Assembly: GCF_003073135.1 (NCBI RefSeq)
Contig: NZ_PGDQ01000023.1
Location: 1-64,000, forward strand
Direction: 5' to 3'
Source of the DNA: Euzebya rosea
GTDB taxonomy: Bacteria; Actinomycetota; Nitriliruptoria; Euzebyales; Euzebyaceae
Length of the DNA stretch: 64,000 nucleotides
The notes under the pieces were generated by a model. The model was not told where the DNA came from and searched no databases. It was given only the letters and a program-made list of their open reading frames with translations. Positions within the stretch are counted from its first letter, which is position 1. The number at the start of each line of letters is the position of its first letter. A program made the translations under genes and the position numbers. Shown here piece after piece: positions 1 through 64,000 of the stretch.

Positions 1-210
1 CAACCCCACCCGGCACCCGACCGCAGGCGTCGCGCATCACGCACCCCGACCCCCTGGCCCCACGCCCTGTCGCTGCGAGGTGCGACCAACCCCACCCGGC
101 ACCCGACCGAGGCGTCGCGCATCACGCAAGGCCAACCGCCTCGCCCCACGCCCTGTCGCTGCGAGGTGCGACCAACCCCACCCGACACCCGACCGTCTCG
201 ATCCGGTCGC
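1..210. repeat. 86-bp tandem repeat, about 2.5 copies, open at the left edge
   Basis: Copies begin at 1, 87 and 173, an exact period of 86 bp. Each starts CAACCCCACCCGRCACCCGA and the complete copies end with GTCGCTGCGAGGTGCGAC. The third copy decays after about 35 bp. The middle of the unit differs between copies (around 43-60 versus 129-145), so this is not a recent perfect duplication. The terminal motif recurs in the arrays at 43608-43835 and, degenerate and inverted, at 42709-42920. Reading frames through it are low-complexity and do not look like protein. Function is unknown. Confidence 0.9.
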
Positions 211-360
211 TGCTGGAGAGGCGCGTGGGGAACAGTCCTCCGGGTGGCCGACGACATGTTTGCGCGTCGGCCAACTTCGACAAGGTGACCGTCGGCGAGA
301 ACACGAGCGACCGCTCGACCCACACGCCCGAAGCGGCACCGAGCAGACGGAGGACAGGCG

Positions 361-576
361 ATGGCGGACTACCGAGTCGGACAGGACGTGGAGTGGGACT
401 GGGGGGACGGCACCGGCTCCGGGACCGTCAAGCAGATCTACACCGAGCGCGTGGAGAAGACGATCGCCGGTACCGAGGTCGTGAGGGACGCCGATGAGGA
501 CAACCCCGCCTACCTCGTCGAGCAGGACGACGGCGACCGCGTGCTGAAGTCACAGTCCGAGCTCCGCAAGGCCTGA
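361..576 (+). CDS. DUF2945 (HVA1/Tudor-like) small protein
   Basis: A 71-residue acidic protein. The N-terminal stretch YRVGQDVEWDWGDGTGSGTV, then IYTERVEKTIAGTEV and a final AYLVEQDDGDRVLKSQSELRKA, match the DUF2945 / hypervirulence-associated Tudor-domain family, whose members are typically 60-75 residues. The family is small, cytosolic and of unproven biochemical role. The start is supported by GGAGG at 349-353, seven bases before the ATG. It is monocistronic here, between the tandem repeat and a redoxin gene. Family assignment is from recognition of the sequence pattern. Confidence 0.8.
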   Translation: MADYRVGQDVEWDWGDGTGSGTVKQIYTERVEKTIAGTEVVRDADEDNPAYLVEQDDGDRVLKSQSELRKA

Positions 577-716
577 CGCCCGGCACTCGCACGCCCCGGA
601 CCCGCGGCCGCACCCCCGTACCCGGGGCACGACCCGACGTGGCGAGATCCGGCGGTGGCCTTACGGATGCGTGACGACACCCGACGGCATGGGCTCCACC
701 TCCATACGGTCGAGCC

Positions 717-1448
717 ATGTCGCGTGTGCTTGCCGTTGCAGCGCTCCTCCTCGTGATCGGGCTGGTGGTGATGGCCGTGCGGGCGCAGCGCGGGGACGAC
801 GACCAGATCGCGCTGGCGACGCCGACCACTCCGATGCCGCCGACCCCCACGCCGGCGCCGAGCCCCAGAGCCGGCCAGACCGCCGCGGTCCCCGCATCCG
901 CCGCCTCCGACATCCGCACCGCCACCCCGGCGACCCCCACGCCGAGGGACGAGCCACCGGACGCTCCCACCCCACCCGGGCCGCCGATCTCCAACGAGGG
1001 ACCACATCCCGAGCTGCGAGACATCGACGGGTGGCTGCAGAGCGACGTCACGTCGCTGGAGGAGCTGCGGGGCAAGGTCGTGGTCGTCGAGTTCTGGACC
1101 TTCGGCTGCATCAACTGCCAGCGGACTCTCCCGAACCTCATCCAGCTGTACGGCTCCCACTCCCGTGACGACCTGGAGTTCGTCGGCATCCACTCCCCCG
1201 AGTTCGCCCACGAAGCCGACGTCGACAACATCGTCGCTGCTGCCGCTGACCTCGGGGTGACATGGCCGATCGCCCTGGACACCGACAAGCGCACCTTCCA
1301 CCACTGGCAGGAGGGGACGACCGCCTACTGGCCACGCACCTACGTCCTCGACCGCGACGGCAACATCCGCTTCGATCACATCGGTGAGGGCCGGTACGAC
1401 GAGCTCAACGAGACGGTGGCACGGCTCATCGCCGATCCGACGCTGTAG
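717..1448 (+). CDS. Membrane-anchored thioredoxin-like (redoxin/TlpA-type) protein
   Basis: 243 residues. An N-terminal membrane segment (about residues 4-22) is followed by a long Pro/Thr/Ala-rich linker (about 31-95) and a thioredoxin-fold domain. The redox motif is WTFGCINCQRTLPN with cysteines at 131 and 134; the WTF-C-I-NC pattern resembles the periplasmic domain of DipZ-type proteins. Downstream are the conserved blocks LEFVGIHSPEF and YWPRTYVLDRDGNIRFDHIGEG. It should act outside the membrane as a thiol-disulfide reductase, probably receiving electrons from the CcdA-like protein encoded 9 bp downstream. The oxidised target is not indicated. Confidence 0.85.
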   Translation: MSRVLAVAALLLVIGLVVMAVRAQRGDDDQIALATPTTPMPPTPTPAPSPRAGQTAAVPASAASDIRTATPATPTPRDEPPDAPTPPGPPISNEGPHPELRDIDGWLQSDVTSLEELRGKVVVVEFWTFGCINCQRTLPNLIQLYGSHSRDDLEFVGIHSPEFAHEADVDNIVAAAADLGVTWPIALDTDKRTFHHWQEGTTAYWPRTYVLDRDGNIRFDHIGEGRYDELNETVARLIADPTL

Positions 1449-1457
1449 CCCACACCG

Positions 1458-2072
1458 GTGGACCCACTGCTGGAGGGTGTGGTCGCCGCAGCACAGCCGT
1501 GCTCGCTTGCCCTGGTGCTGCCTGCCGCTGGGGCCACGGTCCTGGCAGGACGCCGCGGCTGGCTGGTCGCCATCGCGTGCTGGACGACGGCCAGCCTCAC
1601 CGCATGGAGCCGCGCCGCAGGAACCCTCGACCTGCCCGACTCGATGGTCGTCGGCGTCCTCCTCGCCGCCATGGCTCTGGCCGGAACCGCGCTGACCGTC
1701 ACCACCCCAACCGCCACCAAGCCCCTGGCACCGAACCCGCGAGCCGTCGCCGGCGGCGCCCTCGTGGGCCTTGCTGGGGCGGCGCTGTGGCAACCGTGTG
1801 TCGGCCCTGCGCTCGGCACCATCCTGACGGCGGCGCCCGATGATCCCGGCGGCCAGCTCGGCCAGTTCGCGGCCTACACGGCCGGGCTGCTGCTGGTCAC
1901 GGTCGGCCTGGCAGCCCTCCCCCACCTCCACCCCCGGATGGACACGGCGTTGGCGGCCACCCCGGCTCGGGTGGTGGCCGCCGCTCCCCTCCTCCTGCTC
2001 GTCGTCGTCCTCGCGACCGGCACCTACAGCACGATCGTCGGCGCGCTGGTCCGCGCCTCCTCCCTCTCCTGA
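1458..2072 (+). CDS. CcdA/DsbD-like transmembrane electron-transfer protein
   Basis: 204 residues, about six hydrophobic segments. Two equivalent Pro-Cys motifs, QPCSLALVLPA (Cys15) and WQPCVGPALGTIL (Cys114), are the paired redox cysteines that CcdA/DsbD membrane domains use to pass electrons from cytoplasmic thioredoxin outward. The GTG start lies 9 bp after the redoxin stop, so the two are probably one transcript forming a split DipZ/DsbD system. No cytochrome c maturation genes (ccsA, resB) are nearby, so a general extracytoplasmic thiol-reduction role is as likely as cytochrome biogenesis. Confidence 0.8.
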   Translation: MDPLLEGVVAAAQPCSLALVLPAAGATVLAGRRGWLVAIACWTTASLTAWSRAAGTLDLPDSMVVGVLLAAMALAGTALTVTTPTATKPLAPNPRAVAGGALVGLAGAALWQPCVGPALGTILTAAPDDPGGQLGQFAAYTAGLLLVTVGLAALPHLHPRMDTALAATPARVVAAAPLLLLVVVLATGTYSTIVGALVRASSLS

Positions 2073-2077
2073 GGAGC

Positions 2078-3298
2078 TCAGGAACGCGACGTCTCCCGTG
2101 CGCCGGTCCATGCCGCGCGCAGGCCCAGCCGGCCGGCGAAGTGCAGCGCACCCCCGGCGTAGACACGGGCGGCGATGCGGATCAGCACCACGACCAGCCC
2201 GGCGGTGACGGCGACGGCCAGCAGCTGCTCCCAGACCGTGATCTCCTGGAACGCCACCCGGATGGGCACGACGAACGGCGACATGAACGGCACGAACGTC
2301 GTCACCCGGGCCAGCACGCCGGCCGGCTCGCTGAGCGCCTGGAACGACACGAAGAACCCGACGATCGCTGTCATGGAGACGGGGAAGGCCACCGACTGGG
2401 CGTCCTCCGACCGGCCGACCAGCGCGCCGGCCGTGGCGAACATCGTGGAGTACAGCGCGAACCCGAGCACGAACCACACGACCAACGTCACGGCGGAGTC
2501 CACGGGGATGACCGGCAGGTTCAACGCGCCCGTCACCCGGATGAGGGTCATGGCCCATGCCACGGTGATGCCGAACTGCGCCAGGCCGAGCAGGCCGATG
2601 CCGATGACCTTGCCGGCCAGCAGCTGCCACGGCTCGACGGTGGCCAGCAGGACCTCGACGACCCGGCTGGACTTCTCCTCGGTGACGCCCTGCAGCGTCC
2701 AGGCCCCGAAGATCAGGATCGCTAGGTACAGCATCATCATGCCGGCGTAGGCGATGAGGCTGCGCGCCTCGTCCTGCGCCGCATCGGCGACGCCCTGCAC
2801 GGTCCGGACCTCCAGCGGCTGGGAGGACAGCACCGAGGTGATCTCGGCCAGCTCCACGCCGCTGCCGTCCAGCCGGTCCTGCAGCGCGAGGGTGGCGGCG
2901 GCCTCCTGCACACGCTGCTCGAGGTCGTCGTTGGAGAAGGCGCTGGAGCTCTCGCGGAGGATGGCGGTGCCGTCGACGAGGACCAGCTCGACCTCGCCGT
3001 CGGCCAGGCCGGCCCGGGCGGCGTCGGTGTCGGCGTAGGTGGTCACGTCGAACTCGACCTCGTCGTCGCCGGCCCGGTCGATGACCAGCTGGCGGGTCAG
3101 GTCGAGCACGTCGTCGTTGCCGCTGCCGACCGCGCCGATCTCGACGGTGGTCGTCTGGTCGTCGAGCACCGACGGGATGACGATGGCCGCGCTCAGCACC
3201 ACGAGGATGGCGAGCATGCCGAACAGGTAGGCCTTCGACGTGCCGCGGGTGCGCAGCTCGCGGCCGATGACGAGGCGGAGGGTGGACATGCTGCTCAT
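2078..3298 (-). CDS. ABC-2 family transporter permease (NatB-like)
   Basis: 406 residues. A membrane helix near residues 25-45 (YLFGMLAILVVLSAAIVIPSV) precedes a large extracytoplasmic domain (about 46-180), then a bundle of helices that includes GMMMLYLAILIFGAWTLQGV. The block GVTEEKSSRVVEVLL is characteristic of NatB/YhaP exporters. It overlaps the ATPase gene upstream by 4 bp (ATGA), so the two are translationally coupled and form one exporter. The substrate is unknown; NatAB relatives export sodium ions, antibiotics or peptides. Its stop lies 5 bp from the convergent ccdA-like gene. Confidence 0.88.
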   Translation of the reverse strand: MSSMSTLRLVIGRELRTRGTSKAYLFGMLAILVVLSAAIVIPSVLDDQTTTVEIGAVGSGNDDVLDLTRQLVIDRAGDDEVEFDVTTYADTDAARAGLADGEVELVLVDGTAILRESSSAFSNDDLEQRVQEAAATLALQDRLDGSGVELAEITSVLSSQPLEVRTVQGVADAAQDEARSLIAYAGMMMLYLAILIFGAWTLQGVTEEKSSRVVEVLLATVEPWQLLAGKVIGIGLLGLAQFGITVAWAMTLIRVTGALNLPVIPVDSAVTLVVWFVLGFALYSTMFATAGALVGRSEDAQSVAFPVSMTAIVGFFVSFQALSEPAGVLARVTTFVPFMSPFVVPIRVAFQEITVWEQLLAVAVTAGLVVVLIRIAARVYAGGALHFAGRLGLRAAWTGARETSRS

Positions 3299-4251
3299 CG
3301 GGTACCGCCGATCGTGGCGTGGGTGATGCGGTCGGCGGTGGTCGAGGCCGGCTGGTCCGGCGACGACACCGCCTCGGTGAAGATCTGGGTCAACGACGGG
3401 GTGGTGTAGACGAAGTGCTGTCCGCCGCCGAGGCCCGTCCCGACACCGGCCATCAGGCGGGTGATGTCGACGTCGGCGCGGACCTTCAGGACGTGGTGGC
3501 GGCCGTCGAAGCGCGACTCGAGCACCCCGTCGAGGTCCTGCAGCGCGGCAGCCTGCTGGTCGGACAGGTCGAGCTCGACCCGGCGGTAGGGCGACTCGGC
3601 CTGCAGCGCCTCCACCTCACCGGTGACGACGACCCGGCCGCGGTCGATGATGGCGACGTCCTCGCACAGGTCCTCCACGACCTCCAGCTGGTGGGAGGAG
3701 AACATCACGGCCGTCCCGGCGGCGGCCCGCTCGCGGAGGACCCGCGCCATGGTGGCCGCGCCGATCGGGTCCAGGCCGTTGAAGGGTTCGTCGAGCACCA
3801 GCAGCTCGGGATCGTGCAGCAGCGCCGCGGCGAGCTGCACTCGCTGCTGGTTGCCCTGCGACAGGTCCTGCAGCGCGTCGCCGGCCCGGTCGGCCAGGTC
3901 GAGGTCGGCCAGCCAGCGGTCGGCGGCGGCGCGGGCCTCGCCGGCGGTCATCCCGTGCAGGCGGCCGAAGTAGACCAGCTGGTCGGTCAGCGCCATCGCG
4001 GGGTAGAGCCCGCGCTCCTCGGGCATGTAGCCGAACCGTCGCCGGTCGGCGGCGGTGATGGGGTGGCCGTCCCAGCGGATCTCGCCGCTGTCGGGGTTGG
4101 CCAGGCCGAACACCGCGCGCATCGTCGTGGTCTTGCCGGCGCCGTTGCGGCCGAGGAACCCGAGCATGCGGCCGGGCCGGACGGTGAAGCTGCAGCCGTC
4201 GAGGGCCACGACGTCGCCGTAGCGCTTGGTGAGGGAGTCGATGTCGAGCAT
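3295..4251 (-). CDS. ABC transporter ATP-binding protein (NatA-like, DUF4162 C-terminus)
   Basis: 318 residues from the ATG at 4251. Walker A is GRNGAGKTT (34-42), the signature LSQGNQQRVQLA (130-141) and Walker B LLVLDEP (150-156). After residue 220 comes the extra C-terminal domain seen in NatA-type exporters. An upstream extension to 4479 is open but lacks family similarity and would cross the divergent kinase start, so it was rejected. It pairs with the overlapping permease. The divergent histidine kinase and response regulator are the likely regulators, by analogy with stress-responsive ABC/two-component loci. Confidence 0.9.
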   Translation of the reverse strand: MLDIDSLTKRYGDVVALDGCSFTVRPGRMLGFLGRNGAGKTTTMRAVFGLANPDSGEIRWDGHPITAADRRRFGYMPEERGLYPAMALTDQLVYFGRLHGMTAGEARAAADRWLADLDLADRAGDALQDLSQGNQQRVQLAAALLHDPELLVLDEPFNGLDPIGAATMARVLRERAAAGTAVMFSSHQLEVVEDLCEDVAIIDRGRVVVTGEVEALQAESPYRRVELDLSDQQAAALQDLDGVLESRFDGRHHVLKVRADVDITRLMAGVGTGLGGGQHFVYTTPSLTQIFTEAVSSPDQPASTTADRITHATIGGTR

Positions 4252-4366
4252 GGGAGGCACGCTAGGTGGGGGTGACGACGGCCGCGTCCCCCGCAGGGGT
4301 GAAGGCGATGTCCACCACAGGGGGGACTCGGCGGCGGACCCCTCCCGCGTACGCTGCGAACCCACG
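4252..4366. promoter_or_regulatory. Divergent intergenic promoter region, ABC exporter / two-component system
   Basis: 115 bp separates the ATPase start (minus) from the kinase start (plus) and must contain both promoters. I see no convincing -10/-35 pair or ribosome-binding site before either start. If the response regulator controls the exporter, its binding site should lie here. The assignment rests on layout rather than on a motif. Confidence 0.4.
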
Positions 4367-5743
4367 ATGACCAGCGCCGCCGCCCCCGTCCTCCCGCCGT
4401 TGACGACCGCCGAGCGTCGCCCCTCCCGGGTCGACCTCGCGGTGTTCGCGGCGATGCTGCTGCTGGGCCTGCTCGGCATCTTCCTGTCCCACGACCTGCT
4501 CGACGACGACGAGCTCGGCCGCCTGCCGATGTGGGCCGATTACGTCGCGTTCGTGCTGGTGATCGTGCCGGTGCCGGTCCGCCGCATGGCGCCGGCGGCC
4601 GTCTGCCTGTACGTCGGTGTCGGCTTCGCGGTCTTCCGGCTGCTGGAGGTGCCCGAGGGTGCCGTGTCCACCGTGGCGTTGTTCATGGCCATCCATGCCG
4701 CCGGGGCCCACGTGCCCGACCCGACCCGCCGCACCTGGTCGCGGGCCATCGCCCTCGCCGCAGGCTTCCTCGCCCTCTTCGTGCAGCTGGCCGGCGACGT
4801 GGAGCTGGTCGGGTTCGAGACGGTCGTCGGGCTGCTGTTCTCCGTCGGCATCAACGCCGGCTTCTACGTCGCGGCGTGGGTGCTGGGCGACCGGGATCGC
4901 CACCAGCGGATCGACCGGGCCGAGCTGTCGCGACGCGCCGAGCAGCTGGCCACCGAACGCGAGGCCAGGGCGCAGCAGGCGGTCGTGGCCGAGCGGGTCC
5001 GGATCGCCCGCGAGCTGCACGACGTCGTCGCCCACCACGTCAGCGTCATGGGGGTGCAGGCTGCGGCGGCACGGCACGTCATGGCGAAGGACCCCGAGCG
5101 CGCAGCCGAGGCGCTGGGGACCGTGGAGTCCTCGGCCCGGCAGGCGGTGGAGGAGCTGCAGCGCCTGGTCGGCATCCTGCGGGAGGCGCCGTCGGACGGC
5201 ATCGACGCACCCCAGCCGACCCTCGACGGCCTGCCCGCGCTGGTGGACACCCTGGCCGAGGCGGGGCTGCCCGTGGAGCTGCGCGAGATCGGCCGGTCCC
5301 CCGCCGTGCCGGACTCCGTCGGCCTGTCCGCCCATCGGATCGTGCAGGAGGCGCTGACCAACGTGATGCGGCATGCGCCGGGGGCCGAGACGACCGTCGT
5401 GCTGACCCACCTCGCCGGGGTGCTGCAGGTCGAGGTGGTCAACGGGCCGGCCCCGGCCGGTGCCACGCCGGCTGGTCCGGGCGGGGGCCGTGGGCTGCTC
5501 GGGATGCGCGAGCGGGCGGCGATGCTCGGCGGGACGATCGAGGCCGGCCCCCTCCCCCGCGGTGGCTACCGGGTCGCCGCGACCCTCCCCCTCCCCGGCG
5601 GCGCGACAACCGGCGCGATCGGGGCCCACGTCGTCCCTGGGCGAGGTTCGGCACGATCGGGGCCCCATTCTCCGGCGGCCTCTGGGGTGAACGACACGAC
5701 GGACGAGGGTTCGACACGCCTCGACGAGGAGGTGACGCGGTGA
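4367..5743 (+). CDS. Two-component sensor histidine kinase, NarL/LiaS type (HisKA_3)
   Basis: 458 residues from the ATG at 4367. The N-terminal half carries several membrane helices (about 23-41, 57-72, 75-95, 98-113, 125-145 and 150-173). A coiled-coil linker follows (about 180-212), then the HisKA_3 box ARELHDVVAHHVSVMGVQ with phospho-acceptor His218. The ATPase domain has an N-box (EALTNVMRHAP) and G-box (GGGRGLLGMRERAAMLGG). It phosphorylates the response regulator, whose GTG start overlaps its stop. The last 48 residues lie beyond the ATPase fold and include an embedded repeat peptide (residues 417-431), described separately. Confidence 0.92.
   Translation: MTSAAAPVLPPLTTAERRPSRVDLAVFAAMLLLGLLGIFLSHDLLDDDELGRLPMWADYVAFVLVIVPVPVRRMAPAAVCLYVGVGFAVFRLLEVPEGAVSTVALFMAIHAAGAHVPDPTRRTWSRAIALAAGFLALFVQLAGDVELVGFETVVGLLFSVGINAGFYVAAWVLGDRDRHQRIDRAELSRRAEQLATEREARAQQAVVAERVRIARELHDVVAHHVSVMGVQAAAARHVMAKDPERAAEALGTVESSARQAVEELQRLVGILREAPSDGIDAPQPTLDGLPALVDTLAEAGLPVELREIGRSPAVPDSVGLSAHRIVQEALTNVMRHAPGAETTVVLTHLAGVLQVEVVNGPAPAGATPAGPGGGRGLLGMRERAAMLGGTIEAGPLPRGGYRVAATLPLPGGATTGAIGAHVVPGRGSARSGPHSPAASGVNDTTDEGSTRLDEEVTR
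5600..5666 (+). repeat. Short GATCGGGGCC repeat element embedded in frame in the kinase C-terminus
   Basis: Contains GGCGCGATCGGGGCCCACGT, then a second GATCGGGGCCCC arm about 40 bp later, the two arms in direct orientation. Read in the kinase frame it encodes AIGAHVVPGRGSARS. A clearly related element sits inside the anti-sigma gene at 33000-33063 and, read in that gene's frame, encodes AIGASVAPGRGRPRS. The two proteins are otherwise unrelated, which suggests a dispersed element tolerated in disordered protein regions. Confidence 0.75.
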
Positions 5744-6405
5744 CCGACGTGGCCGGCGAGCTGATCGAGGTGGTGCTGGTCGACGACCAGCAGCTGGTCC
5801 GGTCGGGGCTGCGGATGATCCTCGAGTCCGAGCCCGACATCGCCGTCGTCGGCGAGGGCGGGGACGGCCGCGAGGGCGTGCGGCTGGCACGGACACTCCG
5901 CCCCCACGTGGTGCTGATGGACATCCAGATGCCGGTCATGGACGGGCTGGCCGCCACCGAGGCCATCGGCGAGCTGCCCGACCCGCCGAAGGTCGTCGTC
6001 CTGACCACCTTCGAGCGGGACGACTACGTCTTCCGGGCCTTGCGGCAGGGGGCCAGCGGGTTCCTGCTCAAGAACGCCCCGCCGACCCAGCTGATCGACG
6101 CGGTGCGAGTCGTCGCGGCCGGCGACTCGCTGCTGTCCCCGTCGATCACCCGACGGCTGATCCAGGCGTTCGCCGACGGCCCTGCCCCCGTCGAGCACGA
6201 CCCGGCGCTGGACCTGCTGACCGACCGGGAACGCGAGGTGCTCGGCCTGCTGGCGACCGGCCGCTCCAACGCCGAGATCGCCGAGGACCTCGTCGTGGGC
6301 GAGGCGACGGTCAAGACCCACGTGTCGCGCGTCTTCGACAAGCTCGGCGTCCGCGACCGCGTGCAGGCCGTCGTCTGGGCCCACGAGCACGGCGTCACCG
6401 GCTGA
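5740..6405 (+). CDS. Response regulator, NarL/FixJ family
   Basis: 221 residues from the GTG at 5740, which overlaps the kinase stop (GTGA). The receiver domain has the acidic pair Asp15/Asp16, phospho-acceptor Asp61 in VVLMDIQMPVMDG, the conserved VVVLTTFERDDYVFRAL switch region and Lys in GASGFLLKNAPP. The C-terminal LuxR-type helix-turn-helix is LTDREREVLGLLATGRSNAE followed by VKTHVSRVFDKL. It is a DNA-binding transcription factor, probably controlling the divergent ABC exporter and perhaps its own operon. Confidence 0.93.
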   Translation: MTDVAGELIEVVLVDDQQLVRSGLRMILESEPDIAVVGEGGDGREGVRLARTLRPHVVLMDIQMPVMDGLAATEAIGELPDPPKVVVLTTFERDDYVFRALRQGASGFLLKNAPPTQLIDAVRVVAAGDSLLSPSITRRLIQAFADGPAPVEHDPALDLLTDREREVLGLLATGRSNAEIAEDLVVGEATVKTHVSRVFDKLGVRDRVQAVVWAHEHGVTG

Positions 6406-6423
6406 CCCTCACCAGACCGGAAT

Positions 6424-6457
6424 GTGCAGCACGGCCGGGATGCCGGCCGTCCTGCAC
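6424..6457. terminator. Strong hairpin between convergent genes
   Basis: GTGCAG-c-ACGGCCGG, a short loop, then CCGGCCGT-c-CTGCAC: 14 paired positions with one C-C mismatch and a GATG loop. It lies 18 bp after the response-regulator stop and about 100 bp before the oxidoreductase stop on the other strand, so it can serve both. There is no U-tract, which is common for actinobacterial intrinsic terminators. The rest of 6458-6555 holds nothing I can name. Confidence 0.7.
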
Positions 6458-6555
6458 CACGCCGGGCGCGGCCTGCGCAGCTCGGCCGCCCGGTGCGCCG
6501 AACTGCACAACTCGTGGTCGGCGGGTCGGGCGTCCGCGAGCCCGGAGACGCTGAC

Positions 6556-7569
6556 CTACAGGGCCACGGCGTTCTTGCCGACGTTGCCGCCGGTGAACAG
6601 CTTGGTGAAGGCCGTCGGGACCGCCTCGATGCCGTGCTCGAGGTCGACCTTGGCGTTGACCTTGCCCTCCGCGGCCCACTGGCCGAGGTCGGCGAAGGCC
6701 TGCGGGTGCTCCTTGGCGTAGTCGAAGATGAGGAAACCCTCCATCTTCGCGCGCTTCACGATCAGGTTGGAGTAGTTGCGCGGGCCCTTCGGCGCCGCAC
6801 CGTCGTACTGCGAGATGGCGCCGCAGATCACGATGCGGGCGTGCAGCGCCAGGTTGGACAGCGCCATCTCCAGCAGCGGACCACCGACGTTGTCGAAGTA
6901 CACGTCGACCCCGTCGGGGCCGATCACGGACCGCAGCGTCTTGGCGACGTCGTCGGCCTTGTAGTCCACGCACTCGTCGAAGCCGAGCTCGTCGACGACG
7001 TAGGCGCACTTCTCGGGCCCGCCCGCCGTGCCGATGACCCGGCAGCCCTTCAGCTTGGCGATCTGCCCGACGACCGAGCCAGTCGCCCCGGCCGCACCGC
7101 TGACCAGGACCGTGTCGCCCTCCTTCAGCTCACCGACGCGCAGCAGGCCGAAGTAGGCCGCCAGGCCGGTGGGGCCGAACAGCGAGATCGCGACCAGCGG
7201 GTCGGTGCCCTCGGGGAGGACCTGCATCGCGCCGGCGCCACGCTCCTCGGCGACGACGTACTCCTGCCAGCCCGTCAGGCCGCTGACGAGCGCACCCACG
7301 GGGTACCTGTCGGACGTGGACTCGACGACCTCGCCGATGCCCATCGAGCGGACGACCTCGCCGATGCCGATGGCCGGCAGGTAGGTGTCCTGCTGCATCC
7401 AGCCGCGGATGGTCGGGTCGAGGGAGAGGTGGGTGACCTTCACCAGGGCCTGGCCGTCACCGAGCTCGGGCACGGGCTGGCTGGCGAGCTCGACGTGCTC
7501 GTCCGGGGAGAAGGCGGCGGTGGGGCGCTCGGTCAGGCGCCACACCCGGTTGGTCTCGGGGGTGCTCAT
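6556..7569 (-). CDS. NADP-dependent MDR oxidoreductase (YncB/CurA/PTGR-like)
   Basis: 337 residues from the ATG at 7569. Features of the zinc-free medium-chain dehydrogenase/reductase group: LSLDPTIRGWMQ near residue 50, GIGEVVRSMGIGEVVES, GLTGWQEYVVAEE, the nucleotide-binding SGAAGATGSVVGQIAKLKGC and YFDNVGGPLLEMAL. Relatives reduce the double bond of alpha,beta-unsaturated ketones or aldehydes with NADPH. It is a stand-alone gene facing the two-component operon across a hairpin. The substrate cannot be predicted. Confidence 0.88.
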   Translation of the reverse strand: MSTPETNRVWRLTERPTAAFSPDEHVELASQPVPELGDGQALVKVTHLSLDPTIRGWMQQDTYLPAIGIGEVVRSMGIGEVVESTSDRYPVGALVSGLTGWQEYVVAEERGAGAMQVLPEGTDPLVAISLFGPTGLAAYFGLLRVGELKEGDTVLVSGAAGATGSVVGQIAKLKGCRVIGTAGGPEKCAYVVDELGFDECVDYKADDVAKTLRSVIGPDGVDVYFDNVGGPLLEMALSNLALHARIVICGAISQYDGAAPKGPRNYSNLIVKRAKMEGFLIFDYAKEHPQAFADLGQWAAEGKVNAKVDLEHGIEAVPTAFTKLFTGGNVGKNAVAL

Positions 7570-7625
7570 GACCGGCGAGCCTAGACCCCCTGCCGCGTGT
7601 CGCACCCCAGGGCTAGGATGCCGCC

Positions 7626-8672
7626 ATGGGGACAACGCTCGGAGTGGGGACGGACAAGGGCGGGTGGCTGCTGCGCAGCGACGACCGCCGCAGCTGGACG
7701 GTCGAGGGGCCGTTCTTCACCGGATGGCAGGTGACCGCCTTCGGCACGACCCCGGCGGGTGACTACCTCGCAGGGACCGCGTCGGGCTGGTTCGGCCCGG
7801 CGGTGCACCGCTCGACGGACCTGGAGGAGTGGACCCAGGTCGTCGACGGGCCGGCGTTCCCCGCCGAGGACCCGACGGGCACCAAGCCCAAGGTCGAGCG
7901 GATCTGGCACTTCTCCACCGACCCGACGGGGCGGATCTGGTGCGGTGTCGCCCAGGCGGGGTTGTTCACCAGCGACGACGACGGCGTCACCTGGCAGCCG
8001 GTCGAGGCCTACAACACCCATCCCACCCGGCCGAAGTGGATCCCCGGCGCCGGCGGCATGTGCCTGCACCGGGTCCTGACCGACGACCAGCGGATCTGGG
8101 CAGCGGCCTCCTCCATCGGCGTGCTGCGCAGCGACGACGGCGGCGCGTCGTTCACCCCGGCAAACCGCGGGGTGGAGGGGGTCGACCCGGACGGGGCCGA
8201 CGACGGGATCGGCACGTGCGTGCATGCCGTGGTGGCCGACCCCGACGATCCCGACACGATCTGGCGGCAGGACCACTCGGGGGTGTACCGCACCACCGAC
8301 GGCGCCGACTCGTGGCAGCGGATCGAGCAGGGCCTCCCGGCCAGCTTCGGATTCCCCATCGTGCGGGACGCGGGGTCGGGCAGCCTGTTCGTGATGCCGC
8401 TGGAGGCCGACGTCAACCGCACCCCGGTGGAGGGGCGCTTCGCGGCCTACCGCTCGACCGACGGTGGGGAGTCCTGGCAGGCCTCCGGCGTCGGCTGGCC
8501 CGACGAACCGACCTACGACACGGTCCTGCGCGGGGCGATGGCCGTCGACGGGGACGGCGGGGTGTACGCCGGCACGACCGGCGGGCGGCTGTGGGCGACC
8601 GACGACGCGGGCGACTCGTGGCACGAGCTGCCCGGCACCTTCCCGCGCATCCACGCGGTCGCGGTCCTGTAG
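7626..8672 (+). CDS. BNR/Asp-box beta-propeller protein (exo-alpha-sialidase-like superfamily)
   Basis: 348 residues. Repeated Asp-box-like motifs are visible: RSDDRRSWTVEG, TSDDDGVTWQP, RSDDGGASFTP, RTTDGADSWQRI, RSTDGGESWQAS and ATDDAGDSWHELPG, spaced as in a six- or seven-blade propeller. There is no signal peptide, so it is probably cytosolic and more like the VPS10/WD40-BNR group than a secreted sialidase. Catalytic sialidase residues are not evident. The ThiS/MoaD-like gene starts 5 bp downstream, suggesting a functional pair. Confidence 0.8.
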   Translation: MGTTLGVGTDKGGWLLRSDDRRSWTVEGPFFTGWQVTAFGTTPAGDYLAGTASGWFGPAVHRSTDLEEWTQVVDGPAFPAEDPTGTKPKVERIWHFSTDPTGRIWCGVAQAGLFTSDDDGVTWQPVEAYNTHPTRPKWIPGAGGMCLHRVLTDDQRIWAAASSIGVLRSDDGGASFTPANRGVEGVDPDGADDGIGTCVHAVVADPDDPDTIWRQDHSGVYRTTDGADSWQRIEQGLPASFGFPIVRDAGSGSLFVMPLEADVNRTPVEGRFAAYRSTDGGESWQASGVGWPDEPTYDTVLRGAMAVDGDGGVYAGTTGGRLWATDDAGDSWHELPGTFPRIHAVAVL

Positions 8673-8676
8673 CCGC

Positions 8677-8949
8677 GTGGCCAGCACGACGGTTCGGCTG
8701 CCGGGGGTGCTGCGCCCGGCCATCGGTGGGGTGCGCGAGGTGGTGGTCGAGGGGACGACAGTTCGTGCAGCGGTGGAGGACCTGTGCCGGCAGCACCCGA
8801 CCCTGACCGTGCGGCTGTTCGACGAGGACGGCCACCTGCGACGCCACGTCCTGTGCGTCCACAACGGCGCGACGACCCGGCTGGACGACGACCTGCCGCT
8901 GGCCGACGGGGACGAGCTGGCGATCCTCCCGGCGGTGTCCGGAGGATGA
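8677..8949 (+). CDS. MoaD/ThiS-family ubiquitin-like protein
   Basis: 90 residues from a GTG start. Beta-grasp pattern: STTVRLPGVLRP, VRAAVEDLCRQHPTL, then RRHVLCVHNGATTRLDDDLP and LADGDELAILPAVSGG, ending in the C-terminal Gly-Gly that MoaD/ThiS proteins use for adenylation and thiocarboxylation. MoaD/ThiS proteins donate sulfur to molybdopterin, thiazole or other metabolites. No MoaE, ThiG or E1-like enzyme is adjacent, and it is coupled instead to a BNR protein upstream and (ATGA overlap) a CapA-like protein downstream. Its partner is unknown. Confidence 0.85.
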   Translation: MASTTVRLPGVLRPAIGGVREVVVEGTTVRAAVEDLCRQHPTLTVRLFDEDGHLRRHVLCVHNGATTRLDDDLPLADGDELAILPAVSGG

Positions 8950-10142
8950 CGCGCCGTTCGGTCCCCGCCGCCCGGCAGGCAGCGCCGAGGACGGGCGGCG
9001 CGGTGCCCAGGACGGGCGGCGCGGTGCCCAGGACGGCCGGCGGCACGGCGGCGCTCGCCGTGCTGGCCCTGCTGTTCGCCCTGCTCCCGGCGTTGCTGTC
9101 GGCGGGGCCGGCAGGTGCCCAGCCCCCGGAGCGGCCCACCCCGGAGTACTACGCCCGGCGTCCCGACCCGCCCCACCGATCCTTCACGCTGTCGGCCACC
9201 GGGGACCTGCTGATCCACACGCCGGTCCGGACCACCGCCGCCCGGCCCGACGGCTCCTTCGACTTCGGCCCGCAGCTGGCGGCGGTGGCCCCGCACCTGT
9301 CGGCGGCCGACGTGGGGTTGTGCCACCTGGAGGTGCCGCTGGACCCCGACGGGCCGTACTCCAGCTACCCCCGGTTCAACGCCCCGGCCCAGCTGGCCAC
9401 CGGGATCGCCGGTGCCGGGTGGGACATCTGCTCGACCGCCTCCAACCACTCCGCGGACCAGGGATGGCCGGGGCTGGTCCAGACCCTCGACGCCCTGGAC
9501 GCCGCCGGCGTTGCCCACCGCGGCATGTACCGCACCGAGGCGGACTCGCTGGCCCCGGTGCTGTACGAGGTGGAGGGGGTGGCGGTCGGGTTCCTCTCGG
9601 CCACCTACGGCCTGAACGGGCTGCCTGCCCCGGGCGGCCACGAGTGGTCGGTGACCCGCATCGACCCGGCGGCGATCCTCGACCGGGTCCGCGAGCTGCG
9701 GGCGGCCGGCGCCGACGTGGTGGTCGTCAGCCTGCACTGGGGCAACGAGTACCAGCACGCCCCGTCGGCCCACCAGCGTGACGTCGCCGCCCTGCTGATG
9801 ACCGGCGGGGAGGTCGACGCGTTGATCGGCCACCACGCCCACGTCGTGCAGCCGGTGGAGTGGATCAGCGACCGACCGGTCGTCTACGGGCTGGGCAACT
9901 TCCTGTCCGGGCAGCGGCAGTCGGTGACCCGACGGGACGGGGCGATCGTGACGTTGTCGTTCGCCGAGGACCGGGACGGCTGGTACGTCGAGGCGCTGAC
10001 GGCCCAGCCGACGTGGGTGACCGATGGCTACGCCGTCGTGCCGGCGCGGCCGGAGGACGGTGGGACGCTGGGCGCCTCGGCAACCCGCACGCTCGGCCAC
10101 CTCGGCGTGCCGCTGACGCCACCGCTGCCGCCGCCGGCGTGA
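8946..10142 (+). CDS. CapA-family (poly-gamma-glutamate synthesis-like) exported protein
   Basis: 398 residues from the ATG at 8946. The N-terminus contains a low-complexity Arg/Gly/Ala stretch made by a 21-bp tandem repeat (about 8988-9035, RTGGAVP repeated), then a hydrophobic signal segment (AALAVLALLFALLPALLSAG). The metallophosphatase-like PGA_cap domain follows: FTLSATGDLLIHTP, HLEVPLDPDGPY, CSTASNHSADQGW, VSLHWGNEYQHAPSAHQ, LIGHHAHVVQPVEW and VYGLGNFLSGQ. Relatives act at the cell surface in capsule or polyglutamate metabolism. No capB or capC homologue is adjacent, so that pathway is not implied. Confidence 0.87.
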   Translation: MTRRSVPAARQAAPRTGGAVPRTGGAVPRTAGGTAALAVLALLFALLPALLSAGPAGAQPPERPTPEYYARRPDPPHRSFTLSATGDLLIHTPVRTTAARPDGSFDFGPQLAAVAPHLSAADVGLCHLEVPLDPDGPYSSYPRFNAPAQLATGIAGAGWDICSTASNHSADQGWPGLVQTLDALDAAGVAHRGMYRTEADSLAPVLYEVEGVAVGFLSATYGLNGLPAPGGHEWSVTRIDPAAILDRVRELRAAGADVVVVSLHWGNEYQHAPSAHQRDVAALLMTGGEVDALIGHHAHVVQPVEWISDRPVVYGLGNFLSGQRQSVTRRDGAIVTLSFAEDRDGWYVEALTAQPTWVTDGYAVVPARPEDGGTLGASATRTLGHLGVPLTPPLPPPA

Positions 10143-10194
10143 CCGCGGGCCGGATGGGTCTCCCGGGGCGCCGACTCGGTTCTGACACACAGGC

Positions 10195-10743
10195 GTGGCA
10201 GGCTTCGGGCCGATGGAGATCCTGCTGCGCTGCCAGATCCCCGACGTGCCGGGCATGTTGGCGACCCTCGCCGGTGCCATCGCCGAGACCGGCGGGGACA
10301 TCCAGGCCGTCGAGGTGGTCGAGACCGCCCAGGAGATGGCCATCGACGACCTGTGGGTCGTGACCTCCGACATCGCCTCGCTCGTCTCGGCGCTCGAGGC
10401 CATGCAGGGGGTCAGCGTCATCCACGCCGGCCTGTCCAGGGGTGTGCCCGGCGACGCCACCGCACGGCTGGCCACCGGCATCGACACGCTGATGAGCGGC
10501 GCCATGCCGGTCGAGGACGGGCTGGCCACCCTGATGGGCGGCCTGCTGCGCGCCGCGTCGGCGGAGATCCTCCCCGACGCCGAGTGGCCGTCGAAGAAGG
10601 ACCGCCGACAGCTGGCGCTGCGGGTCGCCTCGGGTGTGCTGGTCCTCCGACGCGAGTACAAGTTCCTCGACGTGGAGATCCAGCGAGCCCACCAGGTGCT
10701 CGCGGTGTGCGAACGAGCGGCGGCGATCGCCGGAGGAAGCTGA
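10195..10743 (+). CDS. ACT-domain protein of unknown function
   Basis: 182 residues from GTG 10195; ATG 10213 is an alternative that begins exactly at the ACT domain. Residues 7-75 (MEILLRCQIPDVPGMLATLA and ETGGDIQAVEVVE) form a typical ACT ligand-binding fold. The remaining region (VEDGLATLMGGLLRAASAEI, WPSKKDRRQLALRVASGVLV) is helical and unassigned. Its pattern recalls the regulatory end of malic enzymes or GAF-like modules, but no catalytic domain is present. It ends 9 bp before the MBL-fold gene and is probably cotranscribed with it. Confidence 0.75.
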   Translation: MAGFGPMEILLRCQIPDVPGMLATLAGAIAETGGDIQAVEVVETAQEMAIDDLWVVTSDIASLVSALEAMQGVSVIHAGLSRGVPGDATARLATGIDTLMSGAMPVEDGLATLMGGLLRAASAEILPDAEWPSKKDRRQLALRVASGVLVLRREYKFLDVEIQRAHQVLAVCERAAAIAGGS

Positions 10744-10752
10744 GCAGAGCCG

Positions 10753-11760
10753 ATGGTGTGGAGTGACCCCGAAGTCGAGACCGTGGCGCCCGGGATCCAC
10801 CGGGTCCCCGTGCCGCTGCCCAACGACGGGCTGCGAGCCGTCAACGTCTACATGATCGAGGACGGTGACGGGGTGACGCTGGTCGACTCGGGCTGGAACG
10901 GCCCGGAGGCAAGGGCGGCCATCGACCGGGGCCTGGCCGTGGCCGGCGCCGAGCTCGGTGACGTGCACCGCATGCTGATCACCCACATGCACTACGACCA
11001 CCTCGGGCAGGCCGACGAGCTGCGTCGCGCCGGCGCCGGTGAGTACTGGCTGGGTGAGGAGGAGAAGGGGAGCTTCACCATCCTCGTCACCGACCCGGTC
11101 GAGTCACGCCTGGAGCGGCTGGACCAGCTCGAGGCGCACGGCGCGGTCGCGCTGGCCGAGAAGGGTCGGGCCAGCGACGGGGCGGTGAAGGAGCCGCTGA
11201 CCTGGCAGCCGCCCGGCCGGTGGGTGGCCGACGGCGAGCAGGCGCCGCTGTCGGACGGCGCGTTGACGGCGATCCTGACGCCCGGCCACACCCGCGGCCA
11301 CCTGTGCTTCCTGCACGGCGACCGGAAGGTCCTGTTCTCCGGCGACCACGTGCTGCCACACATCACCCCGTCGATCGGCTTCGAGCCGAACACCAACCGG
11401 CTGGCGCTGGTGGACTTCCTGGAGTCCCAGGCGCGGGTGGCGGCGCTGGACGTCGAGCTGGTCCTGCCGGCCCACGGCGAGGTCTTCACCGACCTGCCGG
11501 GTCGGGTGGACGAGCTGACGGCCCATCACGACGTCCGGCTGGACGCCTGCCGGGCAGCGTTGTCGGAGGGCGGATCCTCCGCGTTCGTCGTGGCCAGCCG
11601 GATCGGCTGGACCCGCCGGGAGACCCCGTTCGAGGAGCTGAACGACTTCAACAAGACACTTGCGGTCTGGGAGACCGCCGCGCACCTCGAGCTGCTGGCC
11701 GTCCGCGGCACCGTGACCCGCCGGGTCGTCGACGGCACCACCACGTTCACCCGGGCCTGA
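10753..11760 (+). CDS. MBL-fold metallo-hydrolase
   Basis: 335 residues. The metal-binding motif THMHYDHLG places His78, His80, Asp82 and His83; the later ligands are in LTPGHTRGHLCFL and VLFSGDHVLPHIT, then LVLPAHGEVF. The C-terminal ~80 residues form the extra helical domain seen in larger MBL hydrolases (winged-helix-like, FEELNDFNKTLAVWETAAHLELL). It is probably a di-zinc hydrolase of a thioester, lactone or phosphate ester; the substrate is undetermined. It starts 9 bp after the ACT-domain gene. Confidence 0.88.
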   Translation: MVWSDPEVETVAPGIHRVPVPLPNDGLRAVNVYMIEDGDGVTLVDSGWNGPEARAAIDRGLAVAGAELGDVHRMLITHMHYDHLGQADELRRAGAGEYWLGEEEKGSFTILVTDPVESRLERLDQLEAHGAVALAEKGRASDGAVKEPLTWQPPGRWVADGEQAPLSDGALTAILTPGHTRGHLCFLHGDRKVLFSGDHVLPHITPSIGFEPNTNRLALVDFLESQARVAALDVELVLPAHGEVFTDLPGRVDELTAHHDVRLDACRAALSEGGSSAFVVASRIGWTRRETPFEELNDFNKTLAVWETAAHLELLAVRGTVTRRVVDGTTTFTRA

Positions 11761-11794
11761 CGCCCCGAGGCCCGGCGGGCCGAACCGTCGGGGC

Positions 11795-11821
11795 GGGGCA
11801 GCCGACGGTCGGCCCTGCCCC
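11795..11821. terminator. GC-rich hairpin terminator between convergent genes
   Basis: GGGGCAG ... CTGCCCC with a nested GCCGAC/GTCGGC stem. It lies 34 bp past the MBL gene stop and 5 bp past the stop of the opposing pseudokinase gene. A second, weaker stem CGCCCCGA/TCGGGGCG spans 11761-11795 directly after the MBL stop. Together they form a plausible bidirectional terminator without U-tracts. Confidence 0.7.
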
Positions 11822-11825
11822 GCGG

Positions 11826-13880
11826 TCAGCCGACCGTCGGGAGGGGCCACCAGACGATCCCGGCGTCCAGCACGACGAGGCCGACCGCGATCGCCAGGGC
11901 GAACGCAGGGGTGGCCAGCATCCGCCGGCCACCGGTTCGGGCCTTGAGGCTGTCGTGGACCCCGCCGCCGATCGACAGGCCCGTCGCGCCGGCCACCACG
12001 AAGGCGAACCAGCGGACCAGCACGGGCACCTCGGGCAGGTCGAGGATCCACGTCAGGGTGAAGCCGGGCCCGTACTCGAAGAGGCGCTGGGCGATCGCCA
12101 TGACCAGGCCGAGGACCAGCAACAGGTCGAGGAGGACGAACGCCGCCAGGGCGATCCCGCCGGTCGCGAACGGCAGCAGCCGGCTGGCGGTGATCGCCAC
12201 CTGCTGGCCACGGCCCATCGTGGCCTTCCGCTGACCGGTGTCGACGGCTGCCCGGGTGAAGACGACGGTGGCGGCGGCGATGAACGCCGCGAACGGGGCC
12301 ACGCTGGCGGCCCCGCCGAGCAGCAGGGCGAAGGCGATGGTGAAGGTCGCGCGGGCCATGCCGGAGGAGAAGGTCTCCCCCGACCGGGCCGGCCGACCCC
12401 GCACGTCCGGCTTCGACGCGGCGGGCCTGGTGGTCGCCGGTGTCGCGGAAGGGGTGGGGGTCGCGGTCGTCGAGGCCATGGCGCCCCCGGACCGTTCGGT
12501 TGTCGCGCGCCAGAGCCCCCTCCTCCCCCGGGGTTCGGGGTTGGGCTCGGGCTCGACCGCTGGCATGACGAGGGTCTGGGCGCGGTGCGCCGCCGGCTCG
12601 ACGACCGGCGCCCGCGTGACCGACGTGACCGGGCTGGCCGAGGTGGCCGGGCTGGCCAAGGCGCCCGGGCTGGCCGGTCCACCCTCGAGGTGTGTCGTCG
12701 AACGGCGACCCGTGGCCGGTTCGGCGACACGCATCGTGCTGGTGGGCGGCGTGTCCCCGTGCTGTGTCGGCGAATCGCCGTCTGTGGCCGGTTCGACGAC
12801 ACGCCGCCGTGGGCGGGGCGCCGGGTCCTCGGCCCGCTGGGTGTTGGTCCCCACGTACCGCACCCGTGGCGAGGAGGCGATGGGCAGGTCGGCCGACAGA
12901 CGGGAGTCGATCGGGATGGGCCGGTCGGGCGACGGACGGTCGATGCCGTCGTCGTCGGGCACACGGATGACGATCGGCTTCCGCGGGCCGGACGGTGCCG
13001 TCGGGGCGGCGGGTGTCGCCGCCGGTCCGGACGAATGGGTCCTGGCCCAGGGAGGAGTGGAGGCGGCGGACCGCTTGGCGTCCTCGGCGGCGCGGAGGGC
13101 GCTGGCCAGGTCCGACGGGGTGGCGATCCGCTCCTCGGCCTGGCTGTCGTCGCCGGCCGCCGGGCTGACGGACACCCGCTGCTCGGGCAGGTTGCGCTCG
13201 GCGTCGCGGAGGGCGTGGAACCAGGTCTCGGCGGAGGTGCGGCTGCGCCCGGCGTCGCGGGCCAGCAGCACGCCGAGCTGACCACCCGACGTCCACGGTC
13301 GCCCACCGACGAGCCGCTGGATCAGGTAGCCCAGCCGGCGCTCGTCGTCGGCGATGATGCCGGCGTCGGCCGCGGAGACGAGCTCGTCGCTGCGGACGAC
13401 GATCACGCGGGCTCGGTCGTCCAGCCGGAGGTGTCGGCCCCGCACACGCCCGTGGCCGGCGTGGTGCAGCGCGGCGACGGCGGTGGCGATGTTCCGGGCG
13501 ACGCGCAGCTGGTGCCGCCGGGTCGCCATCGGCGCGATCTCGGCACGCCGGGTCGGATCGAGGAAGTCCGCCAGCGGGAACGTGGACCGCCCGGTGATCC
13601 GCGGCGCCAGGTACCCGACGACGCGGGCGTCGAGGTCGTGCAGCAGGTCGGTGGGCCACGTGATGTGGATGCCGGGACCGGAGTCCGGTGGAGGGGAGGC
13701 CAGCAGCTGGCGGAGGTGACGGTCGTAGTCCTCGTCGGCGCTCCAGCGCACGACCGCGGCATGGTCGGGCGCCTCGGCGACACGCGCAACAAGCCGTCCA
13801 CGCTCTCGCGTGACGACGTCCAGCGTCACCCAGCGTTCATCGCTGATCCGCTGCAGGGCCGTGGGGAAGGGATCGGCCAT
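11826..13880 (-). CDS. Membrane-anchored pseudokinase-like protein
   Basis: 684 residues from the ATG at 13880. Residues ~1-240 resemble the fold of the bacterial YegI/HHH-associated kinases: VVGYLAPRITG (hinge-like), ARNIATAVAALHHAGHGRVRG where the catalytic loop should be, and a C-lobe-like RTSAETWFHALRDAERNL. No Gly-rich loop, HRD or DFG motif is visible, so catalysis is unlikely. A disordered Pro/Ser/Thr-rich linker (~245-510) contains the repeated peptides RVVEPATDG, RVAEPATGR and VVEPAAHR. Four hydrophobic segments follow (~515-684). Function is unknown; a membrane scaffold or sensor is inferred. Confidence 0.6.
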   Translation of the reverse strand: MADPFPTALQRISDERWVTLDVVTRERGRLVARVAEAPDHAAVVRWSADEDYDRHLRQLLASPPPDSGPGIHITWPTDLLHDLDARVVGYLAPRITGRSTFPLADFLDPTRRAEIAPMATRRHQLRVARNIATAVAALHHAGHGRVRGRHLRLDDRARVIVVRSDELVSAADAGIIADDERRLGYLIQRLVGGRPWTSGGQLGVLLARDAGRSRTSAETWFHALRDAERNLPEQRVSVSPAAGDDSQAEERIATPSDLASALRAAEDAKRSAASTPPWARTHSSGPAATPAAPTAPSGPRKPIVIRVPDDDGIDRPSPDRPIPIDSRLSADLPIASSPRVRYVGTNTQRAEDPAPRPRRRVVEPATDGDSPTQHGDTPPTSTMRVAEPATGRRSTTHLEGGPASPGALASPATSASPVTSVTRAPVVEPAAHRAQTLVMPAVEPEPNPEPRGRRGLWRATTERSGGAMASTTATPTPSATPATTRPAASKPDVRGRPARSGETFSSGMARATFTIAFALLLGGAASVAPFAAFIAAATVVFTRAAVDTGQRKATMGRGQQVAITASRLLPFATGGIALAAFVLLDLLLVLGLVMAIAQRLFEYGPGFTLTWILDLPEVPVLVRWFAFVVAGATGLSIGGGVHDSLKARTGGRRMLATPAFALAIAVGLVVLDAGIVWWPLPTVG
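12692..12802. repeat. Two 39-bp repeats with inverted ends inside the pseudokinase gene
   Basis: Copies at 12692-12730 and 12764-12802, 72 bp apart, match at about 31 of 39 positions. Each runs from GTGTCG-N-CGAA to TTCG-N-CGACAC, so each copy is itself bounded by inverted repeats. In the coding frame they give the related peptides RVVEPATDG and RVAEPATGR. They lie in the disordered linker, and the 72-bp spacing keeps frame. A shorter degenerate copy occurs near 12597-12612. Confidence 0.7.
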
Positions 13881-14066
13881 AGTGACTCCACTGAACCTCA
13901 CAACGCTGCTGACGTCAACACTGGCCACATCTGCCCCATCAGCCACACCAGTCACGAGCCGTGTGGTGCGGGTGGACGAGGCAACACGAGACCGCGTCTC
14001 TGCCTGCCCGCCGGGCCCCCGTCGGGCTGGGAGTCGACCGGGCCCCCGGGAGTAGGCTCACCGACC
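13881..14066. promoter_or_regulatory. Divergent intergenic region, pseudokinase / SDR
   Basis: 186 bp between two divergent starts. The first ~100 bp are visibly less G+C-rich than the flanks (around 13880-13960), as expected for a promoter region. I could not fix -10/-35 boxes and see no strong palindrome. Confidence 0.35.
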
Positions 14067-14849
14067 ATGGACACCAACGAGAAGCGCGTACTGGTCACGG
14101 GTGGCGGCAGCGGCATCGGAGCGGCCATGTGCCGGCGGTTCGCCGCCGACGGCGCCACCGTCGTGGTGGCCGACATGAACGCCGAGGCGGCACAGGCCGT
14201 GGCCGACGAGATCGGCGGGGTGGCCCTGACCGCCGACGTCGGCAGCGCCGAGGCCAACGAGGCGATGATCGACGAGGCCGAAGCGGCGGTCGGGCCGATC
14301 GACCTGCTCGTCCTCAACGCCGGCATCGCGACCGGGACCGACGTCACCGACACCACCGACGAGACGTGGGACACCATCTGGCGGGTCAACGTGATGGCGC
14401 ACGTCTGGGCGCTGCGGGCCTGGCTGCCCCGCGCCATCGAGCGTGGCGGCGGCTACGTCCTGCACACCGCCAGCGCCGCCGGCCTGCTGACCAGCCTGGG
14501 GTCGGCGCCGTACTCGGTGACCAAGCACGCCGTCGTGTCGCTGGCCGAATGGGTGTCGATCACGCACGCCGACAAGGGCATCACCGTCTCGGCGCTGTGC
14601 CCGCAGTTCGTCTCCACCCCCCTGCTGGACGACCTCAAGGACATCCCCGGCGGGCAGAAGCTGGCGGCGCTCGGCGTGAAGGAGCCGGCCGAGATCGCCG
14701 ACGCGGTGGCCGAGGCCATCGCCGAGGACCGCTTCCTCATCCTCCCCCACCCAGAGGTCGAGCAGTACGAGCAGAACCGTGCCAACGACCGGGAGCGGTG
14801 GCTGGGCGGCATGCGCAAGCTGCAGCGCCACATCCTGAGCGAGGACTAG
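14067..14849 (+). CDS. SDR-family oxidoreductase
   Basis: 260 residues from the ATG at 14067. Classical short-chain dehydrogenase: nucleotide-binding VTGGGSGIGAAM near the N-terminus, Asp at the end of beta-2 (VVADMNAE) suggesting NAD(H) preference, the NAG motif (LNAGIATG) and catalytic Ser/Tyr/Lys in HTASAAGLLTSLGSAPYSVTK. Membrane segments are absent and length is normal. The substrate is not predictable. The metalloprotease-like lipoprotein gene starts 3 bp downstream, so the two are cotranscribed although no biochemical link is obvious. Confidence 0.9.
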   Translation: MDTNEKRVLVTGGGSGIGAAMCRRFAADGATVVVADMNAEAAQAVADEIGGVALTADVGSAEANEAMIDEAEAAVGPIDLLVLNAGIATGTDVTDTTDETWDTIWRVNVMAHVWALRAWLPRAIERGGGYVLHTASAAGLLTSLGSAPYSVTKHAVVSLAEWVSITHADKGITVSALCPQFVSTPLLDDLKDIPGGQKLAALGVKEPAEIADAVAEAIAEDRFLILPHPEVEQYEQNRANDRERWLGGMRKLQRHILSED

Positions 14850-14852
14850 GCG

Positions 14853-16037
14853 ATGCGCCGGGCCCTCGCGCTGCTCCTCGTCCTGGGCGGGCTGGCGGGG
14901 GCCTGCACCGGTGCCGATGACCTCGAGGTGGTCGCGCCGGACCCGGTCGAGGACGACGCTGACGGGGGCGACGCCGACGCGGACGAGGACGTGGCGCCGG
15001 GGCCGACGGACGACCTGCGCATCGTCGAGCTCGAGCTGGACCAGTCCAGTGAGGTCGTCGTCGACGTGGCGGCCGACGAGGTCAGCCTGCTGTTCCTCGC
15101 CCGCGGGCAGGGGCCCGAGGACGAGGTGTTCGTCGACGCCATCATCGCCCCCGACGGAACGCTGGTCGATGCGCCGCTGGAGCTGCAGCCCTCCAACTTC
15201 GGTGACACCGCCGTGCTGCTGCCGTTGTACGCAGACGAACCCCTGCAGCCCGGCGAGTGGACGTTCGTCGTGGACAGCGACGCCGGGCTCGAGTCGGCGC
15301 AGGCCATCCTCAAGCGTGGCCCGCTGGCCACCGACCAGGTCGTCGACGTCACGTTCCACGTCGCCTCGTTCGCCTTCGCCGAGGCCTCACAGGCCGAGCG
15401 GGAGGAGCTGGCGCTGGTCTACCGCAACGCCGGGGACACGATCCTCGGCGCCCACGGCCTGGCGGTCGGCGACCTGGCGTTCGTCGACGCCGACCCGGCG
15501 GTGACCGAGGCGTTCGCCGACATCGAGCTGCCCTCCAGCGGCGACGACGCGGCCCAGCGCGAGCTGTGCGGGTCACTCGACACCGGGGAGGGGCCCAGCC
15601 GCCGGCTGGCGTTCGCCATCGTCGACCGGGTCGTCGACCCCGACGACGAGGAGGGCGAGACGGAGGGCAACGCCGCGGGGCTGCCGGGCGCCACGATCCT
15701 GCCGGGCCTGTCGACGTCGTGCGTGCTGATGATCGCCGACGGCTCACGGGACGTCACCGACTTGGCCGCGACCGTGTGGCACGAGGCCGGGCACCTGATG
15801 GGGCTGCCACACACCACCGAGGCCGAGGGGGACACCTTCGACCTCTTCGACGACACCCCCGAGTGCGTGGCGGCGGAGTTCGACGGCAGCCTCGGCGACG
15901 GGGCCGACGGGTTCGTGGACGCCGAGGAGTGCCCCGATGGCGACAACCTGATGTTCCACGACTCCGACGCGCTGGCGATCAGCGAGCAGCAGGCGTTCGT
16001 GCTGCGCCACCACCCGCTGTTCCAGCCGGCCCCCTGA
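14853..16037 (+). CDS. Putative zinc-metalloprotease-like lipoprotein
   Basis: 394 residues. Signal peptide with lipobox (LGGLAGAC, Cys18) and then an acidic Asp-rich linker, as in exported lipoproteins. A metzincin-type zinc motif HEAGHLMGLPH spans residues 310-320 (HExxHxxGxxH), preceded by ATVW. Downstream, NLMFHDSD may be a Met-turn equivalent. The rest has no family I recognise. It is probably an extracytoplasmic peptidase tethered to the membrane; substrate unknown. Another HExxHxxGxxH protein (55236-55994) in the window is unrelated by sequence. Confidence 0.72.
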   Translation: MRRALALLLVLGGLAGACTGADDLEVVAPDPVEDDADGGDADADEDVAPGPTDDLRIVELELDQSSEVVVDVAADEVSLLFLARGQGPEDEVFVDAIIAPDGTLVDAPLELQPSNFGDTAVLLPLYADEPLQPGEWTFVVDSDAGLESAQAILKRGPLATDQVVDVTFHVASFAFAEASQAEREELALVYRNAGDTILGAHGLAVGDLAFVDADPAVTEAFADIELPSSGDDAAQRELCGSLDTGEGPSRRLAFAIVDRVVDPDDEEGETEGNAAGLPGATILPGLSTSCVLMIADGSRDVTDLAATVWHEAGHLMGLPHTTEAEGDTFDLFDDTPECVAAEFDGSLGDGADGFVDAEECPDGDNLMFHDSDALAISEQQAFVLRHHPLFQPAP

Positions 16038-16106
16038 CCCACACACCCGGACCCACACACCCGGACCCGCACGCCCGGCCCCGCACGCCCGGCCCCGCAT
16101 GCCCGG
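16037..16106. repeat. 14-bp tandem repeat, five copies
   Basis: Five contiguous units of the type MCCCRCAYRCCCGG begin at 16037, 16051, 16065, 16079 and 16093. Copies 1-2 are identical (ACCCACACACCCGG) and copies 3-5 have drifted to RCACGCCCGG or GCATGCCCGG. The array starts in the stop codon of the metalloprotease gene and ends before the convergent permease stop at 16136. It contains no inverted repeat, so it is not an obvious terminator. Confidence 0.85.
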
Positions 16107-16135
16107 ACCGGTGGGGACCGCGGGACCGCAGCGCC

Positions 16136-18679
16136 TCATTCCGTCGCGATGGCGGTCAGCACCCCGACGCGGGCCGCCCGGCGGGCCGGCCTGACCGACG
16201 CCAGCACGCCGACCGCCGCACCGACGGCCAGGACGACCGCCAGCTGGGTCGTCGGCAGCGCGAACGTGCCGATGCCCTCCGACGCCGCGGTGGCGCGCAT
16301 GGCAGCCCAGCCGATCAGGCTGCCGAGCCCGAGGCCGCCGACGGTGCCGAAGACCGCGACGAGGACCGACTCCCAGCGGACCATCGCGCGCAGCTGCCGG
16401 CGGGTCTGGCCGACGGCCCGCAGCAGCCCGATCTCGCGGACACGTTCGTGGACCGACAACGACAGGGCGTTGGCGATCCCCATCGATGCGATGACGATGG
16501 CGAGGGCCAGCAGGCCGTAGACGAAGGCCAGCACCCCGTCGACGTCGCTCGACATCTCCGCGGAGAACTCCTCACGGTCCAGGACCACGGGTGAGCCGAA
16601 CCGCTCGGTGATGGCCTCCACGGCGGTCCGGCCGTCGGCAACCGACACCCCGTCGGCCAGCAGGATCCGGATGGTGGTGTCGGACCGCTGGATCGCGTGG
16701 GGCGCGTAGGCCTCGGGGGCGAGGAGGTGGGTGGACAGCCCGTCTCCCGGCCCGGCCGCGAAGACCGCTTCCACGGTCAGCACCTGCTCGACGCCGTCGA
16801 CGAAGGTCATGGTGATCGGGTCGCCGATGGCCAGGCCCGCGGCCTCGGCGTGGTCCGCCGACACGGCGATGCCCTCGTGGCCGACGTCGGCCAGGGCACC
16901 CGCGGTGACCTCGAGGTCGATGACCTCCTCGACCGCCGCGGGGTCGGCGACGCTGAACACGAGCTCCTCGCCGTCGACCAGCCCCGCCCCCAGTCCCAGC
17001 GCAAGCGCACGATCGATCACCGAGTCGGCCTGCAGCTCCGGCGCGAGCGCCGGATCGAGGCCGCTGCCGGAGAACCCCTCCGACATCACGACCAGGTCAC
17101 CACCGAAGGACCGACGGACCTCGGTGTCCAGGGTCGCCCGGATCGACGCGGCGACGACGGTGAAGAGGGTCACCACCGCTACCCCGACCATCAGGGCCGA
17201 GGCGGTCGCGGCGGTCCTGCGCGGGTTGCGCATGGCGTTCTCGCGGGCGAGCGCCCCGGTCGCACCGCGCAGCCGGAGCAGCCCGGCGCCGAGCAGGCCC
17301 GCCGCCGGGCGTGCCACGACCGGGCCCAGCACGACGAGGCCGACGAGGGTCGCGACGGCGCCGCCGGCCATCGGCAGCAGCGCGTCGGCGGCTCGTGGTG
17401 CGGCCCAGAGCAGTCCGAGCCCGACGACCGTCAGCAGCGTGCCGACGACGGCACGAACCACGGAGGTGTCGGAGCGGTCGATGTCGGCGCGTCGGAGGGC
17501 CTCCAGCGGGGCGACGGCCGACGCGCGGATGGCGGGCACCACCCCGGCCCCGACGGTCACGACGAGCCCCACGACAACCGCGGCGATCGCGGTGTCGCCC
17601 ATGACGACGGGGCCGCCGCTGTCGACGATCCATCCCTGCGCGACGATGACGCGGATCAACCCGGCGGCCAGGCCCAGCCCGGCCAGCAGCCCGACGGTCG
17701 AGGCGACGACACCGACGACGACGGCCTCGAGCATGGTCGCGCCCAGCACCTGTCGACGCGTGGCGCCGAGGGTGCGCAGCAGCGCGGACTGCTGGGTGCG
17801 CTGGGCGGTGGTGATGGAGAAGGTGTTGAAGATGCTGAAGGTGGCGACGAGCAGCGCGATACCGGCGAAGACGAGCAGCATCCGCTCGAAGAAGTCGAGG
17901 AACTCCACGCCGACCTCGTCGACGAGCTCCTCGTTCAGGGCGGCGCCGGTGAGCGCCTCGGCGCCGTCGGGGAGCAGCGGCTGGATCCGGTCGACGAGCA
18001 CCTGCTGGTCGACCCCGGTCTCGGCCGCGACGATGATGCGGGTGACCACGTCGGTGCGGCCGAGCAGCACCCTGCCGGCCTCCGTGGGGTCGAACAGGGC
18101 GAAGGTCGGTCCGTCGGAGGGGGTGCCGCCGACGAGGTCGACGAGGCCGACGACGGTGACGTCGACCGGCGCGGGCGTGCGCACCACGGTGGTGTCGCCG
18201 ACCCCCAGCTCGCCTCGTTCGGCGGTGGCGGTGTCGAGGGCGATCTCACCCGGTCCGGTGGGGGCACGACCGTCGACCAGCTCGTAGCTGCTCAGCGTCG
18301 GGTCGTCGATCCAGCCGAGGCCCAGGGTCGGTGGCCCGTCGCCGCCGATGGCGGTCCCGTCGGCGGCGAGGACCTGGGCGATGCCCTCGACCTCGGCTGC
18401 GGCGGTTGCGACGCCGTCGACGGTGCGGATGTCGTCGAGCACGTCGGCGTCGACCTGTGCGGTCTGGCCGGCCAGGTCGGTCCCGATGGACGCCGTGCCA
18501 CGGACGACGGCGTCGATGCCAGCGTTGGCCTGCCCGAACATGGTCTCGAAGCTGGCGCGCATCGTGTCGGTCAGGACCATGGTGCCGGCCAGGAACGCGA
18601 TGCCGAACACCACGGCGAGGCCGGTGCCGACCAGGCGACGCGTGCGGGCCCAGAGCTGCTGGAGGGTGACCGCGATCAT
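16136..18679 (-). CDS. ABC transporter permease, FtsX/MacB/LolCE type
   Basis: 847 residues from the ATG at 18679. Architecture: one N-terminal helix (GTGLAVVFGIAFLAGTMVL), a large extracytoplasmic MacB-like domain (~45-260), three helices and FtsX domain (~265-400), a middle membrane region, a second extracytoplasmic domain, and a C-terminal FtsX block with LALAIVIASMGIANALSLSV and REIGLLRAVGQTRRQL. This is the usual duplicated actinobacterial layout. It is coupled by ATGA overlap to the ATPase gene. The system probably moves lipids, lipoproteins or peptides, or acts mechanically; the substrate is unknown. Confidence 0.9.
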   Translation of the reverse strand: MIAVTLQQLWARTRRLVGTGLAVVFGIAFLAGTMVLTDTMRASFETMFGQANAGIDAVVRGTASIGTDLAGQTAQVDADVLDDIRTVDGVATAAAEVEGIAQVLAADGTAIGGDGPPTLGLGWIDDPTLSSYELVDGRAPTGPGEIALDTATAERGELGVGDTTVVRTPAPVDVTVVGLVDLVGGTPSDGPTFALFDPTEAGRVLLGRTDVVTRIIVAAETGVDQQVLVDRIQPLLPDGAEALTGAALNEELVDEVGVEFLDFFERMLLVFAGIALLVATFSIFNTFSITTAQRTQQSALLRTLGATRRQVLGATMLEAVVVGVVASTVGLLAGLGLAAGLIRVIVAQGWIVDSGGPVVMGDTAIAAVVVGLVVTVGAGVVPAIRASAVAPLEALRRADIDRSDTSVVRAVVGTLLTVVGLGLLWAAPRAADALLPMAGGAVATLVGLVVLGPVVARPAAGLLGAGLLRLRGATGALARENAMRNPRRTAATASALMVGVAVVTLFTVVAASIRATLDTEVRRSFGGDLVVMSEGFSGSGLDPALAPELQADSVIDRALALGLGAGLVDGEELVFSVADPAAVEEVIDLEVTAGALADVGHEGIAVSADHAEAAGLAIGDPITMTFVDGVEQVLTVEAVFAAGPGDGLSTHLLAPEAYAPHAIQRSDTTIRILLADGVSVADGRTAVEAITERFGSPVVLDREEFSAEMSSDVDGVLAFVYGLLALAIVIASMGIANALSLSVHERVREIGLLRAVGQTRRQLRAMVRWESVLVAVFGTVGGLGLGSLIGWAAMRATAASEGIGTFALPTTQLAVVLAVGAAVGVLASVRPARRAARVGVLTAIATE

Positions 18680-19461
18680 GCCGTCACCTCCCCGAAGGCC
18701 TTCATGCGGTCCAGGACCTGCTCGGCGGTGGGGGCGGTGATGCGGTCGACCAAGCGGCCGTCGGCGAGGAAGAGGACGGTGTCGGCCCATGCGGCCGCGA
18801 CGGGGTCGTGGGTGACCATGACCACGGTCTGGCCCAGCTCGCGGACGGCACGGGACAGGAAGGCCAGCACGTCGGCGCCGCTGGCGGAGTCGAGGTTGCC
18901 GGTCGGCTCGTCGCCGAAGATCACGTCGGGGCGGGTGGCGAGGGCGCGGGCGATGGCGACCCGTTGGCGCTGGCCGCCAGACAGCTCGGCCGGACGGTGG
19001 CCGAGGCGGTCGCGCAGGCCGACGGCGTCGATCACCTCGTCGATCCAGGGGTCATCGGTCCGCTGGCCGGCCAGCCGCAGCGGCAGGACGATGTTCTCCC
19101 CGGCGGTGAGGGTGGGCAGAAGGTTGAAGGACTGGAAGACGAAGCCGATGCGGTCGCGGCGAAGCCGGGTCAGCTGGGTGTCACCGAGGGTGTCCAGGCG
19201 GGTGTCGCCGAGCGTGACGGTCCCCTCCGTCGGGGTGTCGAGCCCGGCGAGCAGGTGCATCAGGGTGGACTTGCCGGACCCCGATGGGCCCATGACGGCG
19301 GTGAACCGGCCGACGGCGATGTCGACGGAGACCCGGTCGAGCGCGACGACGGCGGTGTCGCCGTTGCCGTGGACCTTGGTCAGTCCCCGGGCTCGCAGGG
19401 CGGGTTCGCGCGGCGCGGTGACGGGTGGGGCGGGAGGGTCGGCGAGCGGGGTGTTGGTCAT
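18676..19461 (-). CDS. ABC transporter ATP-binding protein, LolD/MacB type
   Basis: 261 residues. After a Pro/Ala-rich N-terminus, the ATPase has Walker A GPSGSGKSTL, Q-loop FVFQSFNLLPTLTAGENI, signature LSGGQRQRVAIARAL, Walker B VIFGDEPTGNLD and the switch His in MVTHDP. The FQSFNLLP and DEPTGNLDS strings are typical of the LolD/MacB subgroup that partners FtsX-type permeases. It is the first gene of the two-gene operon; its stop overlaps the permease start. Confidence 0.93.
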   Translation of the reverse strand: MTNTPLADPPAPPVTAPREPALRARGLTKVHGNGDTAVVALDRVSVDIAVGRFTAVMGPSGSGKSTLMHLLAGLDTPTEGTVTLGDTRLDTLGDTQLTRLRRDRIGFVFQSFNLLPTLTAGENIVLPLRLAGQRTDDPWIDEVIDAVGLRDRLGHRPAELSGGQRQRVAIARALATRPDVIFGDEPTGNLDSASGADVLAFLSRAVRELGQTVVMVTHDPVAAAWADTVLFLADGRLVDRITAPTAEQVLDRMKAFGEVTA

Positions 19462-19576
19462 GCATCGCAGGATCCGACGGGATCCGGGCCGGGGGTATCG
19501 GTGGACTCCCTCGTGCCGCCCCGATCCGGACGTCGGGGTACCGGATGGGGGATGTCCCCCACCCGACGGGTGGGGC

Positions 19577-19618
19577 TGTGCCGGTCAGCCCGTGCCGGTC
19601 AGCCCGTGCCGGTCACGC
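19577..19618. repeat. 14-bp tandem repeat, three copies
   Basis: TGTGCCGGTCAGCC, CGTGCCGGTCAGCC and CGTGCCGGTCACGC lie end to end, the last one covering the stop codon of the minus-strand gene that ends at 19613. The unit length equals that at 16037-16106 but the sequence differs. The rest of the upstream stretch 19462-19576 contains the ABC operon promoter region, with no motif I can fix. Confidence 0.75.
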
Positions 19619-19966
19619 GGCGTCGCTGGCGGCCCCGACACGGGAGGGGTGGTCGAAGACGGTCATCCGCGTGCGGCTGGTGACCTCATCCCCCGGCAGT
19701 CCGGTGATCAACGTCAGCTCCAGGTCGCGGCCCGGCAACGGCGTGCGTGGCAACCGGAAGACGATCAGCTCGGGCCCCCACAGCAGCACCTGCACGCCGA
19801 CCACGGTGGAGCCGTCGGACAGCTCGAGGGCGTTGCTGGGGTTGCCGGACCGGATCAGCGGGCCGGGGGCGAAGGACCCCGTCCGGGCGGCGAGCAGGGT
19901 CACGATCTCACCCCACACCGCCGGCGCGCCGGCGTCGCCGATGGGCTTCAGCGTGTACTCGTGCAT
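19613..19966 (-). CDS. Hypothetical protein
   Basis: 117 residues, soluble, with no signal peptide. Beta-rich segments (ALELSDGSTVVGVQVLLWGP, ELIVFRLPRTPLPGRDLELT) suggest a small barrel or sandwich domain. I recognise no family. It has its own ~160-bp upstream region (19967-20129) and a tandem repeat over its stop. The coding assignment rests on normal residue composition and an ATG start, not on homology. Confidence 0.6.
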   Translation of the reverse strand: MHEYTLKPIGDAGAPAVWGEIVTLLAARTGSFAPGPLIRSGNPSNALELSDGSTVVGVQVLLWGPELIVFRLPRTPLPGRDLELTLITGLPGDEVTSRTRMTVFDHPSRVGAASDAA

Positions 19967-20129
19967 GGTGTTGTCCCCTCATCCGCCTGCGTGTCGATGT
20001 GATGGTCGAACGCATGGGGAACGCCGAGGCGTCCCGACGGCAGCTTACGGGAGGCTGACGTGCGGTGTCACGAGCCTCCGGAGGGTGAGGTGATCGTCAC
20101 GACGGGACGGGTGACCCTTGGCCTGCTGG

Positions 20130-20738
20130 TCACCACTCGTCGGCGTGGATCACCCCGACCAGCCCGCCGGCATCGACGACGGCGGCATCACCCTCCCCCA
20201 CGGTGACCCCGGCCAACGCCTCGATGTTCTGGGTGTGGGTGACGACGACGGTGACGTCGGCGGACTCCAGCTGCTCGGCGATGAGCGCCCGGCCGGCCTC
20301 GGTGATGGCGTCGGCACCGGCGGCGTCGAGCGCAGCGGTCAGGCTGAGGAAGGCGTCGGTCGTCGTCACCTCTCCCGTCATGGCCTCGGCGGTGTCGACG
20401 GTCCGGCAGAAGGGGCTGGCGAAGGTCCTGCCGACGGGGATCTCGAGGGCACGCAGCCGACGGCCGATGTGGTGGGCCTGCTCGACGCCGTCGGGTGAGA
20501 GGTTGCGCTGCTGATCGCAGGTGCCGCGGGCCGTCGGGTCCAGGTCGCTGGCGGACCGGTCGGTGAGGGCGTGGCGGAACAGCAGGACGGTGTGGCCCTC
20601 GCGGAGCTGGTGCAGCAGCAGCGGGTCGACGTCGCTGGCGGTCTCGTCGTGACCGACCACCGAGCAGGTCCCGAGCAGGACGAGGGACAGCACCGCCGAC
20701 ACGGTGAGCACGAGGAACGGACGAGCAGTCGAGGCCAT
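20130..20738 (-). CDS. Histidine phosphatase family protein, exported or membrane-anchored
   Basis: 202 residues. N-terminal hydrophobic signal (PFLVLTVSAVLSLVLLGTC) ending in Cys, possibly a lipoprotein. The phosphatase core begins VLLFRHALTD, where the usual RHG is RHA; later come SPFCRTVDTAEAM and the second catalytic His in VVVTHTQNIEAL. The layout matches small SixA/phosphoglycerate-mutase-like extracellular phosphatases. The Gly-to-Ala change beside the phosphorylated His is seen in some family members, so activity is still plausible. Substrate unknown. Confidence 0.85.
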   Translation of the reverse strand: MASTARPFLVLTVSAVLSLVLLGTCSVVGHDETASDVDPLLLHQLREGHTVLLFRHALTDRSASDLDPTARGTCDQQRNLSPDGVEQAHHIGRRLRALEIPVGRTFASPFCRTVDTAEAMTGEVTTTDAFLSLTAALDAAGADAITEAGRALIAEQLESADVTVVVTHTQNIEALAGVTVGEGDAAVVDAGGLVGVIHADEW

Positions 20739-20780
20739 GACCCGCGCACCATATCCCGTCGGTGCGGGCAGGGCGGACGG

Positions 20781-21221
20781 CTACTCGTCCTCCACCGTGT
20801 CGATCAGCCGGCCGATCGCCGCGGCGCCCGGGTCGCCGCGGTCGGCGAGGAAGTCCTGCAACGCACCGAGGTCCCGGAAGACGATGGCGTCGGCGCCGCC
20901 GTACGCAGCGACGAGCTCCGGGTACGCGCGGATGCCGTGGGTGCCGTGCCCGTCGGGGACGGTCCCGTCCTGCACGGCCTCCTGCAGCTCTTCGAGGTGG
21001 AGGGTCCGCCCCTCGAACCAGAACGTCTCCGGCGGGTCGCGATGGGTCACGTCGGCACCCTCGTCCCCGAGCGCGGTGTCGGGGTCCAGCAGCCCGGTCG
21101 CGTCGAGTGCACCGCCGACGGTCATCGCGCTGCCGACGGCCACCGCGCCCACGATGACCACGAGGGCCAGCAGGAGCAGGTACAGCAGCCGTTGGGTCCG
21201 TCGGCGAGCATCGGCTTCCAT
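20781..21221 (-). CDS. Small membrane-anchored hypothetical protein
   Basis: 146 residues. One N-terminal membrane helix (LLYLLLLALVVIVGAVAVGSA, ~12-32) after a basic RRRTQR stretch, then an acidic soluble domain that should lie outside the cell (FEGRTLHLEELQEAVQDG, AYPELVAAYGGADAIVF). No domain is recognised. Its stop lies about 40 bp from the histidine phosphatase start, so the two are probably cotranscribed from the promoter region near 21270-21305. Confidence 0.65.
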   Translation of the reverse strand: MEADARRRTQRLLYLLLLALVVIVGAVAVGSAMTVGGALDATGLLDPDTALGDEGADVTHRDPPETFWFEGRTLHLEELQEAVQDGTVPDGHGTHGIRAYPELVAAYGGADAIVFRDLGALQDFLADRGDPGAAAIGRLIDTVEDE

Positions 21222-21269
21222 CGAAGGCCCCTCGAGGTCCGGGACGAGCGGGACTGCCCCGCCCGCAGC

Positions 21270-21305
21270 GTATATGTACCAGCGGACCCGTATTTACGCA
21301 ACGGG
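21270..21305. promoter_or_regulatory. A/T-rich divergent promoter candidate with small palindrome
   Basis: TATATGTACC and TATTTACG form one of the few A/T-rich islands in the window. It lies between divergent genes (minus start 21221, plus start near 21420). CCCGT (21287-21291) and ACGGG (21301-21305) form an inverted repeat around the second A/T stretch and could be an operator. The exact promoter boxes were not resolved. Confidence 0.35.
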
Positions 21306-21419
21306 CACGACGGGACACGTTCGGTACCAGCCGTGGTGCGGGTGGCCACGCACGAGTCCTCGAGCCTCCTCTCGACGAACGCGTCGGAGGCGGTGCGACA
21401 ACGGGTGTACGGTGCGGAC

Positions 21420-22823
21420 GTGGAAGGGTCGGAGGACCAGCGTCGACACCGATTGACCGGCGTGCTGGTCGGGGTCGCCCTCGTCGCGATGGTCGGATGG
21501 CTGGCGCGATCGGAGGCGACCGACGGCCTGGCGGGGCTGCCCCTGCCCTCCCCCACGGCAGCCCAGCCGTCCGACCGCACCCCGACGGCATCACCGTCAC
21601 CGTCGGAACGGGCCACACCGGCCGAGGCGCCATCGGAGGGGCCGTCGCAGGAACCCTCGCAGGGGCCGTCGCGGCCCCCGGCGATCGACCCCTCGGTCCG
21701 ACGGGTGACGGGGACCTGGATCACCGACTTGCCCGAGGCCCCCATCGACGTGCCGGCCGTCCACCGGGGCGTGTGGACCGGTGACACGCTGGTCGTCGGC
21801 TTCGAGGACGACGTGGCTGCCTTCGACCCGTGGCGACGGTCGTGGCGCCCCCTGCCCGCGCACCCCGACGGACGGGCGGACGGACGGCAGGTGCTGCTCA
21901 TCGAGGGGTACCTGGACGACCCGACCCCGTCCGGCAGGGACCAGTGGACACAGCGGATCGCCGTCGTCGGCCGCGAGCCGTCGTGTGACGCGCCGATGCC
22001 GTGCGCTCGCGTGGACGTGCTCGACCCGACCGACGGCACCTGGACCGACGTGACCGACCCACCCGCGGCCGTCCCGAGCGTGGACGCCGTCGCGTGGACG
22101 GGAACCGAGCTCGTGCTCCTGTGGGCGACCGCGCCGCCGCGTGGTCAGGCGCCGGGGACGGTGCAGCCCGCCGTCGGCGCTGCCCTGCTGGACTGGGCCA
22201 CCCTCACCTGGCGGATGCTCCCTCCCCTCGTCCTGGACGACACCCTGCCGGGCGACGGGGGCGGCCGTCGTCGGGACACCCGGGTGATCGCCCTGCAGGC
22301 GACAGGCATGCACCCGGCGGGGACGGTGCTGGTCTGGGGCGAGCGGGAGCGGGCGTCGTCGTTCGCGGCCACGTTCGACCCAGCCAACGATGTGTGGCGG
22401 GTCGCGCCGTTCCCGGGGCTGGTGGCGCCGCTCGCCGGCGTGTGGACCTCCCGCAGCGACCTCGTCGTGGCCGGGAGGACCGCCGACGACGCGCCCTGGT
22501 TCGGGTCGATCCGTCCGGCGGTCAGGAGCTGGGAACCCCTCTCCCCGCTCCCCGGCGTCGACGATCCGCGGACGTCGCTGTACGGCTGGGCCACCGCGAC
22601 GGCTGGCGAGCACGTGCTGCTGTACGGCGGCTACCCCTCCTCGGCGTTCCTGTCGTGGGACCCGGCTGGCTACGCGTGGGAGGTGCTGGACGTCGACCGC
22701 CCCCGCGTCAACGCCGTCGCCGCGTGGACGGGCAGCGAGCTCGTCATCTGGGGCGGGTACACCGAGGCGGGCCCGACCGTCGACGTGGCCATCTGGCGCC
22801 CGCCGCTCGGCTGGCCCAGCTGA
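21420..22823 (+). CDS. Membrane-anchored Kelch-like beta-propeller protein
   Basis: 467 residues from GTG 21420. GTG codons at 21405, 21393 and 21333 are in-frame alternatives; GGAGG at 21386-21390 is badly spaced for all, so the start is uncertain. A membrane helix (GVLVGVALVAMVGWLA) is followed by a Ser/Pro-rich linker and a propeller domain with repeated blades: VAAFDPWRRSWRPLP, VDVLDPTDGTWTDV, AAWTGSELVIWGGYTE and similar Kelch or galactose-oxidase-like motifs. It is probably an extracellular binding domain displayed on the membrane; the ligand is unknown. It faces lpd across a hairpin. Confidence 0.7.
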   Translation: MEGSEDQRRHRLTGVLVGVALVAMVGWLARSEATDGLAGLPLPSPTAAQPSDRTPTASPSPSERATPAEAPSEGPSQEPSQGPSRPPAIDPSVRRVTGTWITDLPEAPIDVPAVHRGVWTGDTLVVGFEDDVAAFDPWRRSWRPLPAHPDGRADGRQVLLIEGYLDDPTPSGRDQWTQRIAVVGREPSCDAPMPCARVDVLDPTDGTWTDVTDPPAAVPSVDAVAWTGTELVLLWATAPPRGQAPGTVQPAVGAALLDWATLTWRMLPPLVLDDTLPGDGGGRRRDTRVIALQATGMHPAGTVLVWGERERASSFAATFDPANDVWRVAPFPGLVAPLAGVWTSRSDLVVAGRTADDAPWFGSIRPAVRSWEPLSPLPGVDDPRTSLYGWATATAGEHVLLYGGYPSSAFLSWDPAGYAWEVLDVDRPRVNAVAAWTGSELVIWGGYTEAGPTVDVAIWRPPLGWPS

Positions 22824-22839
22824 CCGGCCGCGCGGTCAG
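22820..22839. terminator. Hairpin terminator, convergent propeller gene / lpd
   Basis: CTGACCG-GCCGCG-CGGTCAG is a perfect 7-bp stem that includes the stop codon of the plus-strand gene and lies 13 bp past the lpd stop at 22853. It is short but well placed to act in both directions. Confidence 0.6.
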
Positions 22840-22852
22840 GGGTGTGGACGGG

Positions 22853-24277
22853 TCAGTGGGTGTGGAACGGCAGGTCGGCCGCGGCCATGTGGGCCTCGCC
22901 CATCGCCTCGGCCAGCGTCGGGTGGGGGTGGACCAGCGCGCCGACCTCCTCGGGCAGGGCACCCCATGCGGTGATCAGCTGGGCCTCGGCGATCAGGTCG
23001 GTGGCGTGCGGCCCGATGATGTGGACACCCAGCACGGCCCCCTCCGGCCCACCGACGACGGTCTTCACGAAGCCGTCGGACTGGTGGATGATGCCCTTGG
23101 CGTTGCCCTTGAAGGTGTACTTGGAGGAGGAGACGGCGTCCTTGCCGTACCGCTCGACCGCCTGGGCCTCGGTCAGGCCGACCGACGACACCTCCGGCGT
23201 GCAGTAGGTCACCCGCGGGACCTGGGCGTAGTCGACCGGGACGACGGTGTGACCGGCGATCTGGTCGGCGACGTTGAACCCCTCGGCGAACCCGGCATGG
23301 GCCAGGGCGAGCGCCGGCGGCGGCAGGATGTCGCCGACGGCCCAGACGCCGTCGACCGCGGTGCGGCCGTACTCGTCGGCGACGACGTAGCCCCGCTCGT
23401 CGAGGATCCCGAGGTCCTCCAGCCCGATCCCGGCGGTCCGCGGCGCACGGCCGACGGCCACCAGGACGGTGTCGACCACGTGGGCGTCACCGTTGGCGAG
23501 GCTCACCGTGGCGGCCTTGCCCTTGGGGCCCTCCGACACGGTGACCGACGACGCGACGGTCCCGGCGATGGTGGTGATGCCGCGCTTGCGGTAGGCCCGG
23601 GCGAGGGACTTGGACAGGTCCTCGTCCTCCAGCGGGGCGATGCGGTCCAGCGCCTCGACGACGACGACCTCCTCCGCACCCAGGGACCTGAACAGCGACG
23701 CGAACTCCAGGCCGACCGCACCCGAGCCGATGACGAGCGCCTTCTCGGGCACCCGCGCCAGCTTGGTGGCCTCGTCGGAGGTGATGACGACGTCGCCGTC
23801 GATCTCGATCCCGGGCAGGGACCGGACCGAGGAGCCCACGGCGATGACGACGTTGTCGGCGCGCAGGACCTCGCCGTCGCGCTCGCCGCCGGACACGGTG
23901 ACGGACTTCCCGTCGGCGCCGACGCTGCCCCAGCCGGTGACGAGGTCGATCTTCCGCGACTTCACGAGCCCCTCGAGGCCCTTGTACAGCTGCGTCTGGA
24001 CCGACTCGCGGAACGCCCCCAGCTTGGCGACGTCCAGCCCGGCGACGGTCAGGTCGATGCCGAACCGGTCGGCTTCACGGGCCTCGTCCAGGACGCTGCC
24101 CACGTGGAGCATGGCCTTGGAAGGGATGCAGCCCCAGTGCAGGCAGGTGCCACCGACCTTGTCGGCCTCGACCATCGCGACGTTCAACCCGCGGACGGCG
24201 GCGCGCAGGGCCACGCCGTACCCACCGGGCCCGCCGCCGAGGACGATGACGTCGTGGGTGCTGTCGGATTCGGTCAT
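22853..24277 (-). CDS. lpdA: Dihydrolipoyl dehydrogenase (E3)
   Basis: 474 residues. FAD-binding GGGPGGYGVALRAA at the N-terminus, the redox disulfide GGTCLHWGCIPSK (Cys45/Cys50), NAD-binding VIGSGAVGLEFASLF, the second FAD motif VWAVGDI and the C-terminal catalytic HPHPTLAEAMGEAH. It reoxidises the dihydrolipoyl arm of E2 using NAD+. It is the last gene of the leftward 2-oxoacid dehydrogenase operon (E1alpha, E1beta, E2, cupin, E3), 41 bp after the cupin gene, and is followed by a hairpin. Confidence 0.95.
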   Translation of the reverse strand: MTESDSTHDVIVLGGGPGGYGVALRAAVRGLNVAMVEADKVGGTCLHWGCIPSKAMLHVGSVLDEAREADRFGIDLTVAGLDVAKLGAFRESVQTQLYKGLEGLVKSRKIDLVTGWGSVGADGKSVTVSGGERDGEVLRADNVVIAVGSSVRSLPGIEIDGDVVITSDEATKLARVPEKALVIGSGAVGLEFASLFRSLGAEEVVVVEALDRIAPLEDEDLSKSLARAYRKRGITTIAGTVASSVTVSEGPKGKAATVSLANGDAHVVDTVLVAVGRAPRTAGIGLEDLGILDERGYVVADEYGRTAVDGVWAVGDILPPPALALAHAGFAEGFNVADQIAGHTVVPVDYAQVPRVTYCTPEVSSVGLTEAQAVERYGKDAVSSSKYTFKGNAKGIIHQSDGFVKTVVGGPEGAVLGVHIIGPHATDLIAEAQLITAWGALPEEVGALVHPHPTLAEAMGEAHMAAADLPFHTH

Positions 24278-24318
24278 TGCTCGTGTTCCTTCGTGTTCGT
24301 TCGTCGGCCGGACGGGCG

Positions 24319-24663
24319 TCAGTCGCCCGTGTTGACCGTGCCGGCCTTCTCGAGCAGCACGATCTCGGCCGGGTCCTCGGCGATCGGCCGGTGGGTCACA
24401 CCCTTGGGGACGACGTGGAGGTCACCGGCGGCGAGGTGGATCTCCTCCACACCCGTGGCGTAGCGGATCTGCAGGACCAGCTCGCCGGAGATGCAGAGGA
24501 AGACCTCGTCGGTGTCGGAGTGGACGTGCCAGTCGAACTCGCCGTGGATGCGGGCGACGCTGACCTCCTGCCCGTTGAAGCGGGCCACCCGTCGGGGCGA
24601 CCAGTTCTCGTCGACCTGCGCCAGCTCCTCGGAGAGGCTGGTCGCCGGCATGCTGCGGCCCAT
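24319..24663 (-). CDS. Cupin-domain protein
   Basis: 114 residues. Single cupin fold: FDWHVHSDTDEVFLCISGEL carries the HxH and Glu of cupin motif 1, and LHVVPKGVTHRP carries the Pro/Gly and His of motif 2, so a metal site (His, His, Glu, His) is likely. The sequence resembles small conserved cupins of uncharacterised function. Its position between E2 and E3 with 31- and 41-bp gaps puts it in the dehydrogenase operon, though it is not a known part of that complex. Confidence 0.82.
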   Translation of the reverse strand: MGRSMPATSLSEELAQVDENWSPRRVARFNGQEVSVARIHGEFDWHVHSDTDEVFLCISGELVLQIRYATGVEEIHLAAGDLHVVPKGVTHRPIAEDPAEIVLLEKAGTVNTGD

Positions 24664-24694
24664 GCGGACTACAGCCCGTCGGTGACGGCGCGCG

Positions 24695-26230
24695 TCACAG
24701 CGCCGCGGTGAGGAGGGTGGGATTCTCGGTCATGTCGGCGAGGTAGCGGATGAAGCCGGCACCCTCGCCACCGTCGATGATCCGGTGGTCGAAGGCGATG
24801 GAGTAGGTGATGGTCTTGCGGACCGCCAGCTCGCCGTCGACGACCCACGGCTTGTCGGCGATCCGGCCGGTGCCGAGGATCGCGGCTTCCGGGTGGTTGA
24901 TCACCATGTCGCCACCGTCGACGCCGAACGCGCCGTAGTTGGAGATGGTGAACGTGCCACCGCTCATGTCGCTGGGGGTCAGCTTGCCGGCGCGGGCCTT
25001 GTCGGCCATCTCGTTGAGCGTCTTCGCCAGGTCGATGATGTTCATGTCCTGGGCGTTCTTGATGACGGGGACGACCAGGCCACGGTCGGTCTGGGCGGCG
25101 AAGCCGAGGTTGACGTGGCGGTGCAGCACCATCTCCTCCGCCGCGGTGTCCAGCGACGCGTTGACGGTCGGGAACTTCCGCAGGGCGGCGATGGCCATCC
25201 GCATGATGATGGCGGTCGGGCTGACCTTGACCTCCGACTGCGAGGCGTTCAGCTCGGCGCGGAACTCCCACAGCGGGGTGGCGTCGGCCTCGACCCAGGT
25301 GACGGCCTCGGGGATCTCGCCACGCGAGCGGGTCATCTGTGCGGACACGGCCTTGCGCAGCTGCGACAGCTTGACGCGCTCCTGTGCCATCGCCCCTTCC
25401 GGCGCCGGCGGAATCGCGATCACATCGCGCACCTGCGGTGCGACTGGCGCGATCGAGCCGTTGGAGGAGGCGACGAGCGGCTGCTCGCCGGCGGGGGCGA
25501 GGCGCTTGGCGTCCGACCGCAGGTCGGCAGTGTCGTAGTCCTCTTCCTCGCGAACGGGCGTGTTGGGCGGTGCGGAGGGGAGGGTGTGGCCCTCGTCGTC
25601 GGTGACGAGGACACCCGACGCCTGCGAGGTCGCGCCGTTCGCCGCAGCCTCGACGTCCGCCCGGGTGATGATGCCGTCGGGGCCGGTGCCGGCGACGTAG
25701 TCGAGGTCGACGCCGAGGTCCTTGGCCAGCTTGCGCACAGGGGGCTTGGCCATCGGCCGACCCTCGCGCTCGACCTTCTGCGGCGCCGCCTGGGCAGCCG
25801 CACCGGAGGAGGAGGTGGACGCGCCGACACGACGACGGCGCGAACCCTTGCCGCCGGAGGTGCCGTAGCCGACCAGCACGCTGCCCGACTCGCCCTCGTC
25901 GGAACCCGAACCGGAGCCGCTGTCGCCCTCGTCGGTGACCGCAGCGGTGTCGTCCTCGACCGGAGCCGAGGAACCGGACGCGTCGTCGCCACCGATGTCG
26001 ATCGTGATCAGCGGCGAGCCGACGGCGATCTCGTCACCGGGTTCGCCGTGCAGCGTCACGATGGTGCCGCCGAACGGCGAGGGGACCTCGACGACGGCCT
26101 TGGCGGTCTCGATCTCGGCGACGTACTGGTCGACCTCGACGACGTCACCGACGGCGACGAGCCACGACACGACCTCGCCCTCGGTCAGCCCCTCTCCGAG
26201 GTCGGGCAGCAGGAAGTCCTTGGTGCTCAT
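24695..26230 (-). CDS. 2-oxoacid dehydrogenase E2 (dihydrolipoamide acyltransferase)
   Basis: 511 residues. One lipoyl domain (~1-78) with the lipoylated Lys44 in EIETAKAVVEVP; an Ala/Ser/Glu-rich linker; the peripheral subunit-binding domain (RKLAKDLGVDLDYVAGTGPD); a second linker; and the catalytic domain ending in FDHRIIDGGEG, with catalytic His482 and Asp486. It transfers the acyl group from E1 to CoA. The second linker DNA holds a palindromic stretch around GCACC-GCA-GGTGC (25423-25465). Acetyl versus branched-chain specificity cannot be read from the sequence; gene order fits either pdh or bkd. Confidence 0.93.
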   Translation of the reverse strand: MSTKDFLLPDLGEGLTEGEVVSWLVAVGDVVEVDQYVAEIETAKAVVEVPSPFGGTIVTLHGEPGDEIAVGSPLITIDIGGDDASGSSAPVEDDTAAVTDEGDSGSGSGSDEGESGSVLVGYGTSGGKGSRRRRVGASTSSSGAAAQAAPQKVEREGRPMAKPPVRKLAKDLGVDLDYVAGTGPDGIITRADVEAAANGATSQASGVLVTDDEGHTLPSAPPNTPVREEEDYDTADLRSDAKRLAPAGEQPLVASSNGSIAPVAPQVRDVIAIPPAPEGAMAQERVKLSQLRKAVSAQMTRSRGEIPEAVTWVEADATPLWEFRAELNASQSEVKVSPTAIIMRMAIAALRKFPTVNASLDTAAEEMVLHRHVNLGFAAQTDRGLVVPVIKNAQDMNIIDLAKTLNEMADKARAGKLTPSDMSGGTFTISNYGAFGVDGGDMVINHPEAAILGTGRIADKPWVVDGELAVRKTITYSIAFDHRIIDGGEGAGFIRYLADMTENPTLLTAAL

Positions 26231-26274
26231 TGCGTTCTCTCCAGGTCGAGCGGATGGCTCGGGTAGTCAGGCGC

Positions 26275-27246
26275 TCAGTAGTCCAGCGTGCGGCCGACGG
26301 CATCCAGGATGCGGTCGACGTCGGGGAGGAAGAACTCCTCCAGCATGGCTGCGGGGTAGGGCACGTCGAAGCCGCCGACGCGCATGACCGGCGCCTCCAG
26401 GTGGTAGAAGGCCTTCTCCTGCACGCGGGCCGCGACCTCGGCGCCGAAGCCGACGGAGGTGGACGCCTCGTGCACGACGACCAGGCGGCCGGTCTTCTCC
26501 ACCGACTCCACGATCGTCTGGTGGTCGAAGGGGGTCAGCGAGCGGATGTCGATGACCTCGAGGTCCCAGCCCTCGGCCTCGGCGGCCTCGGCGGTCTCCA
26601 TGCAGGTCTTCACCATCGGCCCGTAGGCAGCCAGCGTGGCGGTGGTGCCCTCGCGGCGGACGACGCACTTGCCGATCGGCTCGGTCCGCACCGGCAGCGA
26701 CGCCTCCTCCTTCAGCCAGTACCGACGCTTCGGCTCGAAGAAGATGACCGGGTCGTCGGAGAAGATCGACTCCGTCAGCAGGCTGTAGGCGTCCGACGGC
26801 GTACCCGGCGAGACGACCTTCAGCCCCGCGGTGTGGGCGAAGTAGGCCTCGGGGGACTCCGAGTGGTGCTCGACCGCGCCGATGCCACCGCCGAAGGGAA
26901 TGCGCACGGTGATCGGCATCTTCACGGTGCCGCGCGACCGGTTCCGCATCTTGGCGATGTGGGACACGATCTGCTCGAACGCCGGGTAGGTGAACCCGTC
27001 GAACTGCATCTCGATGATCGGCCGGTAGCCGTAGATGGCCATGCCGACCGCGGTGCCCGCGATGCCCGACTCGGCCAGCGGCGTGTCGAAGCAGCGCTTG
27101 TCGCCGAACCGCTCCTGCAGCTTGTCGGAGATGCGGAACACCCCGCCGAGGGTGCCGACGTCCTCGCCGAACAGCACGACCTTCTCGTCGGCCTCGAACG
27201 CGTCGTGCAGGGCCTGGTTCAGCGCCTGCGCCATGGTGATCGCCAT
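26275..27246 (-). CDS. 2-oxoacid dehydrogenase E1 component, beta subunit
   Basis: 323 residues of the transketolase-like beta fold: MAQALNQALHDAFEADEKVVLFGEDVG at the N-terminus, GVFRISDKLQERFGDKRCFD, TPLAESGIAGTAVGMAIYGYRPIIEMQF, VVSPGTPSDAYSLL and VEHHSESPEAYFAH. Together with E1alpha it decarboxylates a 2-oxoacid and acylates lipoyl-E2. The start lies 3 bp after the E1alpha stop. The alpha2beta2 E1 organisation, rather than the single-chain AceE typical of many actinobacteria, is shared with branched-chain and Gram-positive pyruvate dehydrogenases. Confidence 0.94.
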   Translation of the reverse strand: MAITMAQALNQALHDAFEADEKVVLFGEDVGTLGGVFRISDKLQERFGDKRCFDTPLAESGIAGTAVGMAIYGYRPIIEMQFDGFTYPAFEQIVSHIAKMRNRSRGTVKMPITVRIPFGGGIGAVEHHSESPEAYFAHTAGLKVVSPGTPSDAYSLLTESIFSDDPVIFFEPKRRYWLKEEASLPVRTEPIGKCVVRREGTTATLAAYGPMVKTCMETAEAAEAEGWDLEVIDIRSLTPFDHQTIVESVEKTGRLVVVHEASTSVGFGAEVAARVQEKAFYHLEAPVMRVGGFDVPYPAAMLEEFFLPDVDRILDAVGRTLDY

Positions 27247-27249
27247 CGC

Positions 27250-28395
27250 TTACTGCTCCTCTTCCGCGGCCTGCGCCGCGAGCTCGCGTCGCAGCATGTC
27301 GCGCTGCTCGTCGAACATCGTGCCGGGGTCGACGAAGACGTGCTCGAACAGCTCCATCGGGTCGCCGTGGGGCGCCTCGTAGATCTCCTCGCGCATGATC
27401 CGCGCCAGCTTCTCGACCTCGTTGTCGATCTCGGTCTTGATGGTGTCGTCCAGCAGCCCGTTGGCCTTCATGAACGTCTCGAAGCGGGCGATCGGGTCGC
27501 GCCGCTGCCACTCCTCCATCTCCTCGCCCGAGCGGTACCGCGTCGGGTCGTCGGCGGTGGTGTGGGCTTCCATGCGGTAGGTGACGGCCTCGATCAGCGA
27601 GGGCCCTCCCCCGCTGCGGGCACGCTCGACGGCCTGCTTGGTGACCGCGTAGCTGGCCAGCACGTCGTTGCCGTCGCAGCGGAGGCCCGGCATGCCGTAC
27701 CCGACGGCCTTGTGGGCGATCGTCGGCGCCTTGGTCTGCTCGCTGAGCGGCGTGGAGATGGCGTACTGGTTGTTCTGGACGAAGAAGACGACGGGGGCCT
27801 CGAAGACCGCGGCGAAGTTCATGCCCTCGTGGGGGTCGCCCTCGCTCGTGGCGCCGTCGCCGAAGTAGGCCATGACGACGGTGTCGGTCCCGTCGAACTT
27901 CGCGGCCATCGCGAAGCCCGCACCGTGCAGCGCCTGCGTGCCGATCGGGATGGACAGCAGGCCGAAGCGGAACTCGTAGGGGTCGTAGCCGCTCAGCCAT
28001 GTGCCGCGCCACTGGTGCAGCATCTGACCGGGGTTGACGCCACGCACGAGCGCGGTGCCCATCTCGCGGTAGGACGGGAACACCCAGTCCTGCGGGGCCA
28101 GCGCGTAGGCGCCGCCGATCTGCGCGGCTTCCTGTCCGAGCAACGAGGCGTAGACGCCCAGCTGGCCCTGCCGCTGCAGGTTGATGGCCTGCTTGTCGAT
28201 GCGTCGGGCGACGACCATGTGGCGGTACAGGGCGCGGAAGTCCTCGTCGCCCAGGTCGTCGATCGGGTAGCCGTCGACGGCGTTGATGTTGCCGTCGTCG
28301 TCCAGGATCTGGACCGGTTCGTCGGGTGGGAGCAGGGTGCTCGGGTCGGGCGTCAGCCCGCCGCTGGGCTTGTCGGCAACGTTGCCGTCAGTCAT
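27250..28395 (-). CDS. 2-oxoacid dehydrogenase E1 component, alpha subunit
   Basis: 381 residues from the ATG at 28395; an extension to 28593 is open but not family-like. The thiamine diphosphate motif is YFGDGATSEGDPHEG through FFVQNNQYAIS, with phosphorylation-loop-like EAHTTADDPTRYR near residue 285. It contains no visible target-specific residue that separates pyruvate from branched-chain substrates; both assignments (pdhA or bkdA) remain open. It opens the five-gene leftward operon and has a ~310-bp upstream gap. Confidence 0.93.
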   Translation of the reverse strand: MTDGNVADKPSGGLTPDPSTLLPPDEPVQILDDDGNINAVDGYPIDDLGDEDFRALYRHMVVARRIDKQAINLQRQGQLGVYASLLGQEAAQIGGAYALAPQDWVFPSYREMGTALVRGVNPGQMLHQWRGTWLSGYDPYEFRFGLLSIPIGTQALHGAGFAMAAKFDGTDTVVMAYFGDGATSEGDPHEGMNFAAVFEAPVVFFVQNNQYAISTPLSEQTKAPTIAHKAVGYGMPGLRCDGNDVLASYAVTKQAVERARSGGGPSLIEAVTYRMEAHTTADDPTRYRSGEEMEEWQRRDPIARFETFMKANGLLDDTIKTEIDNEVEKLARIMREEIYEAPHGDPMELFEHVFVDPGTMFDEQRDMLRRELAAQAAEEEQ

Positions 28396-28709
28396 CGTGG
28401 TGGCCCTCCAAGGCTCGGCACGGGATCGCCGCTGGAGCAGTCTGGCAGAGTCCCCGCGGGGCTGTGCGACCGGGTGGGGCACGGGGCCGCGGCGGTGACT
28501 CGGGGGTCGGGTCGTGACGACCCGGTGACGCGACGGTAGCGAACACCTCGCCATCCCGACAAGGGTCTGCGCGACGACTCGTCCGTTGCGCACGACGATG
28601 CCCGGTCAGGAGTGTCGATCCGTCACATTCCGGCGGCTTGCGGCTGACGTTTCATCACCGACCGTCGAGCCACCACCACGACGTCGTGGCCGTCTGGTCG
28701 AATGCCGCC
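28396..28709. promoter_or_regulatory. Upstream region of the dehydrogenase operon
   Basis: 314 bp without a supported gene, between divergent starts. It holds a perfect 10-bp palindrome, CCCCGCGGGG, at 28452-28461, about 60 bp before the E1alpha start; this could be a leader hairpin or operator. Further out (28540-28640) the base composition is more even. I could not fix promoter boxes. Confidence 0.4.
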
Positions 28710-29063
28710 ATGGCACGAATCGACAAGGCAACGCTGCGGGCAGAGGGTGAGGGCGCCGAGGCGGTCCTCACCGTGGAGCTCGAGATCGACTGGGACCGTG
28801 GTGACGACGACCACCGGTGGGAGGCCGTCATCCGCTTCATGGGTGCCGACGCCGGCATCCGCGGACGCGACAACGTGCTGAAGATCCACACCGTCGGGGT
28901 CGGTCCGGCGGAGGGCGAGCGGGTCGTCGTCAGCGTCGACAACCGCGACCGGGCGTTCAACGAGGACGCCGGCGGCGACGAGGTCCTCGCCGAGTGCGAG
29001 CTGCACATCCTGCAGCCGGAGGCCCGGGTGGAGCGCACGAACAAGGTCAAGGGCCGCTTCTAG
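28710..29063 (+). CDS. Hypothetical acidic protein
   Basis: 117 residues from the ATG at 28710. Strongly acidic at first, then a basic end (VERTNKVKGRF). Alternating beta-strands (AVLTVELEIDW, HRWEAVIRFMG, ERVVVSVDNRDRAFNED, VLAECELHI) suggest a small all-beta domain resembling a C2- or immunoglobulin-like sandwich. There is no signal peptide and I recognise no family. It diverges from the dehydrogenase operon. Confidence 0.65.
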   Translation: MARIDKATLRAEGEGAEAVLTVELEIDWDRGDDDHRWEAVIRFMGADAGIRGRDNVLKIHTVGVGPAEGERVVVSVDNRDRAFNEDAGGDEVLAECELHILQPEARVERTNKVKGRF

Positions 29064-29160
29064 GCGCACATCGGCACGGCCGACCTGCGCCCGAACACGT
29101 AGGTCGGGGTGACAATGCCGAACTAGTTCGCAACCTCCGGCGCGCACCGGGGTCACACGG

Positions 29161-29592
29161 GTGACAACGCTCTCCCGAAAGGACCCCGAGGTGCCCTGGT
29201 TGACCGGTCAGACGGCCGTGCTCGCGCTGCTGCTCTTCAGCGCCGGACTGGTGATCGGCTACGCGATCGGACGGTACGCGCCGGACTCGGCAGACCCGCC
29301 CCCGCCGTCGGCGGATCTGCCACCGGCCCGTCCGGTCATGGACCCGCGCCCCCCGGTGGAGACGCGGCACGAGGACGACACGATCGTGGACCTGCGGACC
29401 CAGCTGCATGCGAGCAGGGCCGCGCTGCAGTCCGCCGTGCGCCGCATGGAGGAGCAGCGTCGCGCGATCGAGGTGCTGGAGGCCGACCTCGAGGGGCACA
29501 GCGCGGCCCTGGAGGCTGCCCAGCGGGACCTCCTGCGAGCCCGGATGGGTTGGGAGGTCCCGGGCGAGGACTCAGATGCGGACGGTCGTTAG
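29161..29592 (+). CDS. Small membrane-anchored coiled-coil protein
   Basis: 143 residues from a GTG start. One membrane helix (TAVLALLLFSAGLVIGYAIGRY, ~18-39), a Pro-rich spacer, then a predicted coiled coil (DLRTQLHASRAALQSAVRRM through ALEAAQRDLLRARM). The layout matches small divisome- or envelope-associated anchors but no family is recognised. The last 21 bp overlap the convergent DsbA-like gene. Confidence 0.65.
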   Translation: MTTLSRKDPEVPWLTGQTAVLALLLFSAGLVIGYAIGRYAPDSADPPPPSADLPPARPVMDPRPPVETRHEDDTIVDLRTQLHASRAALQSAVRRMEEQRRAIEVLEADLEGHSAALEAAQRDLLRARMGWEVPGEDSDADGR

Positions 29593-30216
29593 GTCCACGT
29601 CCTTGGTTCGGGTGCGCTTCAGCTCGTAGAAGCCGTCGGTGCGGATGAGCGCGGCGAGGCCGTCCCACAGGTCGAGGGCTGCCTGTCCCCGGATGACCTC
29701 GGGGATGACCGGGCCGAAGTAGCCCTTCCACTCCCGCGTGCCGTCCTCTCCCTCGACCTCGTAGGCGATGATCGGGGTGCCGACGTCGTCACCGGCGACG
29801 TCCTCGGCCTCCTTGGTGGACGCACGCACCGCGTCGTCCCAGACCTCGTCGTCGTAGGCGGCGGCGTAGCCGACGTCGAGGCCGGCCTTCTCCAGGGCTC
29901 GGGAGACGTCGAAGTCCATGCCGTCGGTGTCGTGGTGGATGTGGCGCCCGAACTCCACGTACAGGTCGTGGACCAGGTCCCGGCGTCCGTCGGCCCGGAC
30001 CGCCTCCACCACGCGCAGGAGCTTGAAGGACCGTTCCATGGCCGGCAGGTACTTCCTGTAGCCCTCGTCGAGCTCCTTGCCCTCGTTGCGGACCTTGAGG
30101 CTGATGGGGCGCCAGTCGATGTCGATGTCGCGGTGGGGGGCGACCTCGTCGTGCAGCCATTGGGCGGTGACCCAGCACCACGGGCACAGCGGATCGAAGT
30201 AGAACCTGACGTTCAC
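29572..30216 (-). CDS. DsbA-family reductase, Rv2466c-like
   Basis: 214 residues from a GTG start. The N-terminal FYFDPLCPWCWVTAQWLHDE carries CPWC (Cys11/Cys14) at the end of beta-1, and VGTPIIAYE provides the cis-proline loop. The context FDPLCPW resembles Rv2466c, a mycothiol-dependent reductase that can reduce nitro compounds, and 2-hydroxychromene-2-carboxylate isomerase relatives. It lacks a signal peptide and so is cytosolic. Mycothiol dependence is inferred from similarity only. Confidence 0.82.
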   Translation of the reverse strand: MNVRFYFDPLCPWCWVTAQWLHDEVAPHRDIDIDWRPISLKVRNEGKELDEGYRKYLPAMERSFKLLRVVEAVRADGRRDLVHDLYVEFGRHIHHDTDGMDFDVSRALEKAGLDVGYAAAYDDEVWDDAVRASTKEAEDVAGDDVGTPIIAYEVEGEDGTREWKGYFGPVIPEVIRGQAALDLWDGLAALIRTDGFYELKRTRTKDVDLTTVRI

Positions 30217-30329
30217 GGGTGTCTCCTGCTCGTCGTTCGACGTCTCGAATCAGTTTGGATTCGTACCGATACTGCCCGTGAACGCGTGGTTCGCTGCGAT
30301 CCTTCCTGCGCGTGGCGATCCCGGCGTGG

Positions 30330-31163
30330 TCAGAGGTCCCGGCGACGCAGGGACCTGACGGCGAGGACCATCAGCACGGTGGCGTACAGCAGCGACCAGG
30401 CGATGAGCATCACGCTCGGCGGGTCGACCGCAGCGAACGGGATGCCCACGTCGCCGTCGGGCGACAGCAGGAAGGCCGGGGACTGCAGGTGGAACGATGC
30501 GCCCCGCCACAGGGCGTCGCTGGGCATCAGGAGGCTGACGGCCACACCGATGCGTTCGACCGCGGGGTTGTCCACGATCCGGCCGACGAACTCCATGATC
30601 CCCGCCAGCCAGGCAAGCCCGTACAGGGCGACGACGACCACCCCGGTGGCGACGGTGCCCAGGCGGGTGGACAGCGCCACGGCGAGGGCGACGAGGACGA
30701 GGACCTCCAGCGACATCAGCGCCATTCCCCGCACCGGCGAGAGGGCGCCGTACCCCCCGACCCCGCCGGCCACGCCGAGCACCCCGGCGGTCATGATCAC
30801 CACGTAGCCGACCGACAGGCCACCGAAGGCCGCCGTGCGCTGCAGCAGCCAGGACCAACGTGGGATCGGCCGGGCCAGGACCTGCAGGGCCCGGCCGGAC
30901 TCCAGCTCGCCCGCGATCGACCCGGCGGCCAGCAGGATCGCGAGGAACGCCGCGAGGAACTGCACGGCGTACAGGCCGAGGACGGTCATGACGGTGGTGG
31001 CGGCGATCGTGGCGAGCTCGTCGCCGGTGTCGGCGGCGACTCGGCTGAACGCGGTGGAGAACCCGAACCAGAACAGCCCCACGAAGGCGACGCTGACGGC
31101 AGCCCCGATGCCGAGGATCCGCCGGTTGAGGGCCTCCTGCAGGGCCGCGCGGAACACGATCAC
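30330..31163 (-). CDS. ABC-2 type transporter permease
   Basis: 277 residues from GTG 31163, which has an excellent ribosome-binding site (AGGAGG, 7 bp upstream on the minus strand) although it overlaps the ATPase stop (GTGA). About six membrane helices: ILGIGAAVSVAFVGLFWFGF, VMTVLGLYAVQFLAAFLAIL, GGLSVGYVVIMTAGVLGVAG and so on, with SIAGELESGRALQVLARPI as the conserved cytoplasmic loop of NosY/YhaP-like permeases. It works with the overlapping ATPase. It is the last gene of the sigma/anti-sigma operon. Confidence 0.9.
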   Translation of the reverse strand: MIVFRAALQEALNRRILGIGAAVSVAFVGLFWFGFSTAFSRVAADTGDELATIAATTVMTVLGLYAVQFLAAFLAILLAAGSIAGELESGRALQVLARPIPRWSWLLQRTAAFGGLSVGYVVIMTAGVLGVAGGVGGYGALSPVRGMALMSLEVLVLVALAVALSTRLGTVATGVVVVALYGLAWLAGIMEFVGRIVDNPAVERIGVAVSLLMPSDALWRGASFHLQSPAFLLSPDGDVGIPFAAVDPPSVMLIAWSLLYATVLMVLAVRSLRRRDL

Positions 31164-32185
31164 GACCGTGCCTCCTCTCCCGGGTGGTCGACCAGCTGCA
31201 GGAAGACCTCCTCCAGGCTGGACTGCAGGGGGACGACGGCGCGGATGCGGCCGCCCGCGGCGACGACGGCGGTGACCAGCTCGGGGCCGGCGTCGCGGTC
31301 GTCCAGGCCGACGAGGATCGCCCGGTCGTCGGCATGCACGATCGTGCCGAACCCCTCGACCACCGCGGTCAGGCGGGCGTCGACGCGATCGAGGACGAGG
31401 CGGACCTCGCCGCCGGAGGGCAGGTCGGCGACGGCCCGGTCGGCGAGCACCCGACCGCGGTCCATCACGACGACCCGGTCGCAGACCTGCTCGACCTCGC
31501 CGAGGAGGTGGGAGTTCAGCAGCACCGCAGCGCCCCGGGCACGCAGCCCGAGCACGATGTCGCGGACCTCGCGTCGCCCGACGGGGTCCAGCGCGGAGGT
31601 GGGCTCGTCGAGGATGACCAGGTCGGGCTCGCCGAGCAGGGCTGCCGCGAGGCCGAGCCGTTGGCGCATGCCCTTGGAGTAGCCGCCCACCCGCTCGTCC
31701 CCGCGGCCGGCCAGGCCGACGTGGCGCAGGGCGTCGGCCGCGGCCCGGGCGACCTGTTCGCGTGGGACCCGCACGAGCCCGGCGTGCTGGCGAAGCACCC
31801 GGTCGCCGGTGGCCCACTCGGGCTGGGCGAAGGTCTCGGGCAGGTAGCCGACGCGTCTGCGCGCGGCCGGGTCGGCGGCGTCACGACCGAACAGCTCGGC
31901 GCGTCCGGCGTCGGGCCGGGTCAGTCCGAGCAACATCTTGACGGTCGTGGTCTTGCCGGCCCCGTTGGGGCCCAGCAGCCCCACGGCCTCGCCGGGCCGG
32001 ATCTCCAGGTCCAGCCCGTCGACGGCGGTCCGTCCTCCGAAGGCCTTGACGAGGCCCCGGGCGAGCAGGACCGGGGGCGCCGCGGCCGGGGTCGGGACGG
32101 GGGCGCCGGCCACGGGGGTGTCGCCGGGAGCAGGGGTGTCGCCGGGAGCGGGGGTGTCGCCGGGGGCGGGGGTGGCCCGGCTCAC
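31160..32185 (-). CDS. ABC transporter ATP-binding protein
   Basis: 341 residues from the GTG at 32185, overlapping the anti-sigma stop (GTGA). The first ~40 residues are a low-complexity Pro/Asp/Gly/Thr extension built by an 18-bp repeat (TPAPGD repeated). The ATPase then has Walker A GPNGAGKTTTVK, Q-loop GYLPETFAQPEWATG, signature GYSKGMRQRLGLA, Walker B LVILDEPTSALDP and a DUF4162-like tail. It energises the downstream permease. Its placement in a sigma-factor operon suggests the exporter is made in response to the signal sensed by the anti-sigma factor. Confidence 0.92.
   Translation of the reverse strand: MSRATPAPGDTPAPGDTPAPGDTPVAGAPVPTPAAAPPVLLARGLVKAFGGRTAVDGLDLEIRPGEAVGLLGPNGAGKTTTVKMLLGLTRPDAGRAELFGRDAADPAARRRVGYLPETFAQPEWATGDRVLRQHAGLVRVPREQVARAAADALRHVGLAGRGDERVGGYSKGMRQRLGLAAALLGEPDLVILDEPTSALDPVGRREVRDIVLGLRARGAAVLLNSHLLGEVEQVCDRVVVMDRGRVLADRAVADLPSGGEVRLVLDRVDARLTAVVEGFGTIVHADDRAILVGLDDRDAGPELVTAVVAAGGRIRAVVPLQSSLEEVFLQLVDHPGEEARS
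32115..32168. repeat. 18-bp tandem repeat, three copies, in the ATPase N-terminus
   Basis: GGGGTGTCGCCGGGAGCA and two near-copies (third with one extra change) start at 32115, 32133 and 32151. On the coding strand they give TPAPGD three times. The frame is preserved, so length variation among strains would change only a flexible N-terminal tail. Confidence 0.85.
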
Positions 32186-33330
32186 GTGCGCTCGGCCAGG
32201 TCCTGCAGCTCGTCCAGCGGACGGGTTCCGGCGATGCCGTGGATCAGGCCGTCGGCCTGCCACACGATGGCCGCGCCCAGGCCGCTGTCGTCACCGAAGG
32301 CCAGGCCGTCGTTGCCGGCCACGGTGAGTGTTTCCCAGCCGACGCCGCCGGCGGGCACGGGCAGCGGGAGGGTGTGCTGCCAGTCCTCGATGCCGGCCAG
32401 CTGGGTGCGCAGCGACTCGGGCAGCTCCTCGCGGGACAGCAGGAAGTCACGGATGTCGGCGAGCGGGGCGCCCTGGGCGGTGGCCTCGATGGCACCGGCC
32501 GTCCCGAGCACGAGGTCGGGCATGCCGCTGGCGGCGGTCAGCACGGTGGCGGCACCGCCGGGCACGGTGACGTCGAGCACGGCGCCGTCCAGGTCGGCTG
32601 GCACCCCGTTGTCGGCGGTGGCGAGGAGGGTCACGACGGCGTGGGAGGGGGCGATGGCGAGGTAGGTGATCGCGGCGTCCGGGCCGGCAGCCCCCTCGGG
32701 CAGGTCGGGCGCAGCCACACCGGCGATCGCCAGCGCGGCGGCGGGGTCGGCCACCTCGGTCGGCCCGTCGTGCAGGGCGCCGTCGCCGGTCAGCTCGACG
32801 GTGGCGATGTCGTCGAGGGCGTCGAGGTCCTGCAGCGCGGCCACGTCGACCTCGATGACCTGGACCCGCTCGCTGCGGAAGGTGTCGAGGAACTGGGCGA
32901 GGGCGCCGGAGCCGAGGGGCGTGACGGCCAGGGCGACCGTCAGCAGCCCACCCGCGACGGCCAGGACCACCCGACGGGGCCGCGTGCGCCCCGATGGACG
33001 GCGCGATGACGGGCGCGATCGGGGCCTGCCTCGTCCCGGCGCGACGGAGGCCCCGATCGCGTCGACCGGGGTGCGGGACGGCCGACCGGGCGCGGGCTCG
33101 GTGGCCGGGTCGGTGATCACGTCGACGGCCGCGGCGGCGGGTGCGTCGTCGAGGACGGTGAGCAGGCGGCGGACGGTGCCGGCGTCGTCGGCGATGGTGA
33201 GGATCGTGTCCCGGCACCCCTCGCAGCCGTCGAGGTGGGCCTCGACCGTCGCGTCGGGGTGGTCCAGGTGGGTGCGCAGGCGGCCGGAACCGGGGCACGC
33301 CAGCAGGTCGGTGGGGGTGGGCTCAGTCAT
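32182..33330 (-). CDS. Anti-sigma factor with zinc-finger-like N-terminus
   Basis: 382 residues from the ATG at 33330. The N-terminal AHLDGCEGCR gives His32, Cys36 and Cys39, the HxxxCxxC zinc-binding pattern of anti-sigma (ZAS-like) domains. A Pro/Arg-rich linker that includes an embedded repeat peptide (91-105) leads to one membrane helix (VVLAVAGGLLTVALAV, ~121-138). Residues ~140-382 form an extracytoplasmic sensor domain with no recognised family. It should hold the adjacent ECF sigma at the membrane until a signal arrives. The reading frame overlaps the sigma gene by 8 bp. Confidence 0.85.
   Translation of the reverse strand: MTEPTPTDLLACPGSGRLRTHLDHPDATVEAHLDGCEGCRDTILTIADDAGTVRRLLTVLDDAPAAAAVDVITDPATEPAPGRPSRTPVDAIGASVAPGRGRPRSRPSSRRPSGRTRPRRVVLAVAGGLLTVALAVTPLGSGALAQFLDTFRSERVQVIEVDVAALQDLDALDDIATVELTGDGALHDGPTEVADPAAALAIAGVAAPDLPEGAAGPDAAITYLAIAPSHAVVTLLATADNGVPADLDGAVLDVTVPGGAATVLTAASGMPDLVLGTAGAIEATAQGAPLADIRDFLLSREELPESLRTQLAGIEDWQHTLPLPVPAGGVGWETLTVAGNDGLAFGDDSGLGAAIVWQADGLIHGIAGTRPLDELQDLAERT
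33000..33063 (-). repeat. Palindromic element embedded in frame in the anti-sigma gene
   Basis: A 13-bp perfect inverted repeat, GCGATCGGGGCCT (33015-33027) and AGGCCCCGATCGC (33048-33060), encloses a 20-nt loop. Read on the coding (minus) strand it encodes AIGASVAPGRGRPRS between the zinc-finger and membrane segments. It is related to the element in the kinase gene at 5600-5666: the same coding-strand core GCGATCGGGGCC, then CGTCG, then CGAGG. It lies in the linker and keeps frame. Confidence 0.78.
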
Positions 33331-33814
33331 CGTCGGTCTCCCAGTCACGTCGGAACGCCCGCTCGCCCCTGGCGAGCAGCACCCCGACCGATCCGGCTGC
33401 CACGCCCAGCGCGGCGGCGATCTCGGCGTAGCTGTGGCCGGAATGGCGCAGCAGCAGCGCGACGGCCTGCCGTTCGGGCAGCCCGGCCAGCACGGCGCGG
33501 ACACGACGTCGTTCGTCGTCACGGGTGACGACGTCCTCCGGCGTCTCCGGCCGGTCGGGCCCGACAGCCTGTCCGTGCGCGGCCACCCGGGCGTCGTGCC
33601 GCTTGGCCGCACGCACCCGGTTGAGGGCCAGGTTGATCGTCACCCGGTTGAGCCAGGCAGCGACCTCGTCCTCGGGCCGACCCTCCACCGACGATCCGTC
33701 CAGGCGGGCCAGCGCATCGGCGGCCACCTCCTCGGCGGTCGCGCGCTGGTCGACCACCCTGGCAGCCAGGGCGGTCAACCGTGGGTAGTGGTCGGCGAAG
33801 GGCGAGTCCGTCAC
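33323..33814 (-). CDS. ECF-family RNA polymerase sigma factor (SigE-like group)
   Basis: 163 residues from a GTG start. Region 2: FADHYPRLTALAARVVDQRATAEEVAADALARL and AWLNRVTINLALNRVRAAKR. Region 4: VLAGLPERQAVALLLRHSGHSYAEIAAALGVAAGSVGVLLARGERAF, with the helix-turn-helix YAEIAAALGVAAGSV. It replaces the housekeeping sigma to transcribe a stress regulon, here presumably including its own operon with the anti-sigma factor and ABC exporter. No conserved GGAAC-type promoter could be fixed in the 58 bp upstream. Confidence 0.92.
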   Translation of the reverse strand: MTDSPFADHYPRLTALAARVVDQRATAEEVAADALARLDGSSVEGRPEDEVAAWLNRVTINLALNRVRAAKRHDARVAAHGQAVGPDRPETPEDVVTRDDERRRVRAVLAGLPERQAVALLLRHSGHSYAEIAAALGVAAGSVGVLLARGERAFRRDWETDDD

Positions 33815-33872
33815 ACCCCTTCCAACACCGCCGGCGGGCGAGATGTGACACCCCCCGACGAAACCATCCGGC

Positions 33873-35720
33873 TCAGTCGTAGATGCCGTCGATCACGTCG
33901 GCGTACTTGGTGGACACCACGTGGCGCTTGAGCTTCAGCGACGGGGTCAGCTCGCCGGACTCCACGGTCCAGTCGGTGGGCAGCAGCTCCCACCGCTTGA
34001 CCTGCTCGACCCGCGCCAGCCTGGCGTTGGCCGCGTCGACCGCCGCACCGACCTCGGCCAGCACCTCCTCGCGCTGGGAGAACTCCGCCATCGAGCCGAA
34101 CGGGATGTTGTGCTTGGCGGCCCACGACTCGGCGGCCTCGGGATCCAGGACGAGCAGCGCGGAGATGTAGTTGCGGTCGTCGCCGATGGCCATGACCTGC
34201 CCGATCAACGGGTGCTGCTTCAGCGCCGTCTCGATCTCGTGGGGCGAGATGTTCTTGCCCGAGGAGGTGACGATGATCTCCTTCTTGCGACCGACGATCG
34301 CCAGGTAGCCGTCGTCGTCGATCTTGCCGAGGTCACCGGTGTGCAGCCAGCCGTCGGCGTCGTAGAGCTCCTCGGTGGCCTCGGGCCGGCGGTAGTACTC
34401 CGGCGTCATGGTCGGCCCGCGGGCGATGATCTCGCCGTCGCTGGCGATGGCGACCTCGATGCCCGGGACTCGCTCGCCGACGGTGCCGAGCCGCACGCGG
34501 CCGGGACGGTTGGCGTTGGTGACCGCCGTCGTCTCGGTCATGCCGTAGACGTTGAGGATCTCGATGCCGAGCCCACGGAAGAACATCAGCAGGTCGTCGG
34601 GCATGGGCGCCGCACCGGTCAGGGCGATCAGCGTGTCGTCCAGGCCGAGCGCCTCGCGGACCTTGCTGTAGACGAGCTTCTCGAACAGCGCGGCCTGTCC
34701 CTGCAGCAGCACCGACGGCTTGCGACCGGAGAACGCCATCGCGCCGAGCTGCGGGAGGATCGAGAACGCCTGCTGGCCCAGCTTGGCCTTGGGCCCCTCG
34801 GCCTCGTCGATGCGCGTCAGCAGGGCCGCGCGCATCTTCTCCCAGACCCGTGGGACGGCCAGGAACGCCGTGGGCTTGGCGACGGGCAGGTACTCCGCGA
34901 TCTGGGTGTAGTCCTCGCAGAAGTGCACCTTGGCGGCGTACTTGATGCCCTGCCAGTGGCTGAACGTGCGCTCGGCGACGTGGGCGAGCGGCAGGTAGGA
35001 CAGCGTGTTGGGGTTCATCGGCAGCTCGAAGATCCCCCGTGCGGCCTCCATGATGTAGAGGACGCCGCGGTGGGTCTCGACGACGCCCTTGGGCGGGCCG
35101 GTGGTTCCGGAGGTGTAGATCAGCGTGGCGATGTCGTCGGGTTCGACGGACTTCCACGCGGCGGTGAACACGTCCTCGCCGACCTCGTCGAGGTGGGCCT
35201 GCCCCTCGGCAAGGAAGTCCGACCAGCTGACCACCCGGTCGTCGTCGACGTCCTCGGCGCCCTCGACCATGACGATCGTGGCCAGGTCGGGCAGCTCGTC
35301 GCGGACGGCCGCCCAGCGTGCGTGGGCCTCGGCGTCGTTGAGGACCGCGACCTTCGCGCCGCAGTTGCCCGCCACGTAGGCGATCTGCTCCTCCGCGAGG
35401 GTGTTGTAGACGCTGACGCCGGTGGCGGCGGCGTGGAACGACCCGGTGTCGGCGATGACGTGCTCGGGACGGTTGTTGACCATGATGGCCACGAAGTCGC
35501 CCTTGCCCAGGCCGCGCTTCAGCAGGGCCATGGCGAAGCGCTTGGCGTCCTCGCCGTACTCCCGCCACGTCTGCCAGGTCCAGCTGCCGTCCTCCAGTCG
35601 CCGGCCGAGCGCATCACGGCTGCCGTAGGTCGACACGGTGGACTGGAACAGCGTGCACAACGTCTGTCCCTCGATCGCCTCGAGGATCTGGTTGCGCTCC
35701 TGGAGCACCTCGTCGGTCAT
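33873..35720 (-). CDS. Long-chain acyl-CoA synthetase / AMP-dependent ligase (FadD15-like)
   Basis: 615 residues from the ATG at 35720. P-loop-like AMP-binding motif LIYTSGTTGPPKGVVETH, the YGMTETTAV motif, adenylate motif GDLGKIDDDGYLAIVGRKKEIIV and catalytic Lys region near SGELTPSLKLKRHVV. The ANL superfamily length and the bacterial FadD15-like layout fit fatty-acid activation to acyl-CoA. It is monocistronic: its upstream neighbour is divergent and the downstream sigma gene is 58 bp away in the same direction. Chain-length preference is unknown. Confidence 0.92.
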   Translation of the reverse strand: MTDEVLQERNQILEAIEGQTLCTLFQSTVSTYGSRDALGRRLEDGSWTWQTWREYGEDAKRFAMALLKRGLGKGDFVAIMVNNRPEHVIADTGSFHAAATGVSVYNTLAEEQIAYVAGNCGAKVAVLNDAEAHARWAAVRDELPDLATIVMVEGAEDVDDDRVVSWSDFLAEGQAHLDEVGEDVFTAAWKSVEPDDIATLIYTSGTTGPPKGVVETHRGVLYIMEAARGIFELPMNPNTLSYLPLAHVAERTFSHWQGIKYAAKVHFCEDYTQIAEYLPVAKPTAFLAVPRVWEKMRAALLTRIDEAEGPKAKLGQQAFSILPQLGAMAFSGRKPSVLLQGQAALFEKLVYSKVREALGLDDTLIALTGAAPMPDDLLMFFRGLGIEILNVYGMTETTAVTNANRPGRVRLGTVGERVPGIEVAIASDGEIIARGPTMTPEYYRRPEATEELYDADGWLHTGDLGKIDDDGYLAIVGRKKEIIVTSSGKNISPHEIETALKQHPLIGQVMAIGDDRNYISALLVLDPEAAESWAAKHNIPFGSMAEFSQREEVLAEVGAAVDAANARLARVEQVKRWELLPTDWTVESGELTPSLKLKRHVVSTKYADVIDGIYD

Positions 35721-35823
35721 GTGGTCGTTCGCCCTTCCTGTGGTCGGCTCGTCGGGCCGGTCCCCGCCCGTCGGGGTGATCCTAGTGGACTGCAACCGCC
35801 CGAGACAGGGCAGTCTGGTCCCC

Positions 35824-36675
35824 ATGACTTCTGCGCCCGGACTGCTGCTGATCGCCCACGGAACCCGCGACCCGAGGGGGGCGGAGGAGATGGCCGAGCT
35901 GGTCGAGCTCGTCCAGCAGCGGGTGGACGGCCCCGTCGGCAACGCGTGGCTGGAGGACTTCTCCGACCCGCAGGGGGTGGAGGGCGCGCGGCCGCTGGTC
36001 GAGGCGGGCGTGTCGCGGATCGTGACGCTGCCGATGCTGAACTTCGCGGCCTACCACGCCAAGACCGACGTGCCCGAGCAGCTGGCCGAGATCCACGAGG
36101 CGTTCCCCGACGTGGCGATCAGCCACGGTCGGGTGCTGGGCGTGCACCACGACCTGCTGACCCTCGGCTGGGATCGGATCGACGCCGTCAGCCCGAAGGA
36201 GGGCCGGGAGGAGGAGGTGCTGGTCGTGGCCGCCTCGGGGTCCAGCGACCCCGACGCCAACGGCGAGCTGGCCAAGGCCGCCCGGATGCTGGCCGAGGGG
36301 TCGGGCCACCGGTGGGTCGAGCACTCCGTGGCCGGGGTGACGTGGCCGCGGACCGACGACGTGCTCCGCCGGGTCCACCGCGCCGGGGCCACCCGTGCCG
36401 TCGTCTTCTCCTGGTCGTTGCTGGCCGGGCTGCTGGAGGCGCGGGTCTGGGATGCCGTGGACACCGTCGCGGAGGAGACGGGCCTGGAGATCGGTCGGGC
36501 CGGCCGGTTCGGCCCCGACCCGCGTGTCGCCGACGCCCTCGTCGGCCGCTACCGCGAGGCGCTGGAGGGTGACATCCGCGCCAACTGCGACACCTGTGTC
36601 TACCGGGTCCCGTTCCCCGGCAAGGAGAACCGCGTCGGCGCGCCCTCGGCCGGCGGTGTCGCCCCCGTCACCTGA
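35824..36675 (+). CDS. Sirohydrochlorin chelatase family protein (CbiX/SirB-like)
   Basis: 283 residues from the ATG at 35824. Two half-domains: LLLIAHGTRDPRGAEEMAELV with the first metal-binding His, and NFAAYHAKTDVPEQLAEIHEAFP with the second; a repeated motif appears at VVAASGSSDPDANGELAKAARM. The C-terminal CDTCVYRVPFPGKENR adds Cys residues seen in CbiX-type proteins. It inserts cobalt or iron into sirohydrochlorin in cobalamin or siroheme synthesis. No other tetrapyrrole gene is in the window. It converges with the urate operon at 36698. Confidence 0.88.
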   Translation: MTSAPGLLLIAHGTRDPRGAEEMAELVELVQQRVDGPVGNAWLEDFSDPQGVEGARPLVEAGVSRIVTLPMLNFAAYHAKTDVPEQLAEIHEAFPDVAISHGRVLGVHHDLLTLGWDRIDAVSPKEGREEEVLVVAASGSSDPDANGELAKAARMLAEGSGHRWVEHSVAGVTWPRTDDVLRRVHRAGATRAVVFSWSLLAGLLEARVWDAVDTVAEETGLEIGRAGRFGPDPRVADALVGRYREALEGDIRANCDTCVYRVPFPGKENRVGAPSAGGVAPVT

Positions 36676-36697
36676 GCCGTCGCAGCCGCACGGGCCG

Positions 36698-37897
36698 TCA
36701 CGCGGGGTCGAGGGCGCCGCATTCGACGGCCCGGTCGACCCGCCGTCGCAGGACGGCCACCGTGGCGGGTTCGTCCATGACGGCGCCACCGCTGCGCCCC
36801 GCCTCCCACGCGTCGAGCCGCGCGAGCACGTCGTCGATGCCGTCGAGCAGGTGGCCGAAGACCGTGGCCCAGCGGCTGACGAGGTGCGATGGGTGCAGGT
36901 CCCATCCCTGCTCGAACCCGTGGAGGAGGGAGTGCCGGACATGGGCGGCGTGGGTGCGCCAGGTGGCGTGGACCGCAGGGGTGCTGTCGTCAGCCGGGGC
37001 AACGTTGGTGGTACCGTCGCTCAGGCGCACCTCGGTCCTGGCGAACGTCACCTGCATCAGGTGGCGCGCGAAGTCGCACCCCGGGTGGTCGAGGCGCTGC
37101 TGCTCGGCCGGCACGCCCAGCGCCGCGGTGTAGTCGAACACGCCGAAGTGCACGGCCCGCAGCCGGCCGGCACCCGCGTCGCGGATGTCGCGGAGCGCGA
37201 CGCGCCCGTCGGGGCCAAGGACCGACGCGGTCGTCTCGACCTGCGCCTCGAACCGGAGGGTCCCGTCGGCCAGCCCGTGCGCCCGTTCGAGCGCAGCCAG
37301 CACGTCGACGAACGCCGCCACGTGCGGCACCGCGACGATCTTGGGGAACGTGACGACGAAGCCGTCGGGCAGCCGTCCGGCCTCGTCGAGCATCGCCTCG
37401 AGGAACGCGTCGAGCGTCGCGACGCTCCGGGCGGCCAGGCCGTCGGTGAAGGACTTGACCCGCAGGCCGACGAACGGCGTGCAGCGGTCCTCGGCCACCA
37501 TGCGCCCCACGAGCCGGCCGGTCCGGACGGCGTCGGCCCCCTCCTCCCCCTCGTCGTGGCCGACGTAGCCGTCCTCGAAGTCCACGCGGAGGTCCTCGAT
37601 GGGTTCGCGGTCGAGCTTGTGGCGAACCCGCTCGTGCACCCGGTCGGCGAGGGATGGCCGGAGGTCCACGGCGCTGGCCAGCGCCACGCCGTCGGGCGCA
37701 TGGCTGGCCAGCAGCCGGCGGGCCTCGCCGCCGAGGGCGGCCACCGGGTCCTTGGGCAGGCGGTGGGCCGGCACGTAGAGGACCTGGGCCGGCTGCCGGG
37801 ACGTCGGGCGGCCGGGCCAGTCCCGCCGGTACGCCGCGTCGGCCTCGGCGACCCCGTCGAGCAGGCTGCGGGTGGCCGCCGGGGTCAGCCGTCCCAC
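36698..37897 (-). CDS. DUF6986 lyase-like protein (HpcH/citrate-lyase superfamily) in urate operon
   Basis: 399 residues from GTG 37897; GGAGG on the minus strand lies 4 bp before it, a short but acceptable spacing. TIM-barrel traits: LRVDFEDGYVGHDEGEEGAD (metal-binding Asp/Glu), TFPKIVAVPHVAAFVDVL, RFEAQVETTASVLG and HFGVFDYTAALGV. This is the DUF6986/aldolase-citrate lyase-like family found beside uricase in actinobacteria. It is the last gene of the leftward operon and overlaps the uricase stop by 13 bp. The reaction is unknown; it may handle ureidoglycolate or glyoxylate. Confidence 0.75.
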   Translation of the reverse strand: MGRLTPAATRSLLDGVAEADAAYRRDWPGRPTSRQPAQVLYVPAHRLPKDPVAALGGEARRLLASHAPDGVALASAVDLRPSLADRVHERVRHKLDREPIEDLRVDFEDGYVGHDEGEEGADAVRTGRLVGRMVAEDRCTPFVGLRVKSFTDGLAARSVATLDAFLEAMLDEAGRLPDGFVVTFPKIVAVPHVAAFVDVLAALERAHGLADGTLRFEAQVETTASVLGPDGRVALRDIRDAGAGRLRAVHFGVFDYTAALGVPAEQQRLDHPGCDFARHLMQVTFARTEVRLSDGTTNVAPADDSTPAVHATWRTHAAHVRHSLLHGFEQGWDLHPSHLVSRWATVFGHLLDGIDDVLARLDAWEAGRSGGAVMDEPATVAVLRRRVDRAVECGALDPA

Positions 37898-38766
37898 GGC
37901 ACCTCCGGGGTGACGCCGTCGCGCGCCACCGCACCCTCGATCACGCCGAAGGGCCGGTCGGCCACCAGGTACACGAGGCCGGGGTTGTCCAGCCCGTAGG
38001 GCGACAGGTCGGACAGGATGTGGTGCTCGTTGGGCAGCAGGAACCGGATCCAGGTGATGTCGGGGTGGGCGTCGAGCACGGCGGTGCCCATGACGTGGAG
38101 GGTGTGCTGCACCGACTCGCTGGCGTCGTGGCTGGCGAACGCGGCGAGGATCGTGGCGGGCACGTCGGTGGCCATGCCCGAGTGGTCGGCGTCGGGACCG
38201 GTCGTCCCCCACCGGGCGTCGACGGTGGTGGCCATCACCCGGTCGCGGGTCTCGGGCAGCGTCGTGTACTCGTCGCAGAGGAAGCCGCTGAACGCGCTGC
38301 CCGTGGTCTTCAGCACGCGGGCACCGAGGATCCCGCCGGTGACCGTCGGGGATGCGTTGCGAGCCCGGGAGACCGTCCATGTCGGGCGACCACCGGCGGC
38401 CGGGCGGAAGGTGTGCTCGTGCGCTTCGCCGTCGACGGTGACGGCCTGCCACGGGTACTGGGTGAGGGTGACGACGGCCCGGTCGACGCCGGGCGAGGCG
38501 TCGAGGAACCGATCGACGAGCCGGACGCCGTAGCCGACGACGCTGTCGATGCCGTCGCGGGCCAGGGCGAAGCAGGTGCCGCGCATCGTGTCGGTCGGCA
38601 GCACCGCGCTGTTGTCGCCGTCGACGTGGGCGGCGTCGAAGTCGCCGTGCAGCCGCACCTCCACCTCGAGGTCGGTGAACGCGTGGGTGGGACGCGACCG
38701 GTCGACGACGGCCAGGCGGATGCCCGACTTGCCGTAGCGGTTGGGACCCATCGGCGGGGAGGACAT
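37885..38766 (-). CDS. Urate oxidase (uricase)
   Basis: 293 residues from the ATG at 38766. Cofactor-free uricase: NRYGKSGIRLAVVDR at the start (Lys13 of the Lys-Thr-His catalytic set), LPTDTMRG with the active Thr, DEYTTLPETRDRVMAT and PNEHHILSDLSPYGLDNPGLV with the catalytic His. It oxidises urate to 5-hydroxyisourate with O2, releasing H2O2. Gene length and motifs are complete, so it should be active. It stands between HIU hydrolase (8 bp upstream) and DUF6986 (13 bp overlap). Confidence 0.94.
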   Translation of the reverse strand: MSSPPMGPNRYGKSGIRLAVVDRSRPTHAFTDLEVEVRLHGDFDAAHVDGDNSAVLPTDTMRGTCFALARDGIDSVVGYGVRLVDRFLDASPGVDRAVVTLTQYPWQAVTVDGEAHEHTFRPAAGGRPTWTVSRARNASPTVTGGILGARVLKTTGSAFSGFLCDEYTTLPETRDRVMATTVDARWGTTGPDADHSGMATDVPATILAAFASHDASESVQHTLHVMGTAVLDAHPDITWIRFLLPNEHHILSDLSPYGLDNPGLVYLVADRPFGVIEGAVARDGVTPEVPWDG

Positions 38767-38774
38767 GGCGACCC

Positions 38775-39104
38775 TCAGCTTCCTCGGTAGGTGCTGTAGC
38801 CGTAGGGGCTGAGCAGCAGTGGAACGTGGTGGTGCTGGTCGGCGTCGGTCACGACGAAGGTGATGGTGATGTCGTCCCAGAACGTCTCGGTGTTGCGGTC
38901 GGCGAACCATGTGGACACGGCGAAGGTCACGCGGTGGGTGCCGGGGACCAGCGCGTCGGCCAGCTCGCCGACGCGGCCGTCGCCGTCGGTGGTGCCACGG
39001 CCGACCGTGACCCAGCCGTCGTCGTGGGCCCGTTCGGCGAGGACGTCCACGCCGGCCGCGGGCGTGCCCCGGGCGGTGTCGAGGACGTGGGTGGACAGGC
39101 TCAT
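38775..39104 (-). CDS. 5-hydroxyisourate hydrolase (transthyretin-like)
   Basis: 109 residues from the ATG at 39104, overlapping the upstream fusion gene stop (ATGA). The N-terminus LSTHVLDTARGTPAAGVDV carries the active-site His, and the C-terminus YSTYRGS is the diagnostic transthyretin-related motif of HIU hydrolases. It hydrolyses 5-hydroxyisourate to OHCU. The family length is normal and the gene feeds the OHCU decarboxylase domain encoded directly upstream. Confidence 0.93.
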   Translation of the reverse strand: MSLSTHVLDTARGTPAAGVDVLAERAHDDGWVTVGRGTTDGDGRVGELADALVPGTHRVTFAVSTWFADRNTETFWDDITITFVVTDADQHHHVPLLLSPYGYSTYRGS

Positions 39105-40621
39105 CCGGGGACTCCCTCTCGCAGCAGGGCCTGCAGCCGCAGGGCGGTGATCTGGCGTTGTTCCTCTGCGGCCACGGCGATCTCGGCTTGGTGCGGGTGG
39201 TCGAGGCGTTCCTCCAGCGCGTCGAGGATCTCCTCCGCCGATCGGCCCGCGGCACGGATGAGGAAGACGTGGCCGAACCGCTCCTCGTACAGCCGGTTGC
39301 CCTCGGCGATGCGGTCGAGGATGGCCTGCTCGCCCGCCTGCACGTCGGCCTGCTCGCGGGTCGACCAGCGCGAGGCGGACCGTTCGCCGATGCGAGGGTG
39401 GGCGGCCAGGGCCTCGAGCACGTCGTCGGGGCCGACGTCGGTCCAGCATTCGTCGGCGGCGCCGAGCAGCCGGCCCGGCCGGACGAACGGCCGCCGGGCG
39501 AGCATCGCGTCGACCCAGGACGTGGAGCCGCAGCAGGCAAGCAACATCTCGCGGGCGCGGTCGTCGCCGGCCGCGTCGAGCAGCGCGACGGTGTTGCGCT
39601 GCCACCCCTCCTCGGTGACGAAGCCCCGGGCCCGGAGCCTTGCCACACCGCCGTCGGGGTGGATCCGCAGCTGGAGGTGGGTGGCGATCGCCGGTTCCTC
39701 CACGTCGATGACGTGGCGGGCGTGGGGCTGCATCGGGTGGTCGAGGACCAGCGGGGTCCAGCCGTCGGTCGGGAGGTCGTCGGGGTCGGCATCGGGAGCG
39801 TCGATGGCGAGGACGTCACAGCGGTCGGGGTGGTTGCCCTTGAAGTTGGTGGTGTCCAGCTCGATCCGCTCGACGCGGCCGGTCGTGGCGAGCTCGATGA
39901 TCGCGAAGTCGTGGCCCGGCCCGCGCCGGCGTGTGGTCTCCCACCCGTCGCCCATGTCGCGGCCGTCGCCGACCATCAGCAGGTTGGTGGGTGCGGAGAA
40001 GAACGCGTCGGAGCACCCGACCGCGCGTCCACCGTTGATGATGGCGGCGAGGTCCAGCCGGCCGCTGTGGTCGGCCGCGCGCCGCAGGTCCACCAGGGGG
40101 CGGCCCAGCAGTCGCAGCCTGGCCACGCCGCCGTCGGGATGGATGACGAACCGGACGTGGCTGACGCGGAGGTGGGTGTCGACGTCGAACCGCTGGGCCG
40201 CGTCGCCGCGCAGGTCGGTGCGGGGCCGGAGCGGGGCCCAGGTGGCGTCCTCGGCCGGGGGGCCGTCGGGGCTGAGCGTGCCCCACAGCTCGAACGCGGC
40301 CGGGTAGTTGCCGCGGAAGTGGGTGGTGTCGACGACGACGGCCTCGATGACCCCGGTGACGCCGAGGCGGACAACGCACCAGTCGTGGCCGGGAGCGTCC
40401 GCCGGGTCGCGGCGTCGCCGGGTCTCCCACCCGTCCATGACCTTGCCGCGGTCGCCGTAGGCCAGCGGGTCGAAGGCCGGTGGGAGTGGGTCGAGCAGGT
40501 TCTCCTTCGCGGCGAAGAACTCGTCGTTGGCGTCCAGCACCATCCCGCCGAGCCGGCGAGCCGCCAGGTCGACCACACCGGTGGGGGCCCGTCCGCTGGG
40601 GTCCGTCGAGGGGTCGTGCAT
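39101..40621 (-). CDS. Allantoicase / OHCU decarboxylase fusion protein
   Basis: 506 residues from the ATG at 40621. Residues ~15-330 form the two homologous allantoicase halves (LDANDEFFAAKENLL with GKVMDGWETRRRR; SDAFFSAPTNLLMVGD with GDGWETTRRRGPGHD). Residues ~338-506 form OHCU decarboxylase: LACCGSTSWVDAMLARRPF, catalytic His in AAHPRIGERSA, and GHVFLIRAAGRSAEEILDAL. One chain would therefore carry out two non-adjacent steps: OHCU to allantoin, and, after allantoinase, allantoate to ureidoglycolate plus urea. It overlaps allantoinase upstream and HIU hydrolase downstream by 4 bp each. Confidence 0.92.
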   Translation of the reverse strand: MHDPSTDPSGRAPTGVVDLAARRLGGMVLDANDEFFAAKENLLDPLPPAFDPLAYGDRGKVMDGWETRRRRDPADAPGHDWCVVRLGVTGVIEAVVVDTTHFRGNYPAAFELWGTLSPDGPPAEDATWAPLRPRTDLRGDAAQRFDVDTHLRVSHVRFVIHPDGGVARLRLLGRPLVDLRRAADHSGRLDLAAIINGGRAVGCSDAFFSAPTNLLMVGDGRDMGDGWETTRRRGPGHDFAIIELATTGRVERIELDTTNFKGNHPDRCDVLAIDAPDADPDDLPTDGWTPLVLDHPMQPHARHVIDVEEPAIATHLQLRIHPDGGVARLRARGFVTEEGWQRNTVALLDAAGDDRAREMLLACCGSTSWVDAMLARRPFVRPGRLLGAADECWTDVGPDDVLEALAAHPRIGERSASRWSTREQADVQAGEQAILDRIAEGNRLYEERFGHVFLIRAAGRSAEEILDALEERLDHPHQAEIAVAAEEQRQITALRLQALLREGVPG

Positions 40622-42000
40622 CAGCGCATCCTCCCTCGCGGCGGGCCGAGGTGTGTGCCGTCCCGGAAGATGGGCACGCCGGCCAGCCACGTCGTGTCGA
40701 CCGCGCCGGCGACGACACGTCCCTGGTGCGGCGTCACGGGATGGCGGTGTTCCAGCGCGGTGCCCTCGACGGTCCACTCCGCATCGGGGTCGAACGCGAC
40801 CAGGTCTGCCCGGGCGCCGACGGCGATGCCACCGCGGTCCCGCAGCCCTGCGATGCGGGCCGGAGCCGCCGCCATCCATCGCACGACGTCGGTCAGGTCG
40901 TGGCCCCGGTCCCTGGCGGCGGTCCACACGAGCGGCAGCCCGATCTGGAGCGACGCGATGCCGCCCCACGCGGCCATGAAGTCGCCGGTGTCGGGGGCCT
41001 TGTCCTCCGGCGGACACGGCGAGTGATCGCTGACGACCGCATCGATGATCCCGTCGGCGAGGAGGTCCCACAGCCGGTCGGCGTTGGCCCGGCCGCGGAT
41101 CGGCGGCGCGCACTTGAACTCGGTCGCCCCGTCGGGGATGTCCTCGGCGTGGATGGTGAGGTAGTGGGGGCAGGTCTCGACGGTGATCGCCAACCCCTCG
41201 GCCCTGGCGTCGGCGATCACCTCGCCGGCGTCGGCAGCCGACAGGTGCAGGACGTGGACCCGTCCGCCGGTCTCTCGTGCGGCGGCCACGAGCGCTCGGA
41301 CCGCGGCCACCTCGGCCTCGGGGGGTCGGCTGTCGAGCCACGAGTCGTGGCTGCGGGGGTTGCGCAGGTCGAGGGTGGCCGAGGCGTCGGCGCAGATGTC
41401 GGGGTCCTCGGCGTGCACGATCAGCGTCGAGCCGAGCTCGGCGATGCGCTGCAGCAACGGGGCGACGTCGGTGGGGTGCACGCAGCCGTACTCGGGTACG
41501 CCGGAGTCGCAGAGGAAGGCCTTGAACCCGCGGACGCCGGCCGCGTGGAGGGCGGGCAGGTCGTCCTCGTTGCCGGGTACGGCACCGCCCCACACCGCGA
41601 CATCGACGTGGAGCTGGCCCTCGGCGGCGTCCCGTTTGGCCCGGAGCGCCGCGACGTCGGTCGTCGGCGGGATGCAGTTCAGGGGCATGTCGACGATCGT
41701 CGTGATGCCCCCGGCGGCTGCGGCCCTCGTGGCGGTGAAGAACCCCTCCCAGCGTGTCCGCCCGGGTTCGTTGACGTGCACGTGGCTGTCGACCAGCCCG
41801 GGGAGGAGGACCAGGTGGTCGTCGAGCTCGACGACCTCGGGAAGGTCCTGACCGGGGTGCGGGGATGTGTCCGACATCGCGTCGAGGCCCGTGATGGCCA
41901 GGATCCGTCCGTCGCCGACGTGGACCGCCGCCGGCCGGATCCCCTCGGGGGTCACGACCTGCCGCGCACGGAGCACGAGGTCGCTCGCGGGCTCAGGCAC
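40621..42000 (-). CDS. allB: Allantoinase
   Basis: 459 residues from GTG 42000, chosen because family members begin a few residues before DLVLRARQVVTPEGIRPAAV; ATG 42036 would add 12 residues. The dinuclear metal site is visible: DSHVHVNEPGR, the carbamylated Lys in GFKAFLCDSG, the His in IVHAED and in VLHLSA, and Asp in VVSDHSPCPPEDK. It opens the ring of allantoin to allantoate. The start overlaps the P-loop ATPase gene by 8 bp and its stop overlaps the fusion gene (ATGA), placing it within one long leftward operon. Confidence 0.93.
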   Translation of the reverse strand: MPEPASDLVLRARQVVTPEGIRPAAVHVGDGRILAITGLDAMSDTSPHPGQDLPEVVELDDHLVLLPGLVDSHVHVNEPGRTRWEGFFTATRAAAAGGITTIVDMPLNCIPPTTDVAALRAKRDAAEGQLHVDVAVWGGAVPGNEDDLPALHAAGVRGFKAFLCDSGVPEYGCVHPTDVAPLLQRIAELGSTLIVHAEDPDICADASATLDLRNPRSHDSWLDSRPPEAEVAAVRALVAAARETGGRVHVLHLSAADAGEVIADARAEGLAITVETCPHYLTIHAEDIPDGATEFKCAPPIRGRANADRLWDLLADGIIDAVVSDHSPCPPEDKAPDTGDFMAAWGGIASLQIGLPLVWTAARDRGHDLTDVVRWMAAAPARIAGLRDRGGIAVGARADLVAFDPDAEWTVEGTALEHRHPVTPHQGRVVAGAVDTTWLAGVPIFRDGTHLGPPRGRMR

Positions 42001-42637
42001 GTGGACTGCACCTGTGCGACGAGGTTGTCTCGGCATGGACTCGGCGTGCCGCGGCGGCGGCGGTCATGGCGCCGGTGTCGATGCGTGGGACCTCACCCGG
42101 GAGCTGCTCGAGCCGGTGAGTCGTCTGCTCCAGGCGGGCCAGGCGCCATCGTCGTGATGCCTCGTCGCGGGCGGGGTCCTCCGGGTGCAGGACCTGGGCT
42201 CGAATGCGGTCGGCGATGAGGTCCTTCGCGGCCGTCAGGACAACCTCTGCGACCTGGGTCCCCGCGGCAGCGAGGCCACCGAACACCTCGCCACGGTGCA
42301 CCGGGTCGTCGAGGGTCATGCCGACGACAACGGTGTTCACCGGGGTGTCGTCGCCGCGCCGGGCGTGCAGCACCTCGACGATCGTGGCGGCGACCAGCCG
42401 GCGCCACGCCGGCAGGTCACGGAAGTCGTCGGTCGGTACAGGGAGCACGTCACGCAGGAGGTACCCGACCTCCTCCGGGTCCACCGCCACCAGGGACGGG
42501 TCCAGGGCGACCAGCTCGGCGACGACCGAGCTCTTGCCGGCCCCGAACGTCCCGTTGATCCACACGACGTCCGGCCGCTGGGCGGCGACCGACTGCACGT
42601 TCGCGTGGTGGGCCTCGGGTGCCTCGAGCTCTGGCAT
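41993..42637 (-). CDS. P-loop ATPase/kinase-like protein
   Basis: 214 residues from the ATG at 42637. Walker A is GTFGAGKSSV (29-38) preceded by VVWIN, the layout of small AAA_33-type or zeta-toxin/adenylylsulfate-kinase-like P-loop proteins. An Asp pair (AVDPEEVGYLL) follows; later, PVNTVVVGMTLDD may be the Walker B region. The gene heads the allantoin operon, overlapping allB by 8 bp; its role there is unknown. A nucleotide-dependent kinase is the simplest guess. Confidence 0.75.
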   Translation of the reverse strand: MPELEAPEAHHANVQSVAAQRPDVVWINGTFGAGKSSVVAELVALDPSLVAVDPEEVGYLLRDVLPVPTDDFRDLPAWRRLVAATIVEVLHARRGDDTPVNTVVVGMTLDDPVHRGEVFGGLAAAGTQVAEVVLTAAKDLIADRIRAQVLHPEDPARDEASRRWRLARLEQTTHRLEQLPGEVPRIDTGAMTAAAAARRVHAETTSSHRCSPRA

Positions 42638-42708
42638 CAGGCACGCAACCTCGCGTGTGTGTCCCGGCGAGTCAACAGCCCTGCCCGGCCACGCCCACGG
42701 CTGGGGCT

Positions 42709-42920
42709 GGTCGCACCTCACAGCGACACCAGACCTGACCGCGCCCCACGACTCCCCGACCCAGTCGCGCCTCGCAAGGAAGCCGGCCCCACCTCACCCC
42801 ACAACCCCAGCGGCCCGGTCGCACCCCGCCAGGGACACCCGGTCGCACCTTGCAGCGACACCAGGTCGAACCACGCAGCGCCCCCCGCAGTCCCGAGCCG
42901 CACCACGCAGAAACAGCCGA
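42709..42920 (-). repeat. Degenerate inverted array of the GGTGCGACC repeat family
   Basis: Copies on the plus strand read GGTCGCACCTCACAGCGACA (42709) and GGTCGCACCTTGCAGCGACA (42841); weaker copies occur at 42764, 42817, 42864 and 42895. This is the reverse complement of the GTCGCTGCGAGGTGCGACC motif of the 1-210 array. The stretch 42638-43027 has no credible gene. Spacing is irregular (24-61 bp), unlike the regular arrays elsewhere. Confidence 0.7.
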
Positions 42921-43027
42921 CCGAAGCGCACCCCGCGCCAGGCCGGCCGCAGGAAACTCTCGCGGCAGAGCCAGCGCCCGCGTCCGTCCGCCCTCCGCAG
43001 CCCCAACAAAACGCCGAGCGGCGGCGT

Positions 43028-43546
43028 TCAGGCTCCGCGGGACCGGCAGTCGAAGTCACAGGCATCGCAGCGCGCACCGGCGATCCGAGCCGTCACCCGC
43101 AGCGCCCGAATGCGGCCCTTCATCCGGGACTTCGCCTGCTTCGTCACCGTGCCGACCATGTACCGGTCGCGGCTGATGCGTCGGGCACGCCCGCGGGCCA
43201 CCTCGTATCGCATCTGGTCCGACACGACCTTGCCTGCGCGGCCAGCGATATGGAATCCCTCCCCTTCCACCGCCGCGGCCAGCTCGGCGCAGGACCACGG
43301 ACCACCCGACTCCAGCAGGATCAGGACGAGCAGCTCGCGCAGGCGGAGGCCCGAGATGGGGATCGGGTCGGTGAGCCCGGATCCGCAGGCGCAGGGCGGG
43401 ACACTGTCGGCAGCATCCGGCCGTGTCGCACGAGCCACAGCGCGCGAACGAGCGGCCTCGACGATCCGGTCGTCCGGATCCCTGATGGGTCCGAGAAGGA
43501 GGTCGGATGGCCGCGGCGGCGGGGTACGAGAAGCCATACCCAACAT
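43028..43546 (-). CDS. Putative winged-helix DNA-binding protein
   Basis: 172 residues; ATG 43546 or 43537. Residues ~73-130 read LRELLVLILLESGGPWSCAE, then VVSDQMRYEVARGRARRISR, then DRYMVGTVTK, which looks like a winged helix-turn-helix: a helix pair, a recognition helix and a basic wing. The N-terminus is Pro/Arg-rich and the C-terminus has three Cys (GARCDACDFDC), possibly a metal site. I recognise no named family. It stands alone between two arrays of one repeat family (42709-42920 and 43608-43835), which may be its target sites. Confidence 0.6.
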   Translation of the reverse strand: MLGMASRTPPPRPSDLLLGPIRDPDDRIVEAARSRAVARATRPDAADSVPPCACGSGLTDPIPISGLRLRELLVLILLESGGPWSCAELAAAVEGEGFHIAGRAGKVVSDQMRYEVARGRARRISRDRYMVGTVTKQAKSRMKGRIRALRVTARIAGARCDACDFDCRSRGA

Positions 43547-43607
43547 GGTCGACAGGCGACGTCTTCAGCGTCGGCTGGATTTGGGGTCGCCTGTGGAGAA
43601 CCCGCGG

Positions 43608-43835
43608 CTGTCGTCACGAGGTGCGACCGAACCCACGCCGCCCTCGACCGGGCCGGACAGTCCACACCACGCCTGTCGCCACGAGGTGCGACCGAACCCA
43701 CCCCACCGACGACCGGCGCCGGGCAGACCACACCACGCCTGTCGCCACGAGGTGCGACCGAACCCACCCCACCGACGACCGGCGCCGAACAGCCCACACC
43801 ACGCCTGTCGCCACGAGGTGCGACCGAACCCACGC
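43608..43835 (+). repeat. 65-66-bp tandem repeat, three full copies plus a partial
   Basis: Copies begin with CTGTCGYCACGAGGTGCGACC at 43608, 43673, 43739 and 43805; spacing is 65, 66 and 66 bp. Each continues GAACCCACSCC and ends near CCACACCACGC. Copies 2 and 3 are almost identical. The leading 20 bp match the end of the 86-bp repeat at 1-210, so both arrays share a core but have different spacers. The remaining intergenic part 43547-43607 shows nothing else. No coding is implied. Confidence 0.92.
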
Positions 43836-43846
43836 CGCCGGGGACG

Positions 43847-44596
43847 TCAGCCGGCCGCGACCACCTCCTCGCGCAACTCGACCATGCGGTCGATCTCGAT
43901 GCGCTGGTCGGCGTCGATGTGGCTGGCCATGGTGAACAGGTCGTTGTCCTGGCCGCTGCCGTCCTCGAGCGCGTACAGGTCCTCCACCATCAGCAGCGCC
44001 CCCTCGTGGTGGAAGGTCATGGCGTCGAGGAACAGCAGGTCGAAGTCCGTACCGTCAGCATCGGCGAGGCGGTCCATCTGCTCGGCGGTCAGCATCCCCG
44101 GCATGAGGTGCTCGCCGTGATCACCCCTCGCGTGCGCTGACCCCGGCCCCACGTCGGGGACGGGTTCGCCCCGGGCCTCGAGCCAGCTGATCATCAGGTC
44201 GATCTCGTCGTACTGGGAGGTGTCCATCCGCTCGGCGAAGGACGCGAGGGACTCAAGCGACGTCCGGTCCGCCACAAGCGCGGTCATGTCCAGCGCCTGG
44301 GCGTGGTGGTGCAGCATGCCGGTGACGAACGCCACGTCCGCCGGGGTGTGCGGTGGCGGTTCGATGGCGTCGGCGTCCTCGGCGGTGATCCGAACAGGCG
44401 CCTCGCCGGGGGCGCCGGCCTGGACCACGACGGGTCCGTCCGGGGTGGGTTCGGCGGCAGCCTCCTCCCCCGCGGTGCATCCGCTGGCAAGGACAGCCAA
44501 CGCCAGGATCGCGAGCGCCATCAGGCGCGAACGAACGACGGAGGTGGTGGCCCCGGAGGGGGCGGGCTGGTGCCCGCCCCCTCCGGTGTGATGCAT
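43847..44596 (-). CDS. DUF305 family lipoprotein
   Basis: 249 residues from the ATG at 44596. Signal peptide with lipobox (ALAVLASGC) after a Gly/His-rich start. Two His-rich helical motifs typical of DUF305 proteins, TGMLHHHAQALDM and DAMTFHHEGALLMVEDL, probably bind a metal (copper in related proteins). It should be exported and lipid-anchored, with a ferritin-like four-helix fold. The start lies 14 bp after the LVIVD gene stop, so both are in one operon; the pair may form an extracytoplasmic metal-related unit. Confidence 0.88.
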   Translation of the reverse strand: MHHTGGGGHQPAPSGATTSVVRSRLMALAILALAVLASGCTAGEEAAAEPTPDGPVVVQAGAPGEAPVRITAEDADAIEPPPHTPADVAFVTGMLHHHAQALDMTALVADRTSLESLASFAERMDTSQYDEIDLMISWLEARGEPVPDVGPGSAHARGDHGEHLMPGMLTAEQMDRLADADGTDFDLLFLDAMTFHHEGALLMVEDLYALEDGSGQDNDLFTMASHIDADQRIEIDRMVELREEVVAAG

Positions 44597-44610
44597 GGTG
44601 GCCAAGCCGC

Positions 44611-46557
44611 CTACCTCGCCACCACGTCGGCCAACGCCAGCAGGGCGTTGCGCAGACCGACCTCCTGGGACGACGAACCGCTCACCTGGTTGCTGACGGC
44701 ACGCAGCTGCGCTGCCGCGTTGTTGCGGGACGGGGGGGAAACCGCGGCCTCGGCGCGGTCGACGAACTTCTTGACGTTCGCCGAGACGTTCGGTGCCAGC
44801 ACCCCAGCCCGGTCGGCGGCGGAGTGCCACGCGCGGACGGTCAGGTACGTGGTCGGCCAGACGATCGGCTGCTGGTGCTGCACGTTGGTGGTCGTGGTCA
44901 CGACCTGCCGGGCGGCGTCCAGCTCCAGCTGCGACAGGGCTGCGCTCGGGGTCAACGCGAAGGTGTCGACACCTCGAGCGATCTCGTTGCCGATGATGGT
45001 GCCGTTCCACCAGTAGGAGGACCAGAACCCGCCCGTGACCAACGCAGTCGGGTTGACGGGGCCACGGTCGAAGTAGGCGATCTCCACCGGGTTGGCGGAG
45101 TCGGTGAAGTCGAACACGGTCGTCCCACCCTGGTACCAGGCCTGGACCATGATGTCGCGGCCGGGCACCGGCACGAGCGAGCCGTTGTGGGCGACGCAGT
45201 TCTCCTGGTTGGTCTGGACCATCGGCAGCTTGAAGTAGCTGCGCCACTCCATCGTCGGGCCGTTGGGGGTCTGGACGATGTCGAAGACGGCGTTGGCGCC
45301 CCAGCTCAGCGGGTCGGTCGCCCGGCACCGGGCGCCGGATCCACCGCCCCACTCGTCGGTGAAGACGACCTTGGTGCCGTCGTTGTTGAACGTCGCGGAG
45401 TGCCAGTAGGCGAAGTTGTAGTCACGGACGTGGGCGATCCGGCGAGGGTTCGGCGGGTCGGTGATGTCCAGCAGCAGGCCGTCGCCCTGGCAGGCACCGG
45501 CCGCAAGGCCGATCGCGGGGTAGGCGGTGATGTCGTGGCAGGCCGACGTCTGCGAGGCGCTCTGACCGCCCGGCTCACGGCCCGACCCCTCCGGGTAGTT
45601 GGGCTGGGGGTTGGGGAACGCCAGCCCGTTGAGGGACCCGTTGGCGTGGTCGGCCTCGCAGCTGTTGTCGCCGCAGGTGCTCATGATGCGGGCGTTGCGG
45701 TTGACGATCGCTGCGGTCTCCGGCGCGGCCAACGGCACCTCGATCACGGTGATCGAGAAGTTGGACGTGTTGGGGTCGACCAACGAGCTGGCACTGGAGC
45801 AGCCCGCCAGCTCAGTCGCGGCGCGGACGCTTGATGTCATGGACACGTAGATCCACAGCGTGTCCTCGACGCCGGGCTTGGTGACGATGGTGTGGGTGTG
45901 GGACCCGCGGCAGGTCTGCACGCCGGGCAGCTGCACGGGCGCCGCCAGGTCGGAGATGTCCCAGATACGGATGCCGCGGAAGCGGTTGGCTGCGGTCGCA
46001 CCGCCGGTGGTGCAGTCGATCTTGGCGGCGGTGGACTCCACCGACATGAACAGCAGGTTGCCGTGGACCGAGACGTCGTTCTGGCTGCCGGGGCAGATGA
46101 CGGACGTCGTGAGGGCCGGTGCGGCCGGGTCGGTCACGTCGTACAGGTTGAAGCCGTTGTAGTTGCCGGACACCGCATAGCGCCGACCGTCGCGCTCGAA
46201 GAACGCCAGGTCGGAGTTGGTGCTCGCCCCGGGCGCCAGCGGCATGCTCGCGAGCCGCTGCATGTTCAGGGCAGCCTCGCCCGCGGTGTTGCCGGCGCCG
46301 GGAGCCAGGCCGACGCGGGGGTCGTCGGTGGTCGGGTACTCGGGTGCGAGCGCGGCCTCCTCAGCCCCGATGGACTCCATGCCATGGGACTCGTCGAGTG
46401 GCTGGCCGTCGCCGTCGTCGGCGGGAAGGTCCTCACCGGAGGTCGGAAGTGCGGCGGCTGGGACGGCGAGTCCCAGCACGAGCAGCACGGACAACGCGAG
46501 GACGACCAGCCGGCCCGGGGGCCGGATGGTCGTGGTCTCGGGGGTCGATGGGTGCAT
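44611..46557 (-). CDS. Secreted LVIVD-repeat beta-propeller protein
   Basis: 648 residues from the ATG at 46557. A signal peptide (RLVVLALSVLLVLGLAVPAAA) precedes a propeller of LVIVD-like units: GNYNGFNLYDVTDPAAP, FRGIRIWDISDLAAPV, DGLLLDITDPPNPRRIAHVRDY, GGTTVFDFTDSANPVEIAYFDRG. The His/Cys-containing HSATFNNDGTKVVFTDEWGGG motif is also present. The C-terminal ~150 residues are a helical tail (ADRAGVLAPNVSANVKKFVDR). It is probably extracellular; ligand unknown. It is cotranscribed with the DUF305 gene and perhaps with the small secreted protein upstream. Confidence 0.85.
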   Translation of the reverse strand: MHPSTPETTTIRPPGRLVVLALSVLLVLGLAVPAAALPTSGEDLPADDGDGQPLDESHGMESIGAEEAALAPEYPTTDDPRVGLAPGAGNTAGEAALNMQRLASMPLAPGASTNSDLAFFERDGRRYAVSGNYNGFNLYDVTDPAAPALTTSVICPGSQNDVSVHGNLLFMSVESTAAKIDCTTGGATAANRFRGIRIWDISDLAAPVQLPGVQTCRGSHTHTIVTKPGVEDTLWIYVSMTSSVRAATELAGCSSASSLVDPNTSNFSITVIEVPLAAPETAAIVNRNARIMSTCGDNSCEADHANGSLNGLAFPNPQPNYPEGSGREPGGQSASQTSACHDITAYPAIGLAAGACQGDGLLLDITDPPNPRRIAHVRDYNFAYWHSATFNNDGTKVVFTDEWGGGSGARCRATDPLSWGANAVFDIVQTPNGPTMEWRSYFKLPMVQTNQENCVAHNGSLVPVPGRDIMVQAWYQGGTTVFDFTDSANPVEIAYFDRGPVNPTALVTGGFWSSYWWNGTIIGNEIARGVDTFALTPSAALSQLELDAARQVVTTTTNVQHQQPIVWPTTYLTVRAWHSAADRAGVLAPNVSANVKKFVDRAEAAVSPPSRNNAAAQLRAVSNQVSGSSSQEVGLRNALLALADVVAR

Positions 46558-46633
46558 TTCGGCGTGCTCTTTCTGTACGTCCGGGGGTTGCCCGGTGGCG
46601 GGATTGCCGCGGATGCGGCGGTGCGGGTGGGTG

Positions 46634-46924
46634 TCACCCACGACTTGACGGCTCGTCGTCCTCCACGGGGTCGAGCCAAGCGCCGCCGAGCTCCGGCAGC
46701 GCACGATCCGGACTGCGACCCGGGAGCCAGCACCAGGGCGCGTCGAGGTGGACCACGTCGAGGGCCCGTGCTCGTCCGTCCCCGTCGGGCCGCGGGGCGG
46801 CCTCGCTCGTGATCGGCGGGGCGACGAGCATCAGCGCCACGACGAACGTGGCGAAGCGAGGTGGCGCGGGGCGAGGGCGCCGGCCCTGCGGGCATGCGGC
46901 GGCACGCCCTGGAGGCTGGAACAT
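46634..46924 (-). CDS. Candidate small exported protein
   Basis: 96 residues from the ATG at 46924, which has AAGGAA upstream on the minus strand. After a Pro/Arg-rich N-terminus there is a hydrophobic stretch FATFVVALMLVAPPITSEA followed by A-A, a plausible signal peptide, then DGDGRARALDVVHLDAPWCW and an acidic tail ending DPVEDDEPSSRG. No homologue is recognised. It lies 76 bp upstream of the LVIVD gene in the same direction. It could be an open frame by chance, as GC-rich DNA yields many. Confidence 0.42.
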   Translation of the reverse strand: MFQPPGRAAACPQGRRPRPAPPRFATFVVALMLVAPPITSEAAPRPDGDGRARALDVVHLDAPWCWLPGRSPDRALPELGGAWLDPVEDDEPSSRG

Positions 46925-47159
46925 CGGCGGGAAATTCCTTCGGGTCACCCGGAACCCGGCGGGACTCCGGGGCGACTGGTGTCATGTCCGGCGGGAGATG
47001 ACGGCGGGACACTGCGCCAACGAACGTTCGGTGACAATCCCCGATTTCTGGTATGCGGCCGAGCGGGCCTTGCGGTACCGCGCGACCCGCCGGAGCGCCG
47101 GCAACACTTTTGGTGGTGCACCACTCGCGCACGCCTCGATTCCTGCGAGGATCACGCCG
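46925..47159. promoter_or_regulatory. Promoter/operator region upstream of the xanthine dehydrogenase operon
   Basis: 235 bp between the minus-strand secreted-protein operon and xdh. Perfect palindromes occur at 47021-47030 (CGAACGTTCG) and 47072-47081 (GCGGTACCGC), and are candidate operator sites for a purine-responsive regulator. A GAGGA ribosome-binding site precedes the TTG start of the first gene by 8 bp. Promoter boxes were not fixed. Confidence 0.42.
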
Positions 47160-47995
47160 TTGACCATCGCTCGTCCGACCGACCTGCCCAGCGCGCTCGA
47201 CGCGCTGACGGCGCTGCCGGGGGCCCACCTGCTCGCCGGCGGCACGGACCTGCAGGTTGAGGTCAACCTCGGCCATCGGCGTCCGGAGGCGGTCGTGGCC
47301 CTCCGCCGGGTGGTCGACCTGCAGGGCATCGACATCACGCCCGACACCCTGGACCTGGGTGCGCTGACCACCTACGCGCAGGTAGAGGCCGAGCTGGCCG
47401 AGGCCGCCCCGGGACTGGCCACGGCCGCGCGGACGGTCGGATCCCCCCAGATCCGCAACGCCGGCACGATCGGCGGCAACCTCGGCACCGGCAGCCCCGC
47501 CGGCGACACCCTCCCGTGGCTGGTCGCCATGGACGCCTCGGTCCGGCTGTCAGGACCCGACGGCTCCCGGGACGTGCCCGTCGAGTCGTTCGTCACCGGC
47601 CCGAAGCGCACCGACCTCGCACCCGGGGAGGTGATCCACCGCGTGCTCGTCCCGCGCGTCGACGGGCCGCAGCACGTCGCCAAGGTCGGCCCCCGCACCG
47701 CCATGGCGATCGCGATCGCCAGCGTGGCCGTGGTCCTCGACACGGTGGGCCGACGGGTTCGTGTCGGCCTCGGCTCGGTCGGGCCGACCCCGCTCCGCGC
47801 ACGGGAGGCCGAACGCATGATCAGCGAGGCCATCGACTGGTCGAACCTGCGGGCGCCCCCGACCGACATCACCCGGTTCGGTGACCTCTGCGCGGCGGCT
47901 GCATCGCCCATCACCGACCATCGCAGCACCGCGGACTACCGTCGGCACGCCGTCGGGGTCATCGCCGCCCGCGCCCTGGAGAGGTGCCTGCACCG

Positions 47996-47999
<4 letters not shown>
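47160..47999 (+). CDS. Xanthine dehydrogenase, FAD-binding subunit
   Basis: 279 residues from TTG 47160, chosen for the GAGGA 8 bp upstream and because the family begins near here (LTIARPTDLPSALDALTAL). FAD-binding signatures are LLAGGTDLQVEVN and VGSPQIRNAGTIGGNLGTGSPAGDTLPWL; then a CO-dehydrogenase-flavoprotein-type C-terminal domain. It carries electrons from the iron-sulfur subunit to NAD+ or O2. The stop overlaps the next start (ATGA), beginning a coupled operon for xanthine oxidation to urate. Confidence 0.9.
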
Positions 48000-48517
<518 letters not shown>

Positions 48518-48519
48518 CG

Positions 48520-48597
48520 TCAGACCCGCTGCGCCAGGAAGACGACGAGGAGGACGAGGATGACGACGATCAGGATTCCGGTGACGTTGCGGGGCAT
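48520..48597 (-). CDS. 25-residue single-pass membrane micropeptide, antisense within the xdh cluster
   Basis: On the minus strand an ATG at 48597 opens a 25-codon frame, MPRNVTG followed by ILIVVILVLLVVFLA and the end QRV, then TGA. It is a short basic N-terminus, one hydrophobic helix and a basic end, the layout of tiny membrane peptides. CTGGAG lies about 5 bp upstream of the ATG, a good ribosome-binding site. It sits in the only sizeable gap between coupled xdh genes, on the opposite strand. No family is known to me. Confidence 0.5.
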   Translation of the reverse strand: MPRNVTGILIVVILVLLVVFLAQRV

Positions 48598-48702
48598 GAC
48601 GGCTCCAGTTGGCTCGGACTGCGCCGGGCTCTCCGGCGCGCTGGGGGATCTCTTCCCCGGTCACGACGGACCAAACCCCGTGCCACCACCAGGTGGCTCC
48701 GC

Positions 48703-51042
48703 GTGATCAGGACGACGCTGTCGGACACGGCGACACCGACCACCCCGCTGACCGGTTCGCTCGGCGAGAACGCCGACCGACCAGACGGCGTGCCGAAGGT
48801 GACCGGCGACTTCGCCTTCTCCAGCGACCTCCACGCCGAGGGCATGCTGTGGGGTCGCACGCTCCGCAGCCCGCACGCCGCAGCCCGCATCCGCAGCATC
48901 GACACGTCCCGCGCCACCGCCATGGACGGTGTGCACGCGGTCCTGCTGGCCGAGGACGTCCCCGGCAGCCCCACCTACGGCATGGAGCATCGCGACCAGC
49001 CGGTGTTCGCAAGCGATGTCGTGCGCTACCACGGCGAACCCGTCGCGGCGGTCGCCGCAGACCATCCCGAGCTCGCCCTGCGTGCACTCGCGGCGATCGA
49101 GGTCGACTACGACCCGCTCGAGCCCCTCGCCGACCCCGACGCGGCGATCACGGCTCCGCCGATCCACCCCGACGGCAACGTCTTCCGCCACATCCCCCTG
49201 CGCCACGGGAACCCCGACGAGGTGGACACCAGCGGACTGGTCACCGTGGAGGGCACCTACGAGGTCGGCATGCAGGACCAGGCCTTCCTCGGCCCCGAGT
49301 CGGGCCTGGCGGTGCCCGACGGCGACGGCGGGGTCGACCTGTGGATCTCCACCCAGTGGCTGCATGTCGATCGCGATCAGGTTGCGGCGTGCCTCGACCT
49401 GCCCCACGACAAGGTGCGCCTGTCGCTTGCCGGAGTCGGCGGGGCGTTCGGTGGCCGCGAGGACGTCAGCCTGCAGATCCACGCCTGCCTGCTGGCCCTG
49501 GTGACGGGACGCCCCGTGAAGATGCTCTACAGCCGAGAGGAGAGCTTCTACGGTCACGTGCATCGCCACCCCGCTCGCCTGTGGTACCGGCACCACGCCA
49601 CCCCCGACGGCGACCTGGTCAAGGTCGAGGCGCGGGTCGTCCTGGACGGCGGCGCGTACGCCTCCTCCTCCACCGCGGTCATCGCCAACGCCACCTGCTT
49701 CGCCGCCGGCCCCTACCGCATCCCCCACGCGGCCATCGACGGCTGGGCCGTCCGCACCAACAATCCCCCGTGCGGTGCCATGCGCGGGTTCGGCGCCGTG
49801 CAGACCTGCATCGCCCACGAGGCCCAGATGGACCGCCTGGCCGACGCGCTCGGCATGGACCCCGTCGCGCTGCGGCTGCGCAACGCCCTGGCCACGGGCG
49901 ACACCCTCCTGACCGGTCAGGTCATCACGGGCACCGCGCCGGTTCGGGAGGTCATCGAGGCCGCGATGGCCCACCCCCTGCCGCGGCCGCACACCCTCGA
50001 CGACCCCCCGCAGATGCTGCCCGGCGGGACCGGCATGACGTCGACCGCCGACCGGATCCGTCGCGGCGTCGGCATGGCCGTCGGCTTCAAGAACCTGATG
50101 TTCTCCGAGGGGTTCGACGACCACTCGACCGCCGCCGTCACCCTCGAGCTCGACGCGCACGGCCGTCCCACCGCCACAGCCCAGTGCGCCGCCGCCGAGG
50201 TCGGTCAGGGCTTCACGACCCTCGCCCTGCAGATCCTGCGCAGCGAGCTGGGCGTCGAGCGGGTGATGCTGGGCCCCACCGACACCTCCATCGGCTCGGC
50301 CGGGTCGACGAGCGCGAGCCGGCAGACCTGGATGAGCGGCGGGGCCGTGCAGCTGGCCTGCCACGCCGTCCGCGACGAGCTGCTCGTCCGGGCCTCTGCC
50401 CGCCTGGGCATCCCTGCCGAGGGTGCCCGGCGGCAGCTGCTGACGCTCCGGGACGGCCACGTGGTCGAGGTCGACGGGGACCGACGGGTGCCGATCACCG
50501 ACCTGCTGGCCGACAGCCCGATCCGCAGGGTCCGCGAGCACCACCATCCCCCGACCGAACCGCTGGACGCCAACGGGCAGGGCAACGCCCACGTGTCGTT
50601 CGCCTTCGCCGCCCACCGGGCCGTCGTCGACGTCGACCCCGACCTGGGCCTGCTGCGCGTCGTGCAGGTCGCGACCGGCCAGGACGTCGGCCGGGTGCTC
50701 AACCCTCGCGCGGTGGTCGGCCAGATCGAGGGCGGCATCGCCCAGGGGGTGGGCCTGGCGATCATGGAGGAGGTCCTGGTCCACGATGGGCTGGTGCGCA
50801 ACCCATCCTTCACCGACTACCTGATCCCGACGATGCTGGACATGCCCGAGGTGCTGGCCACCGTCATCGAGCAGCCCGAGCCCGGTGCCCCGTTCGGGGC
50901 CAAGGGGGTCGGTGAGCCGCCCACCATCTCCTCCACCCCGGCGGTCGTGGCCGCCATCCGCGACGCCACCGGTGCGGCGCTGACGCGCGTCCCGGTCCGC
51001 CCCCAGGACATCGCCCTGCAGGCCGGCGCGGGGGTCCGGTGA
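48703..51042 (+). CDS. Xanthine dehydrogenase, molybdopterin-binding subunit
   Basis: 779 residues from GTG 48703. Molybdenum hydroxylase signatures: GVPKVTGDFAFSSDL (start of the domain), GGAFGGREDVSLQ, PCGAMRGFGAVQ, AEVGQGFTTLALQILR, GSTSASRQTWMSGGAV and the catalytic Glu in GAKGVGEPPTISS. It hydroxylates hypoxanthine or xanthine to urate at a Mo-molybdopterin centre. The stop overlaps the 8-oxoguanine deaminase start (GTGA). An XdhC-type maturation factor is not in the window. Confidence 0.93.
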   Translation: MIRTTLSDTATPTTPLTGSLGENADRPDGVPKVTGDFAFSSDLHAEGMLWGRTLRSPHAAARIRSIDTSRATAMDGVHAVLLAEDVPGSPTYGMEHRDQPVFASDVVRYHGEPVAAVAADHPELALRALAAIEVDYDPLEPLADPDAAITAPPIHPDGNVFRHIPLRHGNPDEVDTSGLVTVEGTYEVGMQDQAFLGPESGLAVPDGDGGVDLWISTQWLHVDRDQVAACLDLPHDKVRLSLAGVGGAFGGREDVSLQIHACLLALVTGRPVKMLYSREESFYGHVHRHPARLWYRHHATPDGDLVKVEARVVLDGGAYASSSTAVIANATCFAAGPYRIPHAAIDGWAVRTNNPPCGAMRGFGAVQTCIAHEAQMDRLADALGMDPVALRLRNALATGDTLLTGQVITGTAPVREVIEAAMAHPLPRPHTLDDPPQMLPGGTGMTSTADRIRRGVGMAVGFKNLMFSEGFDDHSTAAVTLELDAHGRPTATAQCAAAEVGQGFTTLALQILRSELGVERVMLGPTDTSIGSAGSTSASRQTWMSGGAVQLACHAVRDELLVRASARLGIPAEGARRQLLTLRDGHVVEVDGDRRVPITDLLADSPIRRVREHHHPPTEPLDANGQGNAHVSFAFAAHRAVVDVDPDLGLLRVVQVATGQDVGRVLNPRAVVGQIEGGIAQGVGLAIMEEVLVHDGLVRNPSFTDYLIPTMLDMPEVLATVIEQPEPGAPFGAKGVGEPPTISSTPAVVAAIRDATGAALTRVPVRPQDIALQAGAGVR

Positions 51043-52343
51043 CCGACGCCACCGGCAGGCTGGTCGTCAGGGGCGCCCGCCATCCAGGGGACATCGCCGT
51101 GCGCGACGGCTGGATCGAGGCGATCGGCACCGTCGAGGCGGAAGCGGGCGACACCGTCCTGCGGGTGGACGGGGACATCGTGACGGCCGGGCTGGTCAAC
51201 ACCCATCACCACCTCTACCAGTGGATGACCCGCGGGCGGGCGACCGGCTGCAACCTGTTCGACTGGCTGACGACGCTGTACCCGATCTGGGCGCGGCTGG
51301 ACGTCGAGGACGTGCTGGCCGCCGCCCGGGTCGGGCTGGCCGAGCTGGCGCTGTCGGGCTGCACCACCGCTGCCGACCACCACTACCTGGTCCCCCGAGG
51401 CGACGACAGCGTCTTCGACGCGCTGGCCACCGCCACCCTCGAGGTCGGTACTCGGCTGCACCTCGCCCGTGGCTCGATGGACCTCGGCGAGTCCCGCGGT
51501 GGGCTGCCCCCCGACGACGTGGTGGAGGACCTCGACGCCATCCTCGCCTCCACCGAACGGGTCATCGGCCGCTGGCACGACGCCGAACGGATCGTCGTGA
51601 CCGTCGCGCCGTGCAGCCCCTTCTCGGTCAGCGAACGGCTCATGCGGGAGTCCGCCGACCTCGCCCGCCGCCACGGCCTGCGCCTGCACACCCACCTGGC
51701 CGAGACCAAGGAGGAGGAGGCGGACTGCCTGGCCCGCTTCGGCAAACGACCCCTCGCCGTGCTCGACGGATGGGACTGGGTGGCGCCCGACGTCTGGTAC
51801 GCCCACGGCATCCACTTCGACGACGCCGAGATCACCCGCCTCGCACGGGCCGGCGCAGGTGTGGCCCACTGCCCCTCCTCCAACGCCCGCCTCGCGGCGG
51901 GGTTCTGCCGCACGCCCGCGCTGCGCGACGCCGGTGTCCCGGTGGGACTCGGGGTGGACGGGGTGGCCTCCAACGAGCAGGGCACGCTCGTGACCGAGCT
52001 GCGGCAGGCCCTCTGGTCGGCCCGGCAGGGCACCGGGAACCCCTCGGCCCTCTCGGCCGCGGACGCCCTGGAAATGGGCACCCTCGGCGGCGCCGCCTGC
52101 CTGGGCCGGCGCGACATCGGCCGCCTGGCGGTCGGCGCCCGCGCGGACCTCGTGGTGTGGCCGGGCGAGGACGTCGCCGACATCCCCGACCCGGTCGAGG
52201 CGATCGTGCTCGGCCCGGACCGTCGGGCCCGGCACGTGCTGGTCAACGGCGACCCGATCGTGACCGACGGGCACCTCCTCGGCATGGACCTCGCGGCGGC
52301 CCGGCGGGACCTCGCGACGCGTGCTCGCAGGCTGTGGGGTTGA
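51039..52343 (+). CDS. 8-oxoguanine deaminase (amidohydrolase superfamily)
   Basis: 434 residues from a GTG start. Metal ligands: NTHHHLYQWMTRG (HxH), HTHLAETKEEE, YAHGIHF and the Asp in GLGVDGVASNEQ. The stretch ATGCNLFDWLTTLYPIWARL matches the 8-oxoguanine deaminase group rather than guanine deaminase of the GuaD/GDEase type. It deaminates 8-oxoguanine to urate, giving a second route into the same pathway. It is translationally coupled to the xanthine dehydrogenase large subunit and followed 4 bp later by an MFS gene. Confidence 0.85.
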   Translation: MTDATGRLVVRGARHPGDIAVRDGWIEAIGTVEAEAGDTVLRVDGDIVTAGLVNTHHHLYQWMTRGRATGCNLFDWLTTLYPIWARLDVEDVLAAARVGLAELALSGCTTAADHHYLVPRGDDSVFDALATATLEVGTRLHLARGSMDLGESRGGLPPDDVVEDLDAILASTERVIGRWHDAERIVVTVAPCSPFSVSERLMRESADLARRHGLRLHTHLAETKEEEADCLARFGKRPLAVLDGWDWVAPDVWYAHGIHFDDAEITRLARAGAGVAHCPSSNARLAAGFCRTPALRDAGVPVGLGVDGVASNEQGTLVTELRQALWSARQGTGNPSALSAADALEMGTLGGAACLGRRDIGRLAVGARADLVVWPGEDVADIPDPVEAIVLGPDRRARHVLVNGDPIVTDGHLLGMDLAAARRDLATRARRLWG

Positions 52344-52347
52344 CGTC

Positions 52348-53565
52348 GTGACCCCCACCCCCGACGGCCGCCCCGGCGGGACGGCCGATCGCCCCGCCGT
52401 GCCCCCGCGCCTGCCCCGCGAGGTCCGCCTCGCGCTCGTCGCCGTCGTCATCGCCCGCCTCGGCATCAACGGCGGCATCCGCGTGGTGTTCCCGTTCCTG
52501 CCGGCGATCGCCCGGGGGCTCGGCACCACGCTCGCAGTCATGGGTGTGCTTGTCGCCGCCCGCAGCCTGGTGGGCACCATGGCGCCGCTCGCAGCGTCGC
52601 TGGGCGAGCGGACCGGCCGGCGGGCGGTGATGCTCGGCGGGCTGGCGGCCACCGCGATCGGCAGCACCGTCATCGGCCTGGCCCCCACCGTCGCGGTCGC
52701 CGCGGTCGGCTTCGTCCTGGTCGGGCTCGGCAAGCCGTTGTTCGACGTGCCGATGCAGGGGTGGTTCGGCGCCCGCGTGCCCTACGAGAAACGCGGACGG
52801 GTGCTCGGGATCACCGAGCTGACCTGGGCCGGCGGGCTGCTGGCCACCGTGCCGCTGTCCGGCTGGCTGATCCAGCGGACGTCCTGGCGGATCCAGTTCG
52901 TGCCCGTCGTCGTCCTGGTGGTCGCCGGGCTGCTGGCCGTGGCCGTGCTGATGCGCAACGACCGGCCACCGGCCCGGCAGCGGACCACGCTCGCCCTCAC
53001 CCGCCCACGGGTTGCGATGCTGGCCGTCGTCGCGTTGTTCTCCTTCGCCGCCGAGAGCCTCTTCGTCGTCTACGGCGCCTGGCTGGAGGCCGACCTCGGA
53101 TTCGACGTCGGTGCCATCGGCGCGTTCACGGTGCTGGTGGTCGCCGCCGAGCTGACCGGGGAGGGTGGGGTGACGGCCCTGGGCGACCGCATCGGGTTGC
53201 ACCGTGCCGTCCGGGCCGCCCTCGTCCTGTCGACGGTGGCCTACCTGACCCTGCTGACGGTCGGCAGCAGCGTGCCGCTGGCCATCCTCGCCGTCGTGGT
53301 CTGGTTCGTCGGCTACGAGGTGTCGATCGTCGCGTCGGTCCCGCTGGTCACCGAGCTCGGCGGCGACGGCCGGGACCGGCTGCTCGGCCTCATGGTCGGA
53401 GTGCTGGCAGGCGGCCGTGCCGTCGGGGCGCTGGTCGCCCCCCAGCTGTTCGCGCTCGGCGGAATCGGCGCCATGGCGATCGTGTCCGCCGTCAGCGTGG
53501 CCATCGCTGCGGTGCTGATGGCCACGCTGGTCCCGGCCCCACGCCGAACGTCCGACCCCGGTTAG
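52348..53565 (+). CDS. MFS transporter
   Basis: 405 residues from GTG 52348; a longer frame from 52321 would overlap the deaminase gene. About twelve helices: LALVAVVIARLGINGGIRVVFPFLP first, a conserved loop in GERTGRRAVMLGGLAATAIGS, a central loop (MRNDRPPARQRTTLALTRPR) and a symmetrical second half. The 4-bp gap puts it in the xanthine dehydrogenase operon, so a purine or a pathway intermediate is a possible substrate, but the sequence alone does not show that. Its stop overlaps the convergent serA stop by 4 bp. Confidence 0.82.
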   Translation: MTPTPDGRPGGTADRPAVPPRLPREVRLALVAVVIARLGINGGIRVVFPFLPAIARGLGTTLAVMGVLVAARSLVGTMAPLAASLGERTGRRAVMLGGLAATAIGSTVIGLAPTVAVAAVGFVLVGLGKPLFDVPMQGWFGARVPYEKRGRVLGITELTWAGGLLATVPLSGWLIQRTSWRIQFVPVVVLVVAGLLAVAVLMRNDRPPARQRTTLALTRPRVAMLAVVALFSFAAESLFVVYGAWLEADLGFDVGAIGAFTVLVVAAELTGEGGVTALGDRIGLHRAVRAALVLSTVAYLTLLTVGSSVPLAILAVVVWFVGYEVSIVASVPLVTELGGDGRDRLLGLMVGVLAGGRAVGALVAPQLFALGGIGAMAIVSAVSVAIAAVLMATLVPAPRRTSDPG

Positions 53566-55136
53566 GTCAGGTTGACCGCGCGGATGGCCGTGGCGTCGAT
53601 GGCCTGGGCGATGTCGCTGAGGACGTCGGCAGGGATGACGGAGTCCACCGCCATCGCCACCAGCGCCTCGCCACCGGAGTCGGTGCGGCCGACCTGCATG
53701 GAGGCGATGTTGACGCCGGCGTCGCCCAGGCGGCCGCCGACGACACCGACGACACCGGGGCGGTCGGTGTAGCGGAAGAACGCCATGTGCTCGGCGGGCT
53801 CCATGTCCACGTCGAAGCCCCACACCTTGATCAGGCGCGGCTTGTGGGCGTGGCCGACGAGGGTCCCTGCGACGACGTTGTCACCGGCTCGCAGCGTCAC
53901 GGTCGAGACGTAGTCCTGGCTGTCGGTGCTGGTCAGCGTCGACAGCTGCATCTCGCGTTCCTTGGCGATCAGCGGCGCGTTGACGAAGGTGACGGGCTCG
54001 TGCACGACGTCGCCCAGCAGGCCGCGAAGCGCCGACAGGTTGAGCGCGTCGACGGTCTCCTCGGCGATGCGGCCGTGGTACTCCACGCACACCTCGCCGG
54101 TCATCTCCTTGCCACCACCGAGGGCGGTGAACAGGCGACCGAGGGTCTCGGCCAGCGGCATGTAGGGCTTGAGCGCCTCGGGGATGCCCCCGCCGATCTC
54201 GACGTTGACCGCCGACGGGACGAACTCGCCGTCCAGCGCCAGGGCCACCGCCTCGGCGACCTGCGTCCCGGCCTTGTCCTGTGCCTCGTCGGTGGACGCG
54301 CCCAGGTGCGGGGTGGCGACGAGGTTCGGCAGGCCGAGCAGCGGCGAGTCGCCGACCGGCTCGTTGTCGAACACGTCCAGCGCGGCGCCCCGGATCCAGC
54401 CCTCCGTCAGCGCGGTGTGCAGGGCGGCCTCGTCGACCAGCCCACCGCGGGCGGCGTTGACCAGCAGGCCGTTGGGGCCCAGCGCCAGCAGCTCGGACTT
54501 GGAGATGATCCCCGTCGTCTCGGGCGTCTTCGGCAGGTGGATGGTGATGATGTCGGCCTGCTCGCAGACCTCCAGCACCGTCGGGACCAGCTCGACACCC
54601 AGACGGGCGGCACGCTCGGCCGTCACGTAGGGGTCGTAGGCGATCAGGTGCACCCCGAACGCCATCAGCCGCTGGGCCACGAGTGTTCCGATCCGGCCGA
54701 GCCCGAGGACACCGACGGTCTTGCCGGCCACCTCGACGCCCTTCAGCTTCGACCGCAGCCACTGCCCCTCGCGGAGACTGGCGTCGGCCTCCGGGATCCG
54801 GCGGGCCATCGACAGCAGCAGGGCCACCGCATGCTCGGCGGCGGAGATGATGTTGGACTGCGGCGCGTTGCACACCAGCACGCCACGCGCGGTGGCTGCG
54901 GGGATGTCGACGTTGTCCAGCCCGATGCCGGCGCGTGCGACGACCTTGAGGTTGTCGGCGGCCGCGAGGACGTCGGCGTCGATGAACGTGGCCGAGCGGA
55001 TCACGACCGCGTCGTAGGGGGCGATCGCGGCGATCAGCTCGTCCTTGGACATGCCGGTGCGCACGTCGACGTCGAAGCGCTGTGCCAGCACGTCGACTCC
55101 GGCTTCGCTGAGGGCGTCAGCGACGAGGACCTTCAT
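53562..55136 (-). CDS. serA: D-3-phosphoglycerate dehydrogenase
   Basis: 524 residues. NAD-binding GKTVGVLGLGRIGTLVAQRL, substrate motif ARAGIGLDNVDIPAA, catalytic Arg/Glu/His region (LVNAARGGLVDEAALHTAL; ATPHLGASTDEAQDKAG). An intervening ASB domain and a C-terminal ACT domain (DRPGVVGVVGGRLGDAGVNI) give the long actinobacterial form. It converts 3-phosphoglycerate to 3-phosphohydroxypyruvate, the first step of serine synthesis, and the ACT domain normally binds serine as feedback inhibitor. The gene is monocistronic here. Confidence 0.95.
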   Translation of the reverse strand: MKVLVADALSEAGVDVLAQRFDVDVRTGMSKDELIAAIAPYDAVVIRSATFIDADVLAAADNLKVVARAGIGLDNVDIPAATARGVLVCNAPQSNIISAAEHAVALLLSMARRIPEADASLREGQWLRSKLKGVEVAGKTVGVLGLGRIGTLVAQRLMAFGVHLIAYDPYVTAERAARLGVELVPTVLEVCEQADIITIHLPKTPETTGIISKSELLALGPNGLLVNAARGGLVDEAALHTALTEGWIRGAALDVFDNEPVGDSPLLGLPNLVATPHLGASTDEAQDKAGTQVAEAVALALDGEFVPSAVNVEIGGGIPEALKPYMPLAETLGRLFTALGGGKEMTGEVCVEYHGRIAEETVDALNLSALRGLLGDVVHEPVTFVNAPLIAKEREMQLSTLTSTDSQDYVSTVTLRAGDNVVAGTLVGHAHKPRLIKVWGFDVDMEPAEHMAFFRYTDRPGVVGVVGGRLGDAGVNIASMQVGRTDSGGEALVAMAVDSVIPADVLSDIAQAIDATAIRAVNLT

Positions 55137-55235
55137 CTGGGGTTCACTTTCGACGGGTTCGGGGGAATGACCAACATAAGGGGGGTCGCCACGGACCTCC
55201 CATTCCCCAACGGTACGAACTCGCCCGATCGTGGG

Positions 55236-55994
55236 TCACTGGGGGAACGCCACGTCCAGCGGCGCGGGCGCGATCACGAACTGGTGTGTGGCGGCGAGCG
55301 CCAGCTCGATCGGGGTCGGCCACGGGTTGGCCAGGCATCCACGCAGGGTGCCGCTCTGCTGCTCCATGACCGGCGCGACCGTCCCCTCCTCGGTGCAGCG
55401 GATGTGGTGCATGCCCAGCAGGTGGCCGACCTCGTGGTTGACCAGCATCGTGCGGTAGCTGGCCACGTCGCCCGGCCAGTGCGGCACGGCGTCGCGCCAG
55501 CGGATGGCGTTGAGCACGACCAGCGGGCCGTTCTGGCACGAGAACCGCCCGCCGACGTCGTAGGGCTGGCACAACGCCTGCGCCTCCTCCCCCTCCACGA
55601 CCAGGATCGTGTACGGGGCGTCCGGCGACTGCCGGAAGTCGATGTTCGCCTGCTGCCATCCGCGGGGGTCCTCCAGCACCGAGGTGATCACCGCGGGCGC
55701 GTCGGCCACGGCCGGGTCCGGACTGCGGACCTCGACGCGATAGTCGATGGTCAGGATCGGCTGCGGAGGGGGTGAGGGGGTCACCGGCGTCGTGGGCTCG
55801 ACCGCCACGGGCGGCCCGTCGACGGGCTCCGCGGCCAGCGGCGGCCGCGAGAGCAGGACCGTCCCCTTGCCCGTTCGGGCGACGCAGGCCGTCGCGCCGA
55901 GGACGAGGCACAGCACGAATCCAACGACCACGACGGGAAAAAGGGGCGCGCGCACTACGGTTGGCAGTCTCGCTGCCGACCGGTGTTCATGCAT
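55236..55994 (-). CDS. DUF3152 zinc-metallopeptidase-like exported protein
   Basis: 252 residues from the ATG at 55994. A hydrophobic N-terminal segment (PLFPVVVVGFVLCLVLGATAC) gives export, then a Pro-rich linker and the DUF3152 domain with VVLNAIRWRDAVPHWPGD, SYRTMLVNHEVGHLLGMHHI (HExxHxxGxxH) and the cysteines of CQPYDVGGRFSCQN. DUF3152 proteins are exported actinobacterial proteins of unknown substrate. The start codon overlaps that of the divergent GGDEF-EAL gene by two bases. A later GTG start near 55957 would separate them. Confidence 0.85.
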   Translation of the reverse strand: MHEHRSAARLPTVVRAPLFPVVVVGFVLCLVLGATACVARTGKGTVLLSRPPLAAEPVDGPPVAVEPTTPVTPSPPPQPILTIDYRVEVRSPDPAVADAPAVITSVLEDPRGWQQANIDFRQSPDAPYTILVVEGEEAQALCQPYDVGGRFSCQNGPLVVLNAIRWRDAVPHWPGDVASYRTMLVNHEVGHLLGMHHIRCTEEGTVAPVMEQQSGTLRGCLANPWPTPIELALAATHQFVIAPAPLDVAFPQ

Positions 55995-58611
55995 GGACCA
56001 GACGGGCTCGTCACGGCGGAGCAGAAGGCGTGCAGCCTTCCGTGTCGTTGCGGCGCCCGTTGTGGTGCTGCTGGTGGGGATCCTGGCAAGCATCGCCATC
56101 GCCGAGCAGGTCGACGTCACCCGACGGCAGAGCCGCGTCGAGCGAACACTCGCGGAGTGGTCGGGCATCCTCCAGGCCAGGGTCGACACCACGGGCGGCC
56201 TGGTCGCCGGGGCGTCTGCGCACTACAGCCGCCTCCGCCACGACGCCGCCGGGGTCACCGACGAGGACCTCCAGCAGTTCCTGGCCACGTCCGGCGCTCA
56301 GCAGCGCCACGGCCAGCTGACGCAGGGGCTGATGTACGTGGCCCGAGTCGATCGCGACCTCCTCTCCCAGTACGTCGCACGGCGACGGCTCAGCCTCCCG
56401 ACCTTCGAGGTGGCCGACGGGCCGTACCGCGTCTACCCCACGGTCCTGTGGGCGGAGTCCGGCGGCACCGGACGCCACGGCGAACGGCTGGACGCCGATC
56501 CCGAACGGGCCACCATCCTCGCCGACGTCCGGGAACGCCAGGAGGTGCTGATGACGCCTCCCCTCGCCGACGACGACGGGCCGACCCTGGAGATCTTCGG
56601 CCCGGTCGTGTCGGCCACCGGCACCCACATCGGCTGGGTCGGCACGAGCGTCCGGCTCGCCGACCTGATCGCGACGACCGGCGAGCTGCCCGGTGGGCTG
56701 GCGATCACCGACAACGGCATCCCCGTCTTCGGCGAACCCCCCGCTGACAGCGACGACCTCGTCCACGGGAGGACGTCCCTGGACCTGCTGGGGCGACGGT
56801 GGCAGGTCACCCTGACCGACGGACACTTCGGCCTCGACGTCCCGACCCTCCTCGCCGGCCTGTCCCTGGCCGTCATGGCAGCCCTCCTCATCGGGGTCGG
56901 CCAGCGGACGAGGCGACGGCTCGCCTCCTCGGTGGTCACGGTGACGGAGTCGAGGGATCGCTACGCCTCCTACCTGGACGCGATCGTGCAGAACCTCGAC
57001 GTCGGCATCATCGCCTGCGACGCCGACGGCAACGTCGTGGTCAGCAACGACACCTCGGCGGACATGTTCGGGGTGTCGACGGCAGAGGCAGCCAAGGAGG
57101 AATGGAACGCCGCCCGTGGTCCCGACGGCCTGCCGATCGCCCTCCAGGGGACCCCGCTGGCACGTGTCATGGCGGGTGAGTTCGTGCACCGCCAGCACCA
57201 CGCCCAGCCCGGTACCAGCTCGGTCTGGTCATTCAGCGGCCAGCCGATCAGCGTGCACGAGGACCGGGTCGGCGGCGTCATCGCCATCCACGACGTCACC
57301 GAGATGGTCGCCGCGGAGACCCGCATGACGCGGCTTGCGATGCACGACCACCTGACCGGGCTGGCCAACCGCCGACGCCTGGGGATCGAGCTGGACACGG
57401 CCCTGGACGAACAACGAGCGGGAGGGGCACCGGCCACGGTCCTCTTCATGGACCTCGACCGCTTCAAGGCCGTCAACGACACCGCCGGCCACCACCGTGG
57501 CGACCGCATGCTCGTCGACGTGGCGAGGGCCCTGACCCGGGCGTCCCACGACGGCGACGTGGTCGCCCGCGTGGGCGGCGACGAGTTCGTGCTGCTGTGC
57601 CGTCACTGCCCCGACGCGGCGGCCGCCCACCAGCTGGCGACCACGGCGAGCGAGGTGGTCCGCCCGATCGTCGCCACCGAGGACCTGCTGCTCGTCGGGG
57701 CGGGGATCAGCATCGGTGTGGTCATGCCGCAGGAGACCGACAGCGTCGACGACGTGCTGCGGTTCGCCGACCTCGCCATGTACGAGGCCAAGCGCACCGA
57801 GGGCACCGCGGTCCGTGTCTACGAGACCGGCCTGGGGACTCGGGCGGCCGAGCGCTACGACCTCGAGCGGCGGCTGCGCGAGGCGTTGCGCACCGACGCA
57901 CTGACGGTGGCGTTCCAACCGATCGTGGAGGCAGGCGACCGGCGCATCACCGGCGCCGAGGCGCTGGTGCGCTGGCACGACGGCGACCGCACGATCCCAC
58001 CCGACGAGTTCATCCCGCTGGCCGAGCAGACCGGCCTGGTGGTCGACATCGACCTGTTCGTGCTCGATCGGGTGTGCGCCGCGCTGGCGATGCCGGGATC
58101 GCCGAACCGAATCGGCGTGAACTTCAGCGCCGGCACGCTGGCCCTGCCGGACCTCGTCGAGCGCATCGACGCCGTGTTGACGCGTCACGGCGTGCCCGCC
58201 GACCGCCTGTGCGTCGAGCTGACGGAGACCACGCTGATCGGCGTGTCGGCGGTGACCGACGCGATGCTCCACACCCTGTTCGACCGGGGCGTGCACCTGG
58301 CCCTCGACGACTTCGGGACCGGGTACGCCTCGCTCAACTACCTGCGACGGTTCCCGGTGACGCGGATCAAGATCGACCGCAGCTTCGTCGACGACGTGCT
58401 CGCCAGCCCCGAGGACGCCGCGATCGTCCAGGGCACGGTACTCCTCGCCGAGCGACTGTCCATCCAGACCGTCGCGGAGGGGGTCGAGACGGTCGCACAG
58501 GCCGAGGCGCTGACGGCGTTCGGCTGCGACCACCTGCAGGGCTACCTGCTCGGCCGCCCCATGCCGCTGGAGGACCTGCTGCGGGTCACCAGCGGGTACG
58601 TACGGACATGA
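55993..58611 (+). CDS. GGDEF-EAL cyclic-di-GMP enzyme with CHASE-like and PAS domains
   Basis: 872 residues from the ATG at 55993. An N-terminal helix (VVAAPVVVLLVGILASIAIA), a CHASE-like extracytoplasmic domain (~40-275) with MYVARVDRDLLSQYV and ILADVRERQEVLMTPPL, a second helix (LLAGLSLAVMAALLIGVG), a PAS domain (~325-435), GGDEF (VGGDEF near 529) and EAL (GAEALVRW near 655; DDFGTGYASLNYLRR; AEGVET). The I-site position before GGDEF is HDGD, not RxxD, so product inhibition is doubtful. Both catalytic motifs look intact. Confidence 0.9.
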   Translation: MDQTGSSRRSRRRAAFRVVAAPVVVLLVGILASIAIAEQVDVTRRQSRVERTLAEWSGILQARVDTTGGLVAGASAHYSRLRHDAAGVTDEDLQQFLATSGAQQRHGQLTQGLMYVARVDRDLLSQYVARRRLSLPTFEVADGPYRVYPTVLWAESGGTGRHGERLDADPERATILADVRERQEVLMTPPLADDDGPTLEIFGPVVSATGTHIGWVGTSVRLADLIATTGELPGGLAITDNGIPVFGEPPADSDDLVHGRTSLDLLGRRWQVTLTDGHFGLDVPTLLAGLSLAVMAALLIGVGQRTRRRLASSVVTVTESRDRYASYLDAIVQNLDVGIIACDADGNVVVSNDTSADMFGVSTAEAAKEEWNAARGPDGLPIALQGTPLARVMAGEFVHRQHHAQPGTSSVWSFSGQPISVHEDRVGGVIAIHDVTEMVAAETRMTRLAMHDHLTGLANRRRLGIELDTALDEQRAGGAPATVLFMDLDRFKAVNDTAGHHRGDRMLVDVARALTRASHDGDVVARVGGDEFVLLCRHCPDAAAAHQLATTASEVVRPIVATEDLLLVGAGISIGVVMPQETDSVDDVLRFADLAMYEAKRTEGTAVRVYETGLGTRAAERYDLERRLREALRTDALTVAFQPIVEAGDRRITGAEALVRWHDGDRTIPPDEFIPLAEQTGLVVDIDLFVLDRVCAALAMPGSPNRIGVNFSAGTLALPDLVERIDAVLTRHGVPADRLCVELTETTLIGVSAVTDAMLHTLFDRGVHLALDDFGTGYASLNYLRRFPVTRIKIDRSFVDDVLASPEDAAIVQGTVLLAERLSIQTVAEGVETVAQAEALTAFGCDHLQGYLLGRPMPLEDLLRVTSGYVRT

Positions 58612-58639
58612 CGTAGGCAGAAAATGGCCACGGCGTGCC

Positions 58640-60949
58640 ATGTCGGATCCGCGTTCCGACGGTCAGGCTCGACAGGTGACCCCACTTGCGCTTCCGGCCC
58701 GCTGGCGTGTCGTGCTGCTTCCGCTCGCCGTCGTGGCCGCGGTGGCCGCCGGGTGGGCGCTGGTCGACCCCGGTGGCACGTCCGTGGCCGCAGCAGCCCT
58801 GCTCGCTGCAGCGGGCTCGGCGGGGCTCGCAGTGGTCGACCGTCGCCGCCTCGCCTCCAACGTCGCCGTCAGCGCACGTGAACGCGACGAGCTGGCCAAC
58901 GTGGTCCAGGCGGTCTTCGCCAACGGACCGGTCGGCATGGCCGTGATCGACCTGCGCGACGACCAGCGCGGCCGGTTCCTCGTCGTCAACCCACAGCTGG
59001 CGACGTTCCTGCAGCGCACCGTCCAGGAGTGCGAGACGCTGCGCTGCGCCGACATCACCCCACCGGGCGACGACCTCACCGGCCGCGGCGAGGACCTCCT
59101 CGTGGTGGCCGAACGGTCCGGACGGACCCGAGTGGCGGTGGAACGACCGCTGCTGCGGGCCGACGGCACGATGGTCTGGGGCCTGCTCAGCGGCATGGTC
59201 ATGACCGACGACCTCGGCCGGCCCGACACGCTGGTCCTGCAGGTCCAGGACATCGATCAGCGCCGCAGGCTGCAGCACGACCTGCACCGGCACACGGCCT
59301 TCATCGAAGCCGCGGTGACCGACGTGGAGGTCGGCCTGATGGCCTGCGACGCCAGCGGTCGGGTCACCCTGTTCAACCCCGCAGCATGGATGCAGTTCTC
59401 CGGGCAGGCCGACGCGGCGACCATGCCCGACACCTGGCCGTGTGACCTGTGGCCGCGCCACGCCGACGGCCGACCCTTCGAGCCGGAGGAGCTGCCGCTG
59501 CACCGCGCGCTCGCCGGCGAGGTCCTGGTCAACGAGGAGTTCACCCTGACCCGTGCCGACGGCGACCTGCGGACCCACCTCACCAGCGCCCGTCGCATGC
59601 TGGCCGAGGACGGCTCGGTGCTGGGCGCCGTCGTGACGGTCAACGACATCACCGACCGCAAGCGCGACGAGGACGAGATGGCCCGGCTGGCGACCAGCGA
59701 CCACCTGACCGGGCTGCCGAACCGACGACTGCTGAACGTCCGACTCGGCCAGGCCCTCGACCGTCCCGGGCAGCAGCACGCCCGGGTGGCGCTGCTGTTC
59801 CTCGACCTCGACCGCTTCAAGCTCATCAACGACAGCCGTGGCCACGACGTCGGCGACCGGCTCCTGCAGTGCATCGCCGACCGGCTGCAGGACGGGCTCC
59901 GTCCCGGCGACACGGTGGCGCGCATGGGGGGTGACGAGTTCGTCGTGCTGTGCGACGGCGTCCTCGGCGAGCTCGAGGCCCTTGCGATCGCCGACCGCGT
60001 CTGCCGCGACGTGAGCCGACCGATGGTCGTCGACGACGACGAGGTCGTGATCACCTGCTCCGTCGGGGTGGTCCTGGCTGGCGAGGACGCGAGCGCCCAC
60101 GACCTGCTGCGCCGGGCCGACCTGGCCATGTACGCGGCGAAGGATGCGGGCCGTGACTCCGTCAGCATGTACCGCCACGGCCTGACCACCGCGGTCAGCC
60201 GTCGGTTCCACCTCGAACGTCGCCTGCGCACGGCGCTGCGCGACGACGAGCTCGTGGTGCAGTACCAGCCGATCGTGGACGCGGTGGCCGGTGACACCGT
60301 CGCGGTGGAGGCGCTGGTCCGCTGGCAGCGCGACCACCAGCTGCTGCTTCCCGCCGAGTTCATCGACGTCGCCGAGGACAGCGGCCTCATCATCGACATC
60401 GATCGCCTGGTCCTGTCCACCGCCTGCCGCACCGCTGCCGACATGGAGGGCGAGCTGACGGTCAACGTCAACATGTCGTCCCGACAGCTGGCCGACCCCG
60501 ACCTCGTGCCCTTCGTCGTCTCGATGCTGGACACGAGCGGCCTGCCACCCGAACGGCTGTGCCTGGAGCTGACCGAGCGAGCGCTCATCGACGCGGGCAA
60601 CGGCGTGGACGAGGCGCTGCAGGTGCTGCGGCGACAAGGTGTCCGGGTGGCGCTGGACGACTTCGGGACGGGCTACGCCTCGCTGACCTACCTCCGCCGC
60701 TTCGCCGTCGACGTCGTCAAGATCGACCACTCCTTCGTACGCGGGATGCTGAGCTCACGACACGACCGCGCGATCGTCGCCGCGACCATCGACCTGGCCC
60801 ACGAGCTGGGCCTGTCCACCGTCGCGGAGGGCGTGGAGACCCCCGAGCAGGGACAGGTCCTGGCCGACATGGGCTGTGACCGCCTGCAGGGCTTCTGGTA
60901 CTCCCGTGCCGTGCACTCCGCGGACCTGCCGCGCCGCCCGGTGGCCTGA
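58640..60949 (+). CDS. GGDEF-EAL cyclic-di-GMP enzyme with PAS domains
   Basis: 769 residues. Two N-terminal hydrophobic stretches (VVLLPLAVVAAVAAGWALV, VAAAALLAAAGSAGLAVV), then two PAS-like domains (~85-215 and ~215-335; GLMACDASGRVTLFNPAAW), GGDEF (MGGDEF near 431) and EAL (AVEALVRW near 556; DDFGTGYASLTYLRR; AEGVET). Here RPGD at the I-site position matches RxxD, so cyclic-di-GMP product inhibition is likely, unlike the upstream paralogue. The start lies 28 bp after the paralogue stop; the two are probably cotranscribed. Confidence 0.9.
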   Translation: MSDPRSDGQARQVTPLALPARWRVVLLPLAVVAAVAAGWALVDPGGTSVAAAALLAAAGSAGLAVVDRRRLASNVAVSARERDELANVVQAVFANGPVGMAVIDLRDDQRGRFLVVNPQLATFLQRTVQECETLRCADITPPGDDLTGRGEDLLVVAERSGRTRVAVERPLLRADGTMVWGLLSGMVMTDDLGRPDTLVLQVQDIDQRRRLQHDLHRHTAFIEAAVTDVEVGLMACDASGRVTLFNPAAWMQFSGQADAATMPDTWPCDLWPRHADGRPFEPEELPLHRALAGEVLVNEEFTLTRADGDLRTHLTSARRMLAEDGSVLGAVVTVNDITDRKRDEDEMARLATSDHLTGLPNRRLLNVRLGQALDRPGQQHARVALLFLDLDRFKLINDSRGHDVGDRLLQCIADRLQDGLRPGDTVARMGGDEFVVLCDGVLGELEALAIADRVCRDVSRPMVVDDDEVVITCSVGVVLAGEDASAHDLLRRADLAMYAAKDAGRDSVSMYRHGLTTAVSRRFHLERRLRTALRDDELVVQYQPIVDAVAGDTVAVEALVRWQRDHQLLLPAEFIDVAEDSGLIIDIDRLVLSTACRTAADMEGELTVNVNMSSRQLADPDLVPFVVSMLDTSGLPPERLCLELTERALIDAGNGVDEALQVLRRQGVRVALDDFGTGYASLTYLRRFAVDVVKIDHSFVRGMLSSRHDRAIVAATIDLAHELGLSTVAEGVETPEQGQVLADMGCDRLQGFWYSRAVHSADLPRRPVA

Positions 60950-60997
60950 CTCCCCCTCTCCGCAACCCGCGTCACGGGACTCGACCACACGACGACG

Positions 60998-61025
60998 ACG
61001 GCGGCACCCCGTGGGGCGCCGCCGT
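60998..61025. terminator. Hairpin terminator between cyclic-di-GMP gene and ilvC
   Basis: ACGGCGGC-a-CCCC, loop, GGGG-c-GCCGCCGT: an 8-bp plus 4-bp stem with a single mismatch. It lies 48 bp past the plus-strand stop and 18 bp past the ilvC stop on the other strand, so it may terminate both operons. No U-tract. Confidence 0.7.
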
Positions 61026-61043
61026 GCGTTCAGCGAGTGACGA

Positions 61044-62625
<1,582 letters not shown>

Positions 62626-62702
62626 GTGTGCTGTGCTCCTGCGTGGTGCGTGCCGTGCTGCCGCTGGCTTGGCCAGTCCCGGGGCGGGGCTGGCGGGACG
62701 GC

Positions 62703-64000
62703 CTAGCTGGGCGGGCCGGCGGAGGTGAGGTCCTCGCCCTCACCGCGTTCGGCGGCCGCCTTGCGCGCCCACCACTCGTCCATGTTCTCGATGATGGTGT
62801 CGTTGGACTGGCCGGCCGGGACCATCGGGAAGACCTTCTCCTCCGGGTCCACCCGGAAGTCGATCAGGACGGGCGTGTCCTTGACCGCGAACGCCTTCTC
62901 CAGGGTCGCGTCGACGTCCTCGGCCTTCTCGCAGCGGAAGCCCACCGCACCCATGGCGTCGGCCAGCTTGACGAGGTCGGGCACGTCCTGGCCCAGGTCG
63001 ATCTGGCTGAAGCGGCGGTCGTAGAACAGCTCCTGCCACTGGCGGACCATGCCGAGCACGCCGTTGTTGAGGACCGCGAAGATCACGGGGATGCGCTCGG
63101 TGCTGGCGGTGGCGAGCTCCTGCAGGGTCATCTGGAACGACCCGTCACCGTCGACGGCGATGACCTGCGCCTCCGGCCGACCGACCTTGGCGCCGATCGA
63201 TGCGGGGACGCAGAAGCCCATCGTGCCGAGGCCACCGGAGTTGATCCAGTTGCGGGGCGTCTCGTAGTGGATCAGCTGGGAGGCCCACATCTGGTGCTGG
63301 CCGACGCCGGTGACGATGATGGAGTCCTCGGCCCGGCGGGCGTCGATGGCCCGCACGACCGTCTGGGGCTTGAGCGGGCCGTCGGGCTCCTGCTCGTGGC
63401 GCAGCGGGTGGTCCGCGAGCCACGTGCGCAGCTGGTCCCACCACGCGGAGGTGTCGGCCTGCTCGACGCCGTCGCCGAGGCGGGACTGCAGGACCTCCAG
63501 CATCTGGCCCATGACCGTGCCGACGTCGCCGACGATCGGGACGTCGACGGCCTTGTTCTTGCCGATCTCGGCCGGGTCGACGTCGACGTGCACGACCTTG
63601 GCGTTCGGCGCGAAGGCGTCGAGCTTGCCGGTGACGCGGTCGTCGAAGCGGGTACCGAGGCCGATCAGCAGGTCGGCCCGCTGCAGCGCGGTCACAGCGG
63701 TCCAGTGGCCGTGCATGCCGGGCATGCCGAGGTGCTGGGGGTGGCTGTCGGGGAACGCACCCCGGGCCATCAGCGTCGTCACGACGGGCAGCTCGAGGGT
63801 CTCGGCGAGGGTCTTCAGCACCTCGTGGGCGCCGGAGGCGACGATGCCACCGCCGGCGTAGATGACCGGACGCTCGGCGGCGAGGATCACGTCGACGGCC
63901 TCGCGGACCATCTTGGAGTGACCGCGGACCGTCGGCTTGTAGCCGGGCAGCGTGACCCGCTCGGGGTAGTCGAAGGAGGTCAGCGTCTGGGCCAGGACGT
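62703..64000 (-). CDS. ilvB: Acetolactate synthase, large catalytic subunit (5' end beyond the window)
   Basis: The frame is open to the right edge: residues upstream of the first Met in the window (LTSFDYPERVTLPGYKPTVRGH) belong to the enzyme, so the visible 432 codons are the C-terminal two-thirds. Central FAD/ubiquinone-like domain GLGTRFDDRVTGKLDAFAPN and VHVDVDPAEIGKNK; thiamine diphosphate motif AVDGDGSFQMTLQELATA through AVLNNGVLGMVRQWQELFY; C-terminal arm ending PAGQSNDTIIENMDEW. It condenses two pyruvates to acetolactate. It is followed by ilvN and ilvC in the same direction. Confidence 0.95.
   Translation of the reverse strand, partial: VLAQTLTSFDYPERVTLPGYKPTVRGHSKMVREAVDVILAAERPVIYAGGGIVASGAHEVLKTLAETLELPVVTTLMARGAFPDSHPQHLGMPGMHGHWTAVTALQRADLLIGLGTRFDDRVTGKLDAFAPNAKVVHVDVDPAEIGKNKAVDVPIVGDVGTVMGQMLEVLQSRLGDGVEQADTSAWWDQLRTWLADHPLRHEQEPDGPLKPQTVVRAIDARRAEDSIIVTGVGQHQMWASQLIHYETPRNWINSGGLGTMGFCVPASIGAKVGRPEAQVIAVDGDGSFQMTLQELATASTERIPVIFAVLNNGVLGMVRQWQELFYDRRFSQIDLGQDVPDLVKLADAMGAVGFRCEKAEDVDATLEKAFAVKDTPVLIDFRVDPEEKVFPMVPAGQSNDTIIENMDEWWARKAAAERGEGEDLTSAGPPS

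Follow-up and report, generated by a model that had tools for sequence, protein, structure and literature searches.

Why do the C-terminal tail of a sensor histidine kinase and the linker of an anti-sigma-like protein of Euzebya rosea carry nearly the same peptide? Both genes lie in the window analysed here, that is, the whole 64,000-nucleotide stretch at positions 1 to 64,000 of contig NZ_PGDQ01000023.1. An earlier note on this DNA had described the pattern AIGA-V-PGRG--RS as common to both proteins (11 of 15 residues identical), and had attributed it to related DNA belonging to a dispersed palindromic element. Both peptides (TTGAIGAHVVPGRGSARSGP in the kinase and VDAIGASVAPGRGRPRSRP in the anti-sigma-like protein) were found as described, and the segments encoding them are two copies of one 52-nt imperfect palindrome (Table 1). 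The kinase copy is read in sense phase 0 and covers residues about 416-433, beyond the HATPase_c domain, which stops at residue 410 in Pfam. The second copy sits in the linker of the anti-sigma-like protein (residues about 90-107, minus-strand reading), where its inverted arms (33014-33033 and 33042-33061) are 20 nt long and 90% complementary. The outer 14 nt of these arms pair perfectly, so that perfect arms exist as noted earlier, slightly longer than the 13 bp given then. The kinase copy is the weaker palindrome and has a right arm that repeats the left one in direct orientation (16-17 nt, 38 bp downstream); the same 38-bp step recurs in the E. pacifica arrays L289 and L305. The two proteins resemble each other because both read the element in phase 0 from opposite strands of a near-palindrome. 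The second host is named anti-sigma-like from its context (it overlaps an upstream sigma-factor-like gene at 33323-33814 on the minus strand) and from sequence reading, as a Pfam search of the protein returned no match. A covariance model built from 27 copies recovered exactly two true copies in the window, the next match (17 bits) being noise. With one mismatch allowed the window holds 15 matches versus 9.4 expected, and thus the window alone is insufficient to reveal a repeat family.

Table 1. Positions of the element copies, their host genes and the DUF559-gene loci (window positions unless a locus is given).
Feature	Position	Strand	Remarks
Host gene 1, sensor histidine kinase (HisKA_3, HATPase_c)	4367-5743	+	Response-regulator-like ORF follows
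Element copy 1, 52 nt	5612..5663	+	Covariance-model match 65.8 bits, E 5.6e-13 in window
Right arm of copy 1, running on as second left-arm-like motif GGCACGATCGGGGCC	5650..5664	+	Direct repeat
Host gene 2, anti-sigma-like (CxxC-type N-terminus, linker, membrane segment)	32182-33330	-	
Element copy 2, 52 nt, near-symmetric	33012..33063	.	Covariance-model matches 66.0 (+) and 62.9 (-) bits
DUF559-gene locus, E. rosea	L080:3409-4708		
DUF559-gene locus, G001	L265:2458-3705		Gene orientation reversed between arrays
DUF559-gene locus, E. pacifica	L298:2617-6197		Gene split by IS21-type insertion

The search for further copies that the earlier note had proposed was successful. In the E. rosea genome the 12-mer GCGATCGGGGCC occurs exactly 52 times and its reversed control not once, which argues against chance, and several pairs and triplets of this 12-mer are exactly 72 bp apart. 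The copies align essentially without gaps across 52 columns and are constructed from conserved arms (GGCRCGATCGGGGCC ... GGCRCGATC, or the inverse) that flank a variable inner hairpin, formed by the middle 22 nt. The left arm GGCRCGATCGGGGCC is near-invariant. The right end always contains CGATC and takes one of two forms, either the reverse complement of the left arm, as in symmetric copies such as the anti-sigma one, or the direct repeat GGCRCGATC, as in the kinase copy. Either form can close the outer stem because CGATCG is itself palindromic.

The inner hairpin is maintained by compensatory changes. Among 173 distinct copies from three genomes, columns 20-33 are TA in 127 cases and CG in 33, columns 22-31 are GC in 133 and AT in 26, and columns 18-35 co-vary as well (CG or AT). 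Pairing in register was found in 68% of the cells, versus 36-46% when the register was shifted. A covariation test on 27 copies was not significant because those copies are too alike. The typical core reads GTCGTCC-AT-GGACGAtG in E. rosea, CTCGCC-TGAC-GGCGAGG in the congener G001 and ACCCGCACATGCGCGGGT in the congener G002, and ACCCACC-CATA-CGTGGGT is also present as a typical core in E. pacifica. Five element loci gave no gathering-level match in Rfam.

Copies were located by pattern and covariance model, with full scoring of the best 96-150 candidates per genome search, and all counts are lower bounds. E. rosea carries at least 52 full copies by the covariance model (36 intergenic, 14 in genes, and 2 at gene edges), E. 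pacifica (G003) at least 79 (58, 15, and 6, respectively), and G001 at least 60 rows, or 58 without two weak rows (54 intergenic, 3 in genes, of which 2 are credible, and 3 at edges); six copies were sampled from G002. L110 and the weak rows of L271, L304, and L268:521 were taken as chance matches and set aside. The earlier picture of an element inside proteins thus holds for real in-frame copies of what is mainly an intergenic repeat. Of the 61 genomes searched, all four Euzebya members carry the element and none of the 57 other relatives does, so that it is genus-restricted among the relatives searched. The genes around the copies were called by a simple codon-usage method on the fetched flanks. 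By these calls the in-gene share is 14/52 in E. rosea, 15/79 in E. pacifica, and 2/57 in G001, versus a coding fraction of about 0.88; genes are strongly avoided. Intergenic copies prefer gene 3' ends and convergent pairs (35 convergent, 54 unidirectional, and 13 divergent sites; convergent versus divergent gaps, Fisher p 7e-12), which is the location typical of the GTAG/CGTC REPs considered below. Moreover, for 48 of the 52 E. rosea copies, a flank matches an E. pacifica locus in which the element is also present. None of the element matches listed lies on the 571,580-bp plasmid of E. pacifica (NZ_CP031166.1), and a plasmid search with the element consensus gave no relevant match.

Inside genes, 14 copies are in frame across 11 genes of E. 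rosea, which bears out the proposal of a dispersed palindrome that enters unrelated genes and keeps their frame. The hosts include two histidine kinases, the anti-sigma-like gene, LigD, MenD, a membrane protein, an M23-like protein, an ABC ATPase, a FecCD-like permease, a PriA-like helicase (with two inverted copies), and a flavin amine oxidase (with two tandem copies 72 bp apart). The copies in the M23-like, ABC ATPase, and FecCD-like genes lie near the predicted N-terminus, and the true start could be downstream of the copy. In the kinase, LigD (at residue 345 of 872), and MenD, the copy falls outside or between Pfam domains, in MenD within a poorly aligned linker of the solved homologue. 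AlphaFold, run twice on two-sequence alignments, gave mean pLDDT values of 39.6 and 31.5, too low for use. Host phases 0, 1, and 2 are used 5, 6, and 3 times in E. rosea. As three host frames are used, the element is not a peptide module, and the statement that it encodes nearly the same peptide applies to the two window genes and not in general. Since 52 is not a multiple of 3, in-frame survival needs additional indels.

Eight host genes were compared between species. In all eight, the element occupies the same site in E. pacifica, and in G001 none of them contains it; in G002 it is absent from every host orthologue found (the anti-sigma-like, amine oxidase, and membrane protein genes yielded none). 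The covariance model likewise found no match in the tested orthologous loci of G001 and G002. The host reading frames are intact with and without the element; element-free orthologues of the kind that the earlier note had suggested looking for thus exist in these more distant congeners. Differences are also seen between the close species, as the intergenic site L087/L320 is filled in E. rosea and empty in E. pacifica, one site in L307 is filled in E. pacifica and empty in E. rosea, and in L309 all that E. rosea retains is a decayed right half. The difference between occupied and empty sites amounts to at least 78 bp; the few such pairs have ragged edges and showed neither a clean target-site duplication nor an insertion of exactly 52 bp.

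At shared sites the arms are 89-94% identical and the cores 64-70%. Some cores at shared sites are wholly different and still pair, with the arms kept, in-gene cases included. The amine oxidase (L107:3304-3427 and L231:1460-1583) contains the element as a tandem 24-residue repeat, in which the two copies match within each genome and the cores differ between genomes; the E. pacifica counterpart of DRADHRPGATQAPIAP is DRAGTHDGVGSAPIAP. Core replacement of this kind is also seen in the M23-like gene, which has a single copy. Either conversion between copies or the insertion of new copies into old ones would explain this. The anti-sigma copy, on the other hand, is identical to its E. pacifica counterpart in 52 of 52 nt, with diverged flanks.

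The element is thus dispersed, prefers gene 3' ends, sits in frame in unrelated hosts, and is absent from the same genes of distant congeners. Very probably it is a non-autonomous, genus-restricted, REP-like element that spread in a transposition-like manner and whose in-gene copies are tolerated, fixed insertions. It would settle mostly just downstream of genes and would at times land in genes too, where in-frame insertions in linkers, tails, or surface loops may be tolerated, presumably because stop codons are rare in every frame of this GC-rich palindrome, and may then be fixed as additional residues. Both copies in the window would be such fixed insertions, probably near-neutral, which would predate the split of E. 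rosea and E. pacifica and be younger than, or lost since, the split from the other congeners. The complete identity of the anti-sigma copy, together with in-gene arms that are better conserved than the cores, hints at more than neutrality.

In an alternative reading, the element is maintained by selection because the DNA or RNA itself serves as a site: a nucleoid or topology protein might bind it, for example, or it might act as a hairpin at mRNA 3' ends. The in-gene copies would then be functional and only incidentally translated. We consider this possible but unlikely. It would account for the preference for gene 3' ends, for the difference between arms and cores at shared sites, and for hairpins that are retained in genes (mean folding energy of -32.6 for in-gene copies and -27.1 for intergenic ones). 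It would also fit the spacing of the arrays in E. rosea, G001, and E. pacifica (for example L092, L276, and L298), in which same-strand neighbours are mostly 72-74, 81-86, 92-95, or 102 bp apart, with spacer sequences that differ from locus to locus. Steps of about 10.5 bp gave a permutation p of 0.004 on distinct values and of 1e-4 without the 72s, for a small and not fully independent sample in which the arrays had been collapsed manually, one spacer is common to two G001 arrays, and the clustering had been noticed before the test. The values of 72, about 83, about 93, and 102 bp are close to helical-turn steps, which we regard as a lead. Against a selected site speak the restriction to one genus, the species-specific cores, and the presence/absence differences between close species; furthermore, concerted spread or gene conversion would conserve the arms too.

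How a transposition-like spread would be brought about was considered next to the known classes of mobile enzymes. The Y1_Tnp domain (PF01797; RAYT/IS200 type) was found in none of the four Euzebya genomes at E 0.1, although the positive controls were found. The inverted arms, the short middle, the dispersal, and the often symmetric copies would suit a MITE, that is, a truncated insertion sequence whose terminal inverted repeats are acted on by a DDE-type transposase. Such an origin is nevertheless improbable, as the element is shorter than the MITE range of 70-300 bp (PMC3733652), many right arms are direct rather than inverted repeats, the few ragged-edged occupied/empty pairs show no target-site duplication, and no insertion sequence with GGCGCGATCGGGGCC-type ends was noticed in passing. 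There is only a slight chance that the enzyme is a nuclease of the DUF559 kind (Vsr-like, PD-(D/E)XK fold) instead of a RAYT. In three of the species (Table 1), inverted arrays of the element enclose a gene that encodes about 295 residues ending in a DUF559 domain, with trpD on one side and an AsnC/Lrp-like gene on the other; this layout resembles a REPtron with a different enzyme class. The arrangement was seen at one locus, where two arrays may just happen to have a gene between them.

It is very doubtful that the copies are multiplied intrinsic transcription terminators. The strong hairpins, placed close to gene 3' ends and in convergent gaps, would be expected of terminators, but TTTT follows within 12 nt at only 1 of 382 element ends, for which reason a T-tailed terminator was rejected, and some copies lie midway through long genes, LigD and MenD among them. 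Finally, a vertically conserved peptide motif or a chance similarity, for which the 11 matching residues of the two window proteins could be cited, is refuted by dozens of DNA copies, most of them untranslated, by the use of three reading frames, and by orthologues in G001 and, where found, G002 that are free of the element.

The transposition-like REP-type reading can be placed among several known systems. The palindromic elements of Rickettsia (RPE) and Wolbachia (WPE) are dispersed between genes and, in frame, within unrelated genes, and RPE orthologues hold the insert at the same place (PMC2229807, PMC3767692, PMC10969869). The Euzebya element behaves likewise, being palindromic, in frame within unrelated genes, and at the same site in orthologues. 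RPEs, however, are 105-146 bp long, belong to alphaproteobacteria, and are described as encoding a conserved peptide (PMC2229807), whereas the Euzebya element is 52 nt long, actinobacterial, read in three frames, and mostly intergenic. Membership by sequence was rejected on its length and on the single conserved peptide that it lacks. The likeness to Rickettsia elements drawn in the earlier note is thus one of behaviour, and intragenic palindromes are not exclusive to Rickettsia, as GTAG/CGTC REPs occur in several phyla (PMC3733652).

In these GTAG/CGTC REPs, a hairpin of 20-40 bp carries a GTAG or CGTC tag that stays unpaired at one end (Di Nocera et al. 2013, PMC3733652). They form species-specific families and clusters and are found at gene 3' ends between convergent or unidirectional genes, with some intragenic copies; the CGTC REPs have no dedicated transposase (PMC3733652). 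The Euzebya hairpin is similarly located downstream of genes, clustered, partly intragenic, and without a known transposase. In contrast, conservation in the Euzebya hairpin resides in the outer arms (CGATCGGGGCC/CGATC), which are paired, and CGTC is confined to one subfamily, where it is part of the paired core; in the absence of a constant unpaired tag, membership was rejected. REPINs combine a pair of REP sequences, separated by a longer spacer, and require a RAYT (PMC3116915, PMC2817692). They share with the Euzebya element the two conserved arms around a variable hairpin spacer, the fixed-step tandem arrays (including 71-72 bp), and the compensatory variation of the hairpin (pairs 18-35, 20-33, and 22-31), and differ from it in the Y1 transposase, which the four Euzebya genomes were found to lack.

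In the open-access literature (subscription papers being outside the scope) no report was found for Euzebya or of in-frame palindromes in the Nitriliruptoria, nor of RAYT-linked REPs together with Actinobacteria, in agreement with the earlier note, which knew of none for this lineage. We call the element a new family of REP-type palindrome, while in-frame palindromes as such are already known. It extends in-frame, protein-decorating palindromes to the Nitriliruptoria (Actinomycetota), and orthologous sites with and without the element make the fate of small mobile hairpins inside proteins traceable. At a fixed in-gene site the core and the encoded peptide can be replaced while the arms and the frame persist. 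The absence of a Y1 transposase re-opens the question of how such repeats move.

Two minor observations were made along the way. In the E. pacifica orthologue of the kinase (L111), the tail that follows the element (window 5666-5743) is expanded into HTNN/HANN-type repeats, which indicates a generally unconstrained tail. A further repeat, about 60 bp long and unrelated to the element (GCATCGACGGTCTCGGATCGACTGTTTCCCCAGCTC...), was found in the flank of the E. pacifica locus L303 (query positions 2401-2460) and at about nine places in E. rosea.
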